A stretch of 64,000 nucleotides of DNA from assembly GCA_944389075.1 (NCBI GenBank), contig CALXLA010000043.1, positions 1 through 64,000 of the forward strand, given 5' to 3'. The stretch's first letter is position 1. Each line of letters begins with the position of its first letter. The notes below the pieces were generated by a model. It did not search any database. It was not told the origin of the DNA and saw only the letters and a list, made by a program, of their open reading frames with translations. Source of the stretch: an uncultured Spirochaetaceae bacterium (GTDB lineage: Bacteria > Spirochaetota > Spirochaetia > Sphaerochaetales > Sphaerochaetaceae). The translations under genes and the position numbers were made by a program. This document shows, in pieces, positions 1 to 64,000 of this stretch.

Positions 1-150
1 GTCCAGCAATCCGGGCAGGCTGCAGTCAATCAGCCGTATGGATGGGGTGCCACAGGTAAACCGGAGACGGAGCCTATGGGCAAAACGCTCACGTCCAAGC
101 CTCAGGCTTGTCCTGAAGGTCGTTGACGTCTCATAGTCAGATGATAACAT
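1..150. other. Left edge, no gene assigned
   Basis: Two plus-strand frames stay open from the window edge to stops at 126 and 133, so the tail of an upstream gene is possible. Neither tail shows a motif or the E/K/D-rich composition of the neighbouring proteins. A 7-1-7 palindrome, CAAGCCTCAGGCTTG, lies near 98-112. I do not assign a gene here. Confidence 0.3.
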
Positions 151-181
151 AAAAAATCCAGGACCTTGAGGATCCTGGATT
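151..181 (-). terminator. Terminator of the sugar-acid ABC operon
   Basis: Arms AATCCAGGA (155-163) and TCCTGGATT (173-181) are perfect 9-bp complements around a 9-nt loop. On the minus strand they are followed by a run of six T. The site lies 20 bases past the stop codon of the dehydratase gene at 201, as expected for an intrinsic terminator of that operon. Confidence 0.8.
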
Positions 182-200
182 GTATATTGGAAGTAGTCGT

Positions 201-1418
201 TTATGGGCGTACTGCTGTTCCGTCTGTGATTCTCGTGAACATCCAGCTGTGGTCCATATCGACAGCAGGGTATTTCGCCGCTTTCTTCTCATCGAAGTCG
301 ACACCGATGCCTGGCTTGTCCGAAAGGTATACATAACCATCGCCGCCATGTTCAGGACATCCAGGGAAGACCTCCCTTTCCTCGTCTGTGAATTCAGAGA
401 ACTCCTGGATTCCGAAGTTGTGGATATTCAGGTCGAGGTGCATCTGTGCTGTCATGCCGATAGGAGAGAGATCGCTTGGCCCATGCCATGCTGTCCTGAC
501 GCTGTAAGCATCGCAGAAGTGAGCAAGCTTTATAGCCGGCGTAAGGCCTCCGATATCGCTCAGATGTGCCCTGACGAAATCGATCCACTGATTCTCTACA
601 AGGCTCTTCCATTCAAGTGAGTTCGCGAAAAGCTCGCCCATTGCAAGAGGTACTGCTGTCTGTTCCCTCATATACCTGAAGTAATTTCCCTGAGCAGGAG
701 AGAGCGCATCTTCCACGAAGAACATGTCGAACTCCTCGAACTTCTTCACGAGCGAGAGTGCATCGATAGGAGTCAGGCGCTCATGGATATCATGGAGAAG
801 GCCGATCTCGTTGCCGAAGTCTGCCCTTACATGCCTGAAGAGTTCAATCACGCTTCTCATGTACATATCAGGATTGTAGTAGGAGCCATTGAAGGAGCCC
901 TTTGGATTCGAGATCTCCTGGCGTGTCCCGTCATAGTTTCCCCCGTAGGTTCCCATCTGGCATCTGATGTATCTGTAGCCTTCTGAAATGTAATCGCTTA
1001 TCATCTTCTCGACAGCATCTATGGAGTTGCCATCTGCATGTCTGTACACCAGTATGCCTGTCCTGCTTCTTCCTCCGAGAAGGGAATACAGAGGCATGTT
1101 CGCCATCTTTCCCTTGATATCCCAGAGAGCCTCATCTATTCCGGAAATCGCATTGTTGAGGACTGGTCCGTTTCTCCAGTATGAAGAACCTTTCATTACC
1201 TGCCAGATGTCCTCGATGTCATCGACATTCCTGCCCTTGACTGCCGGGATGAGATAATCTTCGATTGCCTTTACTACAGCAGTGTGCCTCCATGTGAATG
1301 TCGCGCAGCCATAGCCTACAAGGCCGGGTTCGCTCGTCTCGATCTTCACGACTACGAGATTGATGTTCTTCGGTGCTGTGACGAAGACCTTCACATCCTT
1401 GATTGTTACATTGCCCAT
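201..1418 (-). CDS. RspA/ManD-type sugar-acid dehydratase (enolase superfamily)
   Basis: This 405-aa protein belongs to the mandelate racemase/enolase superfamily and most resembles RspA and D-mannonate dehydratase (ManD). Such enzymes remove water from D-mannonate, D-gluconate or related acids using Mg2+. Visible family features are the segment NAISGIDEALWDIKGK (about residues 85-100), the LLGGRSR loop, and the C-terminal AWHGPSDLSPIG stretch holding a likely catalytic His. The length is typical. I start at the ATG at 1418 because AAGGAG lies 8 nt upstream; a longer frame begins at 1484 but overlaps the upstream permease gene. It is the last gene of an operon with two permeases and a binding protein, which suggests the importer brings in this enzyme's substrate or a precursor. 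The exact substrate cannot be read from the sequence: many RspA-like proteins have very low or no activity on the named acids. Confidence 0.88.
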   Translation of the reverse strand: MGNVTIKDVKVFVTAPKNINLVVVKIETSEPGLVGYGCATFTWRHTAVVKAIEDYLIPAVKGRNVDDIEDIWQVMKGSSYWRNGPVLNNAISGIDEALWDIKGKMANMPLYSLLGGRSRTGILVYRHADGNSIDAVEKMISDYISEGYRYIRCQMGTYGGNYDGTRQEISNPKGSFNGSYYNPDMYMRSVIELFRHVRADFGNEIGLLHDIHERLTPIDALSLVKKFEEFDMFFVEDALSPAQGNYFRYMREQTAVPLAMGELFANSLEWKSLVENQWIDFVRAHLSDIGGLTPAIKLAHFCDAYSVRTAWHGPSDLSPIGMTAQMHLDLNIHNFGIQEFSEFTDEEREVFPGCPEHGGDGYVYLSDKPGIGVDFDEKKAAKYPAVDMDHSWMFTRITDGTAVRP

Positions 1419-1429
1419 ATATTCTCCTT

Positions 1430-2269
1430 TCAGCCCTTGACGGCTCCTCCCGTCATTCCCGCGATGAAATACTTCTGGAAGCACACAAAGAGCACTACCA
1501 GAGGTATGCTAGAGAATGCGGATGCCGCCATCAGGTCATTCCATTTGATCTGATACTGCGAATTAAGTGCTATGATTCCTACTGTAATCGTCTTCAGCCT
1601 GTCTGACGATACAAGTACAGATGAATACATATATTCGTTCCAGCCATTGAAGAGAACGAACATCGCCACAGCCGCTATCCCTGGCAGGACAAGTGGAAGG
1701 ACTATGTTCCAGAATATCCTGAAGTGAGATGCGCCATCCACGCGTGCGGCTTCATCGAGCTCAAGCGGTATTGTCTTGAAATAGGATACCAGCAGCCATG
1801 TCGAGAATGCGACATTCGTTGCGGAATATACGACGATGAGTCCGAACAGGGTATTGGTCAGATGGACCTTCGAAAGCATCGCATAGAATGGGACGACGAG
1901 CATGACGGAAGGGAACATCTGCGAGAGAAGCAGGAATGAGAGTATCTGCTTCTTTCCCCTGAAGCGGAATCTTGTCAGTCCATATCCCGCAAGGCAAGAG
2001 AAGACTATGCATATCAGGACTGATACGAGACATGTCGCGAGGCTGTTGAGGAGCATGCGTCCGAAGCTGTATGTCCTGAAGAACTTCTCATATGCCACAA
2101 GCGAGAATGGATCCGGGATCCATGATGGCTTCGGCTCATATGTCTGGGGTTCAGTCTTGAATGATGTGCTGATCATCCAGAGGATAGGGACTACTATCAT
2201 GAGCGCAAGGAGCGTCAGGATAACGTATCTTACTACAGAACCGGTGAGTCTGGCTTGTCTAGTCGTCAT
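1430..2269 (-). CDS. Carbohydrate ABC transporter permease, MalG type
   Basis: This 279-aa inner-membrane protein has about six hydrophobic helices, the first near residues 12-35 (YVILTLLALMIVVPILW). The EAA loop that touches the ATPase reads EAARVDGASHFRIFWNIVLP in the second half. It is the second permease subunit of a CUT1-family sugar importer. The start ATG overlaps the 3' end of the MalF-type gene by 11 nt, so translation is probably coupled. Eleven nt separate its stop from the start of the dehydratase gene. No ATPase gene lies in the operon; CUT1 systems often share one ATPase (MsiK/UgpC type) encoded elsewhere. Confidence 0.92.
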   Translation of the reverse strand: MTTRQARLTGSVVRYVILTLLALMIVVPILWMISTSFKTEPQTYEPKPSWIPDPFSLVAYEKFFRTYSFGRMLLNSLATCLVSVLICIVFSCLAGYGLTRFRFRGKKQILSFLLLSQMFPSVMLVVPFYAMLSKVHLTNTLFGLIVVYSATNVAFSTWLLVSYFKTIPLELDEAARVDGASHFRIFWNIVLPLVLPGIAAVAMFVLFNGWNEYMYSSVLVSSDRLKTITVGIIALNSQYQIKWNDLMAASAFSSIPLVVLFVCFQKYFIAGMTGGAVKG

Positions 2270-3146
2270 CTTTGATTACCCCCTTGAGAATGAGATTTAT
2301 TACATAGCAGATCAGGAATACAAGGATGCCCCATGCTGCTCCTTTTCCGAATCTGAGGTCGTTGAAGGCCGTTCCGTATACGCTGAGGCTTATGAGATTT
2401 GTCGAAGTGCCAGGGCCTCCTGCCGTCATCGTGTATACGAGTGTATACTGCTTGAACCACCACACCGAATCGAGTATGAGGACTGTCTTCAGGATTGGCT
2501 TGAGGCTCGGGATCGTTACATATCTGAACTGTGCGAACTTCCCGACGCCATCGATTTCCGCAGCTTCATAAAGTTCTCCCGGAATTGTCTGGAGGCCTGC
2601 GAGGATCATCGTCATGACGAGAGGGAAACCCTTCCAGATACAGACAGCAACCACTGTCGGGAATGCGAGCTCCTTGCTTCCGAGCCATGATACGTTCGAG
2701 GATATCAGGCCGAGACTGTTGAGGATGCTGTTCATGATTCCGTACATCGGATTGAGAATCCATGTGAATAAGAGCGCTACTACAGCTTCCGGGAAGAACC
2801 ATGGAAGCATGAATATGATTCTGTATCCGATTCTGCCTCTGAAGGACTTGTTCAGCTGTGTCGCGAGATAGAATCCGATGATGAAGTGTCCCGCAACCAC
2901 AAGTATCATGAATACGAGAGTAAGGCCGACTGACTGATAGAATCCCGGATCAGTGAATGCTTCCTTATAGTACCTCAGACCAACGAAGTTCCATCTGGAG
3001 ACGAGATTCGTATTGAAGAAACTGATGTAGAGGCCATAGAGCATCGGATATACGACCAGACCTGCCATCAAAAGCACGACAGGAGCGACGAAGGCATATC
3101 CAGGTCTCTGGTTCTCAAGCTTTCCTTTCGATGATAATTGCCGCAT
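2259..3146 (-). CDS. Carbohydrate ABC transporter permease, MalF type
   Basis: This 295-aa multi-spanning membrane protein pairs with the MalG-type protein downstream. It has an N-terminal helix near residues 17-40 (FVAPVVLLMAGLVVYPMLYG) and the conserved EAA loop EAAEIDGVGKFAQFRYVTIP in the second half. The ATG at 3146 has an AGGGG ribosome site five bases upstream. It lies 63 nt downstream of the binding-protein gene and overlaps the next permease, consistent with one transcript. Confidence 0.92.
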   Translation of the reverse strand: MRQLSSKGKLENQRPGYAFVAPVVLLMAGLVVYPMLYGLYISFFNTNLVSRWNFVGLRYYKEAFTDPGFYQSVGLTLVFMILVVAGHFIIGFYLATQLNKSFRGRIGYRIIFMLPWFFPEAVVALLFTWILNPMYGIMNSILNSLGLISSNVSWLGSKELAFPTVVAVCIWKGFPLVMTMILAGLQTIPGELYEAAEIDGVGKFAQFRYVTIPSLKPILKTVLILDSVWWFKQYTLVYTMTAGGPGTSTNLISLSVYGTAFNDLRFGKGAAWGILVFLICYVINLILKGVIKDDD

Positions 3147-3209
3147 TTCTACCCCTTTTATGAAAAGCCGGGTCAGATAGTGGACCCGGCTGAACTGCTA
3201 GAGCGGTTA

Positions 3210-4502
3210 TCAGTTGTAATCGCTCATGAGCTCTGCAAGATCCGCGACAAGCGAATTCACAGCCTGCTCGTTTGTCATCTCTCCGCTGAATACTGCTGAG
3301 TATGCATCGCCGAGTGCTCCCTTGAGTCCTGCGATTCCAGGGAATGTGAGTGTCGGGCGGCATCCGTCAGCGATCTGCTGGAGGAATCCTTCATAGTCCT
3401 CGCCTGTGATGAACTCCACGCTCTGTCCAGCCTTTACAGCAGGAATCTTTCCTGATGACTGCCAGAACTTGTATTCAGAATCAGCATTTGCGAAGAACTT
3501 GATGAAATCATAAGCTGCCTGCTTCTCTGCATCGGATGCATAGGAAGAGATTGCATAGCCTTCAGCGCCAAGCATTGTTCCCGAATATTCGCCAGGAATC
3601 TTGAAGGAACCGAGCTTTCCTCTGAGATCAGGGTTGCTTGAATATGCAACACCAAGAGCATTAGGACCTGTAAGGAACATGCTTGTGTAGCCCATTGCGA
3701 AGTAATTTGCTGCTGTTGAGTAGTTGACTTCTGTGATTCCGATTGGGACGAGGCCCTCTGCATTCATTGCTGTCCACTTCGAGAATGTATCGATGAACTC
3801 AGGTGTTGCCTCGATGTCCGTCTTCCACTCGCCATCCTCAAGATATGCGCACTCATAGCCGTTTGACCAGAGATAGCTCATGAATCTTGACTGCCCTGAA
3901 GAGTCGTTGGAACCTACCATGCCGAAGCCCCACTGATCAATCTGGCCATCGCCATCCGTATCCTTTGTGAGTGCTCTTGCGCATTCTACGAATTCATCCC
4001 ATGTCGTAGGGATCTCAAGGCCAGCTTCCTCGAATCTGTCGATTCTGTAGATGATGTCAGTAGGCTGGAGAGATACCGGGATATATGTCAGATTTCCATT
4101 GATAGTACCTGATTCGATGACTCCATCTGTCCAGAGTGCCTTATCCTCATCTGTCATGTAGTTGTTGAGATCCTCTGTCAGGCCAAGGTCATAGAGAGTA
4201 GGAACCTGATCTGCTGATGTGAAGAACATCGTAGGCAGTTCGTCAGGGCTTGTTGCCATTGCAGCAAGACGTGTATAGATGTCATTGGAAGCGACTGCCT
4301 GGATTTCGATAGTCACATTCGGATTTGCTTCCATGAACTTCTCTGCATACTCATAGACATACTGGCCATGAGGATCTTCTGCAGCATAGCTGTCCATCAT
4401 CGTGATATGGATCTGCCCATCTCCGCTCTCGCTGCTTCCACCCGCAAAGAGGACTGCAGCAGAAAGAAGCGCAACTGTCAGAACTGATAAAACTTTCTTC
4501 AT
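3210..4502 (-). CDS. Extracellular sugar-binding protein of the ABC importer
   Basis: This 430-aa family 1 solute-binding protein captures the sugar or sugar acid outside the cytoplasmic membrane. Residues 1-21 form a signal peptide (MKKVLSVLTVALLSAAVLFA) followed by GGSSES. No lipobox cysteine is present, a pattern common in spirochaete binding proteins. The mature part has typical class features such as the MATSPDELPTMFFTSADQVP region near 85-105 and the C-terminal NSLVADLAELMSDY helix. A strong GGAGG site precedes the ATG. It is the first gene of a four-gene operon ending with an RspA-like dehydratase, and the AraC regulator gene lies just upstream on the same strand. The ligand is inferred only from that context. 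Confidence 0.93.
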   Translation of the reverse strand: MKKVLSVLTVALLSAAVLFAGGSSESGDGQIHITMMDSYAAEDPHGQYVYEYAEKFMEANPNVTIEIQAVASNDIYTRLAAMATSPDELPTMFFTSADQVPTLYDLGLTEDLNNYMTDEDKALWTDGVIESGTINGNLTYIPVSLQPTDIIYRIDRFEEAGLEIPTTWDEFVECARALTKDTDGDGQIDQWGFGMVGSNDSSGQSRFMSYLWSNGYECAYLEDGEWKTDIEATPEFIDTFSKWTAMNAEGLVPIGITEVNYSTAANYFAMGYTSMFLTGPNALGVAYSSNPDLRGKLGSFKIPGEYSGTMLGAEGYAISSYASDAEKQAAYDFIKFFANADSEYKFWQSSGKIPAVKAGQSVEFITGEDYEGFLQQIADGCRPTLTFPGIAGLKGALGDAYSAVFSGEMTNEQAVNSLVADLAELMSDYN

Positions 4503-4530
4503 TTTTCTACCTCCTGCTTTGATGGCTCAA

Positions 4531-4536
4531 ATTCTA
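4531..4536 (-). promoter_or_regulatory. -10 box of the ABC importer operon
   Basis: The minus strand reads TAGAAT here, about 29 bases upstream of the binding-protein ATG, leaving a short leader with a GGAGG ribosome site. The hexamer 17 bp upstream (CAACAC) is a poor -35, so activation by the AraC regulator encoded next door would make sense. That is inference. Confidence 0.45.
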
Positions 4537-4598
4537 TTGTGGCAGGTGGCATGGTGTTGCAGGATATTGGCAGAAAATCACCAGAATTTGGTCTGTAG

Positions 4599-5522
4599 CT
4601 ATCGCATTGGGATCGGTACGCAGCTTCTCGACGCGGAGATGAATGCGCGGAATTCCTGCCTGTAGCGCTCTGGAGTCTTCTTCAGAAGGCTCTTGTACTG
4701 CCTTATGAAGTTGTTCACGCTGCCGAAGCCGGCTTCCTCCGCGATGACGGCAATGCTGAGAGAAGTGTTCTCAAGAAGCTTCTGCGCCTCATATACCCTG
4801 ACGGTATTGATGTACTGATTAAGCGTGAAGCCGCAATATCTGTGGAAATATTTGCTTATATTCGAAGGATGCATGTAGAAGATATCGCTGAGAGTCTCAA
4901 GAGACAGCCTTTCCTTATAATGCGTGGTTATATAGTCCCTTATCTTGCCCATTCGCTCTTCCTGATAGGGATCGATTATGACACGGCGCTCGTTCATCCT
5001 GAAAGCCCTGTACAGGGTGACAGCTATTTCCGTAATCAGCGCCTTCTCCATCTGGCTCTTCATCGGATTTGCGGAGATATCGGACTTCTGCTCATCATAC
5101 AGCAGTCTTATCAGTGATACGAGATGGTCAAAGTATTCCTTGCTGATCTTCTTGCAGTACCTGTTGTAATCCTCGACAGTCGGCGTCTCGAAGACTCTGA
5201 GGAGATTAGAATCGAATATGAACGATCTGTAGTAATCAGGATTCACAGTCAGCCCATATCTCAGGTATGGGAGTTCTATCATATTGCGCGCATGATGATG
5301 CATGCTGCCTATGACAAGGACATCCCCGGGGTCGAGATGGTATTTCTCATCGACGATGTAGTAGTCCGTGACACCTTCTTCTATGATGAGGATCTCGCAT
5401 GAGTTGTGGATGTGATGCATCGAGTTGAATTCATACTCGCACGTACGTGAGACATTGTAGTCATCTTCGCATATGGATCTGAAATGTTCAGCCTCGATAT
5501 AGTCATTGATTCCTACTTCCAT
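4599..5522 (-). CDS. AraC-family transcription regulator with cupin sensor
   Basis: This 307-aa regulator has an N-terminal cupin-like sugar sensor (HIHNSCEILIIEEG near residues 35-48, then a VIGSMHHHARN strand). The C-terminal AraC DNA-binding region has two helix-turn-helix motifs (SLETLSDIFYMHPSNISKYF and SLSIAVIAEEAGFGSVNNF). The frame is open further upstream but would run into punA; the ATG at 5522 is preferred because a TATCAT -10 box ends exactly 7 nt upstream with TTAACA 17 bp further, predicting a leaderless mRNA. It is transcribed toward the sugar-acid ABC operon and probably controls it. The effector is unknown. Confidence 0.88.
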   Translation of the reverse strand: MEVGINDYIEAEHFRSICEDDYNVSRTCEYEFNSMHHIHNSCEILIIEEGVTDYYIVDEKYHLDPGDVLVIGSMHHHARNMIELPYLRYGLTVNPDYYRSFIFDSNLLRVFETPTVEDYNRYCKKISKEYFDHLVSLIRLLYDEQKSDISANPMKSQMEKALITEIAVTLYRAFRMNERRVIIDPYQEERMGKIRDYITTHYKERLSLETLSDIFYMHPSNISKYFHRYCGFTLNQYINTVRVYEAQKLLENTSLSIAVIAEEAGFGSVNNFIRQYKSLLKKTPERYRQEFRAFISASRSCVPIPMR

Positions 5523-5528
5523 AAAGTA

Positions 5529-5557
5529 ATGATAAGCTGTAATCGTTCTTCTGTTAA
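5529..5557 (-). promoter_or_regulatory. Promoter of the AraC regulator gene, predicted leaderless
   Basis: On the minus strand TTAACA (5552-5557) and TATCAT (5529-5534) are separated by 17 bp. The last base of the -10 is 7 nt from the A of the ATG at 5522, so transcription should begin at the start codon. Confidence 0.65.
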
Positions 5558-5583
5558 TCACAGAGGAAAAAGATGGAGGAATC

Positions 5584-6402
5584 ATGGACAAGCTCAAAGG
5601 AAGCGCAGAATTCATCAGGAAGCTGTTTCCGGGAAGGATAGATATAGGAATCGTGCTTGGCTCCGGACTTGGGGACATGGCGGAAGATGTGGAGGATGCT
5701 GTCGTCATCAGCTATCATGACATCCCCGGCTTTCCGGTATCGACTGCGCCCGGGCACAAGGGAAGGCTTATAATCGGAAAACTTGAGGGGAAGACCGTGC
5801 TCTGCATGCAGGGGAGGTTCCATTACTATGAGGGCTGGTCGATGCAGGAGGTTGTCTATCCTATACGCGTGATGAGGCTTCTTGGAATAGGAGACCTTCT
5901 TCTTACCAACGCTGCAGGCTGTGTGAATACGGGATGGAAAGCAGGAGACCTCATGATAATCGAGGATCATATAAAGCTCATTGCAGATAATCCTCTCCGT
6001 GGCCCTAATCCAGACAGCCTTGGCCCGAGATTCTTCGATATGACTCATGCATACGACAAAGAGCTTGTCAGGCTTGCTGAAGCAAAAGCCGCTGAATGCT
6101 CGATCAATGTGCGCAAAGGTGTCTATATGTTCTTTGCAGGGCCATCGTTCGAAACTCCTGCGGAGATACGCTTCGCAAGGCTTGCCGGTGCTGATGCGGT
6201 AGGTATGTCAACAGTCCCTGAGGCTATCGCAGCTTCCCATATGGGAATGAGGACGCTTGGCATAAGCTGCCTGACGAATATGGCTGCGGGAATCCTTGAC
6301 CAGAAACTCAATCATGAGGAGGTCCTTGAGACCGGCAATCGCGTCAGGAAGGATTTCTCCGCTCTTGTCAGGAATATCATCGCAAGCTGGCCCCAGTCTT
6401 GA
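5584..6402 (+). CDS. punA: Purine nucleoside phosphorylase (PNP family I)
   Basis: This 272-aa enzyme splits inosine and guanosine (and the deoxy forms) with phosphate to base plus ribose-1-phosphate. Family landmarks are the phosphate-site GSGLGDM near residue 22, the GRFHYYEG loop near 78, FAGPSFETPAEIR near 180 with the base-binding Glu, DAVGMSTVPE near 205, and SCLTNMAAG near 230. The Asn in LTN is the residue that selects 6-oxopurines; methylthioadenosine phosphorylases carry Asp there, so this is read as a PNP and not an MTA phosphorylase. A GGAGG site lies 4 nt before the ATG. The gene diverges from the AraC regulator. Confidence 0.93.
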   Translation: MDKLKGSAEFIRKLFPGRIDIGIVLGSGLGDMAEDVEDAVVISYHDIPGFPVSTAPGHKGRLIIGKLEGKTVLCMQGRFHYYEGWSMQEVVYPIRVMRLLGIGDLLLTNAAGCVNTGWKAGDLMIIEDHIKLIADNPLRGPNPDSLGPRFFDMTHAYDKELVRLAEAKAAECSINVRKGVYMFFAGPSFETPAEIRFARLAGADAVGMSTVPEAIAASHMGMRTLGISCLTNMAAGILDQKLNHEEVLETGNRVRKDFSALVRNIIASWPQS

Positions 6403-6427
6403 AAGAGGCTATCTCTTGGTGTAACTT
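6399..6427 (+). promoter_or_regulatory. Promoter of the metallophosphoesterase gene, predicted leaderless
   Basis: TTGAAA (6399-6404) and TAACTT (6422-6427) are 17 bp apart. The -10 ends 7 nt before the GTG start at 6434. The promoter overlaps the last codons and stop of punA. Confidence 0.55.
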
Positions 6428-6433
6428 GTTGCT

Positions 6434-7135
6434 GTGAAGATACTCTGCATATCCGATGCCACAGATACGCTTATCTATTCATCCATAGCTCCTGAGCTTT
6501 ACAAGGATGTGGGTTTTGTCATCTCTGCAGGAGATCTTCCGCTCAGGTACTATGATTATATCCAGACGATGCTCCGCAAGGATGTCTACTATGTGTATGG
6601 GAATCATAACCTCGAGGATTTCGACAGGATGATGAAGAAGGGCAGTGCGGCATTTATGCATCATGCCCTTGACAGCGATTTCTACAGCAGGGTTGCTGAC
6701 ATACCTGCATTCGGCGGTCTCTTCATAGATGGGAAGTGCGTATATGACAAGGTCCATGACCTGATAATCGCAGGTCTTGGCGGTTCCATGCTGTACAATG
6801 GAGGCGACAGCCAGTACACGGAAAGCCAGATGAAGAAAAGGATAAACAGGCTTGTTCCGAGACTTCTCTATAACAAGAAGCGCTACGGACGTGCTCTTGA
6901 TATTCTGGTGACGCATGCGCCTCCGAAGGGAATGGGGGATGGTGAGGATCTCTGCCACAGGGGTTTTTCCGTGTTCCTTGATTTCATGAGGACATATCGC
7001 CCTAAGTATCTTCTGCATGGACATGTCCACCTTGATGATATCAATGCGCCTCGCATGAGCGAGTATTGCGGTACGAAGGTGATCAATATTTATAAGAACT
7101 ACATCATTGACGATGAGAGCCTTGGGAGGAGTTGA
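6434..7135 (+). CDS. Calcineurin-like metallophosphoesterase
   Basis: This 233-aa protein carries the metal-site motifs of metallophosphoesterases in order: CISDATDTL (a variant of the usual DxH, with Asp retained), SAGDLP near residue 33, YGNHNLEDF near 56, THAPPKGMGD near 157 and LLHGHVHLDD near 194. It probably hydrolyses a phosphoester or cyclic nucleotide, but no substrate can be named. The start is GTG; there is no Shine-Dalgarno sequence, and a promoter placed 7 nt upstream predicts a leaderless message. Its stop overlaps the start of the next gene (TGATG), so the two are coupled. Confidence 0.82.
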   Translation: MKILCISDATDTLIYSSIAPELYKDVGFVISAGDLPLRYYDYIQTMLRKDVYYVYGNHNLEDFDRMMKKGSAAFMHHALDSDFYSRVADIPAFGGLFIDGKCVYDKVHDLIIAGLGGSMLYNGGDSQYTESQMKKRINRLVPRLLYNKKRYGRALDILVTHAPPKGMGDGEDLCHRGFSVFLDFMRTYRPKYLLHGHVHLDDINAPRMSEYCGTKVINIYKNYIIDDESLGRS

Positions 7136-8040
7136 TGGAAAACAGCACCGCGTCCGATGATTTCTCCAGAGCGAAGAACAAAGCCAGGATGCAGACTATC
7201 ATGAATGCGCTTCGCTGGAAGAATCCGAATCTGCTTTCTTTCTATGAGGTCACATCACTGATTAAGCCCAAGTCCGAGACATATCTTGGGATGCGGACAA
7301 TCCCTGTTGAGAAGATCATCGGCTCAGAGGGCCGCTACCATGATTTTTCCGCCGCTTTCTTCCCTAAGCGGGAGATGCTGAGGCACAGATGGGAAAGCAT
7401 AGACTCCGCAGTTCTTGATAATGTCATACTTCCGCCTATATCGGTATACAGTCTCGGAGGGTATTATTTCGTCAGGGATGGCAACCACAGGGTATCTGTT
7501 GCCAAATCAAAGGGTGTTGAGTTCATTGATGCTGAAGTGGTCGAGCTTGATTCCCAGATACCTCTCAAGCCGGGGATGACGATGAAGGAGCTGAGAGCGG
7601 CGGCCGTTGATTATGAAAGGAAGAATTTCATAGAGCAGTATAAGCCGGACTATCTTCCGATGGATGAGATCCGCTTCACGACTCCCGGAGCTTATCCTGA
7701 GATGGTGAATCATATACTTGTCCACAAATATTACATCAATCAGGATTATCCATACGAGATCTCCTTCAAGGAAGCCGCGAAGAGCTGGTATGACAATGTC
7801 TACTTCCCGATAGTCAATGAGATACGCAAGCAGCATCTGCTCTCAGCATTCCCGGGCCAGAGCGAAGGCGATATGTACATGTGGATCGTAAGGCGCTGGG
7901 ATGAGTATAAGAGGGTTGGCAATAAGAATATGACGGCTGCTGAGGCTGTAAGGAAAATCGGGCGTGAAACAGGAAGGAATCCTTTTGCCCGATTTGCAAG
8001 ATATCTGAAATATTATCTTCAGAAGCTGTCAAAGCGCTAG
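7135..8040 (+). CDS. ParB-like (DUF4032-related) nucleotide-hydrolase-fold protein
   Basis: This protein of about 301 aa has a ParB-like core: LGMRTIPVEKIIGSEGRY (about 48-65), PPISVYSLGGYYFVRDGNHR (about 100-119), then VSVAKSKGVEFIDAEV. The DGNHR signature with a following SVA helix is typical of ParB/sulfiredoxin folds and of DUF4032 proteins of unknown role. The C-terminal half (about 150-301) is basic and helical. The ATG at 7135 overlaps the upstream stop and has GGGAGGA upstream. Its last 12 bases overlap the end of the flavodoxin-like gene on the other strand. It is encoded away from any parA or ori-like region, so a role in chromosome partition is not implied. Confidence 0.72.
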   Translation: MENSTASDDFSRAKNKARMQTIMNALRWKNPNLLSFYEVTSLIKPKSETYLGMRTIPVEKIIGSEGRYHDFSAAFFPKREMLRHRWESIDSAVLDNVILPPISVYSLGGYYFVRDGNHRVSVAKSKGVEFIDAEVVELDSQIPLKPGMTMKELRAAAVDYERKNFIEQYKPDYLPMDEIRFTTPGAYPEMVNHILVHKYYINQDYPYEISFKEAAKSWYDNVYFPIVNEIRKQHLLSAFPGQSEGDMYMWIVRRWDEYKRVGNKNMTAAEAVRKIGRETGRNPFARFARYLKYYLQKLSKR

Positions 8041-8568
8041 AAGTATAAGCCCTGCTTCCCTTGCGATTTTATCTATATCCTCTGATGGCCTGTTCGGCAT
8101 CAGCTCACCTTCCTTGTGCACATATGGCACATATGGCAGGTTCACAAGGCCCATCATCTGACTCCATGAATACAGGCACATCGCGGCTTTCTCCCCGTCC
8201 TCTTCTGAAATGGGGGAGGATGCGATTGCATAGAATTTCCTTCCCTTGAGTGCTCCGGACTTGTACAGAGGCCATGTCTTGTCAAGGAATGCCTTCATCT
8301 CAGCTGTAGGCATACCGAAACGGGAAGGTGTCGCAAGTATGATAGCATCAGCGCTCTCAAGCTTCGCGTTCGTAGCTTCCGGCAATGCTATGATGTCCTC
8401 ATAGTATTCATTGACTTCCGTACGCTCATTCGCCTCGATATGTAGATCGCTGTCGCTGACTGCATAGAGTCTTGAATCTATTCCCATTGCAGCGAACTGC
8501 TCGCAGAAGGCTTTTGCGATAAGATAGAGGTTCCCTGATATTGAATGTATTATGATATTCGCTCTCAT
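8029..8568 (-). CDS. Flavodoxin-fold NAD(P)H:quinone reductase-like protein
   Basis: This 179-aa protein looks like the WrbA/flavodoxin_2 type. It has an N-terminal FMN phosphate loop region (HSISGNLYLIAKAFCEQF), the second FMN loop ILATPSRFGMPTAEMKAFLD near residues 80-99, and AIASSPISEEDGEKAAM, which aligns with the third binding loop. It probably moves electrons from NAD(P)H to quinones or other acceptors via FMN. The start is set at ATG 8568: a consensus TATAAT (8575-8580) ends exactly 7 nt upstream and there is no Shine-Dalgarno. A TTG further upstream is therefore rejected. The 3' end overlaps the ParB-like gene by 12 nt. Confidence 0.78.
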   Translation of the reverse strand: MRANIIIHSISGNLYLIAKAFCEQFAAMGIDSRLYAVSDSDLHIEANERTEVNEYYEDIIALPEATNAKLESADAIILATPSRFGMPTAEMKAFLDKTWPLYKSGALKGRKFYAIASSPISEEDGEKAAMCLYSWSQMMGLVNLPYVPYVHKEGELMPNRPSEDIDKIAREAGLILLAL

Positions 8569-8607
8569 AATCTGATTATATGGCAATTTCCTGATAAGTG
8601 TTGGAAA

Positions 8608-9384
8608 TCATGAGAAAGCCGTGTATATGCCATCCCTGCACGCTACCAAGACTTTCCTTCCATAGAGATCGGATAGGATATCTTCCCTCAGTGTCTCTTC
8701 CTTGGTCCCATCCATTGCGATCTGCCCGTCCTTCATGAGTATGATCCTGTTTATCGATGGAAGTATCTCTGAAAGCTCATGCGTCACCATCACAAGAGTC
8801 CTGTTTCCTGTCGTGTATGCGGCGATTGTATCGCGGAGATCTGCGCGCGATGGGAAATCAAGCCCTGAGGAAGCCTCGTCGAGAAGAAGGATCTCCGGAT
8901 CTGTTATTGCCGCCCGTGCGAGGAGGACTCTCCGTTTCTCTCCTGTGGACAGTGTATTCATGGCTCTGTCGCCAAGCCTCTCCAGCCCGACTTTCCTCAG
9001 TTCCTCATCAGCTTTCTGCCATTCTTCGTCTCTGACGATGTGATGGAAATCGAATCCAAGCGATGAATGGAGTCCTGATGCGACTATTTCACGTGCGGGG
9101 TAGGTTGTCTGGAAGAATGTGTCCTGAGAAGGAGATACAAGGCTCATTTTCTTTTTCAGGTCCTGTATCATCCATCGTTCCTGTCCGAGAACCGATGAGC
9201 GGTAGCTGTCGAGCGCGAGAGGGTATGTACGCCTTGCGATGACATCGATCAGCGTTGATTTACCGGCTCCATTTGGGCCGATTATCGCGATATGCTCGCC
9301 TTTCCCGGCTCTTATGGAGACTCCTGAGAGTATGTAGCGTCCGTCCCTTCTTACATATGCATTTTCTATAGCAAAGGCTTCCAT
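8608..9384 (-). CDS. Stand-alone ABC transporter ATP-binding protein
   Basis: This 258-aa single ATPase domain has Walker A GPNGAGKSTL (about residue 35), the signature LSTGEKRRVLLARA, Walker B ILLLDEASSGLD and switch MVTHELSE. No permease or binding-protein gene is adjacent. Its sequence style is like the ModF/YlmA group of soluble ABC ATPases, so either a regulatory role or a partner permease elsewhere is possible. The start at 9384 is chosen because TATCAT ends 7 nt upstream with a perfect TTGACA 18 bp further; the frame is open to 9471 but those codons would lie inside the promoter. Confidence 0.85.
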   Translation of the reverse strand: MEAFAIENAYVRRDGRYILSGVSIRAGKGEHIAIIGPNGAGKSTLIDVIARRTYPLALDSYRSSVLGQERWMIQDLKKKMSLVSPSQDTFFQTTYPAREIVASGLHSSLGFDFHHIVRDEEWQKADEELRKVGLERLGDRAMNTLSTGEKRRVLLARAAITDPEILLLDEASSGLDFPSRADLRDTIAAYTTGNRTLVMVTHELSEILPSINRIILMKDGQIAMDGTKEETLREDILSDLYGRKVLVACRDGIYTAFS

Positions 9385-9390
9385 AGGCTG

Positions 9391-9420
9391 ATGATAGTTT
9401 CCCTCCCTTTCATTTGTCAA
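9391..9420 (-). promoter_or_regulatory. Consensus promoter of the ABC ATPase gene, predicted leaderless
   Basis: On the minus strand TTGACA (9415-9420), 18 bp, TATCAT (9391-9396), then six bases to the ATG at 9384. There is no room for a ribosome binding site on the predicted transcript. Confidence 0.75.
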
Positions 9421-9507
9421 AGCGGAAAAATGCCGCATGGAAAATATTTTCAGCTGGTTTACTGCTTGCAATAAATGAAAATAGAAGAAACAAAACCCTG
9501 AAATCTG

Positions 9508-9584
9508 TATTTTTGTGCAAAAATATGCGACATTAACACTGTTTTAACTTTGCGTAATCTGAAAAGGTGTGCGACAATAAACAC
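9508..9584. repeat. Palindrome and direct repeats, possible operator
   Basis: A perfect 8-2-8 palindrome, TATTTTTG-TG-CAAAAATA, spans 9508-9525. It is followed by two near-identical direct repeats, TGCGACATTAACAC (9526-9539) and TGCGACAATAAACAC (9570-9584). The second repeat overlaps the -10 of the small-RNA promoter, so a regulator binding both copies could control it. Confidence 0.45.
9550..9578 (+). promoter_or_regulatory. Promoter of the candidate small RNA
   Basis: TTGCGT (9550-9555), 17 bp, then GACAAT (9573-9578) preceded by TGC (an extended -10 arrangement). Transcription is predicted to start near 9585. Confidence 0.5.
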
Positions 9585-9687
9585 ATCGCAGGAAAAGAGG
9601 ATTATCTTATTTGGCGATGGTCTCTAATACCTAAAAGGGGACAAGGAGGTTTGCCACTGGCAGAAAAGGGCCAGTGGTGATTTTTTT
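9585..9687 (+). ncRNA. Candidate small RNA of about 103 nt
   Basis: The segment has its own promoter and a strong intrinsic terminator, and the next gene at 9734 has a separate -10 box. Structure visible by eye: CATCGC (9584-9589) can pair with GCGATG around 9613-9618, with an AAGA/TCTT helix inside. A weaker GTCTC/GGGGAC pairing follows, then an unpaired perfect AAGGAGGT (9643-9650), then the terminator hairpin. No convincing reading frame begins after the AAGGAGGT. It does not match any RNA family I recognise. A long untranslated leader of the lipoprotein gene with a riboswitch-like terminator is the alternative. Confidence 0.45.
9653..9687 (+). terminator. Intrinsic terminator of the candidate small RNA
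   Basis: CCACTGGC (9654-9661) and GCCAGTGG (9670-9677) form a perfect 8-bp stem with loop AGAAAAGG, followed by TGA and seven T. The T run exists only in the plus direction. Confidence 0.85.
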
Positions 9688-9733
9688 GCAGGATTGGTTA
9701 AATAAACCGGCGAAAACAGATAGACTGGGCACC

Positions 9734-10402
9734 ATGCATGGAAATCGCTGGCTCATTGTTCCCATAATCCTATTGCTCTCTTCTTGCGCGACGGCTTCAT
9801 ATGACGAGGCAATCGTTGCTGATTATGGAGAAACACCTGCTGCGATTGAGACTGCCGTGGAAGCTGTTGCGGAGCCCGATATCATTCCTGCTGAAGAGCA
9901 CGAGGCCGCAAACGAGCCTTCTGCAGAACTGGTTGCTGAAGTTCCGGAAGCTGTCGCTGAGGCTGAAGCTGTGGAAGAGAGTCCTGCGGAAGAGCCTGCT
10001 GAAATCAATGATGCAGAGGAACTTCCTGTCATTGAGGAAGCGATTGAAGCTCCTGAGATTGCTGGTGATGAAGAAGTGCCAGGAATTGCAGCGGAAGAGG
10101 AAGTTCCTCTTCCCGAGGTAATTGCCGAAGAGCAGGCATACAGCATTGAACCATGGCTTTTCCGGCTTATGGCCTCATCTGTTGCGATAGTCCTTCTTTT
10201 CACATTGGCGACTGCCATAAGGAACATCTGTCACATGCCGCTCCCGCGTGTTATCTCGATTGTCCTTTCTGTTGTATTTGCTGTATTCCCTGCTGTGATA
10301 TCATCGCTTGCTGCAGGATGGTCCGGAGAATGGCTTCTGTATCTTATCCTGCTGACATCGTATTTCATCTTCAGGTCAAAGGGAACGAGGCACTTTCGAT
10401 AG
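9734..10402 (+). CDS. Acidic, repeat-rich lipoprotein with C-terminal membrane helices
   Basis: This 222-aa protein starts with a lipoprotein signal (IILLLSSCA, Cys at about residue 18), so it should be lipidated. Residues 30-135 are a low-complexity segment made almost only of Glu, Ala, Pro, Val, Ile and Asp, probably disordered and strongly negative. Three hydrophobic helices follow (about 142-165, 172-196 and 200-218). A lipid anchor plus multi-span C-terminus is unusual. The ATG at 9734 is chosen because TAGACT ends 8 nt upstream and no ribosome site exists; a GTG at 9674 lies inside the upstream terminator. The last 32 bases overlap the ROK gene on the other strand. No homologous family is recognised. 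Confidence 0.65.
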   Translation: MHGNRWLIVPIILLLSSCATASYDEAIVADYGETPAAIETAVEAVAEPDIIPAEEHEAANEPSAELVAEVPEAVAEAEAVEESPAEEPAEINDAEELPVIEEAIEAPEIAGDEEVPGIAAEEEVPLPEVIAEEQAYSIEPWLFRLMASSVAIVLLFTLATAIRNICHMPLPRVISIVLSVVFAVFPAVISSLAAGWSGEWLLYLILLTSYFIFRSKGTRHFR

Positions 10403-11408
10403 CTTTGAGTTCGGAAAGGAGCCTTGTCCTGTAGAAGAATGCATCGAGCGCGAGTATCGCGCCTCCTTCTGCGGCTCCGCTTTCACCTGCTGCGGATCTG
10501 TAGATGATCACATTGCTTCTTCTTGGCGGGAGAACCGAGGAGACCAGGGACTGAAGATATGCATAGCATTCATCGCTCATCTGGGAAAGAGGTCCTGTTA
10601 TGATCGCTGATTCCGCGGATAGCGCCTGGACTCCTTCCGTAATTGCGGCTGCCATCGGCTGAAGAGCCTTCTTCATTGCCTGGCTGTCCTGTGCGAGCTT
10701 CCTTAAGCTGTCGATGCCGTTTCTTTCCATAAGCACCCTGCCGGAAGAGACTGCCTCGAGGCATCCTTTGCCTCCGCATGCGCAGTTCCCATCGCGAGAG
10801 ACCCTCATATGGCTGAATTCCGGGAGAATTATGGCTCTGCCATTCTGCGCGAATGCCGCTGATACAGAATAGCCCCATGATATGAACAGGAATGGCTCCG
10901 AGAGTCTCAGCCTTGCAATCTCTGCTTCAGCTTCTGCAACGGCCGGATGCAGCTTTATCATCGGAATAGCGATATCCAGCGGGATGTCTTCCTCTGATAT
11001 CATGGCAATGCCATAGACAGGAGTATTCCCTGAAAGTTTCCTGATTATGTTGCCCAGGTCTGTGCTGAAGTCCTCTGTACGTGGAAAACGCTCGAAGCGC
11101 AGAAGACGCCCTGAGATATCTGCAGCAGCTATTGATGCTGTCTTCCTTGATACTGTCAGCGAGAAGACCCTTCCTGCCTTGCCGCTGATAGAGAGAATCG
11201 TACCCGGTCTTCCTGATGCTCCCCGTACTTTGCCAGAAGATTCTATAAGGCCTTCCTTCTCCAGCTGTCTGCAGATTTCGCCGACCGAGACCTTGTTGAT
11301 ATCCAATGTATCCGCAAGCTCAGCTTTCGATGCGCTTTTCTGCCTCAGAGCCGATAGGACTTTGAGCCTGTTTATCATTCTTGCATTCTCGGGACGCGAA
11401 AAATCCAT
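10371..11408 (-). CDS. ROK-family transcription regulator (NagC/XylR type)
   Basis: This 345-aa protein has an N-terminal winged helix (SKAELADTLDINKVSVGEICRQLEKEGLI, about residues 22-50) and a GRPG turn. The C-terminal ROK fold has the zinc-site cluster CACGGKGCLE near residue 225, where such proteins bind a sugar and zinc. The region that would hold the sugar-kinase ATP and catalytic motifs is degraded (DIPLDIAIPM), so it should be a regulator and not a kinase. The start MDFSRPENARMINRLKVL is typical of the family and sits exactly 7 nt after a TATCAT box, so the mRNA is predicted leaderless. It diverges from htpG and its end overlaps the acidic lipoprotein gene by 32 nt. Confidence 0.85.
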   Translation of the reverse strand: MDFSRPENARMINRLKVLSALRQKSASKAELADTLDINKVSVGEICRQLEKEGLIESSGKVRGASGRPGTILSISGKAGRVFSLTVSRKTASIAAADISGRLLRFERFPRTEDFSTDLGNIIRKLSGNTPVYGIAMISEEDIPLDIAIPMIKLHPAVAEAEAEIARLRLSEPFLFISWGYSVSAAFAQNGRAIILPEFSHMRVSRDGNCACGGKGCLEAVSSGRVLMERNGIDSLRKLAQDSQAMKKALQPMAAAITEGVQALSAESAIITGPLSQMSDECYAYLQSLVSSVLPPRRSNVIIYRSAAGESGAAEGGAILALDAFFYRTRLLSELKAIESASFPLT

Positions 11409-11409
11409 G

Positions 11410-11420
11410 ATCATATGATA
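11410..11420 (-). promoter_or_regulatory. -10 box and palindrome at the ROK gene start
   Basis: TATCAT on the minus strand (11415-11420) ends 7 nt before the ATG at 11408. It is embedded in the perfect palindrome ATCATATGAT (11410-11419), a possible autoregulatory operator. Confidence 0.45.
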
Positions 11421-11496
11421 ATCAATCATTGCGAACATCGCCAGATATTTGCCGATTGGCAGACCTGTTGTTATTTTTCCATTCTGGGAGAAGTAT

Positions 11497-13371
11497 ATGT
11501 CGGAAAGAAAATTCAAGACAGAGGTGACGGATCTACTGCACCTCATCATACATTCGCTATATTCGAATAAGGAAATCTTCCTCAGGGAGCTGATTTCCAA
11601 TGCATCTGATGCTATCGATAAGCTCAGATATCTCTCGCTGACAGATGAGAAGCTCAAGGGTTTTGCATTCGAACCGCGCATTGATATCACATTCTCGTCT
11701 GATGACAAGACACTGACCATAAAAGACAATGGCATCGGAATGGACGAGGATGACCTCAACAACAATCTCGGTACGATCGCATCATCCGGAACGAGGAAAT
11801 TCCTCTCATCCCTCACTGATGAGCAGAAGCATGACTCGAACCTCATCGGACAGTTCGGTGTCGGATTCTATTCAGCATTCATGGTTGCGAAGAGAATCAC
11901 TGTGACGTCCAGAAAGGCAGGCGATGACAAAGCCTGGAAATGGACATCCACAGGCGAGAGCTCATACTCGATCACAGAAGCGGAAAGGGAAGGACAGGGC
12001 ACCACGATCGTGCTTTCCCTGAATGGGGAAGGCGAGGAGTACGCAAACCGCTGGACGCTCCAGAGCCTGATCAAGAAGTATTCTGATAACATCGCATATC
12101 CTATTTATCTTGAGTTCGATCAGACTGATTACGACTATGAGAACAAAGATGCTGACGGTAATCCCAAGAAGACGGTGTCCCATAAGATCGAGCAGGTCAA
12201 CACAGCTTCAGCTCTCTGGAAGAGAAGCAAGAGCTCGCTGAAGGATGAGGATTACAAGGAATTCTATAAGAACACTTTCTATGACAGCGAGGATCCTCTC
12301 TTCTACATCCATACCCAGGCAGAGGGCGCCACTGAGTACACAACGCTTTTCTACATCCCTGCAAAGGCCCCGTTCGATATGTACTATGCAGACTATCGTC
12401 CGGGCGTGAAGCTTTATGTGAAGAGGGTATACATCACTGATGACGATCAGGATCTTCTGCCATCATATCTGCGCTTTGTCAGAGGCATCATCGACAGCGA
12501 GGATCTGCCGCTGAATGTATCCAGGGAGATTCTCCAGGAGAACAGGGTCCTGCTTTCAATCAAGAACGCATCTGTGAAGAAACTCCTCAGTGAATTCAAG
12601 AAGATAGCAGAGAACAATCCTGAGCTTTATGCGAAGTTCATCGCTGAGTACAACAGACCGCTCAAGGAAGGCCTTTACTCCGATTACTCACAGCGTGACA
12701 CGCTTCTTGAGCTTGTCAGATACAAGAGCTCTGAAAAAGATGGCTATGTATCTCTCAATGAATACAAGGAGAGGATGAAGGAAGGGCAGAAGGCCATCTA
12801 CTACATCTCCGGTGGTAAGGAAGATGTTCTCAAGGCATCTCCGCTTGTCGCGGCCTACAGGGAGAAGGGCTATGAGGTCCTCATCATGTGCGATGATATC
12901 GATGATATCGTGATATCAACGATCTCCAGCTACAAGGATGTGCCTCTCAAGGCCATCAACAAGAAAGGCGCGATGGATGATCTAAAGACTGATGATGACA
13001 AGAAGAAGGAGGAAGAGAAGAAGCCGGTTGCCGAGAAAATGAAGGCAGCTCTTGGCGATAAGGTCAAGGATGTCCTCGTATCCACAAGGCTTACGGATAC
13101 TCCTGCTGCTGTCATCATGGGAGATGATGATCCTTCGATGCAGATGCAGAGGCTGATGAAGCAGATGAGCGGTGAGGAGGTTTCCGTGAAGCCTATTCTG
13201 GAAATCAATCCGGATTCCCCTGTGATAAAGAAGATAGAGGGAAGCGCGGATGACAGCTATGTCGCACGCCTTTCTTCCGTGATTCTCGATCAGGCACTGC
13301 TTCAGGAAGGCGTAATGCCTTCGGATCCTGCGGCATTCGCAAAGAACCTGACAGAACTTCTGTCAGTATGA
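11497..13371 (+). CDS. htpG: Hsp90-family chaperone HtpG
   Basis: This 624-aa chaperone has the usual bacterial Hsp90 length. The N-terminal GHKL ATPase shows ELISNASDAIDKLRYLSL (about 27-44), KDNGIGMDEDDL (about 76-87) and GQFGVGFYSAF (about 115-125). The middle domain includes PLNVSREILQENR, with the Arg that contacts the ATP gamma-phosphate, and a C-terminal dimerisation region follows a Lys/Glu-rich linker near 505-525. It folds or protects client proteins in the cytosol. GGGAG lies 7 nt upstream of the ATG at 11497; upstream in-frame codons are rejected because they lack such a site. It stands alone between the ROK regulator and rlmE. Confidence 0.96.
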   Translation: MSERKFKTEVTDLLHLIIHSLYSNKEIFLRELISNASDAIDKLRYLSLTDEKLKGFAFEPRIDITFSSDDKTLTIKDNGIGMDEDDLNNNLGTIASSGTRKFLSSLTDEQKHDSNLIGQFGVGFYSAFMVAKRITVTSRKAGDDKAWKWTSTGESSYSITEAEREGQGTTIVLSLNGEGEEYANRWTLQSLIKKYSDNIAYPIYLEFDQTDYDYENKDADGNPKKTVSHKIEQVNTASALWKRSKSSLKDEDYKEFYKNTFYDSEDPLFYIHTQAEGATEYTTLFYIPAKAPFDMYYADYRPGVKLYVKRVYITDDDQDLLPSYLRFVRGIIDSEDLPLNVSREILQENRVLLSIKNASVKKLLSEFKKIAENNPELYAKFIAEYNRPLKEGLYSDYSQRDTLLELVRYKSSEKDGYVSLNEYKERMKEGQKAIYYISGGKEDVLKASPLVAAYREKGYEVLIMCDDIDDIVISTISSYKDVPLKAINKKGAMDDLKTDDDKKKEEEKKPVAEKMKAALGDKVKDVLVSTRLTDTPAAVIMGDDDPSMQMQRLMKQMSGEEVSVKPILEINPDSPVIKKIEGSADDSYVARLSSVILDQALLQEGVMPSDPAAFAKNLTELLSV

Positions 13372-13395
13372 TCCAATGGCGGGCCTTATGCCTGC

Positions 13396-13995
13396 CTATT
13401 TCCTGTCAAGGCCTATCAGGAAGATCTCGAAGGAGTCATCCCTGGAGGCCTTTGGCTTGAAAGCCTTTGCCTTTGCGAACATCGTCCGCATCTTCTTCAG
13501 TATTTCCTGCTCGCCTCCGCCCTGGAATATCTTTATCACCATGTTCCCATGAGGTTTAAGATGCTCTTCAGCAAGGATTGTCACCTGCTCGGCAAGATAC
13601 TCGGAGCGTGTCGTGTCGACTATCCTGTTCCCTGTAGTCATAGGCGCCGCATCTGATATGATTGCATCGTATGGTCCTTCTGCTACAAGGCGCGGCCTTA
13701 TTTCCTTTGAGAATGCATCCCCTGTTATCTCTATTACCGTAGGCGGCACTGGATCCAGCGACAGCGGATTGAGATCGCAAGAGACGATCTTGCCATTGCC
13801 TTTTATCAGGCACCTGTGGGTATAGAGCGTCCATGAGCCAGGTGCGGCTCCCACATCAAGCACAGTATCTCCCGGCTTGATGAGTTTGTGCGTCTGGTTT
13901 ATTTCCTCAAGCTTGTATACCGATCTTGCAGGATAGCCTTCTGAATGAGCCTTCTTCGTATAGAAATCCGCTTTATCTCTCCGTGAAACAGCCAT
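13396..13995 (-). CDS. rlmE: 23S rRNA (uridine-2552 2'-O)-methyltransferase RlmE
   Basis: This 199-aa FtsJ/RrmJ family enzyme methylates U2552 of 23S rRNA using SAM, a late step of 50S assembly. The SAM site is VLDVGAAPGSWTLY near residue 46. The K-D-K-E catalytic tetrad is visible as SVYKLEE, IISDAAPM, MVIKIFQGG and FEIFLIG. Length is normal. The ATG at 13995 lacks a ribosome site but lies 7 nt after TACAAT, with TTCACT 17 bp further, so it is predicted leaderless. Confidence 0.95.
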   Translation of the reverse strand: MAVSRRDKADFYTKKAHSEGYPARSVYKLEEINQTHKLIKPGDTVLDVGAAPGSWTLYTHRCLIKGNGKIVSCDLNPLSLDPVPPTVIEITGDAFSKEIRPRLVAEGPYDAIISDAAPMTTGNRIVDTTRSEYLAEQVTILAEEHLKPHGNMVIKIFQGGGEQEILKKMRTMFAKAKAFKPKASRDDSFEIFLIGLDRK

Positions 13996-14001
13996 GCCCT
14001 G

Positions 14002-14030
14002 ATTGTAATGTAATCATGATGGGTAGTGAA
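14002..14030 (-). promoter_or_regulatory. Promoter of rlmE, predicted leaderless
   Basis: On the minus strand TTCACT (14025-14030), 17 bp, TACAAT (14002-14007), then six bases to the ATG at 13995. Confidence 0.65.
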
Positions 14031-14281
14031 CAGCCTTGAGGAAAAAAGAACGCCGGGCGGTGAGTATGGGGTGGGAGAGAACCGTCCGGCGTAAGATTAA
14101 CACACACTGCAAGGAGGTTGTTAACGTTATTGCTCTGTATCCTGAGAATACCCTTAAGAGACGCTTAAGGCTATATAGTTCATAGAATTGACATAAATCT
14201 TCAGAATAGGAACAAGAAAGTCCTGAAAAGCAAAAGACGCCAACGGCGTCTTTGCAGAAATACACTAAAAAGGAGGTTTGT
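14031..14281. other. Hairpin-rich intergenic region with two orphan ribosome-binding sites
   Basis: No long gene fits here. In order: CGCCGGGCGGT (14051-14061) pairs with ACCGTCCGGCG (14081-14091) over 11 bp, and read on the minus strand it is followed by a T-rich tail. TTAACA/TGTTAA (about 14098-14123) encloses a perfect AAGGAGG at 14111-14117. CCTTAAG-AGACG-CTTAAGG spans about 14152-14170. AAAGACGCC-AAC-GGCGTCTTT spans about 14234-14254 and has T-rich flanks on the minus strand. A second AAGGAGG lies at 14270-14276. It could be one or two structured RNAs or the leader of the short reading frame at 14282. Confidence 0.45.
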
Positions 14282-14347
14282 TTGAAAAAACTGTTTGCTC
14301 TAATATTTTACATGCAGGATACGTGCCAACCTTTTCCGATGCTTTGA
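14282..14347 (+). CDS. Possible 21-residue hydrophobic peptide
   Basis: A TTG codon five bases after a perfect AGGAGG opens a 21-codon frame, MKKLFALIFYMQ followed by DTCQPFPML. The start looks like a signal peptide or small membrane peptide (two Lys then a hydrophobic stretch). It could be a real small protein, a leader peptide, or the remains of a decayed secreted-protein gene. Only the ribosome site and the Lys-hydrophobic pattern support it. Confidence 0.3.
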   Translation: MKKLFALIFYMQDTCQPFPML

Positions 14348-14467
14348 GGCAGTTTGCTGTGCAATTTCTTCACAGTGGGAATTTTATGCACATCGCATAG
14401 TGTCTTTTATGTGGATAATGCATCCTCGATATTCATGATGTCCGGCTGTTGTGCTATCGTTCGTGGG

Positions 14468-15100
14468 ATGAAGAACAATATCCTGAACAGACGGATGCGC
14501 TATGTATTCAACCCATCTCTGGTTCCTGCCCTGATCGCAGTCAATTTCATAGTGTTCTGCCTTACGTATTTCCTGTTCCCGAGGCTTATGTATTTCCTTG
14601 CGATGATTCCATCAGCAGTGCTTTACGGGCATAGCTACTGGCAGTTCGCCACATATATGTTCTGTCATGGCGGTATGTGGCACCTCCTGATGAATATGCT
14701 TGCCCTGTATATCTTCGGCATGCCTGTCTCCAGAGAGATAGGGAGCAATGAGTTCCTGCTCTTCTATCTGCTGACAGGGATAGCTGCTGGGGTGATGAGC
14801 TTCCTTACATATCTTTTTGCAGGCTATAATGTCATGCTCATAGGCGCATCAGGTGCGATTTACGGAGTGATGCTTCTTTTCTCAGTTTTCTATCCGAGGT
14901 CTGTCATATATGTTTTCGGCATCATTCCTGTAAGAGCGCCCCTTCTTATAGTCATCTATTTCATGATCGAGTTCCTGGGGTCCCTTTCTATGCGAGGCGG
15001 CATTGCCCATGTAACTCATCTCTGGGGACTTGGGTTCGCCTTCCTGTATTGCGTGATCCGCCTGAGGATAAAGCCCTGGAAAGCCTGGTCAAGCTTGTAG
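14468..15100 (+). CDS. Rhomboid-family intramembrane serine protease
   Basis: This 210-aa membrane protease has about six helices. The catalytic Ser is in LIGASGAIYGVML (about residue 138) and the catalytic His in GIAHVTHLWGLGFAF near residue 185. The HGGMWHLLMNM loop supplies the oxyanion His and Asn. It cuts substrates inside or at the face of the membrane. The ATG at 14468 follows an extended -10 TGC-TATCGT ending 8 nt upstream, so this start is preferred over the frame opening at 14354; no ribosome site is present. It precedes the hydrogenase maturation operon but has its own transcript. Confidence 0.87.
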   Translation: MKNNILNRRMRYVFNPSLVPALIAVNFIVFCLTYFLFPRLMYFLAMIPSAVLYGHSYWQFATYMFCHGGMWHLLMNMLALYIFGMPVSREIGSNEFLLFYLLTGIAAGVMSFLTYLFAGYNVMLIGASGAIYGVMLLFSVFYPRSVIYVFGIIPVRAPLLIVIYFMIEFLGSLSMRGGIAHVTHLWGLGFAFLYCVIRLRIKPWKAWSSL

Positions 15101-15117
15101 CCCATGCGGATTGCTGG

Positions 15118-15123
15118 TAGAAT
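15118..15123 (+). promoter_or_regulatory. -10 box of the hyd maturation operon
   Basis: TAGAAT with GGTAG context lies 48 nt before the hydX-like start, so the transcript should have a leader of about 42 nt that carries an AAGGAG site. No clear -35 is seen 16-18 bp upstream. Confidence 0.45.
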
Positions 15124-15139
15124 CAGCAGCAGCTGATGC

Positions 15140-15171
15140 GGAAGGGGCCCCTGACGCAGAAGGAGTCAACT
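15140..15171 (+). repeat. Repeated leader element, copy 1 (before the hydX-like gene)
   Basis: GGAAGGGGCCCC followed by TGACGCAGAAGGAG leads into the start codon. A second copy with the same order (GGAAGG, a short inverted repeat, CCCTGAC, CA, AAGGAG) precedes hydG at 16427. Both include the ribosome binding site. Confidence 0.5.
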
Positions 15172-15420
15172 ATGAATGAACGCAGAGTCGCCATTCTTGG
15201 CGTTATTGTCGAGAACCCGGCTTCTGTCGATGCCCTCAATGCAATTCTCCATGAATGCAAGGAGTGGATAATCGGCAGGATGGGCATACCATACAAGGAA
15301 CGCAGTATAAGCATAATAAGCATCGTGATGGATGCTCCGGCAGAGATCATAAGCAGCCTTTCCGGAAAGATCGGGATGCTGGATGGTGTCACATGCAAGG
15401 CGACATACTCAAAGCTCTGA
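15172..15420 (+). CDS. TM1266-like [FeFe]-hydrogenase system regulator (ACT-like)
   Basis: This 82-aa protein matches the small ACT-like family typified by TM1266, often called the putative iron-only hydrogenase system regulator. Its start RRVAILGVIVENP, the central IIGRMGIPYKERSISIISIV and the end GKIGMLDGVTCKATYSK follow the ferredoxin-like fold of the family. The function is not established in general; association with hydE/hydG/hydF is what gives it meaning. AAGGAG lies six bases before the ATG. Its 3' end overlaps hydE by 28 nt, so it is the first gene of the operon. Confidence 0.85.
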   Translation: MNERRVAILGVIVENPASVDALNAILHECKEWIIGRMGIPYKERSISIISIVMDAPAEIISSLSGKIGMLDGVTCKATYSKL

Positions 15421-16481
15421 TTGATAAACTCGAGAGAGAAGGTACACTGAGCCGTGATGAGTTCCTTGTCGTCTATGAGGGAAGGAATGAGATTGACAGA
15501 CAATGGCTCAGCCGGAAGGCCTTTGCGCTCCGGTGCTCTGCTTATGGCAATGATGTATATCTCAGGGCTCTTATCGAATGCTCATCATACTGCAGATCCG
15601 GCTGTTTCTACTGTGGGATAAACAGGACAAACTGCCATGCAGAGCGCTACAGGCTGTCACCGGATGAGGTGATTGAAGCAGCTTCCGTAGCATATGACTC
15701 AGGTTTCAGGACATTTGTCCTTCAGGGAGGCGAGGATCCTGTCTTCGTGAAGGATCTCGGGAAGATGGTTGCTGAGCTGAGGAGGAAGTACCCGGATGCG
15801 GCAATAACGCTGTCTTTCGGCGAATGGCCTGAGGAGATGTATGCGGAGTGGAAGGCGGCAGGCGCTGACAGATATCTTCTCCGCCATGAGAGTGCGGTAC
15901 CTGAGCATTTCGCGCGCCTTCATCCTGAGAGCCAGAGACTTGAGAGCAGGATGGAATGCCTGAGGATACTCAGGAAGCTCGGGTATCAGGTGGGAGCAGG
16001 ATTCATGGTAGGCTCGCCTTTCCAGAGCAGTGAGAATGTAGCAGAGGACCTTGTGTTCCTCACGTCATTCAGGCCTGAGATGATAGGAATCGGGCCATTC
16101 ATACCTCATCATGATACTGTGTTTGCTTCCTATAGCGCAGGAAGCGTTGATGATACTCTCTTCCTCCTGTCAGTTCTCAGGATCGCGATGCCGCATGTCC
16201 TTCTGCCTGCGACTACTGCGCTTGCATCGCTCTCTGATACAGGAATGAGGGATGGCCTTCTTGCAGGAGCCAATGTGATAATGCCGAACATGAGCCCATC
16301 GAGGACCAATGGGCTTTATCAGCTATATGACGGGAAGAAGCGCCAGAGCATAGGTGCTTCTCTTGAAAAGGAGATAAGCGCTGCATCATGCCGTCCGGCT
16401 ATGGTGCGCGGTGATTATACTGATGGGGAAGGAGGTTCCCTGACCCAAAAGGAGAGAACATGTACGATCCGAAATCAATGA
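15393..16481 (+). CDS. hydE: [FeFe]-hydrogenase maturation radical SAM enzyme HydE
   Basis: This 362-aa BioB/ThiH-like radical SAM enzyme helps build the 2Fe subcluster of the H-cluster. The CxxxCxxC cluster motif is SYCRSGCFYCGINR near residue 65. It is followed by LQGGEDP, as in HydE proteins, and the GAGFMVGSPFQS loop near 200. The ATG at 15393 lies within the end of the TM1266-like gene; no strong ribosome site is present, so it is likely coupled. Its C-terminal tail (GGSLTQKERT) is encoded by the second copy of the leader repeat and overlaps hydG by 22 nt. HydE would release 5'-deoxyadenosine in each SAM cleavage. Confidence 0.95.
   Translation: MQGDILKALIDKLEREGTLSRDEFLVVYEGRNEIDRQWLSRKAFALRCSAYGNDVYLRALIECSSYCRSGCFYCGINRTNCHAERYRLSPDEVIEAASVAYDSGFRTFVLQGGEDPVFVKDLGKMVAELRRKYPDAAITLSFGEWPEEMYAEWKAAGADRYLLRHESAVPEHFARLHPESQRLESRMECLRILRKLGYQVGAGFMVGSPFQSSENVAEDLVFLTSFRPEMIGIGPFIPHHDTVFASYSAGSVDDTLFLLSVLRIAMPHVLLPATTALASLSDTGMRDGLLAGANVIMPNMSPSRTNGLYQLYDGKKRQSIGASLEKEISAASCRPAMVRGDYTDGEGGSLTQKERTCTIRNQ
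16427..16459 (+). repeat. Repeated leader element, copy 2 (before hydG)
   Basis: GGAAGGAGGTTCC then CTGACCCAAAAGGAG, ending five bases before the hydG ATG. It lies inside the last codons of hydE. The shared part with copy 1 is CCCTGAC, one variable base, CA, one variable base, AAGGAG. Confidence 0.5.
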
Positions 16482-17878
16482 AAGCGGAAGATTTCATCAA
16501 TGATGATGAGATTCAGGAAACACTGGCATGGGCGGAGAGCCATAAAGATGATGCTGCTCTGATCGATGCCGCTATCGAGAAGGCAAAGCTCCTCAAGGGG
16601 CTCAGCCACAGGGAGGCCGCGCTCCTTCTTATGTGCACGCTGGAGGACAGGAACCAGCAGATCTTCGCGCTTGCGAAGGAGATAAAGAGAAAGTTCTATG
16701 GCGACAGGATTGTCATGTTCGCACCTCTCTATCTCTCGAACTACTGCGTCAATGGCTGTGTGTACTGTCCTTATCATGCGAAGAACAGGCATATACCGAG
16801 AAAGAAGCTCACGCAGGATGAGATCAGGGCGGAGGTCATTGCCCTTCAGGATATGGGCCATAAGCGCCTTGCGCTTGAGACGGGAGAGGATCCTGTGAAC
16901 AATCCTATCGAGTATGTGCTTGAGTCGATAAAGACAATTTATTCGATAAAGCATAAGAATGGTGCTATCAGGCGTGTGAATGTGAATATAGCTGCGACGA
17001 CTGTCGAGAACTACCGCAAGCTGAAGGAAGCCGGAATAGGCACATATATCCTCTTTCAGGAGACTTACAACAAGAAGAGCTATGAGGAGCTCCATCCTAC
17101 AGGACCAAAGAGTGATTATGCATACCATACAGAAGCTCATGACAGGGCTATGCAGGGAGGTATCGACGATGTCGGACTTGGCGTTCTTTTCGGATTGAAT
17201 CTCTATAAATATGATTTTGTCGGGCTTCTCATGCATGCTGAGCATCTTGAGGCTGTTTTCGGAGTAGGTCCTCACACGATCTCGGTACCAAGGATATGCC
17301 CTGCCGATGATATCGATCCGGGTGATTTCGATAATTCGATTTCAGATGCTATCTTCGAGAAGATTGTCGCATGCATAAGAGTCGCTGTTCCGTACACCGG
17401 TATGATAATCAGTACAAGGGAGAGCAAGAAGGTCAGGGAAGAGGTTCTCAATCTCGGTATATCGCAGATATCAGGAGGATCGAGGACAAGCGTAGGCGGC
17501 TATGTGCATCCCGAGAAGGAGAATGAGAGTTCCGCACAGTTCGATGTCTCTGACAACAGGACTCTTGATGAGGTCGTCGCATGGCTAATGGAGCTTGGCT
17601 ATGTTCCGTCTTTCTGCACGGCATGCTATCGCGAGGGAAGGACAGGCGACAGGTTCATGTCGCTTTGCAAGGCTGGCCAGATACAGAACTGCTGTCTGCC
17701 GAATGCTCTTATGACGCTGAAGGAGTATCTGATGGATTATGCATCCGACAGAACGAAGGCCATCGGAGATCCGCTTATCGAGAAGCAGCTTGAGGGCATC
17801 ACGAATGAGAAGGTGCTTTCAGTCGTGCGCGACCGCCTGAAGAAGATCGAGGAAGGCGAAAGGGATTTCAGATTCTGA
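16460..17878 (+). CDS. hydG: [FeFe]-hydrogenase maturation radical SAM enzyme HydG
   Basis: This 472-aa enzyme splits tyrosine to make the CO and CN ligands of the H-cluster. The radical SAM motif CxxxCxxC is SNYCVNGCVYCPYHAKNR near residue 95. The family-specific C-terminal cluster motif is FCTACYREGRTGDRFM near 390, which holds the second iron-sulfur centre and separates HydG from ThiH. The RRVNVNIAATTVENYRKLKE segment follows the HydG barrel. A strong AAGGAG lies five bases before the ATG. It overlaps hydE by 22 nt upstream and hydF by one base downstream. Confidence 0.97.
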   Translation: MYDPKSMKAEDFINDDEIQETLAWAESHKDDAALIDAAIEKAKLLKGLSHREAALLLMCTLEDRNQQIFALAKEIKRKFYGDRIVMFAPLYLSNYCVNGCVYCPYHAKNRHIPRKKLTQDEIRAEVIALQDMGHKRLALETGEDPVNNPIEYVLESIKTIYSIKHKNGAIRRVNVNIAATTVENYRKLKEAGIGTYILFQETYNKKSYEELHPTGPKSDYAYHTEAHDRAMQGGIDDVGLGVLFGLNLYKYDFVGLLMHAEHLEAVFGVGPHTISVPRICPADDIDPGDFDNSISDAIFEKIVACIRVAVPYTGMIISTRESKKVREEVLNLGISQISGGSRTSVGGYVHPEKENESSAQFDVSDNRTLDEVVAWLMELGYVPSFCTACYREGRTGDRFMSLCKAGQIQNCCLPNALMTLKEYLMDYASDRTKAIGDPLIEKQLEGITNEKVLSVVRDRLKKIEEGERDFRF

Positions 17879-19071
17879 TGGGACTTGGTTCTGTTCCGGC
17901 TGCTGAGAGGATGCATATCGCATTCTTCGGACTCTGCAATGCAGGCAAGTCCAGCCTTGTGAATGCATTCTGCTCGCAGCCTGTTTCGATTGTTTCGGAA
18001 AAGAAAGGCACTACGACGGATCCTGTCGTAAAGACCATGGAGCTTCTTCCGCTTGGCCCTGTCGTGATCATCGACACTCCGGGTATCGATGACAGGACAG
18101 AGCTCGGGCTTCTCCGCATAGAGCGTGCGGAGAAGATGCTCCGCCGTGCTGATATCGCGATACTCGCAAAGGAAGCCGGTACTGAGATGACGGAAGAAGA
18201 GGAAAAGCTCCTCACCACATTCAGGGAAAAGGAGATCCCCTGCATAATCGCCTATACGAAATCTGATCTTCTCGATTCAGTTCCTCCCACGGGTGATGGC
18301 TTCATATATGTGAGCGCGAAGGAAGGGATGAATATCAATGAGCTGAAGGAGATGGTGGGCCGCATTGTGAAGGATAAGGCATCAAGACCTCTTGTGGAGG
18401 ATCTTGTGGAGAAGGGCGATGTCGTTGTCCTTGTGATTCCCATTGATTCGTCAGCTCCTAAAGGCCGCCTGATACTTCCCCAGCAGATGATGATGCGCTC
18501 CCTTCTCGATGCCGGCGCGATAGCTGTCGCAGTCCAGCCTGAAGAGCTTCCTTCTGTTCTGTCCTTTGTACGGCCAAGGCTTGTAATCACGGATAGCCAG
18601 GCTTTCAGCACCGTAAGCAGGATGGTTCCGGAGGATATCCCCATGACATCTTTCTCGATTCTGATGGCAAGGTATAAGGGAGAGCTCGATGTCCAGCTTG
18701 ACGGGGTATCTGCGCTTGGTAATCTGAAGAAAGGCGATAAGGTCCTGATTGCTGAGGGCTGCACTCATCACAGGCAGTGCGAGGATATAGGGACAGTGAA
18801 GATCCCCAAGCTTGTATCTTCTGTTGCGGAAGGCATTGAATTCGAATTCTCATCAGGACATGGCTTCCCAGAGAATCTCTCAGAGTATTCCCTGATAATC
18901 CATTGCGGGGCATGCATGCTTACAGAGAAGGAGATGAAAAGCCGTATCGGGCTTGCATCCGATGCAGGAGTGCCTGTTACGAATTACGGGATGGCGCTTG
19001 CATACTTCAATGGGATCCTCTCCCGTGCGCTGAAGCCTTTGGGGATAGATGTCCATAATGACAGGAGGTAA
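17878..19071 (+). CDS. hydF: [FeFe]-hydrogenase maturation GTPase HydF
   Basis: This 397-aa scaffold carries the nascent 2Fe cluster to the hydrogenase. The N-terminal GTPase has G1 GLCNAGKSSLVNAF (about 16-29), G3 IDTPGIDDR (about 62) and G4 AYTKSDLLD (about 124). The C-terminal cluster-binding region shows the family Cys-x-His near EGCTHHRQC (about 300) and HCGACM near 345. Start and stop codons of hydG and hydF overlap (TGATG), indicating coupled translation. No hydrogenase structural gene occurs in the 64 kb, so the client enzyme must be encoded elsewhere. Confidence 0.95.
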   Translation: MGLGSVPAAERMHIAFFGLCNAGKSSLVNAFCSQPVSIVSEKKGTTTDPVVKTMELLPLGPVVIIDTPGIDDRTELGLLRIERAEKMLRRADIAILAKEAGTEMTEEEEKLLTTFREKEIPCIIAYTKSDLLDSVPPTGDGFIYVSAKEGMNINELKEMVGRIVKDKASRPLVEDLVEKGDVVVLVIPIDSSAPKGRLILPQQMMMRSLLDAGAIAVAVQPEELPSVLSFVRPRLVITDSQAFSTVSRMVPEDIPMTSFSILMARYKGELDVQLDGVSALGNLKKGDKVLIAEGCTHHRQCEDIGTVKIPKLVSSVAEGIEFEFSSGHGFPENLSEYSLIIHCGACMLTEKEMKSRIGLASDAGVPVTNYGMALAYFNGILSRALKPLGIDVHNDRR

Positions 19072-19205
19072 GCGGGAATATTTTTAGGTTAAAGCTGTAA
19101 ATTTTTTGGTTTCTTGTATTTATTTGATTAAAAATTGAAGCAATTGAGCAAAAAGAGCTTTACATTGCCCAAAAGCATGATAAATATATGGTATTGGAGG
19201 AAATT

Positions 19206-19718
19206 ATGGCTAAGACCACCGATTCAATTAATAAGAAGCTTCTTTCTGCTGCCGTCACAGCGACAAAGGCCAGGGATATCAAGGAACTCCTGGACAAAGG
19301 CGCTGATGTCAACACACACAACGAGTGGGGACTTACTCCTGTAATGCTCGCTGCTCAGTACAATCATTCAGTTGCAGTGCTCAATGCGCTCATCGCTGCT
19401 GGTGCTGATATCCACGAGGCAGAGCCTAAGTACAGATCCAATGCACTTCATCTTGCAGCGAACAGCTCATCGAACCCTAAGGTGATTGATGCGCTTCTTG
19501 CAGCTGGTGCCAACATCGATGCAAGGAACTACCTCGGAGAGACTGCGCTCATCATGGCTGTGAACAGCAACAGCGAGACAAAGATCTCGACACAGCTGAT
19601 CAAGTGCGGTGCTGATATCAATGCAAGGGATTATCAGGGACATTCTGTTCTTGAGTATGCAAAGACAGCAAAGAGAACATATCTCGTGAATCTTCTCAAA
19701 GAGAAGGGCGCTGTCTGA
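19206..19718 (+). CDS. Ankyrin-repeat protein
   Basis: This 170-aa protein consists almost wholly of ankyrin repeats: GLTPVMLAAQYNHSVAVL (about 38-55) with AAGADIH, NALHLAANSSSNPKVIDAL with AAGANID, GETALIMAVNSNSETK with KCGADIN, and a last partial repeat GHSVLEYAKTAKRTYLV. There is no signal peptide or catalytic domain, so a cytosolic protein-binding role is expected. GGAGGA lies five bases before the ATG at 19206, which is preferred to the upstream in-frame ATG at 19188. A 130-nt AT-rich upstream region holds a possible TTTACA -35 (19159-19164). It is a single-gene unit closed by a strong bidirectional terminator. Confidence 0.85.
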   Translation: MAKTTDSINKKLLSAAVTATKARDIKELLDKGADVNTHNEWGLTPVMLAAQYNHSVAVLNALIAAGADIHEAEPKYRSNALHLAANSSSNPKVIDALLAAGANIDARNYLGETALIMAVNSNSETKISTQLIKCGADINARDYQGHSVLEYAKTAKRTYLVNLLKEKGAV

Positions 19719-19741
19719 TAAAAACAGGAATTACCAGAAAG

Positions 19742-19771
19742 AAGAAGCAGGGCTCGCACCCTGCTTCTTTT
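19742..19771. terminator. Bidirectional terminator between the ankyrin gene and proS
   Basis: AAGAAGCAGGG (19742-19752), loop CTCGCA, CCCTGCTTCTT (19759-19769), with T-rich tails in both directions. It serves two converging genes. Confidence 0.88.
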
Positions 19772-19779
19772 ATGACTTC

Positions 19780-21537
19780 CTACTCCAGATCCTTCTCGAC
19801 GATTCCGGCTTCGATTGCCTTCATCTCTTTCTCGATTTCGGCCTTCACTTCATCGGCTATATCCGAAATCAGATAGGATGTCGTCGTGCCGTCAGCTCTG
19901 AGCCTGACCTCGACTTTGCCTTCCTTGAGGCTTCTGTTTCCGAGTGTGATACGGATAGGGATTCCGATCAGGTCTGCATCCGCGAACTTGACGCCTGCTG
20001 TCTCCTTCCTGTCATCGTAAAGAACCTCGATTCCCTTCCTTGTCAGCTCATCATAGATCTGGTCCGCGATCTCCGTATCCTTTACAAGCGATACAAGATG
20101 CACCTGATAAGGAGCAACTGAGATAGGAAGCTTCAGGCCGCCCTCGTCGTTGTATTCCTCTGCAAGACATGCGAGAAGTCTTCCGACTCCGATGCCATAG
20201 GACCCCATAACTACAGGAATCTGCTTTCCGTTCTCATCCTGGTATGTGCAGTTCATCGATTCAGAGTATCTTGTTCCGAGCTGGAAGATGTTTCCGATCT
20301 CAACACCTTTTGATGATCTGAGAGGCTCTCCGCACTCAGGGCATGTCATTCCTTCCCTTGCCGATGCGATATCGCAGACGATTCCCTGGTAATCCCTTCC
20401 GAAATTCGTGTTCAGATAATGGTATCCCGCCTCATTCGCACCTGCTACGAGATTATTTGACTCTGCAACAGAATCATCGACTATGCAGATGAAACTGCCT
20501 GTGGCTCCAATAGGGGAAGCATAGCCAGGAACCATCGAGCATGCCGTGATTTCCTCTTCATGTGCAGGTCTGATTGAATTCGCCTTCGCTGCATTGGAGA
20601 GCTTGGATTCCTCGACCTCAAGATCTCCTCTTACAAGCGCTACGATGAGCTTTTCCTCTTCCTCTCCGTTTGTATCGTTGATGAATGTGCCGACCATGAA
20701 CACGCATTTCGCTGTCTTCTTAGGATCGATATTCAGATAAGATGCAAGCTCCTCGATCGTCTTTGACTCAGGAGTCGCGACCTTCTCCATAGGAAGCATA
20801 TCTTCCTTGTAGTATTCTTTTCTGAACTTCGCGATCTGCCTGTTCGCGGTGTATCCGCACTTATCGCAATAGATGATCGTGTCCTCTCCGATAGGTGAGA
20901 GATACATATATTCATGTGAGACCTTACCGCCCATCATACCGGAATCCGCGCCTACTGCGATTGATGGCAGCGCACAGCGCGAGAAGATCCTGAAGTATGC
21001 TCTGTAATGATCCCTGTAGACTTTATCAAGGCCCTCATAATCCTTATCGAATGAGTAGGAATCGAGCATCGTGAATTCCCTTACCCTGATAAGGCCAGCT
21101 CTTGGCCTCGGGTCATCGCGGAACTTCGTCTGCATCTGATACACAAGGCGCGGGAGTCTCTTGTATGAGTCAAGCTCGACTCTCGCGATATCCGTGACAG
21201 CTTCCTCATGAGTCATCGCAAGGACCATGTCCCTGTTGTTCCTGTCAGTGAATCTGGCCATCTCCTTGTCGATTGAGTAGAAACGCCCTGTTTCCTTCCA
21301 GATATCCGCAGGGTTGACCACAGGCATCTGCATCTCTTCAGCACCTATCGCATTCATCTCTTCTCTGATGATCTGCTGGATTTTCTGTGTTGCCTTGAAT
21401 CCAAGCGGCAGCAGGGAGAAGATGCCTGCTCCCATCTGTTCTATATATCCTGCTCTGAGAAGATACTCATAGCCCTTCGAATCTGCACCTGATGGCGCTT
21501 CCCTGAGTGTTCGGGAAAACATCCTAGACATTCTCAT
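19780..21537 (-). CDS. proS: Prolyl-tRNA synthetase
   Basis: This 585-aa class II synthetase charges tRNA-Pro. Motif 2 is FRDDPRPRAGLIRVREFTML near residue 138 and motif 3 is GSYGIGVGRLLA near 440. Between them lies the bacterial insertion (editing) domain of about 180 residues (EELASYLNIDPKKTAKCVFM onward), so this is the long bacterial form. I start at the ATG at 21537: a promoter with TTGATT and TATAAT lies just upstream and GTGGAG precedes the ATG by ten bases. Two other in-frame ATGs follow within 15 nt. It diverges from mtnA with overlapping promoters. Confidence 0.95.
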   Translation of the reverse strand: MRMSRMFSRTLREAPSGADSKGYEYLLRAGYIEQMGAGIFSLLPLGFKATQKIQQIIREEMNAIGAEEMQMPVVNPADIWKETGRFYSIDKEMARFTDRNNRDMVLAMTHEEAVTDIARVELDSYKRLPRLVYQMQTKFRDDPRPRAGLIRVREFTMLDSYSFDKDYEGLDKVYRDHYRAYFRIFSRCALPSIAVGADSGMMGGKVSHEYMYLSPIGEDTIIYCDKCGYTANRQIAKFRKEYYKEDMLPMEKVATPESKTIEELASYLNIDPKKTAKCVFMVGTFINDTNGEEEEKLIVALVRGDLEVEESKLSNAAKANSIRPAHEEEITACSMVPGYASPIGATGSFICIVDDSVAESNNLVAGANEAGYHYLNTNFGRDYQGIVCDIASAREGMTCPECGEPLRSSKGVEIGNIFQLGTRYSESMNCTYQDENGKQIPVVMGSYGIGVGRLLACLAEEYNDEGGLKLPISVAPYQVHLVSLVKDTEIADQIYDELTRKGIEVLYDDRKETAGVKFADADLIGIPIRITLGNRSLKEGKVEVRLRADGTTTSYLISDIADEVKAEIEKEMKAIEAGIVEKDLE

Positions 21538-21562
21538 ATGCGTACTGTCTCCACGATTGAGC

Positions 21563-21591
21563 ATTATAGAGAATCTCTGTGCTACAATCAA
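21563..21591 (-). promoter_or_regulatory. Promoter of proS
   Basis: On the minus strand TTGATT (21586-21591), 17 bp, TATAAT (21563-21568). The -35 overlaps the TACAAT -10 of mtnA (21583-21588) on the other strand, so the two promoters may exclude each other. Confidence 0.7.
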
Positions 21592-21594
21592 ATG

Positions 21595-22611
21595 ATGAGA
21601 CCGTTGCCGTTTGAAACAATAAGGCTTGCCGATGATGGTGTCGTGATACTCGATCAGAGGAAGCTTCCCGGAAAAGAAGAGTATATCGTCCTCAGGACCG
21701 CAGAGGATGTATGGCATGCGATAAAGGATCTTGCTGTGAGAGGTGCTCCTCTCATTGGCGTTGCCGCAGCATATGGCTTCTATATCTCGGTGAAGGACAT
21801 CGAGAAGGACTTTGAGAATGAGTGCAGGAGAGTAGCTGAATATCTTGATTCATCACGTCCTACGGCAGTCAATCTCTCATGGGCACTGAAGCGCATGATG
21901 AGAGTTGTTGAGGAAGGCGGAGCTGATGTGAAGGATCGCCTCCTTGAAGAAGCTGAGGCCATACATCGGGAAGATATGGAGATGACTGAGAGGATGGGTG
22001 AGTATGGGTATCAGCTGATAGGCTCGTCCACTGGCATCCTGACTCACTGCAATGCAGGTGCTTTAGCTACAAGCGGATATGGTACGGCGCTTGCTCCTGT
22101 ATATGCGGCTCTCGACAAAGGCAGGAAGGATATAAGGGTATACTGCGATGAGACAAGACCGCTTCTCCAGGGAGCAAGGCTTTCCTCTTTCGAGATGATG
22201 AAGGCAGGTGCCTATACGACAGTGCTTACTGATAATATGGCATCGTATGCGATGGCTTCAGGCCTGATAGACATGGTCTTCGTAGGAGCTGACAGGATTG
22301 CATCCAATGGAGATGCTGCGAACAAGATAGGCACAAGCGGGGTTGCCATCCTTGCGCATCATTATGGTATCCCTTTCTATGTCGTGGCTCCTATGTCCAC
22401 TATAGACTTCTCAATCAATTCAGGAAAGGAGATTCCTATAGAGATGCGTGACAGTTCAGAGGTGACTGATATGTGGTACAGGGAGAGAATGGCGCCTGAA
22501 GGTGTCAATGTCCTCAATCCTGCTTTTGATGTCACTCCGGCGGAACTTATATGCGCGATAGTCACGGACAGGGGTGTTTTCAGGCCGGAAGAGATACGGA
22601 GCCTGGTATGA
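21595..22611 (+). CDS. mtnA: S-methyl-5-thioribose-1-phosphate isomerase
   Basis: This 338-aa eIF2B-like isomerase turns (methylthio)ribose-1-phosphate or 5-deoxyribose-1-phosphate into the ribulose form. The catalytic Cys is in LTHCNAGALATSGYGTAL near residue 150 and the catalytic Asp in FVGADRIASNGDAANKIGT near 230. VRGAPLIGVAAAYGF near 45 is a family signature. The ATG at 21595 (or 21592, also in frame) follows TACAAT by 7 nt without a ribosome site, so a leaderless mRNA is predicted and the longer frame from 21538 is rejected. A class II aldolase follows directly, which points to the DHAP shunt for salvage of 5'-deoxyadenosine or methylthioadenosine and not the full MtnBCD methionine salvage. 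Confidence 0.92.
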   Translation: MRPLPFETIRLADDGVVILDQRKLPGKEEYIVLRTAEDVWHAIKDLAVRGAPLIGVAAAYGFYISVKDIEKDFENECRRVAEYLDSSRPTAVNLSWALKRMMRVVEEGGADVKDRLLEEAEAIHREDMEMTERMGEYGYQLIGSSTGILTHCNAGALATSGYGTALAPVYAALDKGRKDIRVYCDETRPLLQGARLSSFEMMKAGAYTTVLTDNMASYAMASGLIDMVFVGADRIASNGDAANKIGTSGVAILAHHYGIPFYVVAPMSTIDFSINSGKEIPIEMRDSSEVTDMWYRERMAPEGVNVLNPAFDVTPAELICAIVTDRGVFRPEEIRSLV

Positions 22612-22651
22612 GAATGTTTTCTGAAATCTTTCTTCGTGGTAAGATGTTGCC

Positions 22652-23272
22652 ATGGATATAGAGGTGATGAAAGGCGATATCGCAGCCTTCATGAAACGCA
22701 CGTATGACAGAGGGCTTACGACTGCGACAGGAGGGAATATAAGCGCAAGATGCGGCAGCATCATGCTCATTACGCCTTCCGGCAAGGATAAAGCATCACT
22801 CACCTCTGATGATATCGCCTCCGTGGATATCGAGACGGGTGAGAATCTCTCGCCTGGAAAGAGACTCAGCATCGAGACTGAGATGCACAGGCTTGTGTAT
22901 GCCAATAACTGCGAAATTCTTTCGATTGTTCATGCACACCCTGTTTTCGCATCGCTTTTCTCCGCGACTGACTGTAAGATAGATACATCCATAATCGCGG
23001 AAAGCTGGTATCTTCTCGGAGATGTCAGGAAAGTTCCATACCAGAGGATGGGAAGCAGGGAGCTTGCGGAAGCTGTTGCTGAATACTCTGCAGGAAGTTA
23101 TGCGCTTCTGATGGAGAATCATGGTGCGATTGCCTTTGGCCGTACTCTTCTGGAGGCATTCGACAGGCTTGAATGCCTTGAGCAGAGCGCGAAGCTCACA
23201 TATCTTTCGCATTCTGTCACCATCAATCCGCTTGATGAGATAAGGAAAACGGCTATTGCCGCAATGAGATAG
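22652..23272 (+). CDS. Class II (zinc) aldolase, FucA/Ald2-like
   Basis: This 206-aa class II aldolase/adducin-type enzyme shows zinc ligands in IVHAHPVFAS (about 90-99) and LMENHGAIAFG (about 150-160), and a probable catalytic Glu in SIETEMHRLVYA. TTATGGNISAR near residue 24 binds the phosphate. Adjacent to mtnA it most likely cleaves 5-deoxyribulose-1-phosphate or methylthioribulose-1-phosphate into DHAP and an aldehyde. L-fuculose-phosphate or another sugar phosphate is possible from sequence alone. TAAGAT ends 7 nt before the ATG with TTTTCT 17 bp further, so it appears to have its own leaderless transcript although only 40 nt separate it from mtnA. Confidence 0.82.
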   Translation: MDIEVMKGDIAAFMKRTYDRGLTTATGGNISARCGSIMLITPSGKDKASLTSDDIASVDIETGENLSPGKRLSIETEMHRLVYANNCEILSIVHAHPVFASLFSATDCKIDTSIIAESWYLLGDVRKVPYQRMGSRELAEAVAEYSAGSYALLMENHGAIAFGRTLLEAFDRLECLEQSAKLTYLSHSVTINPLDEIRKTAIAAMR

Positions 23273-23282
23273 AGGAGGAATT

Positions 23283-24119
23283 ATGGACAAGAAGCTTTTG
23301 GATCAGCTTAAGGCCATGGCTTTCGAAATCAGGATCAGGACTATCAGGGAGATAGCATGCTTCGGTTCCGGCCATATCGGGGGAAGCATGTCGATTGTCG
23401 AGCTTCTGACATATCTTTACTATGACAGGATGAATGTCGATCCTGCGGATCCGAAGAAGGATGACAGGGATCGCCTGGCAGTTTCTAAAGGACACTCTGG
23501 TCCTGCTGTCTATGCGACGCTTGCGATGAAGGGCTTCTTCCCCGAGTCATGGCTTGAGACACTCAACCAGGGAGGAACAAGGCTTCCTTCGCATTGCGAT
23601 ATGACAAAGACTCCAGGTGTCGATTTCACAGGCGGCTCTCTCGGGCAGGGTTTCTCTGCTGCTGTCGGCATAGCGCTTGGACAGCACCTCAAAGGTTACA
23701 GTGCGAGGACTTATACGATAATCGGAGATGGAGAGGCTCAGGAAGGGCAGATCTATGAAGCGGCAGAGGCTGCAGGAACATGGAAGCTTTCGAATCTCTA
23801 TGCGTTCCTTGACCTCAACGGCCAGCAGCTCGATGGCTATACAAAGGACATCATCCCTTCTGGCAATGTCAAGGAGAGATGGGAATCTTTCGGATGGGAT
23901 GTCCATGTCTGTGAGAATGGCAATGACATCGAGGCGATTGCAGATGCTGTGGAGAAGGCTGATGAAGTCAGCGATAAGCCTCATATGATCATCATGAAGA
24001 CAGTCAAGAGCTATGGCTATATCCCTGGCGAAGGTGTGAAGGCAAACCATTCGATGCCTATTTCGAAAGAGCAGGCCGAGGAAGCCATCGAGGCTCTCAG
24101 GAAGAGGGAAGGGAGGTAA
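23283..24119 (+). CDS. Transketolase, N-terminal subunit
   Basis: This 278-aa protein is the thiamine-diphosphate-binding half of a split transketolase. It has SKGHSGPAVYATLAMKG near residue 66, the GGSLGQGFSAAVGIALG stretch near 119, and the ThDP/metal motif IGDGEAQEGQIYEAA ending near DLNGQQLDG. Transketolase moves two-carbon units in the pentose phosphate pathway. GAGGAGG lies four bases before the ATG and the aldolase stop is ten bases upstream, so it is co-transcribed with the aldolase. Its C-terminal partner follows at once. Confidence 0.95.
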   Translation: MDKKLLDQLKAMAFEIRIRTIREIACFGSGHIGGSMSIVELLTYLYYDRMNVDPADPKKDDRDRLAVSKGHSGPAVYATLAMKGFFPESWLETLNQGGTRLPSHCDMTKTPGVDFTGGSLGQGFSAAVGIALGQHLKGYSARTYTIIGDGEAQEGQIYEAAEAAGTWKLSNLYAFLDLNGQQLDGYTKDIIPSGNVKERWESFGWDVHVCENGNDIEAIADAVEKADEVSDKPHMIIMKTVKSYGYIPGEGVKANHSMPISKEQAEEAIEALRKREGR

Positions 24120-24121
24120 TG

Positions 24122-25066
24122 ATGAAAGACGCACATGTTTTCTCTCACTATAAGGAAGCTGTGATCGGTGCAATAACGGATCTTGCCGCAGAGCATGATG
24201 ATATCGTATTCCTTGATGCGGATCTCTCGTCATGCATCGGCTCGACAACTTTCCAGAAGGCATATCCTGACAGATTCTTCAACTGCGGTATCGCTGAGGC
24301 AAATATGGCAGGCGTTGCGGCTGGCCTTGCCTCAATGGGCTTTACACCATTCATCCATTCATTCGGGTGCTTTGCATCAAGAAGAGACTACGATCAGCTC
24401 TTCATCTCAGTCGGATATACTCATCAGACTGTACATGTGATCGGTTCGGATCCTGGAATCACCGCTCAGTACAATGGCGGAACGCATATGCCTTTCGAGG
24501 ATATTGCGCTGTTCAGGCAGATTCCGGGCTTTGTGATCATTGAGCCCTCAGATGCACAGTCGCTTTATGCACTGACTCAGCAGGTATATGAGAATGGGCA
24601 TTCGTCTTATATCAGGACACCGCGTAAGGGCATCGTATACCGCTATGATCCGAGAGCTGAGATTGTCCTTGGGAAAGGCATTGAGCTTCTCGATGGGGAG
24701 GATGTCGCTATTGTGGCAACTGGTGCCCTGATGGTGGATGCGGCGCTTGCAGCTGCTGAGCTTCTGAAAGAGAAGGGCATCAATGCAACTGTGGTTGATC
24801 TCCATACTATCAGGCCGCTCGATACTGACCTCATCGATAAGATCGCATCCCGTACAGGCCATGTCCTCGTCTGTGAGAACGGAAGATACTGCGGTGGTGT
24901 AGGCGAGATGATCGCAGGCTATCTTGTACAGACCAATCCTGTGAAGATGTCTTTCCTCAATGTCGGTGAGAGATTCGGGGAAGTAGGCAATCTCAAGTAC
25001 CTCTCAGGTGCATTCGGATTCAATGCCGAGACTATCGTCTCTAAGGTGGAGGCTCTGCTTAAGTGA
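24122..25066 (+). CDS. Transketolase, C-terminal subunit
   Basis: This protein of about 314 aa is the second half of a split transketolase. It contains the pyrimidine-binding domain (FFNCGIAEANMAGVAAGLAS near 60, with the catalytic Glu) and the transketolase C domain (VATGALMVDAALAAAELLK near 200). An ATG at 24119 overlaps the stop of the first half; the ATG at 24122 is better spaced from the GGGAGG site. With the aldolase it links the proposed deoxysugar salvage to central sugar metabolism, though that pairing may be fortuitous. Confidence 0.95.
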   Translation: MKDAHVFSHYKEAVIGAITDLAAEHDDIVFLDADLSSCIGSTTFQKAYPDRFFNCGIAEANMAGVAAGLASMGFTPFIHSFGCFASRRDYDQLFISVGYTHQTVHVIGSDPGITAQYNGGTHMPFEDIALFRQIPGFVIIEPSDAQSLYALTQQVYENGHSSYIRTPRKGIVYRYDPRAEIVLGKGIELLDGEDVAIVATGALMVDAALAAAELLKEKGINATVVDLHTIRPLDTDLIDKIASRTGHVLVCENGRYCGGVGEMIAGYLVQTNPVKMSFLNVGERFGEVGNLKYLSGAFGFNAETIVSKVEALLK

Positions 25067-25794
25067 AGCTGCAGCTTGAGACAATCCCTGTATGGGATGG
25101 TGTCAAAGAAGGGAGTGAGTGCTTTCTCTGCTCCCTCATGAAACAGGCTGAGGATGATGGCGTAAGATACTATCTTTCCTCAGCTGTCATGACTCCTGAA
25201 GTGCGTGTGGAGACCAACACGAAAGGTTTCTGCACACATCATTTCCTTATGCTGGCGGATGGTGGCAAGGCACAGTCACTTGGCCTCGTGATGGATACCT
25301 ATTATGAGGAATCCTCAAGGATCCTTGATCCATATATCGACAAGATCCTCTCAGCCGGAAACGCGCGCAAGGCAATGAAGGCCGTGAATGCCTTCGTTGC
25401 GAAGGAAGAGGAACGGGAGCGGGGCTGTCTTATCTGTACGAGGATGGAGGACAGGCTGATGCGCTACTGTTATACGATTGCATCGCTCTGGAAAGAGGAT
25501 CCCGAGTTCAGAAGCGCGCTTCTTGCATCGAAAGGCTTCTGTGTCCATCACACCAAGGAACTGGCTTTGAGAGCGAAGGAAGCTCTCTCTGGCGATGATC
25601 TTGCTGGCTTCCTCCACGATATCTTCTCGCTTCTGAAGAGCAATCTCGAACGCGTCAAGCATGATGACTGGTGGCTTACCCAGATGTACAAGAGCGAAAA
25701 TAAGGACAAGGACTGGAATGGGTGCGAGGATGCCCACAGAAGAGCTGTCTGCAAGCTCGTCGGCGAGCATCATGTGATTGATCCGATAAAGTGA
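25063..25794 (+). CDS. DUF6062 family protein with repeated Cys/His motifs
   Basis: This 243-aa protein matches the DUF6062 family of unknown function. It holds two similar halves: CFLCSL (about residue 20) with CTHHFLML (about 57), then CLICTRM (about 123) with CVHHTKEL (about 165). This pairing of CxxC with CxHH suggests two metal sites. The GTG start overlaps the transketolase stop (GTGA), so translation is coupled. No enzymatic residues can be named. The family is often found in gut anaerobes. Confidence 0.8.
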   Translation: MKLQLETIPVWDGVKEGSECFLCSLMKQAEDDGVRYYLSSAVMTPEVRVETNTKGFCTHHFLMLADGGKAQSLGLVMDTYYEESSRILDPYIDKILSAGNARKAMKAVNAFVAKEEERERGCLICTRMEDRLMRYCYTIASLWKEDPEFRSALLASKGFCVHHTKELALRAKEALSGDDLAGFLHDIFSLLKSNLERVKHDDWWLTQMYKSENKDKDWNGCEDAHRRAVCKLVGEHHVIDPIK

Positions 25795-26286
25795 TTATTT
25801 CCGTCTCGGGCTTCTCAGCTTGAGATGGAGCTGCTTTCCGCTTTTCCTATCAGCGACAGGACTTTGCTTGATTGTTGTCTCAGCTCCCGTCTTCTTATCC
25901 ACATGTATATAGTCAATAAGCTCTTCTGAGAATCTGTAGAGAAGGAAGAAATCGCTTCCTGGCAGCGGAGTGAATGCAAGTGTCAGGACAACTTTGTTCT
26001 TCTTGCTGAAAGCTTCTGCTTTCTTCCTCTGCTTTACTGTCAGATATCTCTTTGACCAGAATACCGCAAGAGGCGAAACCCCTTCTTTGTGGATTAGGAT
26101 ATCAGCGCCATCCGTATCGATGTCGATGCTGAATGCAGGAGGAAAGTAAGGGCGCAGTGATAACGCAATCCTGTGTGTCGCTGCTGCCTTGCTCTGCTTC
26201 TCAGCATCATCTTCTGTCTCAAGGTAGGAGCGTATTCCATTTATGAATGCTGAATAGATTGATGATTTCTCAGTCAGATCGCTCAT
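25795..26286 (-). CDS. Hypothetical 163-aa basic protein
   Basis: I do not recognise this protein. It has a central stretch IDTDGADILIHKEGVSPLAVFWSKRY with a following K-rich helix (TVKQRKKAEAFSKKNKVVL). The order beta-Asp, beta with Lys and a basic helix recalls nuclease-like folds, but the diagnostic residues are not clear and I make no functional claim. The C-terminus is strongly basic (LKLRSPRRK). Its ATG overlaps the end of the OsmC gene (ATGA), so the two are co-translated. It converges with the DUF6062 gene with no gap. Confidence 0.6.
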   Translation of the reverse strand: MSDLTEKSSIYSAFINGIRSYLETEDDAEKQSKAAATHRIALSLRPYFPPAFSIDIDTDGADILIHKEGVSPLAVFWSKRYLTVKQRKKAEAFSKKNKVVLTLAFTPLPGSDFFLLYRFSEELIDYIHVDKKTGAETTIKQSPVADRKSGKQLHLKLRSPRRK

Positions 26287-26660
26287 ACGAAATCTACATT
26301 CACCTCCATCTCAGACACCTTGGATATCGTTGCGAAGACAGAGCATTCGCTTTCTGCTTTCCTGACCAGAGACAGGAATTCCTCCTTGTCCTCCGCTCCT
26401 GTCGCCGTGATTGCCATCACAGTCTTCCTGAGCGTTGTCGGAACTTCATCGCGCTTTATTCCCCTGACATTTATATCAACAGAAGTCCATGGCTTGTGCT
26501 CATAGGATGCAAGCGTGAGATAGAAGCAGCCTGCGAGGGCTCCCAGAAGGTACTCATAAGGCCCTGTGGCTGCTGTATAGTCGTATTCTTTTCCTAATGA
26601 ATTCTCGAAATACCGCCTGCTATCTGTGAAGTGTGCTGTTATGATGCGTTCTCTTGCCAT
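26283..26660 (-). CDS. OsmC-family peroxiredoxin-like protein
   Basis: This 125-aa protein has the OsmC/Ohr fold hallmarks: GPYEYLLGALAGCFYLTLAS near residues 34-53 and SECSVFATISK near 103. The two cysteines are the likely redox pair that reduces organic hydroperoxides, useful in an anaerobe exposed to air. The ATG at 26660 is set by an extended -10 TGC-TATACT (26667-26672) that ends 7 nt upstream; no ribosome site exists. It is followed by the coupled 163-aa gene. Confidence 0.88.
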   Translation of the reverse strand: MARERIITAHFTDSRRYFENSLGKEYDYTAATGPYEYLLGALAGCFYLTLASYEHKPWTSVDINVRGIKRDEVPTTLRKTVMAITATGAEDKEEFLSLVRKAESECSVFATISKVSEMEVNVDFV

Positions 26661-26711
26661 ATGATGAGTATAGCATAAAGCAGACGGATACAGCTATTGC
26701 GGAAACAACTG

Positions 26712-27482
26712 TCAGACATTTCCTCCATGATAATTCATGAACTCATTAGCCGCTTTGTTTATCGCATCGGTCACCGTCTTTGGCGTTCCTTTGTAGACAA
26801 GGTCTGTCAGCGTTGCTTTCATTTCGACAATGGTTCCCATAGAAGTCTGGGTTGTCTTTCCTGTTGATTCTGCAGTAAACGAGAATCTTACAAGAGGGCC
26901 TTTGCTGTATTCTCTTGTGTCTGTGTATTCAATGCCTTTGCATGTCATTGTCGAATCACCGGGTTTGTTACTTTCTCCAGCTTTATCGAGAATCTCGCAT
27001 TCATCGACTTTGATTATAAGCTCATTGCCTATGCTGACAGTCAGTCCTTTGCTGCGCTGGATAATATCATGAGTCGCATCTGTTCCAGACTGGTAGAGCT
27101 CAGGAAGGGAAGCGCTGAATGTGCCATACTCAGTCTCAGCAGACATTGCAGTATTTCTGCCTTCCCCTGGAAAGAACAGCATCATGTATTTATACGCAGC
27201 AGAAGATTCATCGTCAGGAGTACCGCTTAATACGATTTCCTGGAAAATCTCTGAGAAGTTCTTGTCAGCAGGAATTGATTTCATCTGAGATTGCGCAGAC
27301 GGCTCTCCAGATGACGACATCATAGGTGATATGCTTGCAGACATTGCAGTCAAAGCTTCATCAAGTGCTGCAATCACTTCATCATCGCTTGCGTCTGCTC
27401 CTTCTCCGGTTGGCCCTTGTGCACATGCCGAGAATGCTAGCAATATAGCAATAACGAGTAGAATACTTAGGAATTTCCTCAT
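26712..27482 (-). CDS. Hypothetical lipoprotein
   Basis: This 256-aa protein has a lipoprotein signal peptide ending LLAFSACAQG (Cys at about residue 20) followed by a Ser/Gly/Asp-rich linker. The mature domain is beta-rich with no recognised family motif. Tracts such as GDSTMTCKGIEYTDTREYSK suggest an exported lipid-anchored protein. AAAGGAGG lies six bases before the ATG. The 5' region holds TTGACA (27542-27547 on the minus strand) and an AAGGGA/TCCCTT hairpin, but no well-spaced -10. It appears to be a single-gene unit. Confidence 0.75.
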   Translation of the reverse strand: MRKFLSILLVIAILLAFSACAQGPTGEGADASDDEVIAALDEALTAMSASISPMMSSSGEPSAQSQMKSIPADKNFSEIFQEIVLSGTPDDESSAAYKYMMLFFPGEGRNTAMSAETEYGTFSASLPELYQSGTDATHDIIQRSKGLTVSIGNELIIKVDECEILDKAGESNKPGDSTMTCKGIEYTDTREYSKGPLVRFSFTAESTGKTTQTSMGTIVEMKATLTDLVYKGTPKTVTDAINKAANEFMNYHGGNV

Positions 27483-27568
27483 CCCAGCCTCCTTTTTAAG
27501 GGAGAATTTCCCTTTTCTTAAGGCTACCGAGGGGGGCAGTTTGTCAAGGCTGAAATCAGCTTCTATGA

Positions 27569-28681
27569 CTATCTGATTGCCATTGCCGCCTGATATGCAG
27601 ATGCAAAAGCAAAAGTCAGCGAATAGCCACCTGTATCTGCATCGATATCAAGGACATCGCCTATGGCATAAAGCCCGGAAATCAGCTTTGATTCCATTGT
27701 CATCGGATTGAACTGGGATGTATCTGCGCCTCCGCGTGTCGACATCGCTGCAGAAGAAACAGGGCTTGCCTTCGATGTGAAGCTTCCGATAGCTTCCTGT
27801 ATCAGAAGTTCCTCTTTTCTTGAAAGGCTTCCGAGTTTCTTTGCGGAAATATCACCGAGAAGCACATCGGAAAGACGCTGGGGGATATCAAGTGCATTCC
27901 TCACTTCTTTCTTCGGGAATGCTTTCCGCAGCTCTTTGATATCATCATCGGAAAAACGTATCGAGACTTCATGACTGTCATTGACCCATCTCGAGATATT
28001 CAGTACGGCAGGTCCGGAAATCCCATTGTGAGTAATCAGGATATCGCCTGAGGATATATGCTTTCCTGTTCTTATCTCAGCTTTCAGTGATATCCCCATG
28101 GCTGGCGTAAGTTTTCTCTCAAGGTTCAATGGCGCGAGCGCAGGATATATTTCCGTGATGGCATGGCCAAGAGAGGCGAGTAGCCTGCAGCCGCTTCCGT
28201 CAGAGCCCGTATGCGGATAATGCGCACCACCTGCAGCGATTACGACGATATCCGCATGGAGGATTGTCCCCTCTTCCAGAGTTATCGCGAAGCCAGGGTC
28301 AAGATATCTGATTGAGGCAGCAGTTCCTTTTATTACTTTGCCTGCTTTTCTGAGCAATGCATCCCTGACAGTATGGGCATCTTCATCTGATGGGAATATT
28401 CTGCCATCCTCATTTCTTGGAGCAACGCCAAGCGATCTGAAGAATGCGACGATATCGTCGGGAGTATGGCTGTACAGCACTTTCTTCGCGAACTGCCTGT
28501 TCCCATAGTAGTGGCTCAGAAGCTCTTCTGGACTGCCTTCATGTGTGAAGTTGCATCGTCCGCCTCCTGTGAGCAGGAGCTTCCTGCCACATTCGTCATT
28601 TCTTTCGAGAATGACAGCAGATGGACAAAGAGCCGCAAGATACAGACCTGCGGCTCCTCCTCCGATTATGAGAGTTCTCAC
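27569..28681 (-). CDS. HI0933/YhiN-family flavoprotein
   Basis: This 370-aa NAD(P)/FAD-dependent oxidoreductase of the HI0933 (YhiN) family has the FAD site IIGGGAAGLYLAAL at the N-terminus, the family motif TGGGRCNFTH near residue 40, VIAAGGAHYPHTGSDGSG near 147 and the C-terminal GDVLDIDADTGGYSLTFAFA. The physiological substrate of the family is unknown. It starts with GTG overlapping the aspS stop codon region, so it is translated with aspS. It lies at the end of an aspS-yhiN transcript. Confidence 0.9.
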   Translation of the reverse strand: MRTLIIGGGAAGLYLAALCPSAVILERNDECGRKLLLTGGGRCNFTHEGSPEELLSHYYGNRQFAKKVLYSHTPDDIVAFFRSLGVAPRNEDGRIFPSDEDAHTVRDALLRKAGKVIKGTAASIRYLDPGFAITLEEGTILHADIVVIAAGGAHYPHTGSDGSGCRLLASLGHAITEIYPALAPLNLERKLTPAMGISLKAEIRTGKHISSGDILITHNGISGPAVLNISRWVNDSHEVSIRFSDDDIKELRKAFPKKEVRNALDIPQRLSDVLLGDISAKKLGSLSRKEELLIQEAIGSFTSKASPVSSAAMSTRGGADTSQFNPMTMESKLISGLYAIGDVLDIDADTGGYSLTFAFASAYQAAMAIR

Positions 28682-30462
28682 TCTTCAGGCTTCACTACAG
28701 CAAGGTGAAGCTCTTCAAGCTGCTTGTCATCGACATATGACGGGCAATCATCCATCGGCGAAAGCGCAGCCGTGTTCTTCGGGAAGGCTATGACTTCCTT
28801 TATCGAGGCCTCGTTTGCGATGATCATGCAGAGTCTGTCGATTCCAGGAGCGATTCCACCATGCGGCGGCGGTGAGAAGCGGAATGCATCAAGCAGGAAT
28901 CCGAATCTCTCCTTCGATACCTCATCTGGTATATTGCAGATCCTGAATATCCTCTTCTGGAGCTCGACATCATGGATTCTTATAGAGCCTGAAGCAAGCT
29001 CATAGCCATTGAGGACGAGGTCGTACAGGTCTCCCTTGACTGCACCCGGATCAGATTCGAGAGTATCAAGATACTCAGCCTGAGGCATGCTGAACATATG
29101 GTGAGCTGCTTCCCAGTGTCCTTCATCCTCGTTGAATTCAAAGAGCGGGAAGTCTATGATCCAGCAGAATTCAAAGCCTTCGCGGATGAGGCCAAGGTCT
29201 GCTCCGAGACGCGATCTGACAGCACCCATGCTTGTGCAGCACTTCTTCCAGTCCTTATGTGCTACAAGGAGAATGACATCGCCATCTTTTGCCCCTGTCG
29301 TTTCCAGTACCTCGTTTTCCATTCCCTGGAAGAACTTCGATACACCGCCTGTGAGCGTTCCGTTGCCTGCCTTCATCCATGCAAGACCATGTGCTCCATA
29401 GATCTTCGCAGCGCTTTCAAGCTCCGCAAGATACTTCCTTGTATAGTCATGGCCTTCCTTCTGAGGGGCGACGATGTATTTCACATAACCGCCTTCGCTG
29501 AGAGTCTCTGTGAATGCATTGAAGGTGGATTTCGATGCGAATGATGAAGCATCATGGATTTCTATGCCGAACCTCAGATCTGGTTTGTCAGAGCCATATG
29601 TATTCATCGCATCATGGAATGTTATGCGCCTGAAGTGTGCTGGCAGATCTACGGAAAGGACGGATTTGAACACATATCCGAAAAGATCCTCGATCAGGGC
29701 AAGCACATCGTCGCGTCTAACATAGCTCATCTCGATATCGAGCTGGGTGAATTCAAGCTGCCTGTCGCCGCGCGGGTCTTCATCGCGGTAGCAGCGTGCG
29801 ATCTGGAAGTACTTGTCGAATCCGGACACCATCAGCAGCTGCTTGTAAAGCTGCGGGGACTGCGGCAGCGCGAAGAACTTGCCGGGATAGATCCTTGAGG
29901 GAACGAGGAAGTCCCTTGCTCCTTCCGGAGTGCTTCTGATAAGCGTCGGCGTCTCTATTTCAAGGAAGTCCGTCTTATAGAAGAATTCCCTTATCGCCTT
30001 TACGATCCTATGGCGCATCGCGATGCGTTCCTGCATGCCAAAGCATCTGAGGTCAAGGAATCTGTATTTGAGCCTGAGATCCTCGCGTGCATTGTTCTCC
30101 TCATCGATCATGAAAGGCAGGACATCGCACTTCGAGAGTATCTCGATCTTCTCCGCCTTGACCTCGATCTCACCAGTGAGCATGTCGGCATTGATCATAT
30201 CCTGAGGCCTGCGCCTTACTGTGCCTTTCACAGCGATGCAGTATTCGAGCTTGAGCTCAGAGGCCTTCTTCTGCAGATCCTCTGATGCGTCATCATCGAC
30301 AACGACCTGCGTCAGGCCATAGCGGTCGCGGAGGTTGATGAAATGAAGTGCACCGTGATTCCTGTCCCTGTGCACCCATCCATTGAGGATGACTGTCTTT
30401 CCTTCATCTGATGCGCGGAGGCTACCGCAGGTAGCTGTTCGCTGCATGAAAGCTTCTTCCAT
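28678..30462 (-). CDS. aspS: Aspartyl-tRNA synthetase
   Basis: This 594-aa bacterial-type class II synthetase has an N-terminal OB-fold anticodon-binding domain (GWVHRDRNHGALHFINLRDR). Motif 2 is FQIARCYRDEDPRGDRQLEF near residue 212, a bacterial GAD insertion lies in the middle, and motif 3 is GIAPGIDRLCMI near 545. Whether it also charges tRNA-Asn cannot be decided here. The ATG at 30462 has GGAG seven bases upstream; a -10 TAGAAT lies at 30487-30492. The next gene, yhiN, overlaps its end by four bases. Confidence 0.96.
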   Translation of the reverse strand: MEEAFMQRTATCGSLRASDEGKTVILNGWVHRDRNHGALHFINLRDRYGLTQVVVDDDASEDLQKKASELKLEYCIAVKGTVRRRPQDMINADMLTGEIEVKAEKIEILSKCDVLPFMIDEENNAREDLRLKYRFLDLRCFGMQERIAMRHRIVKAIREFFYKTDFLEIETPTLIRSTPEGARDFLVPSRIYPGKFFALPQSPQLYKQLLMVSGFDKYFQIARCYRDEDPRGDRQLEFTQLDIEMSYVRRDDVLALIEDLFGYVFKSVLSVDLPAHFRRITFHDAMNTYGSDKPDLRFGIEIHDASSFASKSTFNAFTETLSEGGYVKYIVAPQKEGHDYTRKYLAELESAAKIYGAHGLAWMKAGNGTLTGGVSKFFQGMENEVLETTGAKDGDVILLVAHKDWKKCCTSMGAVRSRLGADLGLIREGFEFCWIIDFPLFEFNEDEGHWEAAHHMFSMPQAEYLDTLESDPGAVKGDLYDLVLNGYELASGSIRIHDVELQKRIFRICNIPDEVSKERFGFLLDAFRFSPPPHGGIAPGIDRLCMIIANEASIKEVIAFPKNTAALSPMDDCPSYVDDKQLEELHLAVVKPEE

Positions 30463-30629
30463 AACTTGGCTCCTTAGTCCTTCAGGATTCTATCATTCCA
30501 TCCTAGAAAAGAAAAGGACGGCAGAATATCGTTGAATAACGAGAAATGAGCAGATTGAAGGCAATATTCTTCCATATTGTCGTAAAAGTAGTAATGTGAA
30601 TGAAAGATAACAATATTCTGGAGTCTGAT
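30463..30629. other. Divergent intergenic region aspS / hypothetical gene
   Basis: It holds the aspS -10 (TAGAAT on the minus strand, 30487-30492) and an AT-rich stretch toward the plus-strand gene. I see no RNA gene or repeat. Confidence 0.4.
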
Positions 30630-31016
30630 ATGGTGTCTGTATCTTTTGATAAAGGTATTATTGCAGTCGAGAATGGATTTTCCGTGGAAGCTTCGGAAAT
30701 AAGGGATCTCCTTTATTTCCCCAGCCCCAATTCCGAACATATATGGAAAGATGATGCATTGTTCATTTATCTCAGGGGCGATGCTTTCAGCAGAGGAGAA
30801 GATGCTCTTCCTTCTGGATGGAGCCATGCCATCTGGGGAGAGGCTATGATTCCATTCCTTATCGCTGTCAGAAAGGCATCAGGATACGATATCAGCGGGA
30901 TAATCAGCAGAATGGAGGAGAAGGAAAGGCTCTTCTCCTCAATGCATTGCGCGCATGTCGGGAAGAGCCTTGCAGAGCTTGTCAGCGATGCTGAGTCCTC
31001 TGTGGGAGTTCCCTGA
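30630..31016 (+). CDS. Hypothetical 128-aa protein
   Basis: I do not recognise this protein. It is acidic and soluble, with stretches such as FYFPSP-like loops and the segment SGWSHAIWGEAMIPFLIAV near the middle, then an alpha-helical end (MEEKERLFSSMHCAHVGKSL). An ATG at 30630 has GGAG six bases upstream and is preferred over an in-frame ATG at 30600 that has no ribosome site. Its last 35 bases overlap the 3' end of carB on the other strand. The reading frame is long enough and has normal local codon use, but it has no neighbour-based clue to function. Confidence 0.55.
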   Translation: MVSVSFDKGIIAVENGFSVEASEIRDLLYFPSPNSEHIWKDDALFIYLRGDAFSRGEDALPSGWSHAIWGEAMIPFLIAVRKASGYDISGIISRMEEKERLFSSMHCAHVGKSLAELVSDAESSVGVP

Positions 31017-34000
31017 CAATGAATCTGTTCTCCTGCAGGTAGCGTATGGCTTCTACAGCGGCTTTTGCGGCACTTGTGGTCGTCGTATATGGTATGTGCG
31101 CACGTACAGCCTCTGTCCTGATATCATCATCGCTCTTGCGCGAATGGAATCCCATCGGCGTGTTGATGATCAGATCTGCTTTCCTTGCCCTGATGTAGTC
31201 CACGATATTCGGATGTCCGTCCTGGGTCTTCAGCACAACATCGGCAAGTATTCCCTCCTTGAAGAGATCCCTTGCAGTCCCTTTTGTCGCAAGAAGAGAG
31301 AAGCCGAGCTCCTGAAGCGACTTCGCAATCGGAGCGATTGTCTTCCTATCCTTGCTGTTCACGCTGATGATGACTCTCCCTGATGTCGGAAGCTTGTTCG
31401 CGGCAGCTGCCTGGCTCTTCGCATATGCCTCGCCGAAAGTGCGCCCGTAGCCTACGACCTCTCCTGTGCTGCGCATCTCAGGTCCGAGTGCAGGATCCAC
31501 GCTCTGGAACCGGTCGAATGAGAATACTGCTTCCTTTATAGCCCATCCCATGATGCATCTTCCTTCCGCATATGAGCTTCTTTCCTTCACAAGGCCCTGG
31601 CTCACGAGATCCTCGCCAAGCCATACCCTTACAGCCGCTTCGACAAGATCGACTCCGCTTGACTTCGAGATGAATGGCACAGTCCTGCTTCCCCTTGGGT
31701 TGACCTCAATGATATAGAGCTGCCCATCTTTCTCGGCAAACTGGATATTCATCAGTCCACGTACATTCAGATGTCTGGCAAGCTTGAGTGTCCATTGCCT
31801 CATCTGCTCCAGGATTTCCGGCTTGCTTTTGTATGGCGGGAAGACAGCTGCACTGTCTCCTGAGTGGATTCCAGCAGCCTCAATATGCTGCAGTATACCT
31901 CCAATGTATACCGATTCGCCGTCTGATACCGCATCGAGGTCATACTCAAAGGCATCTTCCAGGAATTGATCAACGAGGACAGGAGCATCTTCGGAAATCG
32001 TGACTTCAGGCTTTGCGATGAATTCATCGAGTCCCGATTCATCATAAGCGATGAACATAGCCCTTCCGCCGAGTACGAATGATGGCCTCAGAAGCACAGG
32101 GAATCCTATCTCTGCGGCTTTCTCCCTTATCTCGTCTATGCTTGATGCGCTTCTGTTTTCAGGCTGCCTCAGGCCGAGCTCCTTCACAAGCTCTGAGAAG
32201 AGGCCTCTGTCCTCAGTCCTGTCTATCGATTCAAGGGATGTTCCGATGATGTTCGCACCATTTCTCTCAAGTTCTGCCGCCATATTCAGAGGAGTCTGTC
32301 CTCCGAGCTGGACGACCACATTCCTTGTACCTTCCTTCTTCATGATATCGAGGACGGCCTCTGCGGTCAGAGGTTCGATGTAGAGTCTGTCGGATGTGTT
32401 GTAATCCGTGGAGACTGTCTCTGGATTGCTGTTGACCATGACAGTCTTCCTTCCGTGTTTCCTGAATGCGCGGGAAGAGAGCGTGCAGCATGTATCGAAC
32501 TCAAGTCCCTGGCCGATTCTGTTAGGGCCAGATGCCAGGATTATCACGGCATCAGGACCAAGACCGGTGCCTTCATCTTCTTCTCCATAGGAAGTGTAGC
32601 AGTATGGCGTGAGTGCCTTGAATTCTCCTGCGCATGTATCTACATAGTGGCGTGCAGGTACTATATGTTCTGGGAGAGGATCTTCCGTCAGTGCCTTGAT
32701 GGCTTTGTCTGAAAGACCTGCCTTCTTTGCCTTCAGGTAAAGCTCCTCTGTTATCGGAGATGATGCGATCTCTTCCTCCAGCTCCTTCATTTCCATCAGC
32801 AGCGAAAGGAAGTATACATCAAAGCCTGTTATCGATGAGAGTTTCTGCAGGTCTGTCTCTCCATCCTTGATTGCGGTGTATGCCGCAAGATATCTGAGGG
32901 GATGTGCGCTTCTCAGTAGAAGATCGCTGTCGTATTTCGACTTGTCGAGCGCAGTGATTCCCTCAAGCTTCTGTTCTGATGAGCGGAATGCCTTGTTGAT
33001 GGCTTCAAGCGCTGTGCGTCCAAGAGCGAGTGTCTCGCCGACAGAACGCATCTGCGTGCCCAGGGCAGCTGCTTCAAGAGGAAATTTCTCAAGCTCGAAG
33101 CGGGGTACTTTCACCGCCACATAATCAAGGGCAGGCTCGAAGCATGAGACAGACTCTCCGGTAATTTCATTCTGTACCTCATCGAGTGTGTAACCCACAG
33201 CAAGCTTCGCGGATATCCTGGCAATAGGGAAGCCAGTAGCCTTGCTTGCAAGCGCAGAAGATCTTGAGACTCTCGGATTCATCTCTATGACGACCATGCG
33301 CTTGTGATCCGGAGAGAGCGCGAACTGGACATTCGATCCTCCGCAGTCGACACCGACAGCCCTGAGTATCTCTATTGATGCAGTACGCATCTTCTGATAT
33401 TCATCATCATTGAGTGTCTGTATAGGGGCAATCGTTATTGAGTCTCCTGTATGGACACCCATCGGATCGATATTCTCTATTGAGCAGACGATGATGGCAT
33501 TGTCCTTGCTGTCGCGCATGACTTCCATCTCGAACTCCCTCCATCCTATGAGGGATTCCTCGATGAGGATCTCATGCACGGGACTCACTTCAAGCGCCTT
33601 CTGCACAAGAGGTATGAAGTCCTCTTCTTTCTCAGCGATTGAGCCGCCCATTCCTCCGAGCGTGAATGATGGTCTGATGATCAGTGGAAGCGGGATTTCC
33701 TTCTTTATCTCAAGGGCTTCTTCTACAGAGCGTGCGATCCCGCTTCTTGCGCTTTCATAGCCGAGATCCGTCATTATCTGCTTGAAGATGCCTCTGTCCT
33801 CAGCTTTCTCGATAGCCTCCGCGGAAGCTCCGATCACTTTCACGCCATATTTATTAAGGATGCCTTCCTTTTCGAGTTCCATCGTCAAGTTGAGCGCAGT
33901 CTGGCCTCCCATGGTGGAAAGTATAGCATCTGGACCTACCTGGTCGAATATTCTCTCTATATATTCCTTCTTCAGTGGTTCAAGGAAAATATGGTCGGCA

Positions 34001-34176
34001 ATTGATGGCGTTGTCATCACCGTAGCAGGATTCGGATTAATAAGCGAGACTTCATAACCCTCTTCCTTGAGTGCGCGCACAGCCTGATTGCCGGAATAAT
34101 CGAATTCGCATGCCTGTCCGATCACGATTGGACCTGAGCCTATTACAAGTATGTGATGTATGTCATTTCTTCTCAT
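30982..34176 (-). CDS. carB: Carbamoyl-phosphate synthase large subunit
   Basis: This 1064-aa subunit makes carbamoyl phosphate from ammonia, bicarbonate and two ATP for pyrimidines and arginine. It has the two homologous ATP-grasp halves. The first has LVIGSGPIVIGQACEFDYSG and IIRPSFTLGGMGGSIAE; the second has ILASGPNRIGQGLEFDTCC and LLRPSFVLGGRAMFIAY. A C-terminal allosteric MGS-like domain follows (RVIISVNSKDRKTIAPIAKS). Length is full. Its ATG overlaps the carA stop by four bases, so carA and carB are coupled. The 3' end overlaps a hypothetical plus-strand gene. Confidence 0.97.
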   Translation of the reverse strand: MRRNDIHHILVIGSGPIVIGQACEFDYSGNQAVRALKEEGYEVSLINPNPATVMTTPSIADHIFLEPLKKEYIERIFDQVGPDAILSTMGGQTALNLTMELEKEGILNKYGVKVIGASAEAIEKAEDRGIFKQIMTDLGYESARSGIARSVEEALEIKKEIPLPLIIRPSFTLGGMGGSIAEKEEDFIPLVQKALEVSPVHEILIEESLIGWREFEMEVMRDSKDNAIIVCSIENIDPMGVHTGDSITIAPIQTLNDDEYQKMRTASIEILRAVGVDCGGSNVQFALSPDHKRMVVIEMNPRVSRSSALASKATGFPIARISAKLAVGYTLDEVQNEITGESVSCFEPALDYVAVKVPRFELEKFPLEAAALGTQMRSVGETLALGRTALEAINKAFRSSEQKLEGITALDKSKYDSDLLLRSAHPLRYLAAYTAIKDGETDLQKLSSITGFDVYFLSLLMEMKELEEEIASSPITEELYLKAKKAGLSDKAIKALTEDPLPEHIVPARHYVDTCAGEFKALTPYCYTSYGEEDEGTGLGPDAVIILASGPNRIGQGLEFDTCCTLSSRAFRKHGRKTVMVNSNPETVSTDYNTSDRLYIEPLTAEAVLDIMKKEGTRNVVVQLGGQTPLNMAAELERNGANIIGTSLESIDRTEDRGLFSELVKELGLRQPENRSASSIDEIREKAAEIGFPVLLRPSFVLGGRAMFIAYDESGLDEFIAKPEVTISEDAPVLVDQFLEDAFEYDLDAVSDGESVYIGGILQHIEAAGIHSGDSAAVFPPYKSKPEILEQMRQWTLKLARHLNVRGLMNIQFAEKDGQLYIIEVNPRGSRTVPFISKSSGVDLVEAAVRVWLGEDLVSQGLVKERSSYAEGRCIMGWAIKEAVFSFDRFQSVDPALGPEMRSTGEVVGYGRTFGEAYAKSQAAAANKLPTSGRVIISVNSKDRKTIAPIAKSLQELGFSLLATKGTARDLFKEGILADVVLKTQDGHPNIVDYIRARKADLIINTPMGFHSRKSDDDIRTEAVRAHIPYTTTTSAAKAAVEAIRYLQENRFIVRELPQRTQHR

Positions 34177-35273
34177 TTGGCGTACTCCATGAAAGTGTCG
34201 AAGATTGCTTCTCCCTCTTCCGGGCCAGGGGCGGCTTCCGGATGAAACTGCACAGAGCGTACATTAAGCCTGTTCTCATAAAGTCCTTCGACAGAACCAT
34301 CATTAGCATTCACGAACCAGAGCTTCACATTCTCCGGAAGCGATGATGCATCTGACATGAACCCGTGATTCTGAGCTGTGACGAAGGTTTTCCCTGTGAG
34401 GCAGTCCCTTACTGGATGATTCGATCCATGGTGTCCGAACTTCATTTTCACTGTCCTGCCTCCAAGTACCATCGTTATGATCTGATGTCCAAGGCAGATT
34501 CCCTGTACAGGGAGCTTGCCTATACAGCCTTTGGCCATTTTCACAGCTCCATGAAGGAGGGCAGGATCACCAGGGCCATTCGACAGGAACAGCGCATCGA
34601 TCCCCTGTAGCCCGAGGATATCTTCTGCAGTTGAAGTCGGGGGAAGGAGTGTTACGGCAGCTCCTCTCTTGTATAGGCAGCTGATGATTGATTTCTTGAT
34701 TCCGAAATCAACGACAGCAAACCTCCTTACGGGATTAACCGGAGGTTCCGGGAAGCCATCACCTAGTACTGGATTCTCAATAGCGGCTTTCACTGCAACA
34801 CCTTCAATCAGATCCCTTTCCGTGATTTCCGGAAATGATGCAAGTTTCTCTTCTGCTTCCTTCCTGTCCTCTGGGTAGAAGAGTATTCCATTCTGAGAGC
34901 CATGATCCCTCAGATGAAGCGTAAGTGCCCTTGTATCAATCTCCTCGGCCCCTGGGATTCCTTCATTGGAGAGAAACTCGTCAAGGGAGATTCTCCCATG
35001 AAGAAGAGGGCCTCTGTACAGCTTCCTTACCAGAAGAGCAGTGGCTTTTATTCCACTGCTCTGGTTGTCGCAGATATCTATTCCATAATTGCCGATCATA
35101 GGACTTGTGAGTGTTACGATCTGTCCGTTGTATGATGGGTCCGTAAGGATTTCCTGATACCCGGGAATTCCTGTATTGAATACGACTTCTCCTGCTTCAA
35201 GGGAAACCGGGGAGCCGAATGCAATTCCTTCGAATTCCTTGCCGTCCTTAAGCTTCAAGATTACTTTCTTCAT
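34173..35273 (-). CDS. carA: Carbamoyl-phosphate synthase small (glutaminase) subunit
   Basis: This 366-aa glutaminase subunit feeds ammonia to CarB through a tunnel. The class I amidotransferase triad is visible as VQGICLGHQI (Cys near residue 260) and VQFHPEAAPGPEEG (His and Glu near 343). The N-terminal CPSase domain begins VILKLKDGKEFEGIAFG. The ATG at 35273 has GGCGGAG upstream and a promoter 25-55 bases upstream; the frame runs open to 35423 but those codons precede the promoter. It heads the carAB operon. Confidence 0.96.
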   Translation of the reverse strand: MKKVILKLKDGKEFEGIAFGSPVSLEAGEVVFNTGIPGYQEILTDPSYNGQIVTLTSPMIGNYGIDICDNQSSGIKATALLVRKLYRGPLLHGRISLDEFLSNEGIPGAEEIDTRALTLHLRDHGSQNGILFYPEDRKEAEEKLASFPEITERDLIEGVAVKAAIENPVLGDGFPEPPVNPVRRFAVVDFGIKKSIISCLYKRGAAVTLLPPTSTAEDILGLQGIDALFLSNGPGDPALLHGAVKMAKGCIGKLPVQGICLGHQIITMVLGGRTVKMKFGHHGSNHPVRDCLTGKTFVTAQNHGFMSDASSLPENVKLWFVNANDGSVEGLYENRLNVRSVQFHPEAAPGPEEGEAIFDTFMEYAK

Positions 35274-35298
35274 AACTCCACTCCGCCAAATTGTTTGA

Positions 35299-35328
35299 AT
35301 TCTAATCAAACGTCTTGCCTTTATGCAA
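35299..35328 (-). promoter_or_regulatory. Promoter of carAB
   Basis: On the minus strand TTGCAT (35323-35328), 18 bp, TAGAAT (35299-35304), giving a short leader with a GGAG ribosome site. The -35 is part of the phased repeat array at 35321-35371. Confidence 0.6.
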
Positions 35329-35371
35329 CATGAACGAAACAAATGCGACAAAATGCAACAAAATGGCAACA
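35321..35371. repeat. Helically phased 10-bp repeats upstream of carAB
   Basis: TTATGCAACA (35321), then a diverged unit (35331), AAATGCGACA (35341), AAATGCAACA (35351) and AAATGGCAACA (35361) repeat at 10-bp steps, one helical turn. They cover the -35 and upstream face of the carAB promoter. A DNA-binding regulator could stack on one face of the helix. Confidence 0.55.
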
Positions 35372-35373
35372 GC

Positions 35374-36288
35374 CTATTTCGTAAGAATATAATGCATGGT
35401 TGCTTTTGGTACTCCGAACACATCTGCGAGGGCTTGGACTGAGAACACTTTCGGATTCCTTTCCCGCAGCTCTCTTGCCTTGCGTTTCCTGGCTTCCTTG
35501 TCGCTTTCGCCTTCCTGCGGATCTATCCCTATATAAGGGAAGATTGATTCGGCAAGCAGAGGCAGATCTACAGCAATATTGTCCAATGCCGCTTTTCGCT
35601 TTGCTTCCATCGCAGATAGCCTTATAGTTCTGAATGATGCATTGCTATATAATTCAAGCAGTATTTTCATTCCGTTATCGGAAATTATATCTGGTTTTAA
35701 AAAGTCAATAATGAAATTTTTCTTTGCCTCGCTGTCAGGAGCGGGAATATGTATCGACATGAAGCTGTCGCTATCGTCTGGCAGTATCTGCTCATCAGTG
35801 TTTTCGATTGCAGCAACAAAACCAGTTGCTGAAATGCGCTTTAGTGTCTGCAGATCCACAGTCCCTTTGATATGAAGGAGTCGTTCTTCTGTTGGATCCG
35901 CATCACCATCTCCTTCTGCAATCGGAAGTGATAGTGCTGATGCGATATATTCCACCAGTGCTGTTTTCCCACATCCTGAAGGACCGTCAATGCATAGGAC
36001 TGTGGGAACTGTTATCCCATCTGCCGTAAGGACGGAGTGCATCTTTATCCCTTTGATGAACATATCAGCTTTGTCCACCACATGCTTTGGCAGATAGAGC
36101 TTCGGTGGCTTTGCTATGATCATGCTGCCCTTTGATGCGGCAAGTGCCTTTCGCAGCTTCTTTGCCGTTTTCACATCCCCTTCATATTCTATTGTAGATA
36201 TAAACAGGCTGAGCTTCGATGCTGCCGCACCCGTATGTCCGGACAGCGCCAGTTCCAGTATTTCCGTTATTTCCGATGAATATTTCAA
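35374..36288 (-). CDS. AAA+ ATPase-like protein with C-terminal helix-turn-helix
   Basis: This 304-aa protein has a Walker A motif, CIDGPSGCGKTALVEYIASA, near residues 99-118. Walker B is degenerate: GFVAAIENTDEQ near 155 takes the expected place. It ends with a probable HTH, FSVQALADVFGVPKATMHYI (about 283-302). A helical N-terminal region precedes the ATPase. This recalls ATP-dependent regulators such as MoxR- or IstB-like proteins, but no family is certain. The start codon is TTG, with AGGAG six bases before it. It is upstream of carAB on the same strand; phased repeats lie between them, so a regulatory link is possible but unproven. Confidence 0.62.
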   Translation of the reverse strand: MKYSSEITEILELALSGHTGAAASKLSLFISTIEYEGDVKTAKKLRKALAASKGSMIIAKPPKLYLPKHVVDKADMFIKGIKMHSVLTADGITVPTVLCIDGPSGCGKTALVEYIASALSLPIAEGDGDADPTEERLLHIKGTVDLQTLKRISATGFVAAIENTDEQILPDDSDSFMSIHIPAPDSEAKKNFIIDFLKPDIISDNGMKILLELYSNASFRTIRLSAMEAKRKAALDNIAVDLPLLAESIFPYIGIDPQEGESDKEARKRKARELRERNPKVFSVQALADVFGVPKATMHYILTK

Positions 36289-36449
36289 TTTATACTCCTT
36301 GCTGGAATATTTTGCATCATATAGCTGTATATTTCAATCATTATGCGTATTTATTGGACGATTTATTGATTTAATTGTCCGTAATTTTGTTTGTTGCAAT
36401 GATAGTTGCGGGTGTTTCTGAATGACTGCTTTTGCTGTAGAATCTGGAT
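36289..36449. other. AT-rich divergent region between the AAA+ gene and rsmI
   Basis: It contains the AGGAG ribosome site of the AAA+ gene and an imperfect GGACGAT/ATTGTCC inverted repeat near 36357-36381. TTGTTGCAATG, sharing the TGCAACA core of the carAB repeats, lies near 36391-36401. The rsmI promoter (TTTCTG at 36415, TAGAAT at 36438-36443) closes the region. Confidence 0.4.
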
Positions 36450-37154
36450 ATGAACTTGTATATGGTTGCAACTCCGATAGGGAATCTTGAGGATATAACA
36501 TATAGGGCTGTGAGGATTCTAGGCCAGGTTGATGTGATAGCCTGCGAGGATACAAGGCATACAGCTCATCTTCTATCGCATTATGGAATCAGCAAGAAGC
36601 TTATCGCATGTCATGCCCATAACGAGGAGGAGAGCTCGAAAGGGATTCTCGCGCTTCTTGATCAGGGGCTTGATATAGCTTACTGCTCGGATGCCGGCAC
36701 GCCGGGGATATCTGATCCAGGAGCCAGACTTGCGGAGCTTATCAGGGCATCAGGCCGGCATAATGTCGTCCCTGTCCCGGGACCTTCGGCTTTCGCTTCT
36801 CTTGTATCTGCGGCAGGAAACATTGGGAAGGCTTTCACATTCGAGGGATTCCTGTCGCCGAAGAAGGGAAGGAGAGAGAAGCGTCTGAAAGAGCTTTTCC
36901 GGCGTGGAGAGGCTTTCATCATATATGAGTCTCCATTCAGGATTCTCAAGACACTTGAGGATGTGAGGAATCAGGGGAAGGCAAGGCTTGTTGCGGGCAG
37001 GGAGCTTACGAAGGCTTTCGAGGAGATCGTGACAGGAAGCACGGAGGATGTGATTGCCTACTTTGATTCCAAGGATAAGATCAAAGGCGAGTTCGCAGTC
37101 ATAGTCATTCCGGAGGCAGGCGATGATCCTTCCGAAGAAGATACTGACGCTTAA
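36450..37154 (+). CDS. rsmI: 16S rRNA (cytidine-1402 2'-O)-methyltransferase RsmI
   Basis: This 234-aa tetrapyrrole-methylase-fold enzyme methylates C1402 in the decoding centre of 16S rRNA. Landmarks are LYMVATPIGNLEDITYRAVR at the N-terminus, ACEDTRHTAHLL, CSDAGTPGISDPGARL near residue 80, VPGPSAF and the RRGEAFIIYESPFRI segment. It is a bit shorter than the E. coli protein but complete. The ATG at 36450 is 7 nt after TAGAAT and no ribosome site exists, so the mRNA is predicted leaderless. The next gene overlaps its end by 32 nt. Confidence 0.95.
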   Translation: MNLYMVATPIGNLEDITYRAVRILGQVDVIACEDTRHTAHLLSHYGISKKLIACHAHNEEESSKGILALLDQGLDIAYCSDAGTPGISDPGARLAELIRASGRHNVVPVPGPSAFASLVSAAGNIGKAFTFEGFLSPKKGRREKRLKELFRRGEAFIIYESPFRILKTLEDVRNQGKARLVAGRELTKAFEEIVTGSTEDVIAYFDSKDKIKGEFAVIVIPEAGDDPSEEDTDA

Positions 37155-37884
37155 GCCAAGAGTGCAGCTAAGGAAAGCTGCCGACATATTCCACGAGGCA
37201 TCTGTCAGGACAATGGATGGGAGATATCTTTCAGATGTCCTGGAGATAGTCCTCTCATCGGATCTTGTGAGCAGCAGGGACAAGGACAGGATCCGGTCGT
37301 TTTTCTCAAAGCAGGAACCTGTTGCCTTCGATGACATACACTATCTTCTTCTCGATATTCTTGGCGATGTTCCTGCTGATTGGGATGCCATGGATGATAA
37401 TGGTGGTATTGACTGGTCCGAACGCATCGTCTTTCCCCATTTCCTTTATCTTGACCATATAAGATCTCCCTATAATGTCGGCTCGATATTCAGAAGTGCA
37501 GAGGCCTTTGGAGTTGAGTCGATTCTCCTTGCTCCCGGAGGTGCGAGTCCTGATCATCCAAGAGCGAGGAGGACATCCCGCGGAACATGTGATGCGATTC
37601 CTTGGAAGGAGGCTGAGCTTCGTGATATCGACATGCCTGTGTTCGCGCTTGAGACAGGCGGTGAGGATATCATGGAGTTTGAGTTCCCCGATAGGGGCAT
37701 ATGCATAATCGGCTCTGAAGAGACCGGGATATCTCCAGAGGCAAGGACGCTTGCGATGTCATCGCTTGGGCTTGTCTCTATCAGGCAGTATGGAGCCAAA
37801 GGATCAATCAATGTATCAGCAGCTGCCGCGATACTGCTTTCGAGGTGGGCTAGCCTTTCTGGCTCCAGCGGCAAAGCTCCCTGA
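37123..37884 (+). CDS. SpoU/TrmH-family RNA 2'-O-methyltransferase
   Basis: This 253-aa SPOUT enzyme has motif 1 LDHIRSPYNVGSIFRSAEAFG near residue 109, motif 2 ICIIGSEETGISPEA near 195 and motif 3 GSINVSAAAAILLSRW near 227. The N-terminal 100 residues are an extension without clear similarity. It modifies rRNA or tRNA; the site is unknown. GGAGG lies six bases before its ATG inside rsmI, so the two rRNA/tRNA modification genes are coupled. The 3' end overlaps the lon-like gene by 35 nt. Confidence 0.88.
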   Translation: MILPKKILTLKPRVQLRKAADIFHEASVRTMDGRYLSDVLEIVLSSDLVSSRDKDRIRSFFSKQEPVAFDDIHYLLLDILGDVPADWDAMDDNGGIDWSERIVFPHFLYLDHIRSPYNVGSIFRSAEAFGVESILLAPGGASPDHPRARRTSRGTCDAIPWKEAELRDIDMPVFALETGGEDIMEFEFPDRGICIIGSEETGISPEARTLAMSSLGLVSIRQYGAKGSINVSAAAAILLSRWASLSGSSGKAP

Positions 37885-39733
37885 GCGCATCTTCGACTTT
37901 CCTGTTGTATGAACCAGGAGGGAACGTGCCTTTCCTGTCACGTTCTCCTATGGACATACCGGACAGGATGGCCATCCCGTCATCAAGATCCTTTATCGCA
38001 TAGATGTGGAACTTGTGCTCTGCGACAGCGTTTTCGATGGTCCGGGGAAGTATCAGGGATGAGATGTTCACTTCTGGTATGATCACTCCCTGCGTGCCTG
38101 TGAGTCCTGCTGTCAGGCATGCATTGTAGAATCCCTCGATTTTCTCATTGATACCGCCAACCGGCAGGAGATCTCCCATCTGGCTTACAGATCCCGTGAC
38201 AGCGAGATCCTGCCTTATAGGTATGTTCCCTATTGCTGACAGGAGAGCATAAAGCTCTGCAAGTGAGGCACTGTCGCCATCGACTTCTGCATAGCTCTGT
38301 TCAAAGCATATGCCTGCATACAGTGACAGTGGGAATGTGCGTGCATAACGATGCCTGAGATAGCCTTCGAGTATAAGGAGGCCCTTGTCGTGGATTCCAC
38401 CGGAAAGCCCTGCTTCATGCTCGATATTCACGATTCCTTCTGTTCCAGGCGCAACTGCCACAGATATGACAGCAGGTGTGCCGAATGACGCATTACCCCT
38501 GTCTATGACAGCAAGACCATTGACGATTCCTGTCTTCGTGCCGTTCAGCGCAATGACCATCGCGCCTGTCTTTATCTCGCTGTTTATTCTTTCTTCCGTG
38601 AGGGAGCCGTACCATTCTCGCCTGTGGAGTGCTTCCTGTACATCAGCAGCTTCTATCATGGCATGGCTGCTTTCCGCTGCGATTATATTGGCCTCTTCAA
38701 GAAGATCTCCCAGAAGTGAAAGCTCTGATGTAAGCTTTGACCTGTCTTCGGCAATCAGCGATGAGTGCCTGAGAATCTCCGCATATGCATCATCCGAGGC
38801 AGGGAGGAAGTCCTTTCCTGCAGACATAAGGTAGCCGACGGTTCCGTTTATATTCTTGTCATCAGCATCAACTGCATAATCGAATTCAGGGGTGATGCGG
38901 AAGAACCGCGGGAACTTGCTGTCTTTTTCTGAAAGGGAATCGAATATATCCTCGTTGCCTAGAAGAATTATCTTTGTCAGCATCGGTATGGGATCAGGCC
39001 GTACAGATGAAATCATCTCCCCGAGCACATTGCGTGAGGAGAGAGCCCTCTCTGTCATCTCTATATAGCGTTTCAGTGTTTTCCACAGTTCTTCGTCGGA
39101 TGTCACTTCCTCTGCATCGAGAATCAGGTATCCGCCAGCTGCCAGCTGATAAGATCCTGGCCTTATCGCAAGATGCGGAGCGGCTTTCTCATCTATTGAT
39201 CCGAAAAGCGATCTGTGGGATGGGTGGCTCTCGATGATGGCTGGGCGTGTTTCTGCTGCGCTTCTGTCGAGTATTATGTTTATTTTGTAGGCATCTCCGC
39301 ATTCCTTGTATTCAGGAAGAGATGCTATGAATCTCCTTATGCTGTCGTCTGGCCACCGGCTGATGATCTCAGAGCTGGTGATTCTGCCTTCTCCCAGCGC
39401 CTTCAGGTCTTCCTGGAACAGTTTTGCCTTTCCTTTGCCGAAAAGCAGGATGCGGGGACGTCTCTCTTCGATGTTCCAGCAATATGCTGCATCGCAGAGC
39501 ATTGATGTGTCATTTGCATATTCATCTATCGCGCTGAGCGTGGCTGACAGTATCTCCTGTCCGGCATCTCCGGAGATGAAGATGTTATATCCTATTCTGT
39601 CTATCGAAAGCCCGAGCCTCAGAAGGCCCAGCGCACGTTCCTGTCCGATTATGCCAGGCCCTGCTTTGATTCCGCTGAATGTTCTTCCGCTGTAGGACAG
39701 GACAATATCTTCTGCTCCAAGTTCCCTGATCAT
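37850..39733 (-). CDS. Lon-related protease (LonB/AAA_32 type) with degenerate ATP site
   Basis: This 627-aa protein belongs to the Lon-like COG1067 group. The C-terminal serine protease domain is intact: EVDGDSASLAELYALL gives the catalytic Ser at about residue 488 and LPVGGINEKIEGFY the Lys at about 531, the same 43-residue spacing as in Lon. The N-terminal region, where relatives carry a P-loop near residue 50, reads NIFISGDAGQEILSATL, without a usable GxxxxGK(T/S). So ATP use is doubtful. Relatives are commonly longer by 100 or more residues. TTGACA-18-TACAAT lies 8 nt before the ATG, predicting a leaderless message. It overlaps the TrmH-like gene tail. Confidence 0.82.
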   Translation of the reverse strand: MIRELGAEDIVLSYSGRTFSGIKAGPGIIGQERALGLLRLGLSIDRIGYNIFISGDAGQEILSATLSAIDEYANDTSMLCDAAYCWNIEERRPRILLFGKGKAKLFQEDLKALGEGRITSSEIISRWPDDSIRRFIASLPEYKECGDAYKINIILDRSAAETRPAIIESHPSHRSLFGSIDEKAAPHLAIRPGSYQLAAGGYLILDAEEVTSDEELWKTLKRYIEMTERALSSRNVLGEMISSVRPDPIPMLTKIILLGNEDIFDSLSEKDSKFPRFFRITPEFDYAVDADDKNINGTVGYLMSAGKDFLPASDDAYAEILRHSSLIAEDRSKLTSELSLLGDLLEEANIIAAESSHAMIEAADVQEALHRREWYGSLTEERINSEIKTGAMVIALNGTKTGIVNGLAVIDRGNASFGTPAVISVAVAPGTEGIVNIEHEAGLSGGIHDKGLLILEGYLRHRYARTFPLSLYAGICFEQSYAEVDGDSASLAELYALLSAIGNIPIRQDLAVTGSVSQMGDLLPVGGINEKIEGFYNACLTAGLTGTQGVIIPEVNISSLILPRTIENAVAEHKFHIYAIKDLDDGMAILSGMSIGERDRKGTFPPGSYNRKVEDALRELCRWSQKG

Positions 39734-39740
39734 CGCTTAG

Positions 39741-39770
39741 ATTGTATTGCCCTCCAGCAAGTACTGTCAA
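39741..39770 (-). promoter_or_regulatory. Consensus promoter of the Lon-like gene, predicted leaderless
   Basis: On the minus strand TTGACA (39765-39770), 18 bp, TACAAT (39741-39746), and seven bases to the ATG at 39733. Confidence 0.75.
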
Positions 39771-39802
39771 AGGGTGATATAGCCGACGTACGCATTGATT
39801 GC

Positions 39803-39808
39803 TATAAT
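39803..39808 (+). promoter_or_regulatory. Extended -10 of the Nif3-like gene, predicted leaderless
   Basis: TGC-TATAAT, ending 8 nt before the ATG at 39816. The first in-frame ATG (39807) lies inside this box and so cannot be used. Confidence 0.65.
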
Positions 39809-39815
39809 GGATTGT

Positions 39816-40571
39816 ATGACAGTTCAGGAATTCGGAAGGCTTCTTGAAGAGAGGCTGGATATAAAATCATTCGATGATATTTCCCTCAATGGATTCCAGA
39901 TTGCAGGACCTGACAGGGAGCTGAGGAAAGCAGCCTTTGCGGTGGATGCGTCATTTGCATCCATCGATGAAGCAGCGGCGGCCTCTGCTGATGTCCTGAT
40001 CGTGCATCATGGGTTATTCTGGGGACATCCAATTGCTGTTACAGGCAATCATTACGCAAGAGTGAAGAGAGCAATTGACAGTGGTCTGTCGCTTTTCGCA
40101 TGCCATCTTCCGCTTGATGCCCATCCGCTTTATGGTAACAATGCGCAGATGGCTCTGCGGCTTGGGATGACTGAGTTCGATCCTTTTGGCACTTTCAGAG
40201 GAAAGTCCATCGGCTTCAAGGGAAAGCTCCCCTTCCCGATGACAGTGCCTGAGGTCGCCAGGCTTCTTGGATTCACAAGGGAGTCCGGAACGCGGATCCT
40301 GAAGTTCGGAAAGGATCTTGCGGAGACTGTCGGCATAATCTCAGGAGCTGCCGGCGATGATGTGGATCAGGCAATAGAGGCTGGTCTTGATCTCTTCATA
40401 ACAGGAGAAGTCCCGCACGAAGTCTACAGTATTGTACGTGAGAATGGAATCAACCTTCTTGCTGGTGGCCATTACCAGAGCGAGGTATTCGGAGTGAAGG
40501 CCCTGCAGCGCATGGCTGAGAAGGAGCTTGGAATCGAGACGATCTTCATAGATGTTCCGACAGGCCTATGA
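39816..40571 (+). CDS. Nif3-like dinuclear metal-centre protein
   Basis: This 251-aa protein is of the Nif3/YbgI/YqfO family (annotated as GTP cyclohydrolase I type 2), with unknown precise function. Metal-ligand motifs are LIVHHGLFWGHP near residue 64, CHLPLDAHPLYGNNAQ near 98 and LAGGHYQSEVFGVKAL near 216. It binds two metals in a toroid-like hexamer in known relatives. The start is ATG 39816, set by the extended -10 box TATAAT. It is coupled to lspA (ATGATGAG around its stop). Confidence 0.88.
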   Translation: MTVQEFGRLLEERLDIKSFDDISLNGFQIAGPDRELRKAAFAVDASFASIDEAAAASADVLIVHHGLFWGHPIAVTGNHYARVKRAIDSGLSLFACHLPLDAHPLYGNNAQMALRLGMTEFDPFGTFRGKSIGFKGKLPFPMTVPEVARLLGFTRESGTRILKFGKDLAETVGIISGAAGDDVDQAIEAGLDLFITGEVPHEVYSIVRENGINLLAGGHYQSEVFGVKALQRMAEKELGIETIFIDVPTGL

Positions 40572-41092
40572 TGAGAAAAGGCATTCCGCTTTCGCTTACT
40601 GTTCTGGTCATTGCACTTGATCAGGCAACGAAGGCATGGATAGTATCGTCAATTCCCGAAGGGACAGTCGCTTACAGGTTCTTCGGTGATTTCCTGTGGA
40701 TCTGCCATGTCAGGAATGATGCTGTTGCATTCTCTCTTGGATCAGGGCTGTCTGATGCTGTCAAGATTGTTGCTTTTATCATACTGCCTCTTATTCTGAT
40801 GGTCTTGATAGTCGCTGCGATTTTCTCTGACAGGATCCTGGGAAAGATCACGCAGTTCCAGAGATGGTGCCTTGCGGGTATAGCAGGAGGGGGAATCGGC
40901 AACCTGATTGACAGGATCTTCCGCTCATTCCGGGTCGTTGACTGGATTTCCACTAATAATTATGGATGGTTCGGGATGGAAAGATTCCCGACATATAATA
41001 TCGCGGATGCCGCAATCGTCATCTCGGTGATTCTGCTGGTTGTGAGCATCCTCCTTGGGGAGATTAGGAAAAATGCCAAGCAAGAAAACTAA
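40568..41092 (+). CDS. lspA: Lipoprotein signal peptidase LspA
   Basis: This 174-aa aspartic membrane peptidase cuts the signal peptide from prolipoproteins. Four helices are visible. The catalytic Asp residues lie in GGGIGNLIDRIFRSFRVVDW near residue 110 and PTYNIADAAIVISV near 140, with VRNDAVAFSLG near 45. Several lipoproteins in this window (9734, 26712, 47670) would be its substrates. Its ATG overlaps the Nif3-like stop and its 3' end overlaps the small membrane gene, so all three are probably one transcript. Confidence 0.94.
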   Translation: MMRKGIPLSLTVLVIALDQATKAWIVSSIPEGTVAYRFFGDFLWICHVRNDAVAFSLGSGLSDAVKIVAFIILPLILMVLIVAAIFSDRILGKITQFQRWCLAGIAGGGIGNLIDRIFRSFRVVDWISTNNYGWFGMERFPTYNIADAAIVISVILLVVSILLGEIRKNAKQEN

Positions 41093-41372
41093 TACGGCGA
41101 TTTTCATGATTGCCGCTACATTGATCAATATCGTTCTGTTATTTGTCTTCATGATGCTCGGCCTGATTGGCCTTAACCTTGTAGTCACATACCTTCCGGT
41201 ATCCGAGTCGCTTTTCCCTGTGCTGATGCTTGTTTTCTTCGTGCTGGCAATAGCTCTGGCGCTTTTTGTATATTCAAGGCTTGTGAAATGGGCTACAGCC
41301 AAGTATGGACTTGAGGATAAGCTTGCACCTCTATTCTCTTCTGGCAGGAGAAAAACACCTAAAGAGGACTGA
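41073..41372 (+). CDS. Small two-helix membrane protein
   Basis: This 99-aa protein has two hydrophobic helices (about residues 8-35 and 43-65) and a basic C-terminal tail with KYGLEDKLAPLF and GRRKTP. No family is recognised. AGGAAAA precedes the ATG at 41073, which lies inside the end of lspA; translation is probably coupled. It sits between lspA and the glycosidase-like gene in the same direction, with two bases before the next start codon. Its role may relate to the envelope, but there is no direct evidence. Confidence 0.6.
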   Translation: MPSKKTNTAIFMIAATLINIVLLFVFMMLGLIGLNLVVTYLPVSESLFPVLMLVFFVLAIALALFVYSRLVKWATAKYGLEDKLAPLFSSGRRKTPKED

Positions 41373-41374
41373 AA

Positions 41375-42346
41375 ATGCGCTTCGTAGAGAAAAGGATTCT
41401 CGAGGATACATACTGGTATTCATTCAATGATGAACCGATAGCAACTGTCGGTTCTTTGATTGTGCCGCGTCTTTCAGATCCTTCATTCCTGCTGCCTGAC
41501 GAGTCTCCTGACGGCTTGTGGCATCTTTTCGCACACACATGGCTTGGCGTAGAGCATTACACCTCGACTTCAGGCCTTGAGTGGAAGAAGGAGCATCTTG
41601 TCTTCCTTAGAGGTCATTCGCCATTCATCTATAAGGAAGGGAATGTCTATTATATGCTCTATGAGCTCCATGACAGGGTATATGGGCATAAGAAAGACAG
41701 GGCAAAGTCCTCTAGGATCTTGCTTTCCAGCTCATCGGATCTTGCGCTGTGGTCTGAGCCACGGGTACTGCTGGATTCATCCTCAATCTCACGTTCAAGC
41801 TACAGAGGAGGTCCGGAGAGGATATCGAGGCCGCAGCTTATTCCCTGGCAAGGCAGATACAGGCTTTATTTCGGTGCGGGAGAGGGCCTTGTATATGATA
41901 CGGACCAGAAGTGCACTGCACGGCTGATGTTCGCTGAGTCCTACGATATTGATGGCCCATATGTGCCTTCTGATACTGTTTTGATGGAGGCAGATCCAGA
42001 AAGCAGATATCGTTCTCTTTCTCCGGGGGCTGTCAGGATAATCCCTTGCGCAGATGGCATTGCTGCCATTGAATGCGCGTATTTTTATGATAAGGAGCAT
42101 GATAGGTCGAGGTCTGCCATGCTGCTGATGGTCTCAGATGATGGTCTTGTCTTCCCGGAACCTCATGTGATGCAGCTGTCTCCGCTTGATGGATGGGCAT
42201 CAAGGTGCATAACATGCTGCGATGCCAGATATAAGGAGAATGAGGAAACCTGGTATTGCTATTATTCTGCAAATGGCATCGATGCGGATAGCCGCATCCC
42301 TTATGTAAAGGAATCACTTGGACTCCTTCTTGGACGTCTTAGATAG
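41375..42346 (+). CDS. Glycosidase-like five-bladed beta-propeller protein (GH43/GH32-like)
   Basis: This 323-aa protein follows the pattern of GH43/GH32-type propellers: RLSDPSFLLPDESPDGLWHL near residue 30 with an early Asp, then GHSPFIYKEGNVYYMLYELH near 82, ISRPQLIPWQGRYRLYFGAG near 148 and TWYCYYSANG near 292. No signal peptide is present, so it would act in the cytoplasm or be a binding protein. AGAGGA lies six bases before the ATG. It follows the small membrane gene by two bases and precedes an outer-membrane protein gene by eleven. The catalytic acids cannot be assigned with certainty. Confidence 0.68.
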   Translation: MRFVEKRILEDTYWYSFNDEPIATVGSLIVPRLSDPSFLLPDESPDGLWHLFAHTWLGVEHYTSTSGLEWKKEHLVFLRGHSPFIYKEGNVYYMLYELHDRVYGHKKDRAKSSRILLSSSSDLALWSEPRVLLDSSSISRSSYRGGPERISRPQLIPWQGRYRLYFGAGEGLVYDTDQKCTARLMFAESYDIDGPYVPSDTVLMEADPESRYRSLSPGAVRIIPCADGIAAIECAYFYDKEHDRSRSAMLLMVSDDGLVFPEPHVMQLSPLDGWASRCITCCDARYKENEETWYCYYSANGIDADSRIPYVKESLGLLLGRLR

Positions 42347-42357
42347 TCGGAGGTTGT

Positions 42358-42873
42358 ATGAAACGTATTCTTATCCTGCTTTCGGTTCTTCTTGCTGCGT
42401 CATCCCTGTACGCAGTCGATTTCGATTTCGTAATCGGTCAGAAGACTGGTGCAAGCCTTGACTTTGATAATTCTCAGGGCAATTTCAAGCCATCGTTCAA
42501 TTTCAATGTCGATGCTGAGCTAGACATGGATTTCGATGAAGGACATGGGATGATGGTAGGGATAAATCCATATGCTGAAAATGGACAGGTGAAGTTCGGT
42601 CTCAGCGTTGGATATGCCTACAGACTTGAGATTTCAAGGAACACTGACTTCATGTTCTCTGTAGGTCCGACTCTTACTTTTGCAAGCACAGGGGTTGGGT
42701 TTGGTGTTTTTGTCGATGCAAACTTCGATTTCATCCTCACGGACCTGGTATTCATAAGAGTCGGTACAGGAGTCGAGCTTTATTTCGGAGAGTTCGGCTC
42801 AGAAAGTTTTGGCAGGCAGGATCTTTCGATGCTTATTCCTCTCCCATATATCGGAGTCGGCTTCCAGTTCTGA
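42358..42873 (+). CDS. Secreted beta-barrel-like outer-membrane protein
   Basis: This 171-aa protein has a signal peptide (LILLSVLLAASSLYAVDFDF, cleavage after about residue 20) and then alternating short strands rich in Gly, Asp and Phe (FKPSFNFNVDAELDMDFDEG, YAYRLEISRNTDFMFSVG). The C-terminal residues YIGVGFQF end with Phe, the usual sign of an outer-membrane beta-barrel. An eight-stranded barrel fits the length. GGAGG lies four bases before the ATG. A hairpin terminator follows, so it ends the lspA-to-barrel run of genes. Confidence 0.72.
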   Translation: MKRILILLSVLLAASSLYAVDFDFVIGQKTGASLDFDNSQGNFKPSFNFNVDAELDMDFDEGHGMMVGINPYAENGQVKFGLSVGYAYRLEISRNTDFMFSVGPTLTFASTGVGFGVFVDANFDFILTDLVFIRVGTGVELYFGEFGSESFGRQDLSMLIPLPYIGVGFQF

Positions 42874-42888
42874 TATCTGTTGCTGACA

Positions 42889-42932
42889 TGAGGCTTTGTC
42901 CAGCAAAATGGCCGAAGCCTCAATCTTTTTCT
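42889..42932 (+). terminator. Terminator after the outer-membrane protein gene
   Basis: TGAGGCTT (42889-42896) and AAGCCTCA (42915-42922) form a perfect 8-bp stem with an 18-nt loop, followed by ATCTTTTTCTT. Confidence 0.75.
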
Positions 42933-42982
42933 TGAAGTCTGGTATTCCATGAAATATCCTCTTTGTAGAAAGGAGGTATGTC

Positions 42983-44356
42983 ATGTCTGGAATAGGCCTG
43001 ATTATATCATTCGTCATCGCGATTATCGTGATGATCGTTGCAATCAGCAAGTTTAAGCTCCATCCGTTTATTGCTCTGATGGGAATTTCATTGATTCTTG
43101 CAATCGTCGTGGGAATTCCTCTTGCAAATATCCCTGGCATGATTGGTGCGGGCTTCTCCGGTACGTTCAGCAGTATCGGTATCGTCATCATCCTTGGAGC
43201 TCTCATCGGTACTATGCTTGAGAAGACGGGAGGCGCTCTCAAGCTTGCCGAGATGGTTGTCCGGGTTGTAGGCAAGAAGCATCCTGATATCGCCGTAGAG
43301 CTGATGGGCTGGGTCGTATCCATTCCTGTGTTCTGCGATTCAGGTTTCGTTATTCTTGATCCGATCAGAGGTGCACTGCAGAAGAGGACCGGATATTCTT
43401 CCGTAGCGCTTACTGTTGCGCTTTCTGCAGGTCTCTATACATCCCATGTGTTCATTCCACCTACACCAGGCCCGATTGCAGCTGCAAGCTCACTTGGAGT
43501 CGGTGATCATCTTCTCCTTGTCATGGGAATCGGTGCACTTGTTTCTATACCATGTCTTATTGTTGCCAATATATATGCTAACTACATCGGCAAGAGAGTG
43601 AGGACTGTCGAGGATGAGAATGAAGTCAGCCAGGCAGAGTATGAGAAGCTTCTCAAGAGCTTCGGAACGCTTCCTAATGGCTTCATGGCTCTTGCCCCGA
43701 TCATCATACCGATCATCGCCATGGCTCTTGGCTCAATCTCCTCAATGGCAGGCTGGACAGGTGCTTTCGCGACACTCTGCACATTCATCGGTACGCCTAT
43801 CATTGCTCTTGCAATCGGAACAGTATTCGGTGTGATACTCCTTGCACAGAGAAAGCAGATGAAGGATTTCTACTCAATTGTCGATGATACGCTCAAGACA
43901 GTAGGCCCGATCCTCTTCATCACAGCCGCTGGCGGTGTTCTCGGCAGAGTCATCTCCGAAGCAGGGTTCGTAGGTTATATGCAGGAGCATGCCGCAGTGC
44001 TTTCGAAGATCGGAATCTTCTTCCCATTCATCGTCTCTGCGATTCTCAAGACTGCACAGGGATCCTCTACTGTTGCCCTTACGACAACAGCTGGCATCAT
44101 GGGCATGATCACAGATCCAGGTTCAATGATGAATCTGCTCGGTCTCTCGACGCCTATGGCTGGTACGCTGACGGTAATGGCTATCGCAGCTGGCGCAATG
44201 ACTGTATCACATGCCAATGATTCCTACTTCTGGGTTGTCACGAAATTCGGACATATCGAAATGGAGGATGGCTACAAGACACAGTCTGCCATGACTGGCA
44301 TCATGGGTGTTGTCGGCATTATATTCGTCTGGATTCTTTCACTCTTCCTCATCTGA
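42983..44356 (+). CDS. GntP-family gluconate/glycerate permease
   Basis: This 457-aa secondary transporter has about 12-14 helices of the GntP family, with KLHPFIALMGISLILAIVVG near residue 15, CDSGFVILDPI near 117 and the TAQGSSTVALTTTAGI segment near 355. GntP members import gluconate, glycerate or related acids with protons. The glycerate kinase gene directly downstream makes glycerate the most likely substrate. A strong AAAGGAGG lies five bases before the ATG; the upstream ATG in the same site is out of frame. Confidence 0.92.
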   Translation: MSGIGLIISFVIAIIVMIVAISKFKLHPFIALMGISLILAIVVGIPLANIPGMIGAGFSGTFSSIGIVIILGALIGTMLEKTGGALKLAEMVVRVVGKKHPDIAVELMGWVVSIPVFCDSGFVILDPIRGALQKRTGYSSVALTVALSAGLYTSHVFIPPTPGPIAAASSLGVGDHLLLVMGIGALVSIPCLIVANIYANYIGKRVRTVEDENEVSQAEYEKLLKSFGTLPNGFMALAPIIIPIIAMALGSISSMAGWTGAFATLCTFIGTPIIALAIGTVFGVILLAQRKQMKDFYSIVDDTLKTVGPILFITAAGGVLGRVISEAGFVGYMQEHAAVLSKIGIFFPFIVSAILKTAQGSSTVALTTTAGIMGMITDPGSMMNLLGLSTPMAGTLTVMAIAAGAMTVSHANDSYFWVVTKFGHIEMEDGYKTQSAMTGIMGVVGIIFVWILSLFLI

Positions 44357-44423
44357 CAGGGAGATGTGATTCCATACTCAGCCTCAGCCTGCAGCTGGGG
44401 CTGAATCAAATATAGGAGATTCT

Positions 44424-45554
44424 ATGAAGAAAGCGGTATTGATACCTGATTCCTTCAAGGGGACTATGTCCAGTTCCGAGATAATTGCGATCATGAAGGA
44501 GAGAATCGAGGCATATAATCCAGGCTGCGATATTGTCTCTATACCTGTCGCTGATGGTGGCGAAGGAAGTGTTGATGCTTTCCTTACCGCGCTTGGAGGC
44601 GAGAAGATCAAAGTCCGGACAAAAGGTCCTTGGGGAGAGGAGCTTGATAGTTTCTATGGCATGCTTCCTGATAAGACAGCAGTCATTGAGATGGCAGCAT
44701 CCGCAGGACTTCCTCAGGTAGGCGACAGGAAGGATCCTTCGAAGACGACTACTTATGGAGTAGGTGAGCTGATCCTCGCTGCTGCTAAAAATGGGGCAAA
44801 GCGCCTTGTCATAGGACTTGGCGGAAGCGCGACGAATGATGCCGGATGCGGAGCTGCTGCAGCTTGTGGAGTGAGTTTCCTGGACAAGGAAGGCAACAGC
44901 TTCATCCCAGTAGGCGGAACACTTGATAAGATTGATAAGATTGATATTTCCACCATGGACGAGAGCGTGAGGTCGCTTCCTATAACTGCCATGTGCGATA
45001 TCGATAATCCATTCTATGGGCCAACAGGTGCTGCAGCCATATTCGGACCTCAGAAGGGTGCTGATGAGAAGATGGTCGAGCTTCTTGATGGCAAGATGAA
45101 GCATCTCGCATCAATCATTGAGTCACAGCTCGGCATCGTGCTTCAGGAGATTCCGGGAAGCGGAGCTGCCGGTGGAATGGGCGGTGGCATGAAAGCTTTC
45201 TTCGGTGCGCGCATGCAGATGGGAATCGATGCTGTTCTTGAGATAACAGGTTTTGAGGATCTTGCCGCAGGTGCCGATATGATCTTCACAGGCGAGGGAA
45301 AGATCGACAGCCAGTCTCTCAGGGGAAAAGTAGTGATAGGCGTTGCACGCAAGGCCAGGAAGATGGGTATACCTGTGATAGCTGTTGTCGGCGATATCGG
45401 GGATGATATCGATGCTGCCTATGATGAAGGCGTTACAGGCATCTTCTCAATAAACAGGGTCGCTGTTCCTTACAAGGAGGCAAGGCTCAGGGCCAAGAGC
45501 GATATGAAGCTCACTATGGACAATATCCTGAGATTCATGAAAAGCATGAAATAA
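44424..45554 (+). CDS. Glycerate kinase, GarK/GlxK family
   Basis: This 376-aa enzyme phosphorylates glycerate with ATP, for entry into lower glycolysis. The start PDSFKGTMSSSEI (about 8-20) and PVADGGEGSVDAFLTALGG near 40 are family landmarks; KRLVIGLGGSATNDAGCGAA near 130 and GSGAAGGMGGGMKAF near 250 form glycine-rich ATP loops. This family usually makes 2-phosphoglycerate. AGGAG precedes the ATG. It follows the GntP permease by 67 nt and the pair forms a glycerate uptake and activation module. Confidence 0.94.
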   Translation: MKKAVLIPDSFKGTMSSSEIIAIMKERIEAYNPGCDIVSIPVADGGEGSVDAFLTALGGEKIKVRTKGPWGEELDSFYGMLPDKTAVIEMAASAGLPQVGDRKDPSKTTTYGVGELILAAAKNGAKRLVIGLGGSATNDAGCGAAAACGVSFLDKEGNSFIPVGGTLDKIDKIDISTMDESVRSLPITAMCDIDNPFYGPTGAAAIFGPQKGADEKMVELLDGKMKHLASIIESQLGIVLQEIPGSGAAGGMGGGMKAFFGARMQMGIDAVLEITGFEDLAAGADMIFTGEGKIDSQSLRGKVVIGVARKARKMGIPVIAVVGDIGDDIDAAYDEGVTGIFSINRVAVPYKEARLRAKSDMKLTMDNILRFMKSMK

Positions 45555-45756
45555 GGGCTCAAGTGAGTGTTGCATAGCAGTTATGACAGGAGTGCCCTGG
45601 AAAGAACTTGGGAATGCCAGGAAGACCTGAATCTGAGAATGAATGGGCGGAGACTATCTGCTCAGCTGCTTGTTATGGCTTGCGCTCAATGAGACAGAGA
45701 GCCTCAATAGAAGTGAGAGCATGAATTCATCTCATGCTTTGCAACGAAATAGAGAA
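45555..45756. other. 3' region after the glycerate kinase gene
   Basis: No gene is seen. Short pairings occur (CTGG/CCAG around 45597-45620, and AGCATGA/TCATGCT at 45718-45738 with loop ATTCATC) before the terminator at 45757. It may be an unusually long 3' untranslated region. Confidence 0.35.
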
Positions 45757-45790
45757 CAGGGAGCATTGCTGCTCCCTGGATTTTCTTTTT
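45757..45790. terminator. Terminator between the glycerate kinase and cstA genes
   Basis: CAGGGAGC (45757-45764), loop ATTGCT, GCTCCCTG (45771-45778), followed on the plus strand by GATTTTCTTTTT. The stem also serves the converging cstA gene. Confidence 0.85.
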
Positions 45791-45805
45791 CAGATTGATA
45801 GTCAA

Positions 45806-47491
45806 TCAGGCCTTTGCAGGTTCTTCTTTTCCGAAGAGCTTCTTACAGCAAGCTATGACAACAATAATAGCAAGGGCTACAAGAAGGACAGCAAGGACAA
45901 TCTGCATTCCCTGTCCGAATGCGCTGACAGTTGCTGATGCGCCGAATGTCATGACATTCTTTACGATCATCTGGATAAGTGCAACCAGTGTCACTGCAAG
46001 CATGAAGAACATCGGGACGAACATCATCTTGTTGGATTTCTTCACTTTCTTGAGGTAGACAGCTACAGCTGCGAGTGCAAGAACGGAGAGAAGCTGGTTT
46101 GCTGATCCGAAGAGTGCCCAGATTTCAGCATATCCGACCTTTGCGAGGAGGAAGGATGGAACAAGGACGATGATTGATGCAACCCATCTGTTTGTAAGGA
46201 ACTTCTTCCACTCAGGCAGCTTCGATGTATCCTCATCTTCCTTGTCGAGGAAGAGTTCCTGGAAGGAAAGCCTTCCGACTCTTGCAACGGAATCAAGCGA
46301 TGTGAGCGCGAATGCGGAAACAGCAAGCGATATCAGCGTGTAGGAGATTGTCGAAGGAATTCCAAGGTTCGAGAGGAATCCTGATACCGCAGATGCGAAT
46401 ATCATCTGAGGTGTGCCTGCCGGAATCTGGCCACCTACGGCAACGGAACCTACCGCGATGAGTGCGATAACGCCAAGAAGCGACTCGACAAGCATTGCTC
46501 CATAGGAGATAGGAAGCATGTCAGATTCCTTCTCTACCTGCTTTGATGCCGTCTCAGAAGATACAAGTGAATGGAATCCAGATACAGCACCGCAAGCGAC
46601 TGTTACGAAGAGGATCGGGAACATTGAACCTGCACTTGTCGTAAATGCTGTGAATGCAGGAAGCTCCATTGCTGGATTCGAGATGAAGATCCCGACAACA
46701 GCGGCTGCTATCATGAAGATGAGAAGATAGCTGTTTAGATAGTCTCTTGGCTGAAGGAGTGCCCAGACAGGAACGACAGATGCGATGAGGATGTATATGA
46801 ATACGAGGATCATCCATGTGTTCACTGAAAGCGAGAACGGGAAAAGACATCCGAGCGCAATGCAGAGCACGAGTGCGATTATGGATACAGTGGTATTGAC
46901 AGCAGTTCCGGGCTGCTTGTACTTGATGAAGAATCCGATTGCCACAGCAGCGACAATGAAGAGCGTAGAGGTGCATGCAACCTGCGAGTTCGCGAAATTC
47001 TGCTCAGCAGAGAATGTTTCCGCGACTCCGAAGCTCTTCGCCACGATATCGGAGAAGGCCGCTACGACAAGGATGGAGAAGAAGTATACGAAAAGCAGGA
47101 AGAGCCTCTTTCCTGTTTTCCCTACATAGTTCTCGATGATGATTCCAATAGACCTGCCTTTATTGCGCACGGAAGCGAACATCGATGAGAAGTCCTGGAC
47201 GGCTCCGATGAAAACACCTCCGATAAGACACCAGAGAAGGACAGGCACCCATCCGAATACAGCAGCCTGAATAGGTCCATTGATAGGCCCCGCACCGGCA
47301 ATCGAGGCAAACTGATGTCCGAAGACGACCTGTTTCTTCGTGGGTACATAATCGATGCCATCGTTGATTTCAACAGCAGGAGTCTTTACGTTGTCATTGA
47401 CACCCCAGATCTTGGCAAGATACTTTCCGTAGAAGATGTATCCGCAGACAAGAGCTACAATGGCAATAGCCATTATTGCTATACCATTCAT
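45806..47491 (-). CDS. CstA-family carbon starvation / pyruvate or peptide permease
   Basis: This 561-aa protein with about 16 hydrophobic helices matches CstA/BtsT. Landmarks are VFGHQFASIAGAGPINGPIQ near residue 57, the FGWVPVLLWCLIGGVFIGAV stretch, and FHSLVSSETASKQVEKESDM near 305. E. coli members import pyruvate or peptides during carbon starvation. A GGGAG site precedes the ATG by six bases. The protein is shorter than E. coli CstA but typical for the short CstA group. A well-spaced promoter lies 30-60 bases upstream. Confidence 0.92.
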   Translation of the reverse strand: MNGIAIMAIAIVALVCGYIFYGKYLAKIWGVNDNVKTPAVEINDGIDYVPTKKQVVFGHQFASIAGAGPINGPIQAAVFGWVPVLLWCLIGGVFIGAVQDFSSMFASVRNKGRSIGIIIENYVGKTGKRLFLLFVYFFSILVVAAFSDIVAKSFGVAETFSAEQNFANSQVACTSTLFIVAAVAIGFFIKYKQPGTAVNTTVSIIALVLCIALGCLFPFSLSVNTWMILVFIYILIASVVPVWALLQPRDYLNSYLLIFMIAAAVVGIFISNPAMELPAFTAFTTSAGSMFPILFVTVACGAVSGFHSLVSSETASKQVEKESDMLPISYGAMLVESLLGVIALIAVGSVAVGGQIPAGTPQMIFASAVSGFLSNLGIPSTISYTLISLAVSAFALTSLDSVARVGRLSFQELFLDKEDEDTSKLPEWKKFLTNRWVASIIVLVPSFLLAKVGYAEIWALFGSANQLLSVLALAAVAVYLKKVKKSNKMMFVPMFFMLAVTLVALIQMIVKNVMTFGASATVSAFGQGMQIVLAVLLVALAIIVVIACCKKLFGKEEPAKA

Positions 47492-47524
47492 AAAATACTC
47501 TCCCTTTCATTAAATATCTTTCAG

Positions 47525-47554
47525 AGTTTATGGGGTATAAAACCTGTTATTCAA
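47525..47554 (-). promoter_or_regulatory. Promoter of the cstA-like gene
   Basis: On the minus strand TTGAAT (47549-47554), 18 bp, TAAACT (47525-47530). The leader of about 27 nt carries the GGGAG ribosome site. Confidence 0.55.
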
Positions 47555-47622
47555 GATTTTCAGGGCAAAGTGAGGGAAAAAATCAGGTATATATGTATTG
47601 TTTATGTACTCCTGATATGCAA

Positions 47623-47651
47623 TTGAAAAGCAATGCAATCACATCTAGAAT
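47623..47651 (+). promoter_or_regulatory. Promoter of the 142-aa lipoprotein gene
   Basis: TTGAAA (47623-47628), 17 bp, TAGAAT (47646-47651), placing the start of transcription about 12 nt upstream of the ATG, just enough for the GAGG ribosome site. Confidence 0.7.
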
Positions 47652-47669
47652 ATCATCACCGAGGTTTAT

Positions 47670-48098
47670 ATGAAGATACGTACTCTCATTCTCCTGGCTA
47701 TAGTTGTAATACTTGCGGGGTGTTCGGGAAGTAACATTCCCAGTTCTGGTGAAGTGGATATGCCGGAAAACTACTCATTCACATGGAGCAATGGAGATCC
47801 TGAGGGATATAGCGTCGCTATTACGTCTTCAGGTTATACAATCAGTGGTCCTGATGGATTTCAGATACGTAGTCAGGACAGATATAAGTGGCATCAGCCT
47901 GAAAGAGAAGAGGCAGGGGATGATGTATTAACAATAACTATTAAGCAAAGATATGTAGAAACCATAATTGGAAGAGATTCATTCACAATAAGAAATGAAA
48001 GTGGTACAGAGATGCTGGACGTTAGTATTACTGACATTAGCGGAGAAGAGGTAACTACAGTTTTGGAATTGACGGGATTGAAAAAAAATAATCCCTGA
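47670..48098 (+). CDS. Hypothetical lipoprotein (142 aa)
   Basis: The N-terminus is a clear lipoprotein signal, LILLAIVVILAGCSGS, with lipobox LAGC and Cys at about residue 18. The mature 124 residues are predicted beta-rich, with repeated Ser/Thr/Gly tracts (SVAITSSGYTISGPDGFQIR) and a final ISGEEVTTVLELTGL strand. No family is recognised. The coding sequence is more AT-rich than its neighbours, which may indicate transfer or weak constraint. It has its own promoter and a GAGG site. A tRNA gene follows. Confidence 0.75.
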   Translation: MKIRTLILLAIVVILAGCSGSNIPSSGEVDMPENYSFTWSNGDPEGYSVAITSSGYTISGPDGFQIRSQDRYKWHQPEREEAGDDVLTITIKQRYVETIIGRDSFTIRNESGTEMLDVSITDISGEEVTTVLELTGLKKNNP

Positions 48099-48127
48099 TT
48101 GACATACTCTCTCAAAGAGTGTTGAAT
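48099..48127 (+). promoter_or_regulatory. Promoter of tRNA-Ala(CGC)
   Basis: TTGACA (48099-48104), 17 bp, TTGAAT (48122-48127), 12 bases before the first base of the tRNA. Confidence 0.65.
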
Positions 48128-48138
48128 GGTTAAAGCCT

Positions 48139-48211
48139 GGGGAAGTAGCTCACCTGGTAGAGCGACAGGTTCGCAATCTGTAGGTAGGGGGTTCGAGTCC
48201 CCTCTTCTCCA
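48139..48211 (+). tRNA. tRNA-Ala (anticodon CGC)
   Basis: A complete 73-nt cloverleaf folds by eye: acceptor GGGGAAG with CTTCTCC, D arm GCTC/GAGC, anticodon stem ACAGG/TCTGT with loop TTCGCAA, a 5-base variable loop, and T arm GGGGG-TTCGAGT-CCCCT. The anticodon CGC reads GCG (Ala). The acceptor stem has the G3-U70 pair that marks alanine tRNAs. The 3' CCA is not encoded (CTTCTCC, A, then AATTTC), so it must be added by the CCA enzyme. Confidence 0.96.
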
Positions 48212-48314
48212 AATTTCTTATCATCAGTTTTTGAACAGGCATTCTCTTCTGTAAGTTGATATCTTAATTCTTTATTTTATATTGATAACCTTATTCGTGC
48301 TATGACAGAGAAGA

Positions 48315-48340
48315 GGGCCGCTGCATTTCTGCAACGACCC
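48315..48340 (-). terminator. Hairpin downstream of the Amt-PII gene
   Basis: On the minus strand GGGTCGTTGCA, loop GAAA, TGCAGCGGCCC: 11 pairs including two G-U, closing on a stable GNRA-type loop, with the pyrimidine-rich tail TCTTCTCTGTC. It is 22-47 bases past the stop of the Amt-PII gene. The T tail is poor, so termination efficiency is uncertain. Confidence 0.55.
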
Positions 48341-48361
48341 AGAAAAAGAGAGAATAATATT

Positions 48362-50095
48362 CTACTCGACGTCCTGAAGGGCTGCGTAGTTTTCCTCGCC
48401 TGTCCTTACCTTGACAACCCTTGTGACGTTGTAGACAAAGATCTTTCCATCCCCGATATGTCCTGTGTACAATGCCTTCTTTGCTGCATTGATGACGGAA
48501 TCCACTGGTATCTTGCTTACGACGACTTCGACTTTCACCTTTGGAATCAGGTTGACATCCATCTCGACACCACGGTACTTCTCCCCAGCACCTTTCTGAA
48601 TTCCGCATCCCATCACCTGTGTCATCGTTATGCCTGTGACTCCAAGAGCATTAAGCGCAGTCTTGAGCGCATCAAAGCGGGACAGCCTGCAGATTATGCT
48701 CACTTTGTGCATTCCTGTATCACAGCCTTTATCGGAAGATTCCTGCTTGCCGACGACTTTAACTGCGGCATTGACCTGTGCAGACGTAGCTTTCTCTATA
48801 TTATCTTCCCCTAGGTCAGTGTTCTCATTGATTTCCATATCAAGACCGGTTATATCGTTGATCGCAAAACCGGAATATGCGGATGCAAGACCATGCTCAT
48901 GCATGTCGAGACCATCAATCTCGACTACCGATGGGACACGGAGGCCTACTGTCTTATCAATGATCTTGAATATGATGAACATTGCGATCAGCACATAGGC
49001 CGCTACTGATATGATGCCAAGGAGCTGTACACCAAGCTGGCTGAATCCACCGCCATAGAAAAGCCCGGGAGCGACACCATCTCCTCCATTGCTGAACAGG
49101 CCTACCGCGATTGTTCCCCAGATTCCATTCACCATATGTACCGATACGGCACCTACGGGATCATCGATCTTTGCTATGTTATCGAAGAATTCAACAGAAA
49201 GAACCACAAGGATACCTGCGACAAGTCCGATGAAGAAAGCCCCAGCAGGAGTGACGCAGTCACAGCCAGCCGTGATGGCGACAAGACCAGCAAGTGCCGC
49301 ATTGAATGTCATAGATACATCTGGCTTTCCGTAACGGATCCATGTGAAAATCATCGCGACAACTGTTGCTACTGCCGCTGCGAGGTTCGTGTTGAACATC
49401 ACAAGCGAGGCAAGCACCATATCATCATCTGATGACATTGCCACAGTGGAACCGCCATTGAATCCGAACCAGCAGAACCAGAGTATGAAGACACCCAGTG
49501 CCATGGCCGTGAGGTTATGACCAGGAATTGCCCTTGCTTTTCCATCTTTTCCGTATTTGCCGATTCTTGGGCCCAGCATCGCTGCACCAAGGCATGCAAT
49601 GAGACCTCCTACCATGTGGACACATGTCGAGCCTGCGAAATCATGGAATCCGAGGCCAGCCAGCCATCCGCCTCCCCATATCCAGTGCCCTGAGATTGGA
49701 TAGATGATAAGGCTGATCACAGCACTGTAGATGCAGTATGCCTTGAAATTCGTGCGTTCAGCCATCGAACCCGATACGATAGTTGCTGCTGTAGCGCAGA
49801 ATACAGTCTGGAAAATGGCGTAACACCATGTTGGCAGAGTACCGAAGTCATAGGTCCCTCTTATCATCGGATCGAAGCCCCCGATCAGTGAGCCGGAGCC
49901 TGCAAACATGAGCCCGAAGCCGATCAGCCAGAAACAAGGTACGCCGATACAGAAATCCATCATGTTCTTCATGAGTATGTTTCCTGTATTCTTTGCACGG
50001 GTAAGACCTGCTTCGCATAGGGCAAAGCCTGCCTGCATGAAGAATACGAGGACCGCGCTGATGAGAACCCAGATAACATCCGTTGCTGAATACAT
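48362..50095 (-). CDS. amtB: Ammonium transporter fused to a PII signalling domain
   Basis: This 577-aa protein joins an 11-helix Amt/MEP/Rh channel (about residues 1-400, with MVGGLIACLGAAMLGPR and the pore region FAGSTCVHMVGG) to a complete C-terminal GlnB/GlnK-like PII domain (about 465-577). The PII part has the T-loop GAGEKYRGVEMDV with the Tyr that can be uridylylated, and the KVEVVVSKIPVDSVINAAKK core with the ATP/2-oxoglutarate motif HIGDGKIFVYNV. In most bacteria PII is a separate protein that plugs the channel; the fusion predicts built-in gating. GGGAGG lies six bases before the ATG. It is downstream of the PstA gene on the same strand, with a terminator between. Confidence 0.93.
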   Translation of the reverse strand: MYSATDVIWVLISAVLVFFMQAGFALCEAGLTRAKNTGNILMKNMMDFCIGVPCFWLIGFGLMFAGSGSLIGGFDPMIRGTYDFGTLPTWCYAIFQTVFCATAATIVSGSMAERTNFKAYCIYSAVISLIIYPISGHWIWGGGWLAGLGFHDFAGSTCVHMVGGLIACLGAAMLGPRIGKYGKDGKARAIPGHNLTAMALGVFILWFCWFGFNGGSTVAMSSDDDMVLASLVMFNTNLAAAVATVVAMIFTWIRYGKPDVSMTFNAALAGLVAITAGCDCVTPAGAFFIGLVAGILVVLSVEFFDNIAKIDDPVGAVSVHMVNGIWGTIAVGLFSNGGDGVAPGLFYGGGFSQLGVQLLGIISVAAYVLIAMFIIFKIIDKTVGLRVPSVVEIDGLDMHEHGLASAYSGFAINDITGLDMEINENTDLGEDNIEKATSAQVNAAVKVVGKQESSDKGCDTGMHKVSIICRLSRFDALKTALNALGVTGITMTQVMGCGIQKGAGEKYRGVEMDVNLIPKVKVEVVVSKIPVDSVINAAKKALYTGHIGDGKIFVYNVTRVVKVRTGEENYAALQDVE

Positions 50096-50127
50096 TCAAA
50101 TCCTCCCACCGATCTTCCTGTAAATGA

Positions 50128-50173
50128 AATGAGGTGCACCAGGGAGAATTTATCTTCCATAGTGCACCTCATT
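50128..50173 (-). promoter_or_regulatory. Perfect 12-bp inverted repeat in the amtB leader
   Basis: AATGAGGTGCAC (50128-50139) and GTGCACCTCATT (50162-50173) are perfect complements around 22 bases. The repeat lies 33 bases upstream of the Amt-PII start. It could be an operator dyad or a leader hairpin controlling amtB expression. Confidence 0.6.
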
Positions 50174-50190
50174 GCGCAGAAAGAGTTTAC

Positions 50191-50228
50191 AACAAAGAAA
50201 AAAGCGCCTTGGATATGGTCCAAAGCGC
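50191..50228 (-). terminator. Terminator after the pstA gene
   Basis: On the minus strand GCGCTTTGGA, loop CCATA, TCCAAGGCGC (10 pairs with one G-U), followed by TTTTTTCTTTG. It is 74 bases past the pstA stop and before amtB. Confidence 0.85.
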
Positions 50229-50301
50229 CCTTGCTTGCTTATGCTTTACAGTTTTCGCATATCTTATGTCAATACTGGTTCTGCTTTCTTCTGAATATTT
50301 T

Positions 50302-50631
50302 CTAGAATTTCTCTGCTTTATCGATATCCACGATGAATACCACGCAGCCACCCGCGGGAACTTCGACCATGTTCGCACCAGATGGATTGAATATCCTCAT
50401 ATCGCTCCCTGCTACAGGACTGAGCTGCATCCTATGGCCTGCATGCTTCTTGAGTATTGCGATTGCCGTATCGACCTTTGCATTATCCGTACCGATAAGA
50501 AGCGTCGTGTTCTTTGCTTTCAGGAAGCCTCCTGTTGTTGACAGCTTTGTCACGAAGAAGCCTTCCTTGTTGAGGCTCTGTACTGTATCTGATTCGTCAG
50601 ATGTCTGGATAATTGCAAGTATGAGTTTCAT
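50302..50631 (-). CDS. pstA: Cyclic-di-AMP receptor PstA (DarA), PII-like
   Basis: This 109-aa PII-fold protein matches the PstA/DarA family that binds cyclic-di-AMP instead of 2-oxoglutarate. Landmarks are EGFFVTKLSTTGGFLKAKNT (about 24-43) and TLLIGTDNAKVD (about 44-55), followed by the family-specific PVAGS loop and the C-terminal VEVPAGGCVVFIVDIDKAEKF strand. Lacking the long T-loop of true PII, it should not bind Amt in the canonical way. It sits between the Amt-PII gene and glnN, an unusual neighbourhood. The -10 TATAAT (50656-50661) is extended (TGA) and leaves a 22-nt leader with AAGGAA. Confidence 0.93.
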   Translation of the reverse strand: MKLILAIIQTSDESDTVQSLNKEGFFVTKLSTTGGFLKAKNTTLLIGTDNAKVDTAIAILKKHAGHRMQLSPVAGSDMRIFNPSGANMVEVPAGGCVVFIVDIDKAEKF

Positions 50632-50701
50632 TTTCTTCTATTCCTTTATTCAATTATTATATCATCAGCAGATGAAAGCTGTATATCATAAAATGTCCAT
50701 G

Positions 50702-50731
50702 TTGACTTGTGATTTCCAAAATCGCTACAAA
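50702..50731 (+). promoter_or_regulatory. Promoter of glnN
   Basis: TTGACT (50702-50707), 18 bp, TACAAA (50726-50731), 18 bases before the ATG, with GAGG in the leader. Confidence 0.5.
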
Positions 50732-50748
50732 ATATAGACGAGGTTGTT

Positions 50749-52836
50749 ATGGAAACTGTTGCTGATTACTTTGGTTCCCTTGTCTTCAATGATGATGTGA
50801 TGAAGGAACGTCTTCCAAAGGATATATACAAGGAACTGAAGAAGACGATAGAGGAAGGAAAGGATCTTTCGATAGAGGTCGCTAACTCCGTAGCCAATGC
50901 CATGAAGAACTGGGCTGTCGAAAAAGGCTGTACCCATTATACGCATTGGTTCCAGCCTATGACTGGCATAACAGCTGAGAAGCATGATGCTTTCATAACG
51001 CCTGCTGAGGGAGGGAAGGTCCTGCTTGAGTTCTCCGGAAAGGAACTCATAAAGGGAGAGCCAGATGCCTCTTCGTTCCCATCCGGTGGCATCAGGGCGA
51101 CATTCGAGGCAAGAGGATATACCGCATGGGATCCTACGAGCTATGCTTTCATAAAAGATGCGACGCTGTGCATTCCGACTGCCTTCTGCTCATATTCAGG
51201 AGAGGTCCTCGATAAGAAGACGCCGCTTCTCAGGAGCATGGAAGCTGTCTCTGCTGCCGCATGCGACATCCTTCGTCTTTTCGGCAGGAACGTCAAGAGA
51301 GTCATAACGACAGTTGGAGCAGAGCAGGAGTACTTCCTGATCGACAAAGCAGATTATGCAAAAAGGAAGGATCTGATTTACTGTGGCAGGACACTTCTGG
51401 GAGCAAGGGCTCCGAAAGGGCAGGAGCTTGAGGATCATTACTTCGGTGCTCTGAAGACAAGGGTCTCTGAGTACATGAGGGATCTTGATAAGGAGCTCTG
51501 GAAGCTGGGAATCTATGCAAAGACATCTCACAATGAGGTTGCACCCTGTCAGCATGAGCTTGCCCCTGTATACACCACGACGAATATAGCAGTGGATAAC
51601 AATCAGCTCGTGATGGAGCTGATGAAGAAAGTCGCAGAACGCCATGGGTTTGCATGCCTTCTTCATGAAAAGCCATTTGCTGGTGTGAATGGTTCCGGCA
51701 AGCACAACAACTGGGCTCTCAGCACGGATACAGGCAAGAACCTGTTTGATTCCGGAGACAGTCCCAGCGATAATCTCCTTTTCCTCCTTCTGATAACCGC
51801 AGTGCTTAAAGCAGTTGATGAGTATCAGGATCTGCTTAGGGTTTCTGTCGCATCAGCCGGGAATGACCACAGGCTTGGTGCTAATGAGGCACCTCCAGCA
51901 ATAGTCTCGGTATTCCTCGGGGATGATCTTTCCGAGATATTCGAAAGCATTGCCGATGGAAAGAAGGCGATGGGGAAATCAAAGGAGAAGATGCAGCTTG
52001 GAGCCCATGTCCTCCCTGCGATTCCAAAGGACACGACAGATAGGAACAGGACAAGCCCGTTTGCATTCACCGGCAATAAGTTTGAGTTCAGGATGCTTGG
52101 CTCATCATTCTCTGTTGCGGATCCGAATATCGTGCTTAATACCACAGTCGCCAAGGAACTCACGGATTTCTATGAGGCTCTGAAGGATGCTGAGGATTTC
52201 GACAAGGCTGTGCTTGCCCTCATCAAGGATACCTATATAAAGCACAGAAGAATCGTATTCAATGGCAACAACTACAGCCAGGAATGGGTGGAGGAGGCAA
52301 AGAAGAGAGGGTTGCTGAATCTTTCGTCATCTCCAGAGGCTTTTGACACATTCACGGCGCCTAAGAATATAGAGCTGTTCTCCCGATTCGGGATATACAA
52401 CTCCATTGAGATGCATTCACGCTATGAGATCCTCCATGAGGCATATTCAAAGACCATAAGAATCGAGGCGCTTACGATGATCGATATGGTGAATAAGCAG
52501 ATTCTTCCGGCTGTCATGTCCTATGCCTCGGATATCGCGGCAGGGCTTAATCAGAAGAAAGCCGCTCTGCCAGATATGCCGTTCGAAGCAGAGGTGGACA
52601 GGCTTGCAGAAATCGAGAGTCTTGTTTCCCGGCTTTATGGAGCTGTAAAGAAACTTGAGGAGGCTGTTGTCGCCGGGGAGGGGCTTGAAGGCGCTTCGCT
52701 TTCGCATTATTTCTGCAGCAATGTCCTTCCTGCGATGGATGATGTCAGAAAACATGCGGATGCGCTAGAGCTCATAGTAGGGCAGAAGTACTGGCCATAT
52801 CCTACATATGGCGAGATGCTGTATTACGTCGAATGA
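50749..52836 (+). CDS. glnN: Glutamine synthetase type III
   Basis: This 695-aa GSIII enzyme makes glutamine from glutamate and ammonia. It has the long N-terminal region typical of GSIII (about residues 1-190) and [20 protein letters not shown] near 105. The catalytic fold has EQEYFLID near 190, [20 protein letters not shown] near 265, the nucleotide segment [20 protein letters not shown] near 310 and [19 protein letters not shown] near 370. Type III enzymes are common in Bacteroides, cyanobacteria and some spirochaetes. A GAGG site lies five bases before the ATG. It converges with rubredoxin through a shared terminator. Confidence 0.96.
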
Positions 52837-52842
52837 AAAGAA

Positions 52843-52874
52843 AAAGCTGCTGCACGGATCTGTACAGCAGCTTT
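52843..52874. terminator. Bidirectional terminator between glnN and rubredoxin genes
   Basis: AAAGCTGCTG (52843-52852) and CAGCAGCTTT (52865-52874) form a 10-bp stem. On the minus strand the T-rich tail is TTTTTCTTTTC, so it mainly serves the rubredoxin gene; on the plus strand the tail is short. Confidence 0.82.
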
Positions 52875-52880
52875 AACCAA

Positions 52881-53036
52881 TCACTCAGCTGAGAACTCTT
52901 CCTTTCCTGCACCGCAGAGAGGGCATACCCAGTCAGAAGGTACATCTTCCCACTTTGTTCCTGGAGCGATTCCATTGTCTGGATCGCCAGCTGTTTCGTC
53001 ATATACATATCCGCAGAGATTGCAAACGTACTTCAT
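52881..53036 (-). CDS. Rubredoxin
   Basis: This 51-aa small iron protein has one Fe bound by four Cys in two CxxCG motifs: [12 protein letters not shown] (about residues 3-14) and [14 protein letters not shown] (about 35-48), with the [14 protein letters not shown] loop typical of rubredoxins. It passes single electrons in anaerobes, for example to superoxide reductase or rubrerythrin. AAGGAG lies six bases before the ATG at 53036; the frame is open upstream to 53066 but those codons lie in the Fur-type operator. Its promoter is covered by that site, so it should be repressed when iron is plentiful. Confidence 0.95.
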
Positions 53037-53048
53037 AGTCAGCTCCTT

Positions 53049-53067
53049 ATTGATAATTATTATCAAT
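53049..53067 (-). promoter_or_regulatory. Fur-type operator over the rubredoxin transcription start
   Basis: A perfect 9-1-9 palindrome, ATTGATAATAATTATCAAT on the minus strand, contains the exact 7-1-7 Fur box TGATAATnATTATCA. PerR boxes read TTATAATnATTATAA, so Fur fits better. It lies between the -10 and the ribosome site. Confidence 0.8.
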
Positions 53068-53096
53068 AAATTACTGCCATTTCAGTCCAAAGTCAA
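53068..53096 (-). promoter_or_regulatory. Promoter of rubredoxin
   Basis: On the minus strand TTGACT (53091-53096), 17 bp, TAATTT (53068-53073), directly followed by the Fur-type operator. Confidence 0.75.
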
Positions 53097-53176
53097 CCCA
53101 GAAGTCTCTTTTTTGGTTGCTGATACCGCATTTTGCTGTAAAACTTAGAATAATTCATATCAAGGAGGATTACGGC

Positions 53177-54649
53177 GTGGGATTTGATGTAAATGCTGGT
53201 GCTTTGCTGATAACCGGTGGATACCTTGTCGGTATGCTTGTAATCGGATTCGTTGTCGGCAAGATCAAGATCAAGAACAGCTCTGACTACATGCTTGCAG
53301 GACGAAGAATGGGACTTTTCATGGTTGCGTTCTCTCTCAGCGCAAACAATATCGGCGGCGGTTCGACAACTGGACTTGCGAGCAAGGCATATGGCACATG
53401 GGGGATGAGTGCCGTATGGTATGTTCTTGCAGCTTCCATTGCGATGATTCCGCTCGCATATTTCGCCCCGAAGATCAGGAAGACTTTCGCTGTCACCATT
53501 CCGGAGGTCATCGGAAGAAGATTCGGCAAGGCTTCATCGATATTCTCTGCTGTCCTCAATATCCTGGCCCTTTTCTGCCTCACATCGAGTCAGGTGGCGG
53601 CATCGGGTTCTGTCATCGCGACTCTGACAGGAATTCCTCTGAATGTCTGTCTGTTCGCAGCAGGTATCATCATCATCGTATATACCACCCTCGGCGGTAT
53701 GATTGCCGATCAGATATCTGATTTTGTCCAGTTCATAATCATCCTGGTAGGTCTTGCGATAGCGACGCCGTTCGTGCTCAATGGATGTGGCGGATGGGAT
53801 GCGATTTCCGCAAAGCTTCCTGGCGAGCAGCTTTCATTCACGAAGATCGGCTGGGTCGTGATCATCGGATACATCTTCAACTATTTCTGCACATTCCTTT
53901 CTGGTCCTGAGATGATCAGCCGCTTCGAGAGCGCAAAGGATGAGAAGACAGCATTTGGCGCATCGCTTCTTTCCGGTGTCCTCATGGCTGCCATGTCGAT
54001 CTTCCCGACGCTTCTCGGCCTTGCTGCCCTCGCGATGAAGGATCAGATACCTGGCATTACCGAAGCAACTGCAATGATGGGCGTGACAGAGCATTTCGCT
54101 CCTACGATCATCACAGGAGTCGTTTCCGCTGCTATCATCTCCGCGACGATGTCCAGCGCTGATTCGAATCTTCTCTGCATGTCCACGATGTTCATGAAGG
54201 ATATCCTTATCCATTTCCGCGAAGGCGCTAAGGAGATGACCGATCAGCAGCTGATTTTCTGGACCAGGTTCTGCAATGTCTTATTCTGTCTTGTTGCGAT
54301 GATGATTTCATTCCTCGGCATCAGTATCGTCACGATGAACACATTCGCTTTCGCGATCCGCTGCGCAGGTCCTTTCGCAGCCTATGGCCTTGGAATCATA
54401 GTGCCAAGGGCAACAAAGCATTCAGGAACGATATCGATTGTCACGGGAACCATTGCCGTCATATTCTGGCAGATACTCTCAGGTGGTGACTTCTACCTTG
54501 GAATTCTTCCTGTGGTATTCGGCTGTGCTGTCGGTACTGCTACGTTCTTCATCGTAAATGCAATTGAATGGCATCTTGGAGTCGAGCCTGCTCCTTCTGC
54601 ATTCCTTACTCCGGAAGAACAGAGAAAGCTCGAAGCCGAAGGCAGATGA
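53177..54649 (+). CDS. Sodium/solute symporter, SSS family
   Basis: This 490-aa transporter has about 13 helices of the SSS family (PutP/PanF/SglT type): SSDYMLAGRRMGLFMVAFSL near residue 33, SANNIGGGSTTGLASKAYG near 53, and ISATMSSADSNLLCMSTMFM near 320, which holds Na+-site residues. It imports a solute driven by sodium; the substrate is unknown. The start is GTG 53177, eight bases after AAGGAGG; the frame is open upstream to 53117 but lacks a ribosome site. A strong terminator follows and it converges with the M18 peptidase gene. Confidence 0.88.
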   Translation: MGFDVNAGALLITGGYLVGMLVIGFVVGKIKIKNSSDYMLAGRRMGLFMVAFSLSANNIGGGSTTGLASKAYGTWGMSAVWYVLAASIAMIPLAYFAPKIRKTFAVTIPEVIGRRFGKASSIFSAVLNILALFCLTSSQVAASGSVIATLTGIPLNVCLFAAGIIIIVYTTLGGMIADQISDFVQFIIILVGLAIATPFVLNGCGGWDAISAKLPGEQLSFTKIGWVVIIGYIFNYFCTFLSGPEMISRFESAKDEKTAFGASLLSGVLMAAMSIFPTLLGLAALAMKDQIPGITEATAMMGVTEHFAPTIITGVVSAAIISATMSSADSNLLCMSTMFMKDILIHFREGAKEMTDQQLIFWTRFCNVLFCLVAMMISFLGISIVTMNTFAFAIRCAGPFAAYGLGIIVPRATKHSGTISIVTGTIAVIFWQILSGGDFYLGILPVVFGCAVGTATFFIVNAIEWHLGVEPAPSAFLTPEEQRKLEAEGR

Positions 54650-54659
54650 TCATAAGAAA

Positions 54660-54687
54660 GGCTCCCAGATCCGGGAGCCTGATTTTT
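54660..54687. terminator. Bidirectional terminator between the symporter and M18 genes
   Basis: GGCTCCC (54660-54666), loop AGATCC, GGGAGCC (54673-54679), then TGATTTTTA in the plus direction and TTTCTTATG in the minus direction. The stem overlaps the last two bases of the M18 stop region. Confidence 0.85.
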
Positions 54688-55999
54688 ACAGCGCAAGGAA
54701 TGCTTTGTAGCAGCTGTATGCTGATTTGACATCTGATGCTGCTGTTATCTCCCAGGGCGCATGCATGCTCAGCACTGCAACACCGCAGTCTATGACTTCC
54801 ATGCCATAGTAGGCAGAGTATTTTGCGATTGTGCCGCCTCCGCCTACGTCTACTTTCGACATTTCGGCTGCCTGATATTTCACGCCATTATCATCCATGG
54901 CCTTCCTGAGCTTCGCGATGAATTCCGCATTTGCTTCGGATGCACTGCTCTTGCCTCTGCCGCCTGTGTATCTGTTGAATACTACGCCTCTTCCAAGGAA
55001 TGATGAGTTCTTTTTGTCATACAGCCCCTGATTGAGTGGATCGAATGCTGAGTTGACATCACTTGAGAGCATGTATGAATTACGGAGCATCCTTCTGAGT
55101 TTCAGTCCGTCATAGCCTTCTGTCTTATCGAGAAGCTCTGATGCAGCATTCTCGAAGAACATGCTGTCCATGCCCGTATTGCCGCATGAACCGATCTCCT
55201 CCTTGTCCACAAGTATGCAGCAAAGCGTTCTTTCTCCGGCCTCGGCTTCAAGAAAAGCAGAAAGAGATGCAAATGCGCATACTCTGTCATCCTGACCATA
55301 AGCAAGGATCATTGAGTTGTCGAGGCCCATGCTCTTTGACTTGCCAGCAGGAACCGCCTCGAGTTCTGCGGAGAAGAAATCATCTTCCTCTATGTCATAT
55401 TTCTCGCTGAGAATCCTGAGAATGGCATTCTTTGCCGCATCCTTCTCTTCTGATTCTTCTCCGGAAAGCCCGACTATGATATCTAGATCTTCACCCGGAA
55501 TGAACTCCGAGGCTGTCTTCTTCATCTGCTCCTGTGCGATATGAGGAAGAATATCCGAGATGCAGAGAGTATTCTCGTCATCCTCTCCGATCTCCACCCT
55601 GATCACGGATCCGTCTTTCTTTGCGACTATTCCATGGAGGGCGAGTGGGAGCGTTACCCACTGGTACTTCTTGATTCCGCCATAGTAGACAGTATCGAGA
55701 TAAACCAGGCCATCGCTTTCATAAAGCGGCTTCATCTTGATATCGAGGCGGGGTGAATCGATATGGGCACCAAGGATATTCATTCCGTTTTCCGCCTTTC
55801 CGCTTCCGACTGTGAAGAGGGCTATGGATTTCCCGTTCCTGACATAATACAGCTTGTCGCCGGCAGATGCCTTGCTTATCGTGCTTATGTTCCTGAAGCC
55901 TTTTGCCTCAGCTGCCGCTATGATCTGATTGACGCATTCCCTTTCTGTTTTCCCATTGTCGAGGAATGCGCGGTATTCCGCTATAAGATTTCTGTCCAT
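54686..55999 (-). CDS. M18-family aspartyl aminopeptidase
   Basis: This 437-aa zinc aminopeptidase (clan MH) has GAHIDSPRLDIKMK near residue 75 with the first zinc ligand, VDKEEIGSCGNTGMDSMF near 255 with the catalytic Glu and Asp/Gly, and the C-terminal LSMHAPWEITAASDVKSAYS with a His ligand near 410. It trims acidic N-terminal residues from peptides. The ATG at 55999 is 8 nt after TATCTT, without a ribosome site, so a leaderless transcript is likely. It diverges from the YjdF-like membrane gene. Confidence 0.9.
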   Translation of the reverse strand: MDRNLIAEYRAFLDNGKTERECVNQIIAAAEAKGFRNISTISKASAGDKLYYVRNGKSIALFTVGSGKAENGMNILGAHIDSPRLDIKMKPLYESDGLVYLDTVYYGGIKKYQWVTLPLALHGIVAKKDGSVIRVEIGEDDENTLCISDILPHIAQEQMKKTASEFIPGEDLDIIVGLSGEESEEKDAAKNAILRILSEKYDIEEDDFFSAELEAVPAGKSKSMGLDNSMILAYGQDDRVCAFASLSAFLEAEAGERTLCCILVDKEEIGSCGNTGMDSMFFENAASELLDKTEGYDGLKLRRMLRNSYMLSSDVNSAFDPLNQGLYDKKNSSFLGRGVVFNRYTGGRGKSSASEANAEFIAKLRKAMDDNGVKYQAAEMSKVDVGGGGTIAKYSAYYGMEVIDCGVAVLSMHAPWEITAASDVKSAYSCYKAFLAL

Positions 56000-56059
56000 A
56001 TAAGGAAAGATAGCTTTATTGAGGCCAAATGGCTATACCATTGTGATATACTTTACCTT

Positions 56060-56884
56060 ATGCCTAGGAGAAACAGGAAAAAGATACATAAGCTTACGCT
56101 GAAGGAGCAGATCAGGCAGAAGCCGAAGATGTTCACGCTCTATCTGCTAATAAGGCTTTCGGTCGTGCTTGTTCTGATAGCTCAGCTTTTCAATCGTGAT
56201 ATCGCGAACGTAGGATACTGCGTACTTGCGCTCATCCTCCTTACGATACCTTCGTTCATTGAAGATAACTGGCATATCGATATTCCGGATACTCTTGAGG
56301 TGATTGTCCTGCTTTTCATCTATGCCGCGGAGATTCTCGGGGAGGTGAGGGCATATTATGTCCAGGTGCCGTTCTGGGATACCGCCCTTCATACAGTCAC
56401 GGGCTTCCTTGCTGCGGCTGTAGGTTTCTCCCTTGTCGATATCGTGAACAGGAACGAGAATACGAAACTCTTCCTTTCTCCGCTGTATGTCGCTATTGCG
56501 GCATTTGCATTCTCCATGACGGTAGGTGTCTTCTGGGAATTCTGGGAGTTCTTCTGCGATTGCTTCCTTGGAATGGATACACAGAAGGATACTGTGATAC
56601 ATGCAATCGGCTCTGTCGCGCTGGATCCGACTATGTCGAATAAGGTCGTATGGATCAGGGATATCACATCGACATCGGTGAATGGGATAGATCTCGGTAT
56701 CGATGGCTATCTGGATATCGGACTGTACGATACGATGAGCGATCTCTTCGTGAATTTCATCGGGGCGCTTGTCTTTTCGATAATTGGATTCTTCTATCTC
56801 AAGTCAGGTACGCACAGCACTTTCGCAAAGAGATTCATCCCGACGCTGATGGCTGAGAAGAAGAAGGAATCCGAGAAGGAATGA
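56060..56884 (+). CDS. YjdF/DUF2238-like membrane protein
   Basis: This 274-aa protein has about seven hydrophobic helices. DTALHTVTGFLAAAVGFSLV near residue 118, GVFWEFWEFFCDCFLGMD near 162 and YDTMSDLFVNFIGALVFSII near 228 hold the conserved His/Glu/Asp pattern of the YjdF (DUF2238) family, function unknown. The start is ATG 56060 because the extended -10 TGA-TATACT (56047-56052) ends 8 nt upstream; a long upstream frame back to 55763 overlaps the divergent peptidase gene and is rejected. A weak hairpin (AGAGGGC/GCCCTCT, about 56888-56906) follows. Confidence 0.75.
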   Translation: MPRRNRKKIHKLTLKEQIRQKPKMFTLYLLIRLSVVLVLIAQLFNRDIANVGYCVLALILLTIPSFIEDNWHIDIPDTLEVIVLLFIYAAEILGEVRAYYVQVPFWDTALHTVTGFLAAAVGFSLVDIVNRNENTKLFLSPLYVAIAAFAFSMTVGVFWEFWEFFCDCFLGMDTQKDTVIHAIGSVALDPTMSNKVVWIRDITSTSVNGIDLGIDGYLDIGLYDTMSDLFVNFIGALVFSIIGFFYLKSGTHSTFAKRFIPTLMAEKKKESEKE

Positions 56885-56908
56885 AGAAGAGGGCACGTGG
56901 CCCTCTCC

Positions 56909-58066
56909 TCAAAGCATTGATTTCAGATCATCAAGCGCTTCCTGATTGATTTCCTCCCATGGGAAGGAGACATCGGTGCGTCCGAATGAACCATTTCCCG
57001 CAGCCTGCCTGTAGATAGGCTGTCTGAGCTTGAACTGCTCGATCATGCCTGCAGGTCTCAGGTCATAGTGCCTGCCGATCCATTCGATGAGCTTGTCTTC
57101 GCTTATTTTTCCCGTTCCATATGTGAATACCGCAAGCGATACAGGTTCTGCAACACCTATTGCATAAGCAGCCTGAAGCTCACACTCAGCGGCAGCTCCT
57201 GCGGCAACGACTGTCTTGGCGATGTTTCTCAGAGCAAGGGATGCTGTCCTGTCGACCTTCGTACAGTCCTTTCCCGAGAATGCGCCGCCGCCATGATGTG
57301 CATAGCCGCCATATGTATCCACGATGATCTTCCTTCCTGTGAGGCCTGTATCTGCGGCAGGTCCGCCATATACAAAGCGTCCTGTGGGATTGATGTAGTA
57401 CTTTGTATTCTCATCGCAGAGCTCAGCAGGAATCACGGCTTCGATTACCTGCTTTTTGATATCTCTCCTGAGCGCTTCAAGCTCCACATCAGGGTCATGC
57501 TGCGCAGAAACGACTACCGCGTCGATTCTCTTCACGCTTCTTCCATCGTATTCCACAGTCATCTGGCTCTTCCCATCAGGGCGGAGGTACGGGAGGATGC
57601 CTTTCTCCCTGACTTCCTGCAACCTCATTGAGAGCTTCCTTGCGAACACTGCAGCGGCTGGCATATATTCATCGCCCTCATCAGAGGCATAGCCGAACAT
57701 CATACCCTGATCTCCTGCACCAAGGGTATCCTTGTCACTGTATGAGTTGTTTACTCCCATTGCGATATCAGGGGATTGCTCATGGATGCTGCATGTGATT
57801 ACAGCTTTGTCGTCAAAGCCATATTCGCTCTTCGTATATCCGATTTCCCTGATGATGCGGCGAGCGACCGCTTCATAGTCGACCTTTGCTTTCGACGTGA
57901 TTTCTCCCATGATATGCACAGCACCTGGTTCTGTAGTCACCTCGCAGGCTGAACGCGACATCGGATCCTGGCGGAGAAGCTCATCAAGGATACCATCTGC
58001 AATCTGGTCACATACCTTATCTGGATGTCCGACAGTTACGGACTCTGAAGTAAATAGCCTTTTCAT
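56909..58066 (-). CDS. metK: S-adenosylmethionine synthetase
   Basis: This 385-aa enzyme makes SAM from methionine and ATP. Signatures are SVTVGHPDKVCDQIADGILD near the N-terminus, GAGDQGMMFGYASDEG near residue 115 and GGGAFSGKDCTKVDRTA near 265. The ATG at 58066 is chosen over the longer frame to 58129, because the family begins MKRLFTSESVT. The upstream 59 nt lack space for a SAM riboswitch; TATATT ends about 11 nt before the ATG, suggesting a leader of only a few bases. SAM feeds the radical enzymes HydE and HydG and the rRNA methylases in this window. Confidence 0.96.
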   Translation of the reverse strand: MKRLFTSESVTVGHPDKVCDQIADGILDELLRQDPMSRSACEVTTEPGAVHIMGEITSKAKVDYEAVARRIIREIGYTKSEYGFDDKAVITCSIHEQSPDIAMGVNNSYSDKDTLGAGDQGMMFGYASDEGDEYMPAAAVFARKLSMRLQEVREKGILPYLRPDGKSQMTVEYDGRSVKRIDAVVVSAQHDPDVELEALRRDIKKQVIEAVIPAELCDENTKYYINPTGRFVYGGPAADTGLTGRKIIVDTYGGYAHHGGGAFSGKDCTKVDRTASLALRNIAKTVVAAGAAAECELQAAYAIGVAEPVSLAVFTYGTGKISEDKLIEWIGRHYDLRPAGMIEQFKLRQPIYRQAAGNGSFGRTDVSFPWEEINQEALDDLKSML

Positions 58067-58125
58067 AACAAATAGAAATATAACCCCATAATCGGATTTA
58101 AGGTAGTAGGACCGGAGAAAATAAA

Positions 58126-58650
58126 TCAAGGCATCATCGCCGCGATTATATCAGGGACATCCCGCATGGAAATCCTGAGCTCTTCCGTAAAACGGCTGGC
58201 AGGATAAGACACAGGTAAGCTCAGCCATATTGAAATGCGCACGATCATGGCATCAGCGATCAGCGCATATGGCTTCCTGTCGTCAATCGAGCGTGGGAAG
58301 GCATTGATGATGAAGTCCTCAAGCATCCTGTGGAAATGAAAGTGCACGGAGGCATCTGCGGTTTCCTGGAAAGGGATTCTGTATAGCCATATGTTCCTTT
58401 TCATATGCAGGAGGAGCTTATAGATCCTGTCCCAGCCCCTTTTCGTGCAGGGAATGCTCCGGACAGCCTGGTTGAGATCCGCAATCAACGTGGCGGAAAG
58501 CAGATCATCCTTCGTACGGAAATGACTGTAGAATGTCCTTGGGGTAACTTCGGCACGATTTGCTATCATGCGTACCGTGATAGCATTGTATCTTCTTTCC
58601 ATGAGCATATCGCGGAAAGCTTTCGCGATCCGGTTCCCGGCATTATCCAT
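58126..58650 (-). CDS. TetR-family transcription regulator
   Basis: This 174-aa protein has a typical TetR N-terminal HTH, NAITVRMIANRAEVTPRTFYSHF (about residues 20-42), with the family-type TxxxFYxHF turn. The C-terminal ligand domain is not assignable. The ATG at 58650 follows TACAAT with an upstream TG (extended) by 7 nt, so it should be leaderless. It is 70 nt from the divergent ilvA start and upstream of metK on the same strand; either could be its target, but no operator is visible. Confidence 0.85.
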   Translation of the reverse strand: MDNAGNRIAKAFRDMLMERRYNAITVRMIANRAEVTPRTFYSHFRTKDDLLSATLIADLNQAVRSIPCTKRGWDRIYKLLLHMKRNIWLYRIPFQETADASVHFHFHRMLEDFIINAFPRSIDDRKPYALIADAMIVRISIWLSLPVSYPASRFTEELRISMRDVPDIIAAMMP

Positions 58651-58656
58651 AGGGAT

Positions 58657-58662
58657 ATTGTA
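58657..58662 (-). promoter_or_regulatory. Extended -10 box of the TetR gene
   Basis: On the minus strand TGA-TACAAT; the last T is 7 nt before the A of the start codon at 58650. Confidence 0.55.
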
Positions 58663-58685
58663 TCAGATCGGGTGGCTTCGCTGCA

Positions 58686-58714
58686 TTGATACTGTTCGCT
58701 TCAGGCGTTAATAT
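58686..58714 (+). promoter_or_regulatory. Promoter of ilvA, predicted leaderless
   Basis: TTGATA (58686-58691), 17 bp, TAATAT (58709-58714), then six bases to the ATG at 58721. A clear example of the leaderless arrangement. Confidence 0.75.
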
Positions 58715-58720
58715 CCTGAT

Positions 58721-59923
58721 ATGTTGACATTGGATACAGTTTATCAGGCATCATTCGTTCTCAAGCAGGTCGCACGTCTTACAGATCTTATCAGGGCACC
58801 TAAGATGTTCCCCGACAACGAAGTCTACCTCAAGACGGAGAATCTTCAGATTACAGGCTCTTTCAAGGTCCGTGGCGCATATTATAAGATCTCCAAGCTT
58901 TCAGATGAGCAGAAGCGCAAAGGCGTTATCGCATGCAGCGCAGGAAATCATGCGCAGGGTGTAGCACTTGCGGCTTCCAGACAGGGGATTGATTCCCTCA
59001 TCTGTCTTCCGGAAGGAGCTCCTATCTCAAAGGTGGAGGCGACACGCAGCTATGGCGCGAGGATCGAGCTCGTCAAAGGCGTATATGATGATGCATATAA
59101 CCGTGCTGTCGAGATAATGAAAGAGACAGGGCGTACGATGATCCATCCTTTTGATGATGAGGATGTGATTGCCGGACAGGGAAGCATAGGACTTGAGATT
59201 CTGCAGCAGCTTCCTGATGTCGATAATATAGTCGTCCCGATCGGAGGTGGCGGTCTTATAGCAGGTGTCGCTTTCACGGCAAAGATGCTCAAGCCATCTG
59301 TCAGGATATATGGTGTGCAGGCTTCAGGCGCGGCTTCGATGTTCAATTCCTATGAGCATCATAAGATTGAGGAGCTGTGCTCTGTAAGCACTATCGCTGA
59401 TGGCATTGCCGTCAAATGCCCAGGTTCCATCACGTTCCCCCTTGTGGAGAAGTATGTCGATGATGTCGTCACAGTCACGGATGACGAGATTGCTGTTGCC
59501 ATACTCGATTTGATGGAGAAGCAGAAGCTCGTCTCTGAGGGAGCTGGCGCGGTAGCCGTTGCGGCAGCTCTTTCCGGAAAGCTCAATCTGAAGGGGAAGA
59601 CCGTTCTCCTTGTCTCTGGCGGGAACATCGATGTTACTGTGCTTTCAAGAGTCATAAATCGTGCCCTGATCAGGGAAGGAAGACTTGCCGATATCACAGT
59701 CGAGCTTATTGACAAGCCAGGCCAGCTTATGGATGTTTCCTCGATTATCGCATCGCTTGGCGCTAATGTCATAGCTGTCTTCCATGACAAGAACGGGAAT
59801 GAGAAGACACTCAACAACTGTACGCTTCGCGTATCGATGGAGACTCGTGACCATGAGCATGTCGCAGAGATCAAGAAGGCCCTTTCCGAGAAAGGCTTCC
59901 AGTTCGTCGGTGAAGGCAGATGA
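58721..59923 (+). CDS. ilvA: Threonine ammonia-lyase (threonine dehydratase)
   Basis: This 400-aa PLP enzyme turns threonine into 2-oxobutyrate and ammonia. The PLP Lys lies in LQITGSFKVRGAYYKISKL near residue 50, the phosphate cup in VPIGGGGLIAGVAF near 180, and the C-terminal part (about 325-400, TVELIDKPGQLMDVSSIIAS) is one ACT-like regulatory domain. This length fits the TdcB/short IlvA type with a single ACT. The start codon is fixed by the promoter 7 nt upstream. The HAD phosphatase gene overlaps its stop (ATGA). Confidence 0.92.
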   Translation: MLTLDTVYQASFVLKQVARLTDLIRAPKMFPDNEVYLKTENLQITGSFKVRGAYYKISKLSDEQKRKGVIACSAGNHAQGVALAASRQGIDSLICLPEGAPISKVEATRSYGARIELVKGVYDDAYNRAVEIMKETGRTMIHPFDDEDVIAGQGSIGLEILQQLPDVDNIVVPIGGGGLIAGVAFTAKMLKPSVRIYGVQASGAASMFNSYEHHKIEELCSVSTIADGIAVKCPGSITFPLVEKYVDDVVTVTDDEIAVAILDLMEKQKLVSEGAGAVAVAAALSGKLNLKGKTVLLVSGGNIDVTVLSRVINRALIREGRLADITVELIDKPGQLMDVSSIIASLGANVIAVFHDKNGNEKTLNNCTLRVSMETRDHEHVAEIKKALSEKGFQFVGEGR

Positions 59924-60729
59924 TCTTCTTCTTCGATATAGATGGGACACTGATGCCATTCGGCAAAGATGTTCCTGCAAGTACTATAGAGGCCATACAT
60001 TCTCTCAGGAGAGATGGCCATAAGGCCTTCATTGCGACAGGAAGGAGCCCTGCTGAAGTCAGCGACAGAATAAGATCAATAGGTTTCGATGGAGCTGTCT
60101 ATTCATCAGGCGCCGCAGTCGAGATAGATGGGAAGACCATATATCGGCGCATATGGAGCCGTAAGGAATATGACAAGGCAGTGCCTTATCTTCTTGGCAG
60201 AGGCTTTCCTGTCATACTCCAGGCTGACAATGGCACTTATCTTACGCAGGAGACACAGGACATCTGGTACAGCCTTCTCATGAAGCATGTCGGAAGGATA
60301 GTGCAGGTTCCATCCCTCAGGATCGTGGATGAGCTGCCTGATGATGAGGAAGTGAACAAGCTCCTTTATATAGGAGGTCCTCTCATCGAGGTCTCTCAGG
60401 CGCTTGTCCCGGAATTCCAGACTGTAGCGAATACTGTCGGACTTCCTCCTGATATGATGGGAGAGGTCATGCTCGCAGGTATAACGAAGGCGACGGGCAT
60501 GGACATTGTCATGGAGCACTATGGCTTGGATATCGCTGAATCTGTTGCAATCGGCGATGGTGCAAACGATATCGAGATGGTAGAGCATGCGGGACTTGGC
60601 ATCGCAATGGGCAATGCGTCCTCAGACCTCCTCGCAGTCGCAGACTATATAACGGATGATGTCGAGGCTGATGGCCTCAGAAAAGCTGTTGAGCATGCAA
60701 TCTCTAGATCCAGCAGAAGCAGAACCTGA
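59920..60729 (+). CDS. Cof-type HAD phosphatase
   Basis: This 269-aa HAD hydrolase of the Cof (type IIB) group has motif I FFFDIDGTLMPFG at the N-terminus, motif II IATGRSPAEV near residue 40, motif III with TKATGMDIVMEHYGL near 190 and motif IV VAIGDGANDIEMVEHAGLGI near 210. It dephosphorylates sugar phosphates or flavin/pyridoxal compounds; substrate unknown. GAAGG precedes its ATG inside ilvA, so it is coupled to it. Its 3' end overlaps the J-domain gene by 26 nt on the other strand. Confidence 0.9.
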   Translation: MIFFFDIDGTLMPFGKDVPASTIEAIHSLRRDGHKAFIATGRSPAEVSDRIRSIGFDGAVYSSGAAVEIDGKTIYRRIWSRKEYDKAVPYLLGRGFPVILQADNGTYLTQETQDIWYSLLMKHVGRIVQVPSLRIVDELPDDEEVNKLLYIGGPLIEVSQALVPEFQTVANTVGLPPDMMGEVMLAGITKATGMDIVMEHYGLDIAESVAIGDGANDIEMVEHAGLGIAMGNASSDLLAVADYITDDVEADGLRKAVEHAISRSSRSRT

Positions 60730-61297
60730 AGAATGTCATCATCATGCAGAGGCTGAGGCAGAATCCGCCAAGGCCTCTTGATGGATGGCCATATGTGCCT
60801 GTGTATGCGGTATATTGCTGCCTCTGGCCGGAAATCCTGCTCTGGAATGCCCTGTACTGCATGTTGCTGGGATCCCTTCTGATGGCTTCCTGGATATCTG
60901 CAGAAGCCCCTGCCGTATCACCGATGAAGTATTTCGCATACGATGAGAGATAGTACCATCTCGCCGTGCGCTTCTCATAAGGAACGGAATTGAGTGCGTT
61001 GATGGCTTCCTTATAGCGTCTTGCATTGATGTAGCTGACAGCGGCGCTGAGCTCAATCGGCTCTCCGCTGCCTTCCTGATAGCCATACGAGGAAGAATAG
61101 CCATAGCTGTCGGAAGAGGCCTTATTGTTGATTATCTGGTCATAGGCTGCATTGATTTCCTGCATCCTGCGCGCAGCTTCGGGGCTGTTTCCGGCAACAT
61201 CCGGATGATACTTCTTAGCAAGCGTCTTGTATGCCTTCTTTACTTCGTCTGTGCTTGCTCCCGGCCTGAGGCCAAGGACGCTCCAAGGATCTGTCAT
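60704..61297 (-). CDS. J-domain protein with C-terminal membrane anchor
   Basis: This 197-aa protein has an N-terminal J domain with the key HPD in YKTLAKKYHPDVAGN (about residues 26-40), so it can stimulate an Hsp70. A helical TPR-like segment follows (ALNSVPYEKRTARWYYLSSY, AGASADIQEAIRRDPSNMQY). The C-terminus is very hydrophobic (FCLSLCMMMTFFRFCFCW), an anchor. It lacks the zinc and C-terminal domains of DnaJ. It is coupled (ATGA) to the DUF5685 gene, so the three minus-strand genes 62465-60704 form an operon. Confidence 0.85.
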   Translation of the reverse strand: MTDPWSVLGLRPGASTDEVKKAYKTLAKKYHPDVAGNSPEAARRMQEINAAYDQIINNKASSDSYGYSSSYGYQEGSGEPIELSAAVSYINARRYKEAINALNSVPYEKRTARWYYLSSYAKYFIGDTAGASADIQEAIRRDPSNMQYRAFQSRISGQRQQYTAYTGTYGHPSRGLGGFCLSLCMMMTFFRFCFCWI

Positions 61298-62100
61298 CTG
61301 CGTTTTTCCTTACTATGCTCCCCACGGAGCCAGATTCCACTGTATAGCACATTGCGGAGAATTGAAATATGCTCATCAAGGGGAAGACGCTCAAGGGCTG
61401 CTGATGCATCAGCAGCGGCGGAGATGAGCATTTCCTTGACATCATCCCAGGATGCATCTGCCGGTAGCGGGTTGAAGATGCCTTTCCGTGCATCTTTCTT
61501 CCTGTCGCACCATGCATCCATGATGTAGACGAATCTTCCCAGGCCATATCCAAGCGCCCAGAGATCGTCACGGAAGAATGATTTCTCATCCATGACAAAG
61601 ACCTCCCCGAGGAATGTACCTGAATGCCTGGAAAGAAGCTCTGGGTCCTTTATCTTGCGTTTCTGGTCATCTGCGAGCATAGAAAGCTCATTTCTCAGCA
61701 CGATGTCCTGCCTTGGGTACTTTTCGGCAAGTTCCTTCATATATGGTTCTGTCTTCTTTAATGCGGAACTTCCTTTTCCCTCATCGGCCTGATCATCCAG
61801 GGCTGAATAGTATGCGAGCATCATCTGCATGTCCGCAGCATATGCTGTGCATTCAGTTGTTATGTATCTGTGCTCTTTTATCGGATTCGTTATGCATCTT
61901 TCGGTGCCGGATGTTTCCTTGCTGTCGGTAAGATCCGATAGAAGCATCTCCAGGAATGTCATGTCATAAGAGAGAAGGGAAGTCCCTGCGCTACCGTATT
62001 TTTCCTTCAGGACGTGGCAGAGTCCGCAGTAATGAGCTTTGTAATTGGCCTTCTCTTCTTTTGTGAGATTTGTTATATCCGCAGTGACATAGCCGAACAT
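61294..62100 (-). CDS. DUF5685 family protein
   Basis: This 268-aa protein matches DUF5685: the start MFGYVTADITNLTKEEKANY, the AHYCGLCHVLKEKYG motif with two Cys (about 22-36), SYDMTFLEMLLSDL near 45, and the C-terminal LPLDEHISILRNVLYSGIWL. Function is unknown. The cysteine pair could bind metal. The ATG at 62100 is chosen for its AGAGGAC ribosome site. It is encoded between a zinc-ribbon membrane protein and a J-domain protein with coupled starts. Confidence 0.82.
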   Translation of the reverse strand: MFGYVTADITNLTKEEKANYKAHYCGLCHVLKEKYGSAGTSLLSYDMTFLEMLLSDLTDSKETSGTERCITNPIKEHRYITTECTAYAADMQMMLAYYSALDDQADEGKGSSALKKTEPYMKELAEKYPRQDIVLRNELSMLADDQKRKIKDPELLSRHSGTFLGEVFVMDEKSFFRDDLWALGYGLGRFVYIMDAWCDRKKDARKGIFNPLPADASWDDVKEMLISAAADASAALERLPLDEHISILRNVLYSGIWLRGEHSKEKRR

Positions 62101-62465
62101 CATGTCCTCTTTATGAACTGGTGCCCGCATTTGGGGCATGTGATCTTTATCTTGCCTTTGCCTTTCGGAACACGGCATTCCGTTTTGCATTCAGGACATC
62201 TGAAATACCTGAAGCCTGCATCTTTCTTCTCTGATTTCCTGAAGACAGACAGGAAGACATCATTCTCATAACGCCTTCTGGCTGTATTCCTGCTGAAGAT
62301 CCTGAAAAGGGCAATGCCTGCGAGGATAATGGCAACAAGCGTGAGAATGAGCCTGATTGCAGCAGCACTGACTGATGCAGCCACCGCAATGACAAGCGCC
62401 GCCGCCGTCAGGAAAGCCGACAGCGCATCTGTGCCATTCCTGCCTGAATTGAAATCATTCATCAT
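62100..62465 (-). CDS. Zinc-ribbon membrane protein
   Basis: This 121-aa protein has one or two hydrophobic helices (about residues 14-55) and a C-terminal zinc ribbon, CPECKTECRVPKGKGKIKIT then CPKCGHQF, with four Cys. This suggests a membrane protein that senses or holds metal or nucleic acid. No family is recognised. It starts at an ATGATG at 62465; a TATGAT/GATATT stretch lies 7-10 nt upstream, so a leaderless or very short leader transcript is possible. It is the first gene of the operon with DUF5685 and the J-domain protein. Confidence 0.7.
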   Translation of the reverse strand: MMNDFNSGRNGTDALSAFLTAAALVIAVAASVSAAAIRLILTLVAIILAGIALFRIFSRNTARRRYENDVFLSVFRKSEKKDAGFRYFRCPECKTECRVPKGKGKIKITCPKCGHQFIKRT

Positions 62466-62493
62466 AACATGAATATCATAATGGATTGTGATA

Positions 62494-62522
62494 TTGTCAA
62501 ATGGATGAGAGCGTGATATCTA
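62494..62522 (+). promoter_or_regulatory. Promoter of the GDPD gene, predicted leaderless
   Basis: TTGTCA (62494-62499), 17 bp, TATCTA (62517-62522) with an upstream TGA, then seven bases to the ATG at 62530. Confidence 0.65.
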
Positions 62523-62529
62523 GGATTTT

Positions 62530-63249
62530 ATGGATATTATCGCGCACCGCGGCTTAAGCGGAATTTATCCGGAGAATACGATGCTCGCATTCTCCAAGGC
62601 AGCAGAGGCAGGAGCTGATGGCATAGAGCTTGATGTTCATCTTTCATCGGATGGCGAGGTCATGATCATCCATGATGAATCCCTGCTTCGCACCACCGGG
62701 ATCGATAAAACGGTCTCTTCGCTGACAAGAAAGGAACTCGAGGCCATAGATGCGGGGAATGGCCATGGCTTTTCGCCGATTCCGTCCCTTGAGGAATACC
62801 TTGATTTCATAAAAGGGACATCGCTTTATACGAATATAGAACTGAAGACATCCCCTGTGTACTATCCTGGAATAGAAGAGAAGACGCTTGATCTCGTCAG
62901 GAGATTCGGTCTTGAGGAGAGAGTGATATTCTCATCATTCAACTGGCTGTCGGTTCTTTATATGAAGAAACTTGCTCCTGAAATCCCTGCAGGATTGCTC
63001 ATCGATAGCTGTGCTATATCAAATATAGGATATGAGATGAGGAAATCCGGCATAGAGTGCTATCATCCGGGATTCGGCTTGTTATCCGATGAGGCTGTAT
63101 GTGAACTTCATGATAACGGCAGGAGAATCAACGTCTGGACAGTCGATGATGAGGATGAGATCAGGCAGTGCATGGTGTGGGGAATAGATGGCCTCATAAC
63201 AAACAGGGCAGACAGGGCGATTGATATAGCCAGAGGAGGAAGTAAATGA
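62530..63249 (+). CDS. Glycerophosphodiester phosphodiesterase
   Basis: This 239-aa GDPD-fold enzyme splits glycerophosphodiesters, from phospholipid turnover, into glycerol-3-phosphate and an alcohol. The catalytic region is IIAHRGLSGIYPENTMLAF (residues 3-21, His and Arg), AGADGIELDVHLSSDGEVMI (Glu/Asp metal ligands) and IHDESLLRTT, with the second His; VWTVDDEDEIRQC and GLITNRAD near the end are typical. It lacks a signal peptide, so it acts in the cytoplasm. Its start is fixed by the promoter 8 nt upstream. The cysK start overlaps its stop. Confidence 0.92.
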   Translation: MDIIAHRGLSGIYPENTMLAFSKAAEAGADGIELDVHLSSDGEVMIIHDESLLRTTGIDKTVSSLTRKELEAIDAGNGHGFSPIPSLEEYLDFIKGTSLYTNIELKTSPVYYPGIEEKTLDLVRRFGLEERVIFSSFNWLSVLYMKKLAPEIPAGLLIDSCAISNIGYEMRKSGIECYHPGFGLLSDEAVCELHDNGRRINVWTVDDEDEIRQCMVWGIDGLITNRADRAIDIARGGSK

Positions 63250-64000
63250 TTTATGATTCAGTTGAGTGCCTTATAGGGCATACGCCGCTTTTCGAGCCGA
63301 AGAGGCTCTCTTCTGCCCTTGGGCTGAAAGGACGGCTTCTTCTCAAGCTTGAGTCGTTCAATCCCGCAGGTTCTGCGAAGGACAGAGCTGCGCTGTTTAT
63401 GATAAATGATGCGGAAGAAACGGGAAGGCTGTCTTCTGGAGGGACGATCATAGAACCTACTTCAGGCAATACGGGGATTGCGCTTTCTGCCATCGGCGCT
63501 GCCCGTGGATACAGGATCATAATCGTTATGCCGGATACAATGTCCGAGGAAAGACGAAGCATGATGAAGGCTTATGGCGCAGAGCTTGTGCTCACAGATG
63601 GAAGGAAGGGCATGGCCGGCGCCATCGAGAAAGCGGAAGAGCTTCACAAGACAATCCCGGGTTCCATCATCGCAGGGCAGTTCAGCAATAAGGCGAATGC
63701 AGAGGCTCATTACAGAACCACAGGACCAGAGATATGGGAGGATGCCGGTGGCAATGTCGATATCTTCGTCGCAGGTGTAGGTACAGGCGGTACTATCACG
63801 GGCGCCGGCAGATATCTGAGAGAAAAGAATAAGGATATCCATATTATTGCAGTTGAGCCTGATGCGTCTCCTGTCCTTTCAGGAGGGAGACCGGGTGCTC
63901 ATGCTATCCAGGGCATTGGAGCTGGATTCATTCCTCAGCTTCTCGATGTGTCGGTCTACAATGAGGTCCGCCAGGCCGGAAAGGACGATGCATTCAGGAT
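63246..64000 (+). CDS. cysK: Cysteine synthase (O-acetylserine sulfhydrylase), 3' end cut by window edge
   Basis: The frame runs 251 codons to the window edge without a stop, so the C-terminus is missing. It is a PLP enzyme of the CysK/CysM family making cysteine from O-acetylserine and sulfide. IGHTPLFEP near residue 10, SFNPAGSAKDRAALF near 38 with the PLP Lys, EPTSGNTGIALSAIG near 72 and VAGVGTGGTITGAGRYL near 177 are family landmarks. GAGG lies five bases before the ATG, which overlaps the GDPD stop, so the genes are coupled. Confidence 0.92.
   Translation, partial: MIYDSVECLIGHTPLFEPKRLSSALGLKGRLLLKLESFNPAGSAKDRAALFMINDAEETGRLSSGGTIIEPTSGNTGIALSAIGAARGYRIIIVMPDTMSEERRSMMKAYGAELVLTDGRKGMAGAIEKAEELHKTIPGSIIAGQFSNKANAEAHYRTTGPEIWEDAGGNVDIFVAGVGTGGTITGAGRYLREKNKDIHIIAVEPDASPVLSGGRPGAHAIQGIGAGFIPQLLDVSVYNEVRQAGKDDAFR

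Follow-up and report, generated by a model that had tools for sequence, protein, structure and literature searches.

We describe a gene for a structured RNA that is nearly certainly a genuine, stand-alone RNA gene, vertically inherited in the Sphaerochaetaceae and in some related Spirochaetia. It is located at positions 9584-9687 of the window, i.e. the whole stretch of 64,000 nucleotides that was analysed, in a genome that both sequence matches and taxonomy assign to the genus Candidatus Ornithospirochaeta. Comparison between genomes makes the existence of a structured RNA gene at this place highly probable, and the sequences likewise show how it is built, that its place is conserved and that its linker holds the hexamer AGGAGG. 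For its function, our best guess, put forward tentatively, is that the RNA may be a Shine-Dalgarno (SD) mimic occupying free 30S subunits.

Elements and fold of the RNA gene

On the forward strand, the putative promoter (9550-9578) combines a -35 box TTGCGT (9550-9555), a 17-nt spacer and an extended -10 region TGTGC-GACAAT, with the -10 box at 9573-9578. The RNA of about 104 nt would extend from 9584 to 9687, its start being placed from the -10 box and its end from the T tract. It is composed of a hairpin P1 (9584-9619; CATCGC at 9584-9589 with GCGATG at 9614-9619), a hairpin P2 (9620-9642; GTCTCT at 9620-9625 with GGGGAC at 9637-9642), a linker AAGGAGGT (9643-9650) complementary to the 3' end of 16S rRNA, in which AGGAGG occupies 9644-9649, and an intrinsic terminator (9651-9687) formed by a TTTGCCACTGGC/GGGCCAGTGGTGA stem at about 9651-9680 and seven T (9681-9687). 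A sequence-only reading of the window had proposed promoter, P1, P2, octamer and terminator, and all of them were recovered where it had placed them. The predicted fold of the RNA stretch reaches -39 kcal/mol (z = -4.85), which was matched by none of 200 shuffles.

Pattern scans by themselves are unconvincing. The window promoter alone falls under the threshold of a consensus scan, the terminator by pattern alone is not above chance (terminator-like sites are no rarer in shuffled sequences), and the octamer AAGGAGGT is found five further times in the window, so that by itself it would be no evidence. The case for an RNA gene therefore rests on conservation. Promoter and terminator are both kept together with the RNA across the genomes of relatives, as for a stand-alone intergenic sRNA, and the aligned promoters read TTTGMWTT/TTTTACA ... 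TGnRAyAAT at an unchanged distance. In an intergenic stretch elsewhere in the window (14236-14300), AAGGAGGTTTG and a very short reading frame beginning with TTG come after a GACGCC/GGCGTC terminator-like hairpin, and a further AAGGAGGTT lies at 14111; the covariance model R3 (see below) had no match at 14236-14300.

In the alignments, compensatory changes preserve the two hairpins P1 and P2 as well as the terminator. The number of double-change cells was 34 in alignment A1 (9.9 after shuffling), 27 in A2 (8.6) and 63 in A3 (22.6), the latter covering P1 and the terminator only, and 0 of 500 shuffles reached the observed count in each case. These shuffles ignore relatedness; a control in which the pairing partners were slid preserves it, and sliding destroyed the signal. 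The sequence-only reading, which was to be abandoned if the hairpins were not conserved in related genomes, thus stands on this point. P2 is missing from genus g36, which leaves P1, linker and terminator as the constant parts, and the first GCC of the terminator stem is conserved family-wide. The usual P1 loop of the family is a 10-nt AUUnnnYCCAG with a G-C closing pair, next to which lies a U-A, C-G or A-U pair; this loop length was found in 29 of the 37 distinct loop-linker combinations. Unlike the family norm, the P1 loop is purine-rich (AAGAGGATTATCT) in the small subclade to which the window belongs together with genome G024. A pseudoknot between the P1 loop and the linker was rejected, the pairing being no better than with shuffled loops (-3.92 vs. 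-3.67 kcal/mol).

At the RNA, none of the 4227 families of Rfam 15 gives a match, whether in the window or among its relatives (E-values up to 10, 5 or 1), and membership of a known RNA family was therefore rejected. Like the housekeeping RNAs 6S RNA and SRP RNA, the RNA is single copy, syntenic and present in most members of a clade, but no Rfam covariance model matches it and its architecture is different. We found in the open-access literature neither a description of such an RNA, the supplements of one structured-RNA screen that included a spirochaete genome being outside this scope, nor described sRNAs for this bacterial group.

Distribution and gene neighbourhood

BLAST with the window stretch matched 15 of 60 relatives, chiefly in the 3' half. 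We then used covariance models, whose E-values are rough because their calibration was short. The model R1, built from 22 sequences, gave a single match in the 2.2 Mb of the window's own genome (E = 4.5e-10) and detected the RNA in 44 of the 48 genomes of the genus, in one copy each except in G002. The two copies of G002 have an identical gene context and probably reflect a mixed bin. With the broader model R2, the RNA was detected in 46 of the 48 genomes; of the two others, G011 has a contig that ends shortly beyond the flanking ABC gene and G070 is a genome 78% complete. R2 also gave two weak additional matches in the genus, the one inspected being spurious; the second match in G063 (C4), without the motif, was rejected as spurious.

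At the family level, R2 matched 83 of 139 genomes in 8 of 22 genera, the weakest of these matches (E > 0.01) not all being certain. The sequence-only reading had described an orphan RNA, which proved wrong, as the window carries just one of the many copies of a family-wide RNA gene. Among the carriers are the closed genome G188 (2,227,296 bases) and the closed, Sphaerochaeta-like genomes of 3.2-3.6 Mb in genus g33. No convincing copy was found in genera g26, g27, g35 and g122, either with R2 or by searching the syntenic place; the RNA is thus not essential everywhere.

To cover the class, we screened 395 genomes with the model R3, which matches the RNA inside the window with an E-value of 1.5e-7. 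A match was obtained in 69 genomes, 7 of them outside the family (E from 5e-5 to 5e-3). Six of these seven matches are real homologues that share GCAAAAGGGGGTTRCCGC ahead of the terminator, a -10 box TATAAT and the same neighbouring genes; G243 (E = 0.005), without the linker motif, was dismissed, and G096 was added as a further homologue by pattern search. A longer form of about 125-160 nt thus exists outside the family as well, carried by 7 genomes from three further families (f3, f4 and f17) in the same gene neighbourhood. In a genome of another family (locus L203), a group II intron domain (RF00029, E = 2.9e-7) was found about 4 kb from the RNA, at 10137-10213 on the minus strand. Pattern matches in most other families fell inside coding sequence, and GCAAAAGGRGGTTRCCGC-like strings in other Spirochaetia (L216-L219, L222, L226-L230), with no terminator after them, were judged to be chance occurrences in coding sequence. 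A phage or plasmid origin was rejected, since viral contigs and plasmids gave no match. The window also encodes a ParB-like protein (7132-8040; no Pfam match at E 0.001), which was also detected, at about 40-50% identity, in 29 of 39 Spirochaetia genomes from other families. The surroundings of this gene in 29 genomes from other families yielded no convincing copy of the RNA.

In the genomes with a readable context, the position of the RNA is syntenic with only a few exceptions (gene calls by Pfam and clusters): a block of an FMN reductase gene and usually an ABC ATPase gene lies on one side, a block of a ROK-family gene and htpG on the other. In the window, the divergent upstream neighbour is the syntenic marker, an ABC transporter ATPase gene (8608-9471 as the longest reading frame, minus strand), whose true start is probably nearer 9384. 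The downstream neighbour (9734-10402, plus strand) encodes a predicted lipoprotein without a Pfam match, and its adjacency to the RNA is not constant in relatives. This gene is fast-evolving and syntenic in the genus, and its product is lipoprotein-like, with a Glu/Ala/Pro-rich middle and hydrophobic segments. Farther along (15255-17878), two adjacent genes resemble, as judged from their sequences, the radical-SAM genes hydE and hydG of iron hydrogenase maturation. Gene insertions on either side of the RNA vary by lineage. According to the genome, the upstream neighbour is divergent or co-directional, and the downstream neighbour is the lipoprotein gene, an epimerase-like gene or a convergent ROK gene. 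The RNA is therefore independent of the identity and strand of its flanking genes, as for a stand-alone sRNA. The sequence-only reading had rightly seen an independent RNA, with a promoter and a terminator that are both conserved across genomes; it had argued from a -10 box of the next gene, a mere chance-level pattern match, instead of from these changing neighbours, which carry the conclusion.

The AGGAGG linker and its possible roles

AGGAGG stands ahead of the terminator in all 70 family sequences read, and in all 68 sequences collected it is followed by 1-3 bases and (G/A)CC. The base on its 5' side varies in the same 68 sequences (A in 61, U in 6, G in 1). This invariance is partly ascertained, because core-containing sequences served to train the models; the two copies beyond these 68, which lie at the syntenic place of genomes missed by the family search and have the same arrangement, lessen this effect and do not remove it. 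The 3' end of 16S rRNA in the family carries the canonical anti-SD GGATCACCTCCTT. In the three other families, the linker is AGGGGG, which pairs with CCUCCU through one G-U, located at the centre of the anti-SD pairing in 7 of 7 genomes outside the family; the duplex with the anti-SD is predicted at -12.5 kcal/mol for AGGGGG and -12.9 kcal/mol for AGGAGG. Since any AGGAGG would pair with the anti-SD, the pairing energy is no specific evidence.

The sequence-only reading had also proposed a free SD with no start codon at a useful distance, and we indeed found none that recurs 2-11 nt after the hexamer in the family sequences; a UUG at 0-1 nt is too close to serve as a start. Its description of this stretch as exposed holds conditionally. 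The mean unpaired probability per base was 0.62-0.79 without the U tail and 0.14-0.58 with it; the SD-like stretch is able to pair weakly with the tail, and the predicted ensemble has the hexamer partly paired in this way. The stretch would thus be best exposed once the tail is trimmed or bound.

These features suggest the following mechanism. Sigma-70-type transcription would produce an RNA of 75-150 nt that begins with P1, in most cases followed by P2, and continues with a short purine linker, single-stranded in this model, and the terminator hairpin. The linker would present AGGAGG, between two stable hairpins, as an SD without a start codon. Its most likely target is the anti-SD tail of 16S rRNA; by base pairing there, the RNA would occupy free or maturing 30S subunits. 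As a physiological effect, initiation would be lowered on mRNAs that need a strong SD. P1 and P2 could set stability or spacing, or bind a partner protein. A hexamer that stays invariant next to a drifting 5' flank calls for a partner no more variable than rRNA. The titration of 30S subunits would be the simplest mechanism, and an SD mimic is the reading that we prefer, though without confidence. A fuller proposal is more doubtful: the RNA would regulate translation as a natural, genome-encoded 30S decoy that offers an SD in trans to the anti-SD of 16S rRNA, and the neighbouring families would keep a wobble variant of it. Against an SD mimic speaks the central G-U found outside the family, which is not what selection for anti-SD pairing by itself would favour.

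The all-G variant is better accounted for by an RNA sponge or trans-acting sRNA, which would bind CU-rich sRNAs or mRNA sites through its purine linker and perhaps also through the P1 loop, which is rich in pyrimidines. Partners with CCUCC or CCCCC would fit AGGAGG as well as AGGGGG, and this explanation, although we consider it rather unlikely, fits nearly as well as the SD mimic. RosA of Bacillus subtilis and RsaI of Staphylococcus aureus are such G-rich sponge sRNAs of C-rich partners. Like the spirochaete RNA, they are stand-alone and have a G-rich, SD-like stretch complementary to C-rich RNAs; in them it is single-stranded (PMC8216469), as the spirochaete stretch would be when its U tail leaves it free. 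RosA differs by its length of about 229 nt, its three G-rich regions and its processing (PMC8216469), and no Rfam relation to the spirochaete RNA was seen. CrfA of Caulobacter, the sponge of the SisA-D (alphaR8) sRNAs, has a purine-rich motif as well, the complement of a CUCC motif of the anti-SD type (PMC12559287), but there the motif forms part of a stem loop, and Hfq is associated with the interaction. In the spirochaetes, no Hfq was found in the genomes of 60 relatives, with positive controls that worked; a canonical Hfq sRNA is therefore unlikely and the Hfq-dependent candidate was rejected, though some sponges need no Hfq. The G-rich motif is conserved, yet partly paired with the U tail in the predictions, and an invariant hexamer with variable flanks suggests instead a partner as constant as rRNA.

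Third in rank, and less probable, the RNA would act as a scaffold or decoy for a protein that recognises the P1 loop (N-G-AUUnnnYCCAG-C-N') together with the purine linker. The length and closing pair of this loop are conserved, with UA/CG/AU covariation, and pairing between loop and linker fails to explain the loop. The best-known binder of ACANGGANG-type sites is CsrA, and the linker ACAAGGAGG resembles its binding consensus; compared with CsrA-titrating RNAs of the CsrB, RsmY, RsmZ and McaS type, however, the spirochaete RNA has one such motif and not many, located in a linker and not in a loop. No CsrA was found in the 48 genomes of the genus, although positive controls worked, which removes the CsrA-sponge reading, and a CsrA-titrating RNA was thus rejected; we know of no other candidate protein.

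That the linker is simply a part of the terminator, pairing with the U tract and having no other role, agrees with the predicted folds, where AGGAGG is paired with this tract. We hold it for improbable, as the stem bases vary by compensation and the hexamer does not; furthermore, G-U pairs are poorer than A-U pairs at a U tract, and an invariant AGGAGG is therefore not what termination needs.

Two readings are very improbable. The sequence-only reading had mentioned a riboswitch, and in the window a structured RNA ending in a terminator does precede a gene on the same strand, as would a riboswitch or attenuator leader; but no downstream gene is constant in cis, the next gene is convergent in Sphaerochaeta-type genomes, no Rfam riboswitch matches, and a cis-acting leader would not tolerate such changes of neighbour and strand. 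A small mRNA, with a short peptide starting after the SD or, in some relatives, at an AUG of the P1 loop (MIDPA...), was initially plausible because many Ornithospirochaeta copies of P1 read (A/C/T)TG-n-GAY-CCN-GCA, with ATG/CTG/TTG and synonymous-like changes. However, the base of the "start codon" covaries with its P1 partner, the frames shift after 5-8 codons and AGGAGG is followed by no start codon at a usable distance. In L014 (1440-1550) and its relatives, the P1 loop reads as a start codon and Ile-Asp-Pro-Ala, which we judged to be a by-product of the hairpin.

Significance for spirochaetes

This RNA adds an undescribed structured family, single-copy and syntenic, to spirochaetes whose sampled genomes have no detectable Hfq and, in the genus, no detectable CsrA. 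Should its AGGAGG act on 16S rRNA in trans, the RNA would exemplify natural competition by an RNA for the anti-SD. Mutants would then directly test how far the titration of 30S subunits regulates translation in cells, and because closed genomes resembling those of cultured, free-living Sphaerochaeta carry the RNA, such a test should be practical.
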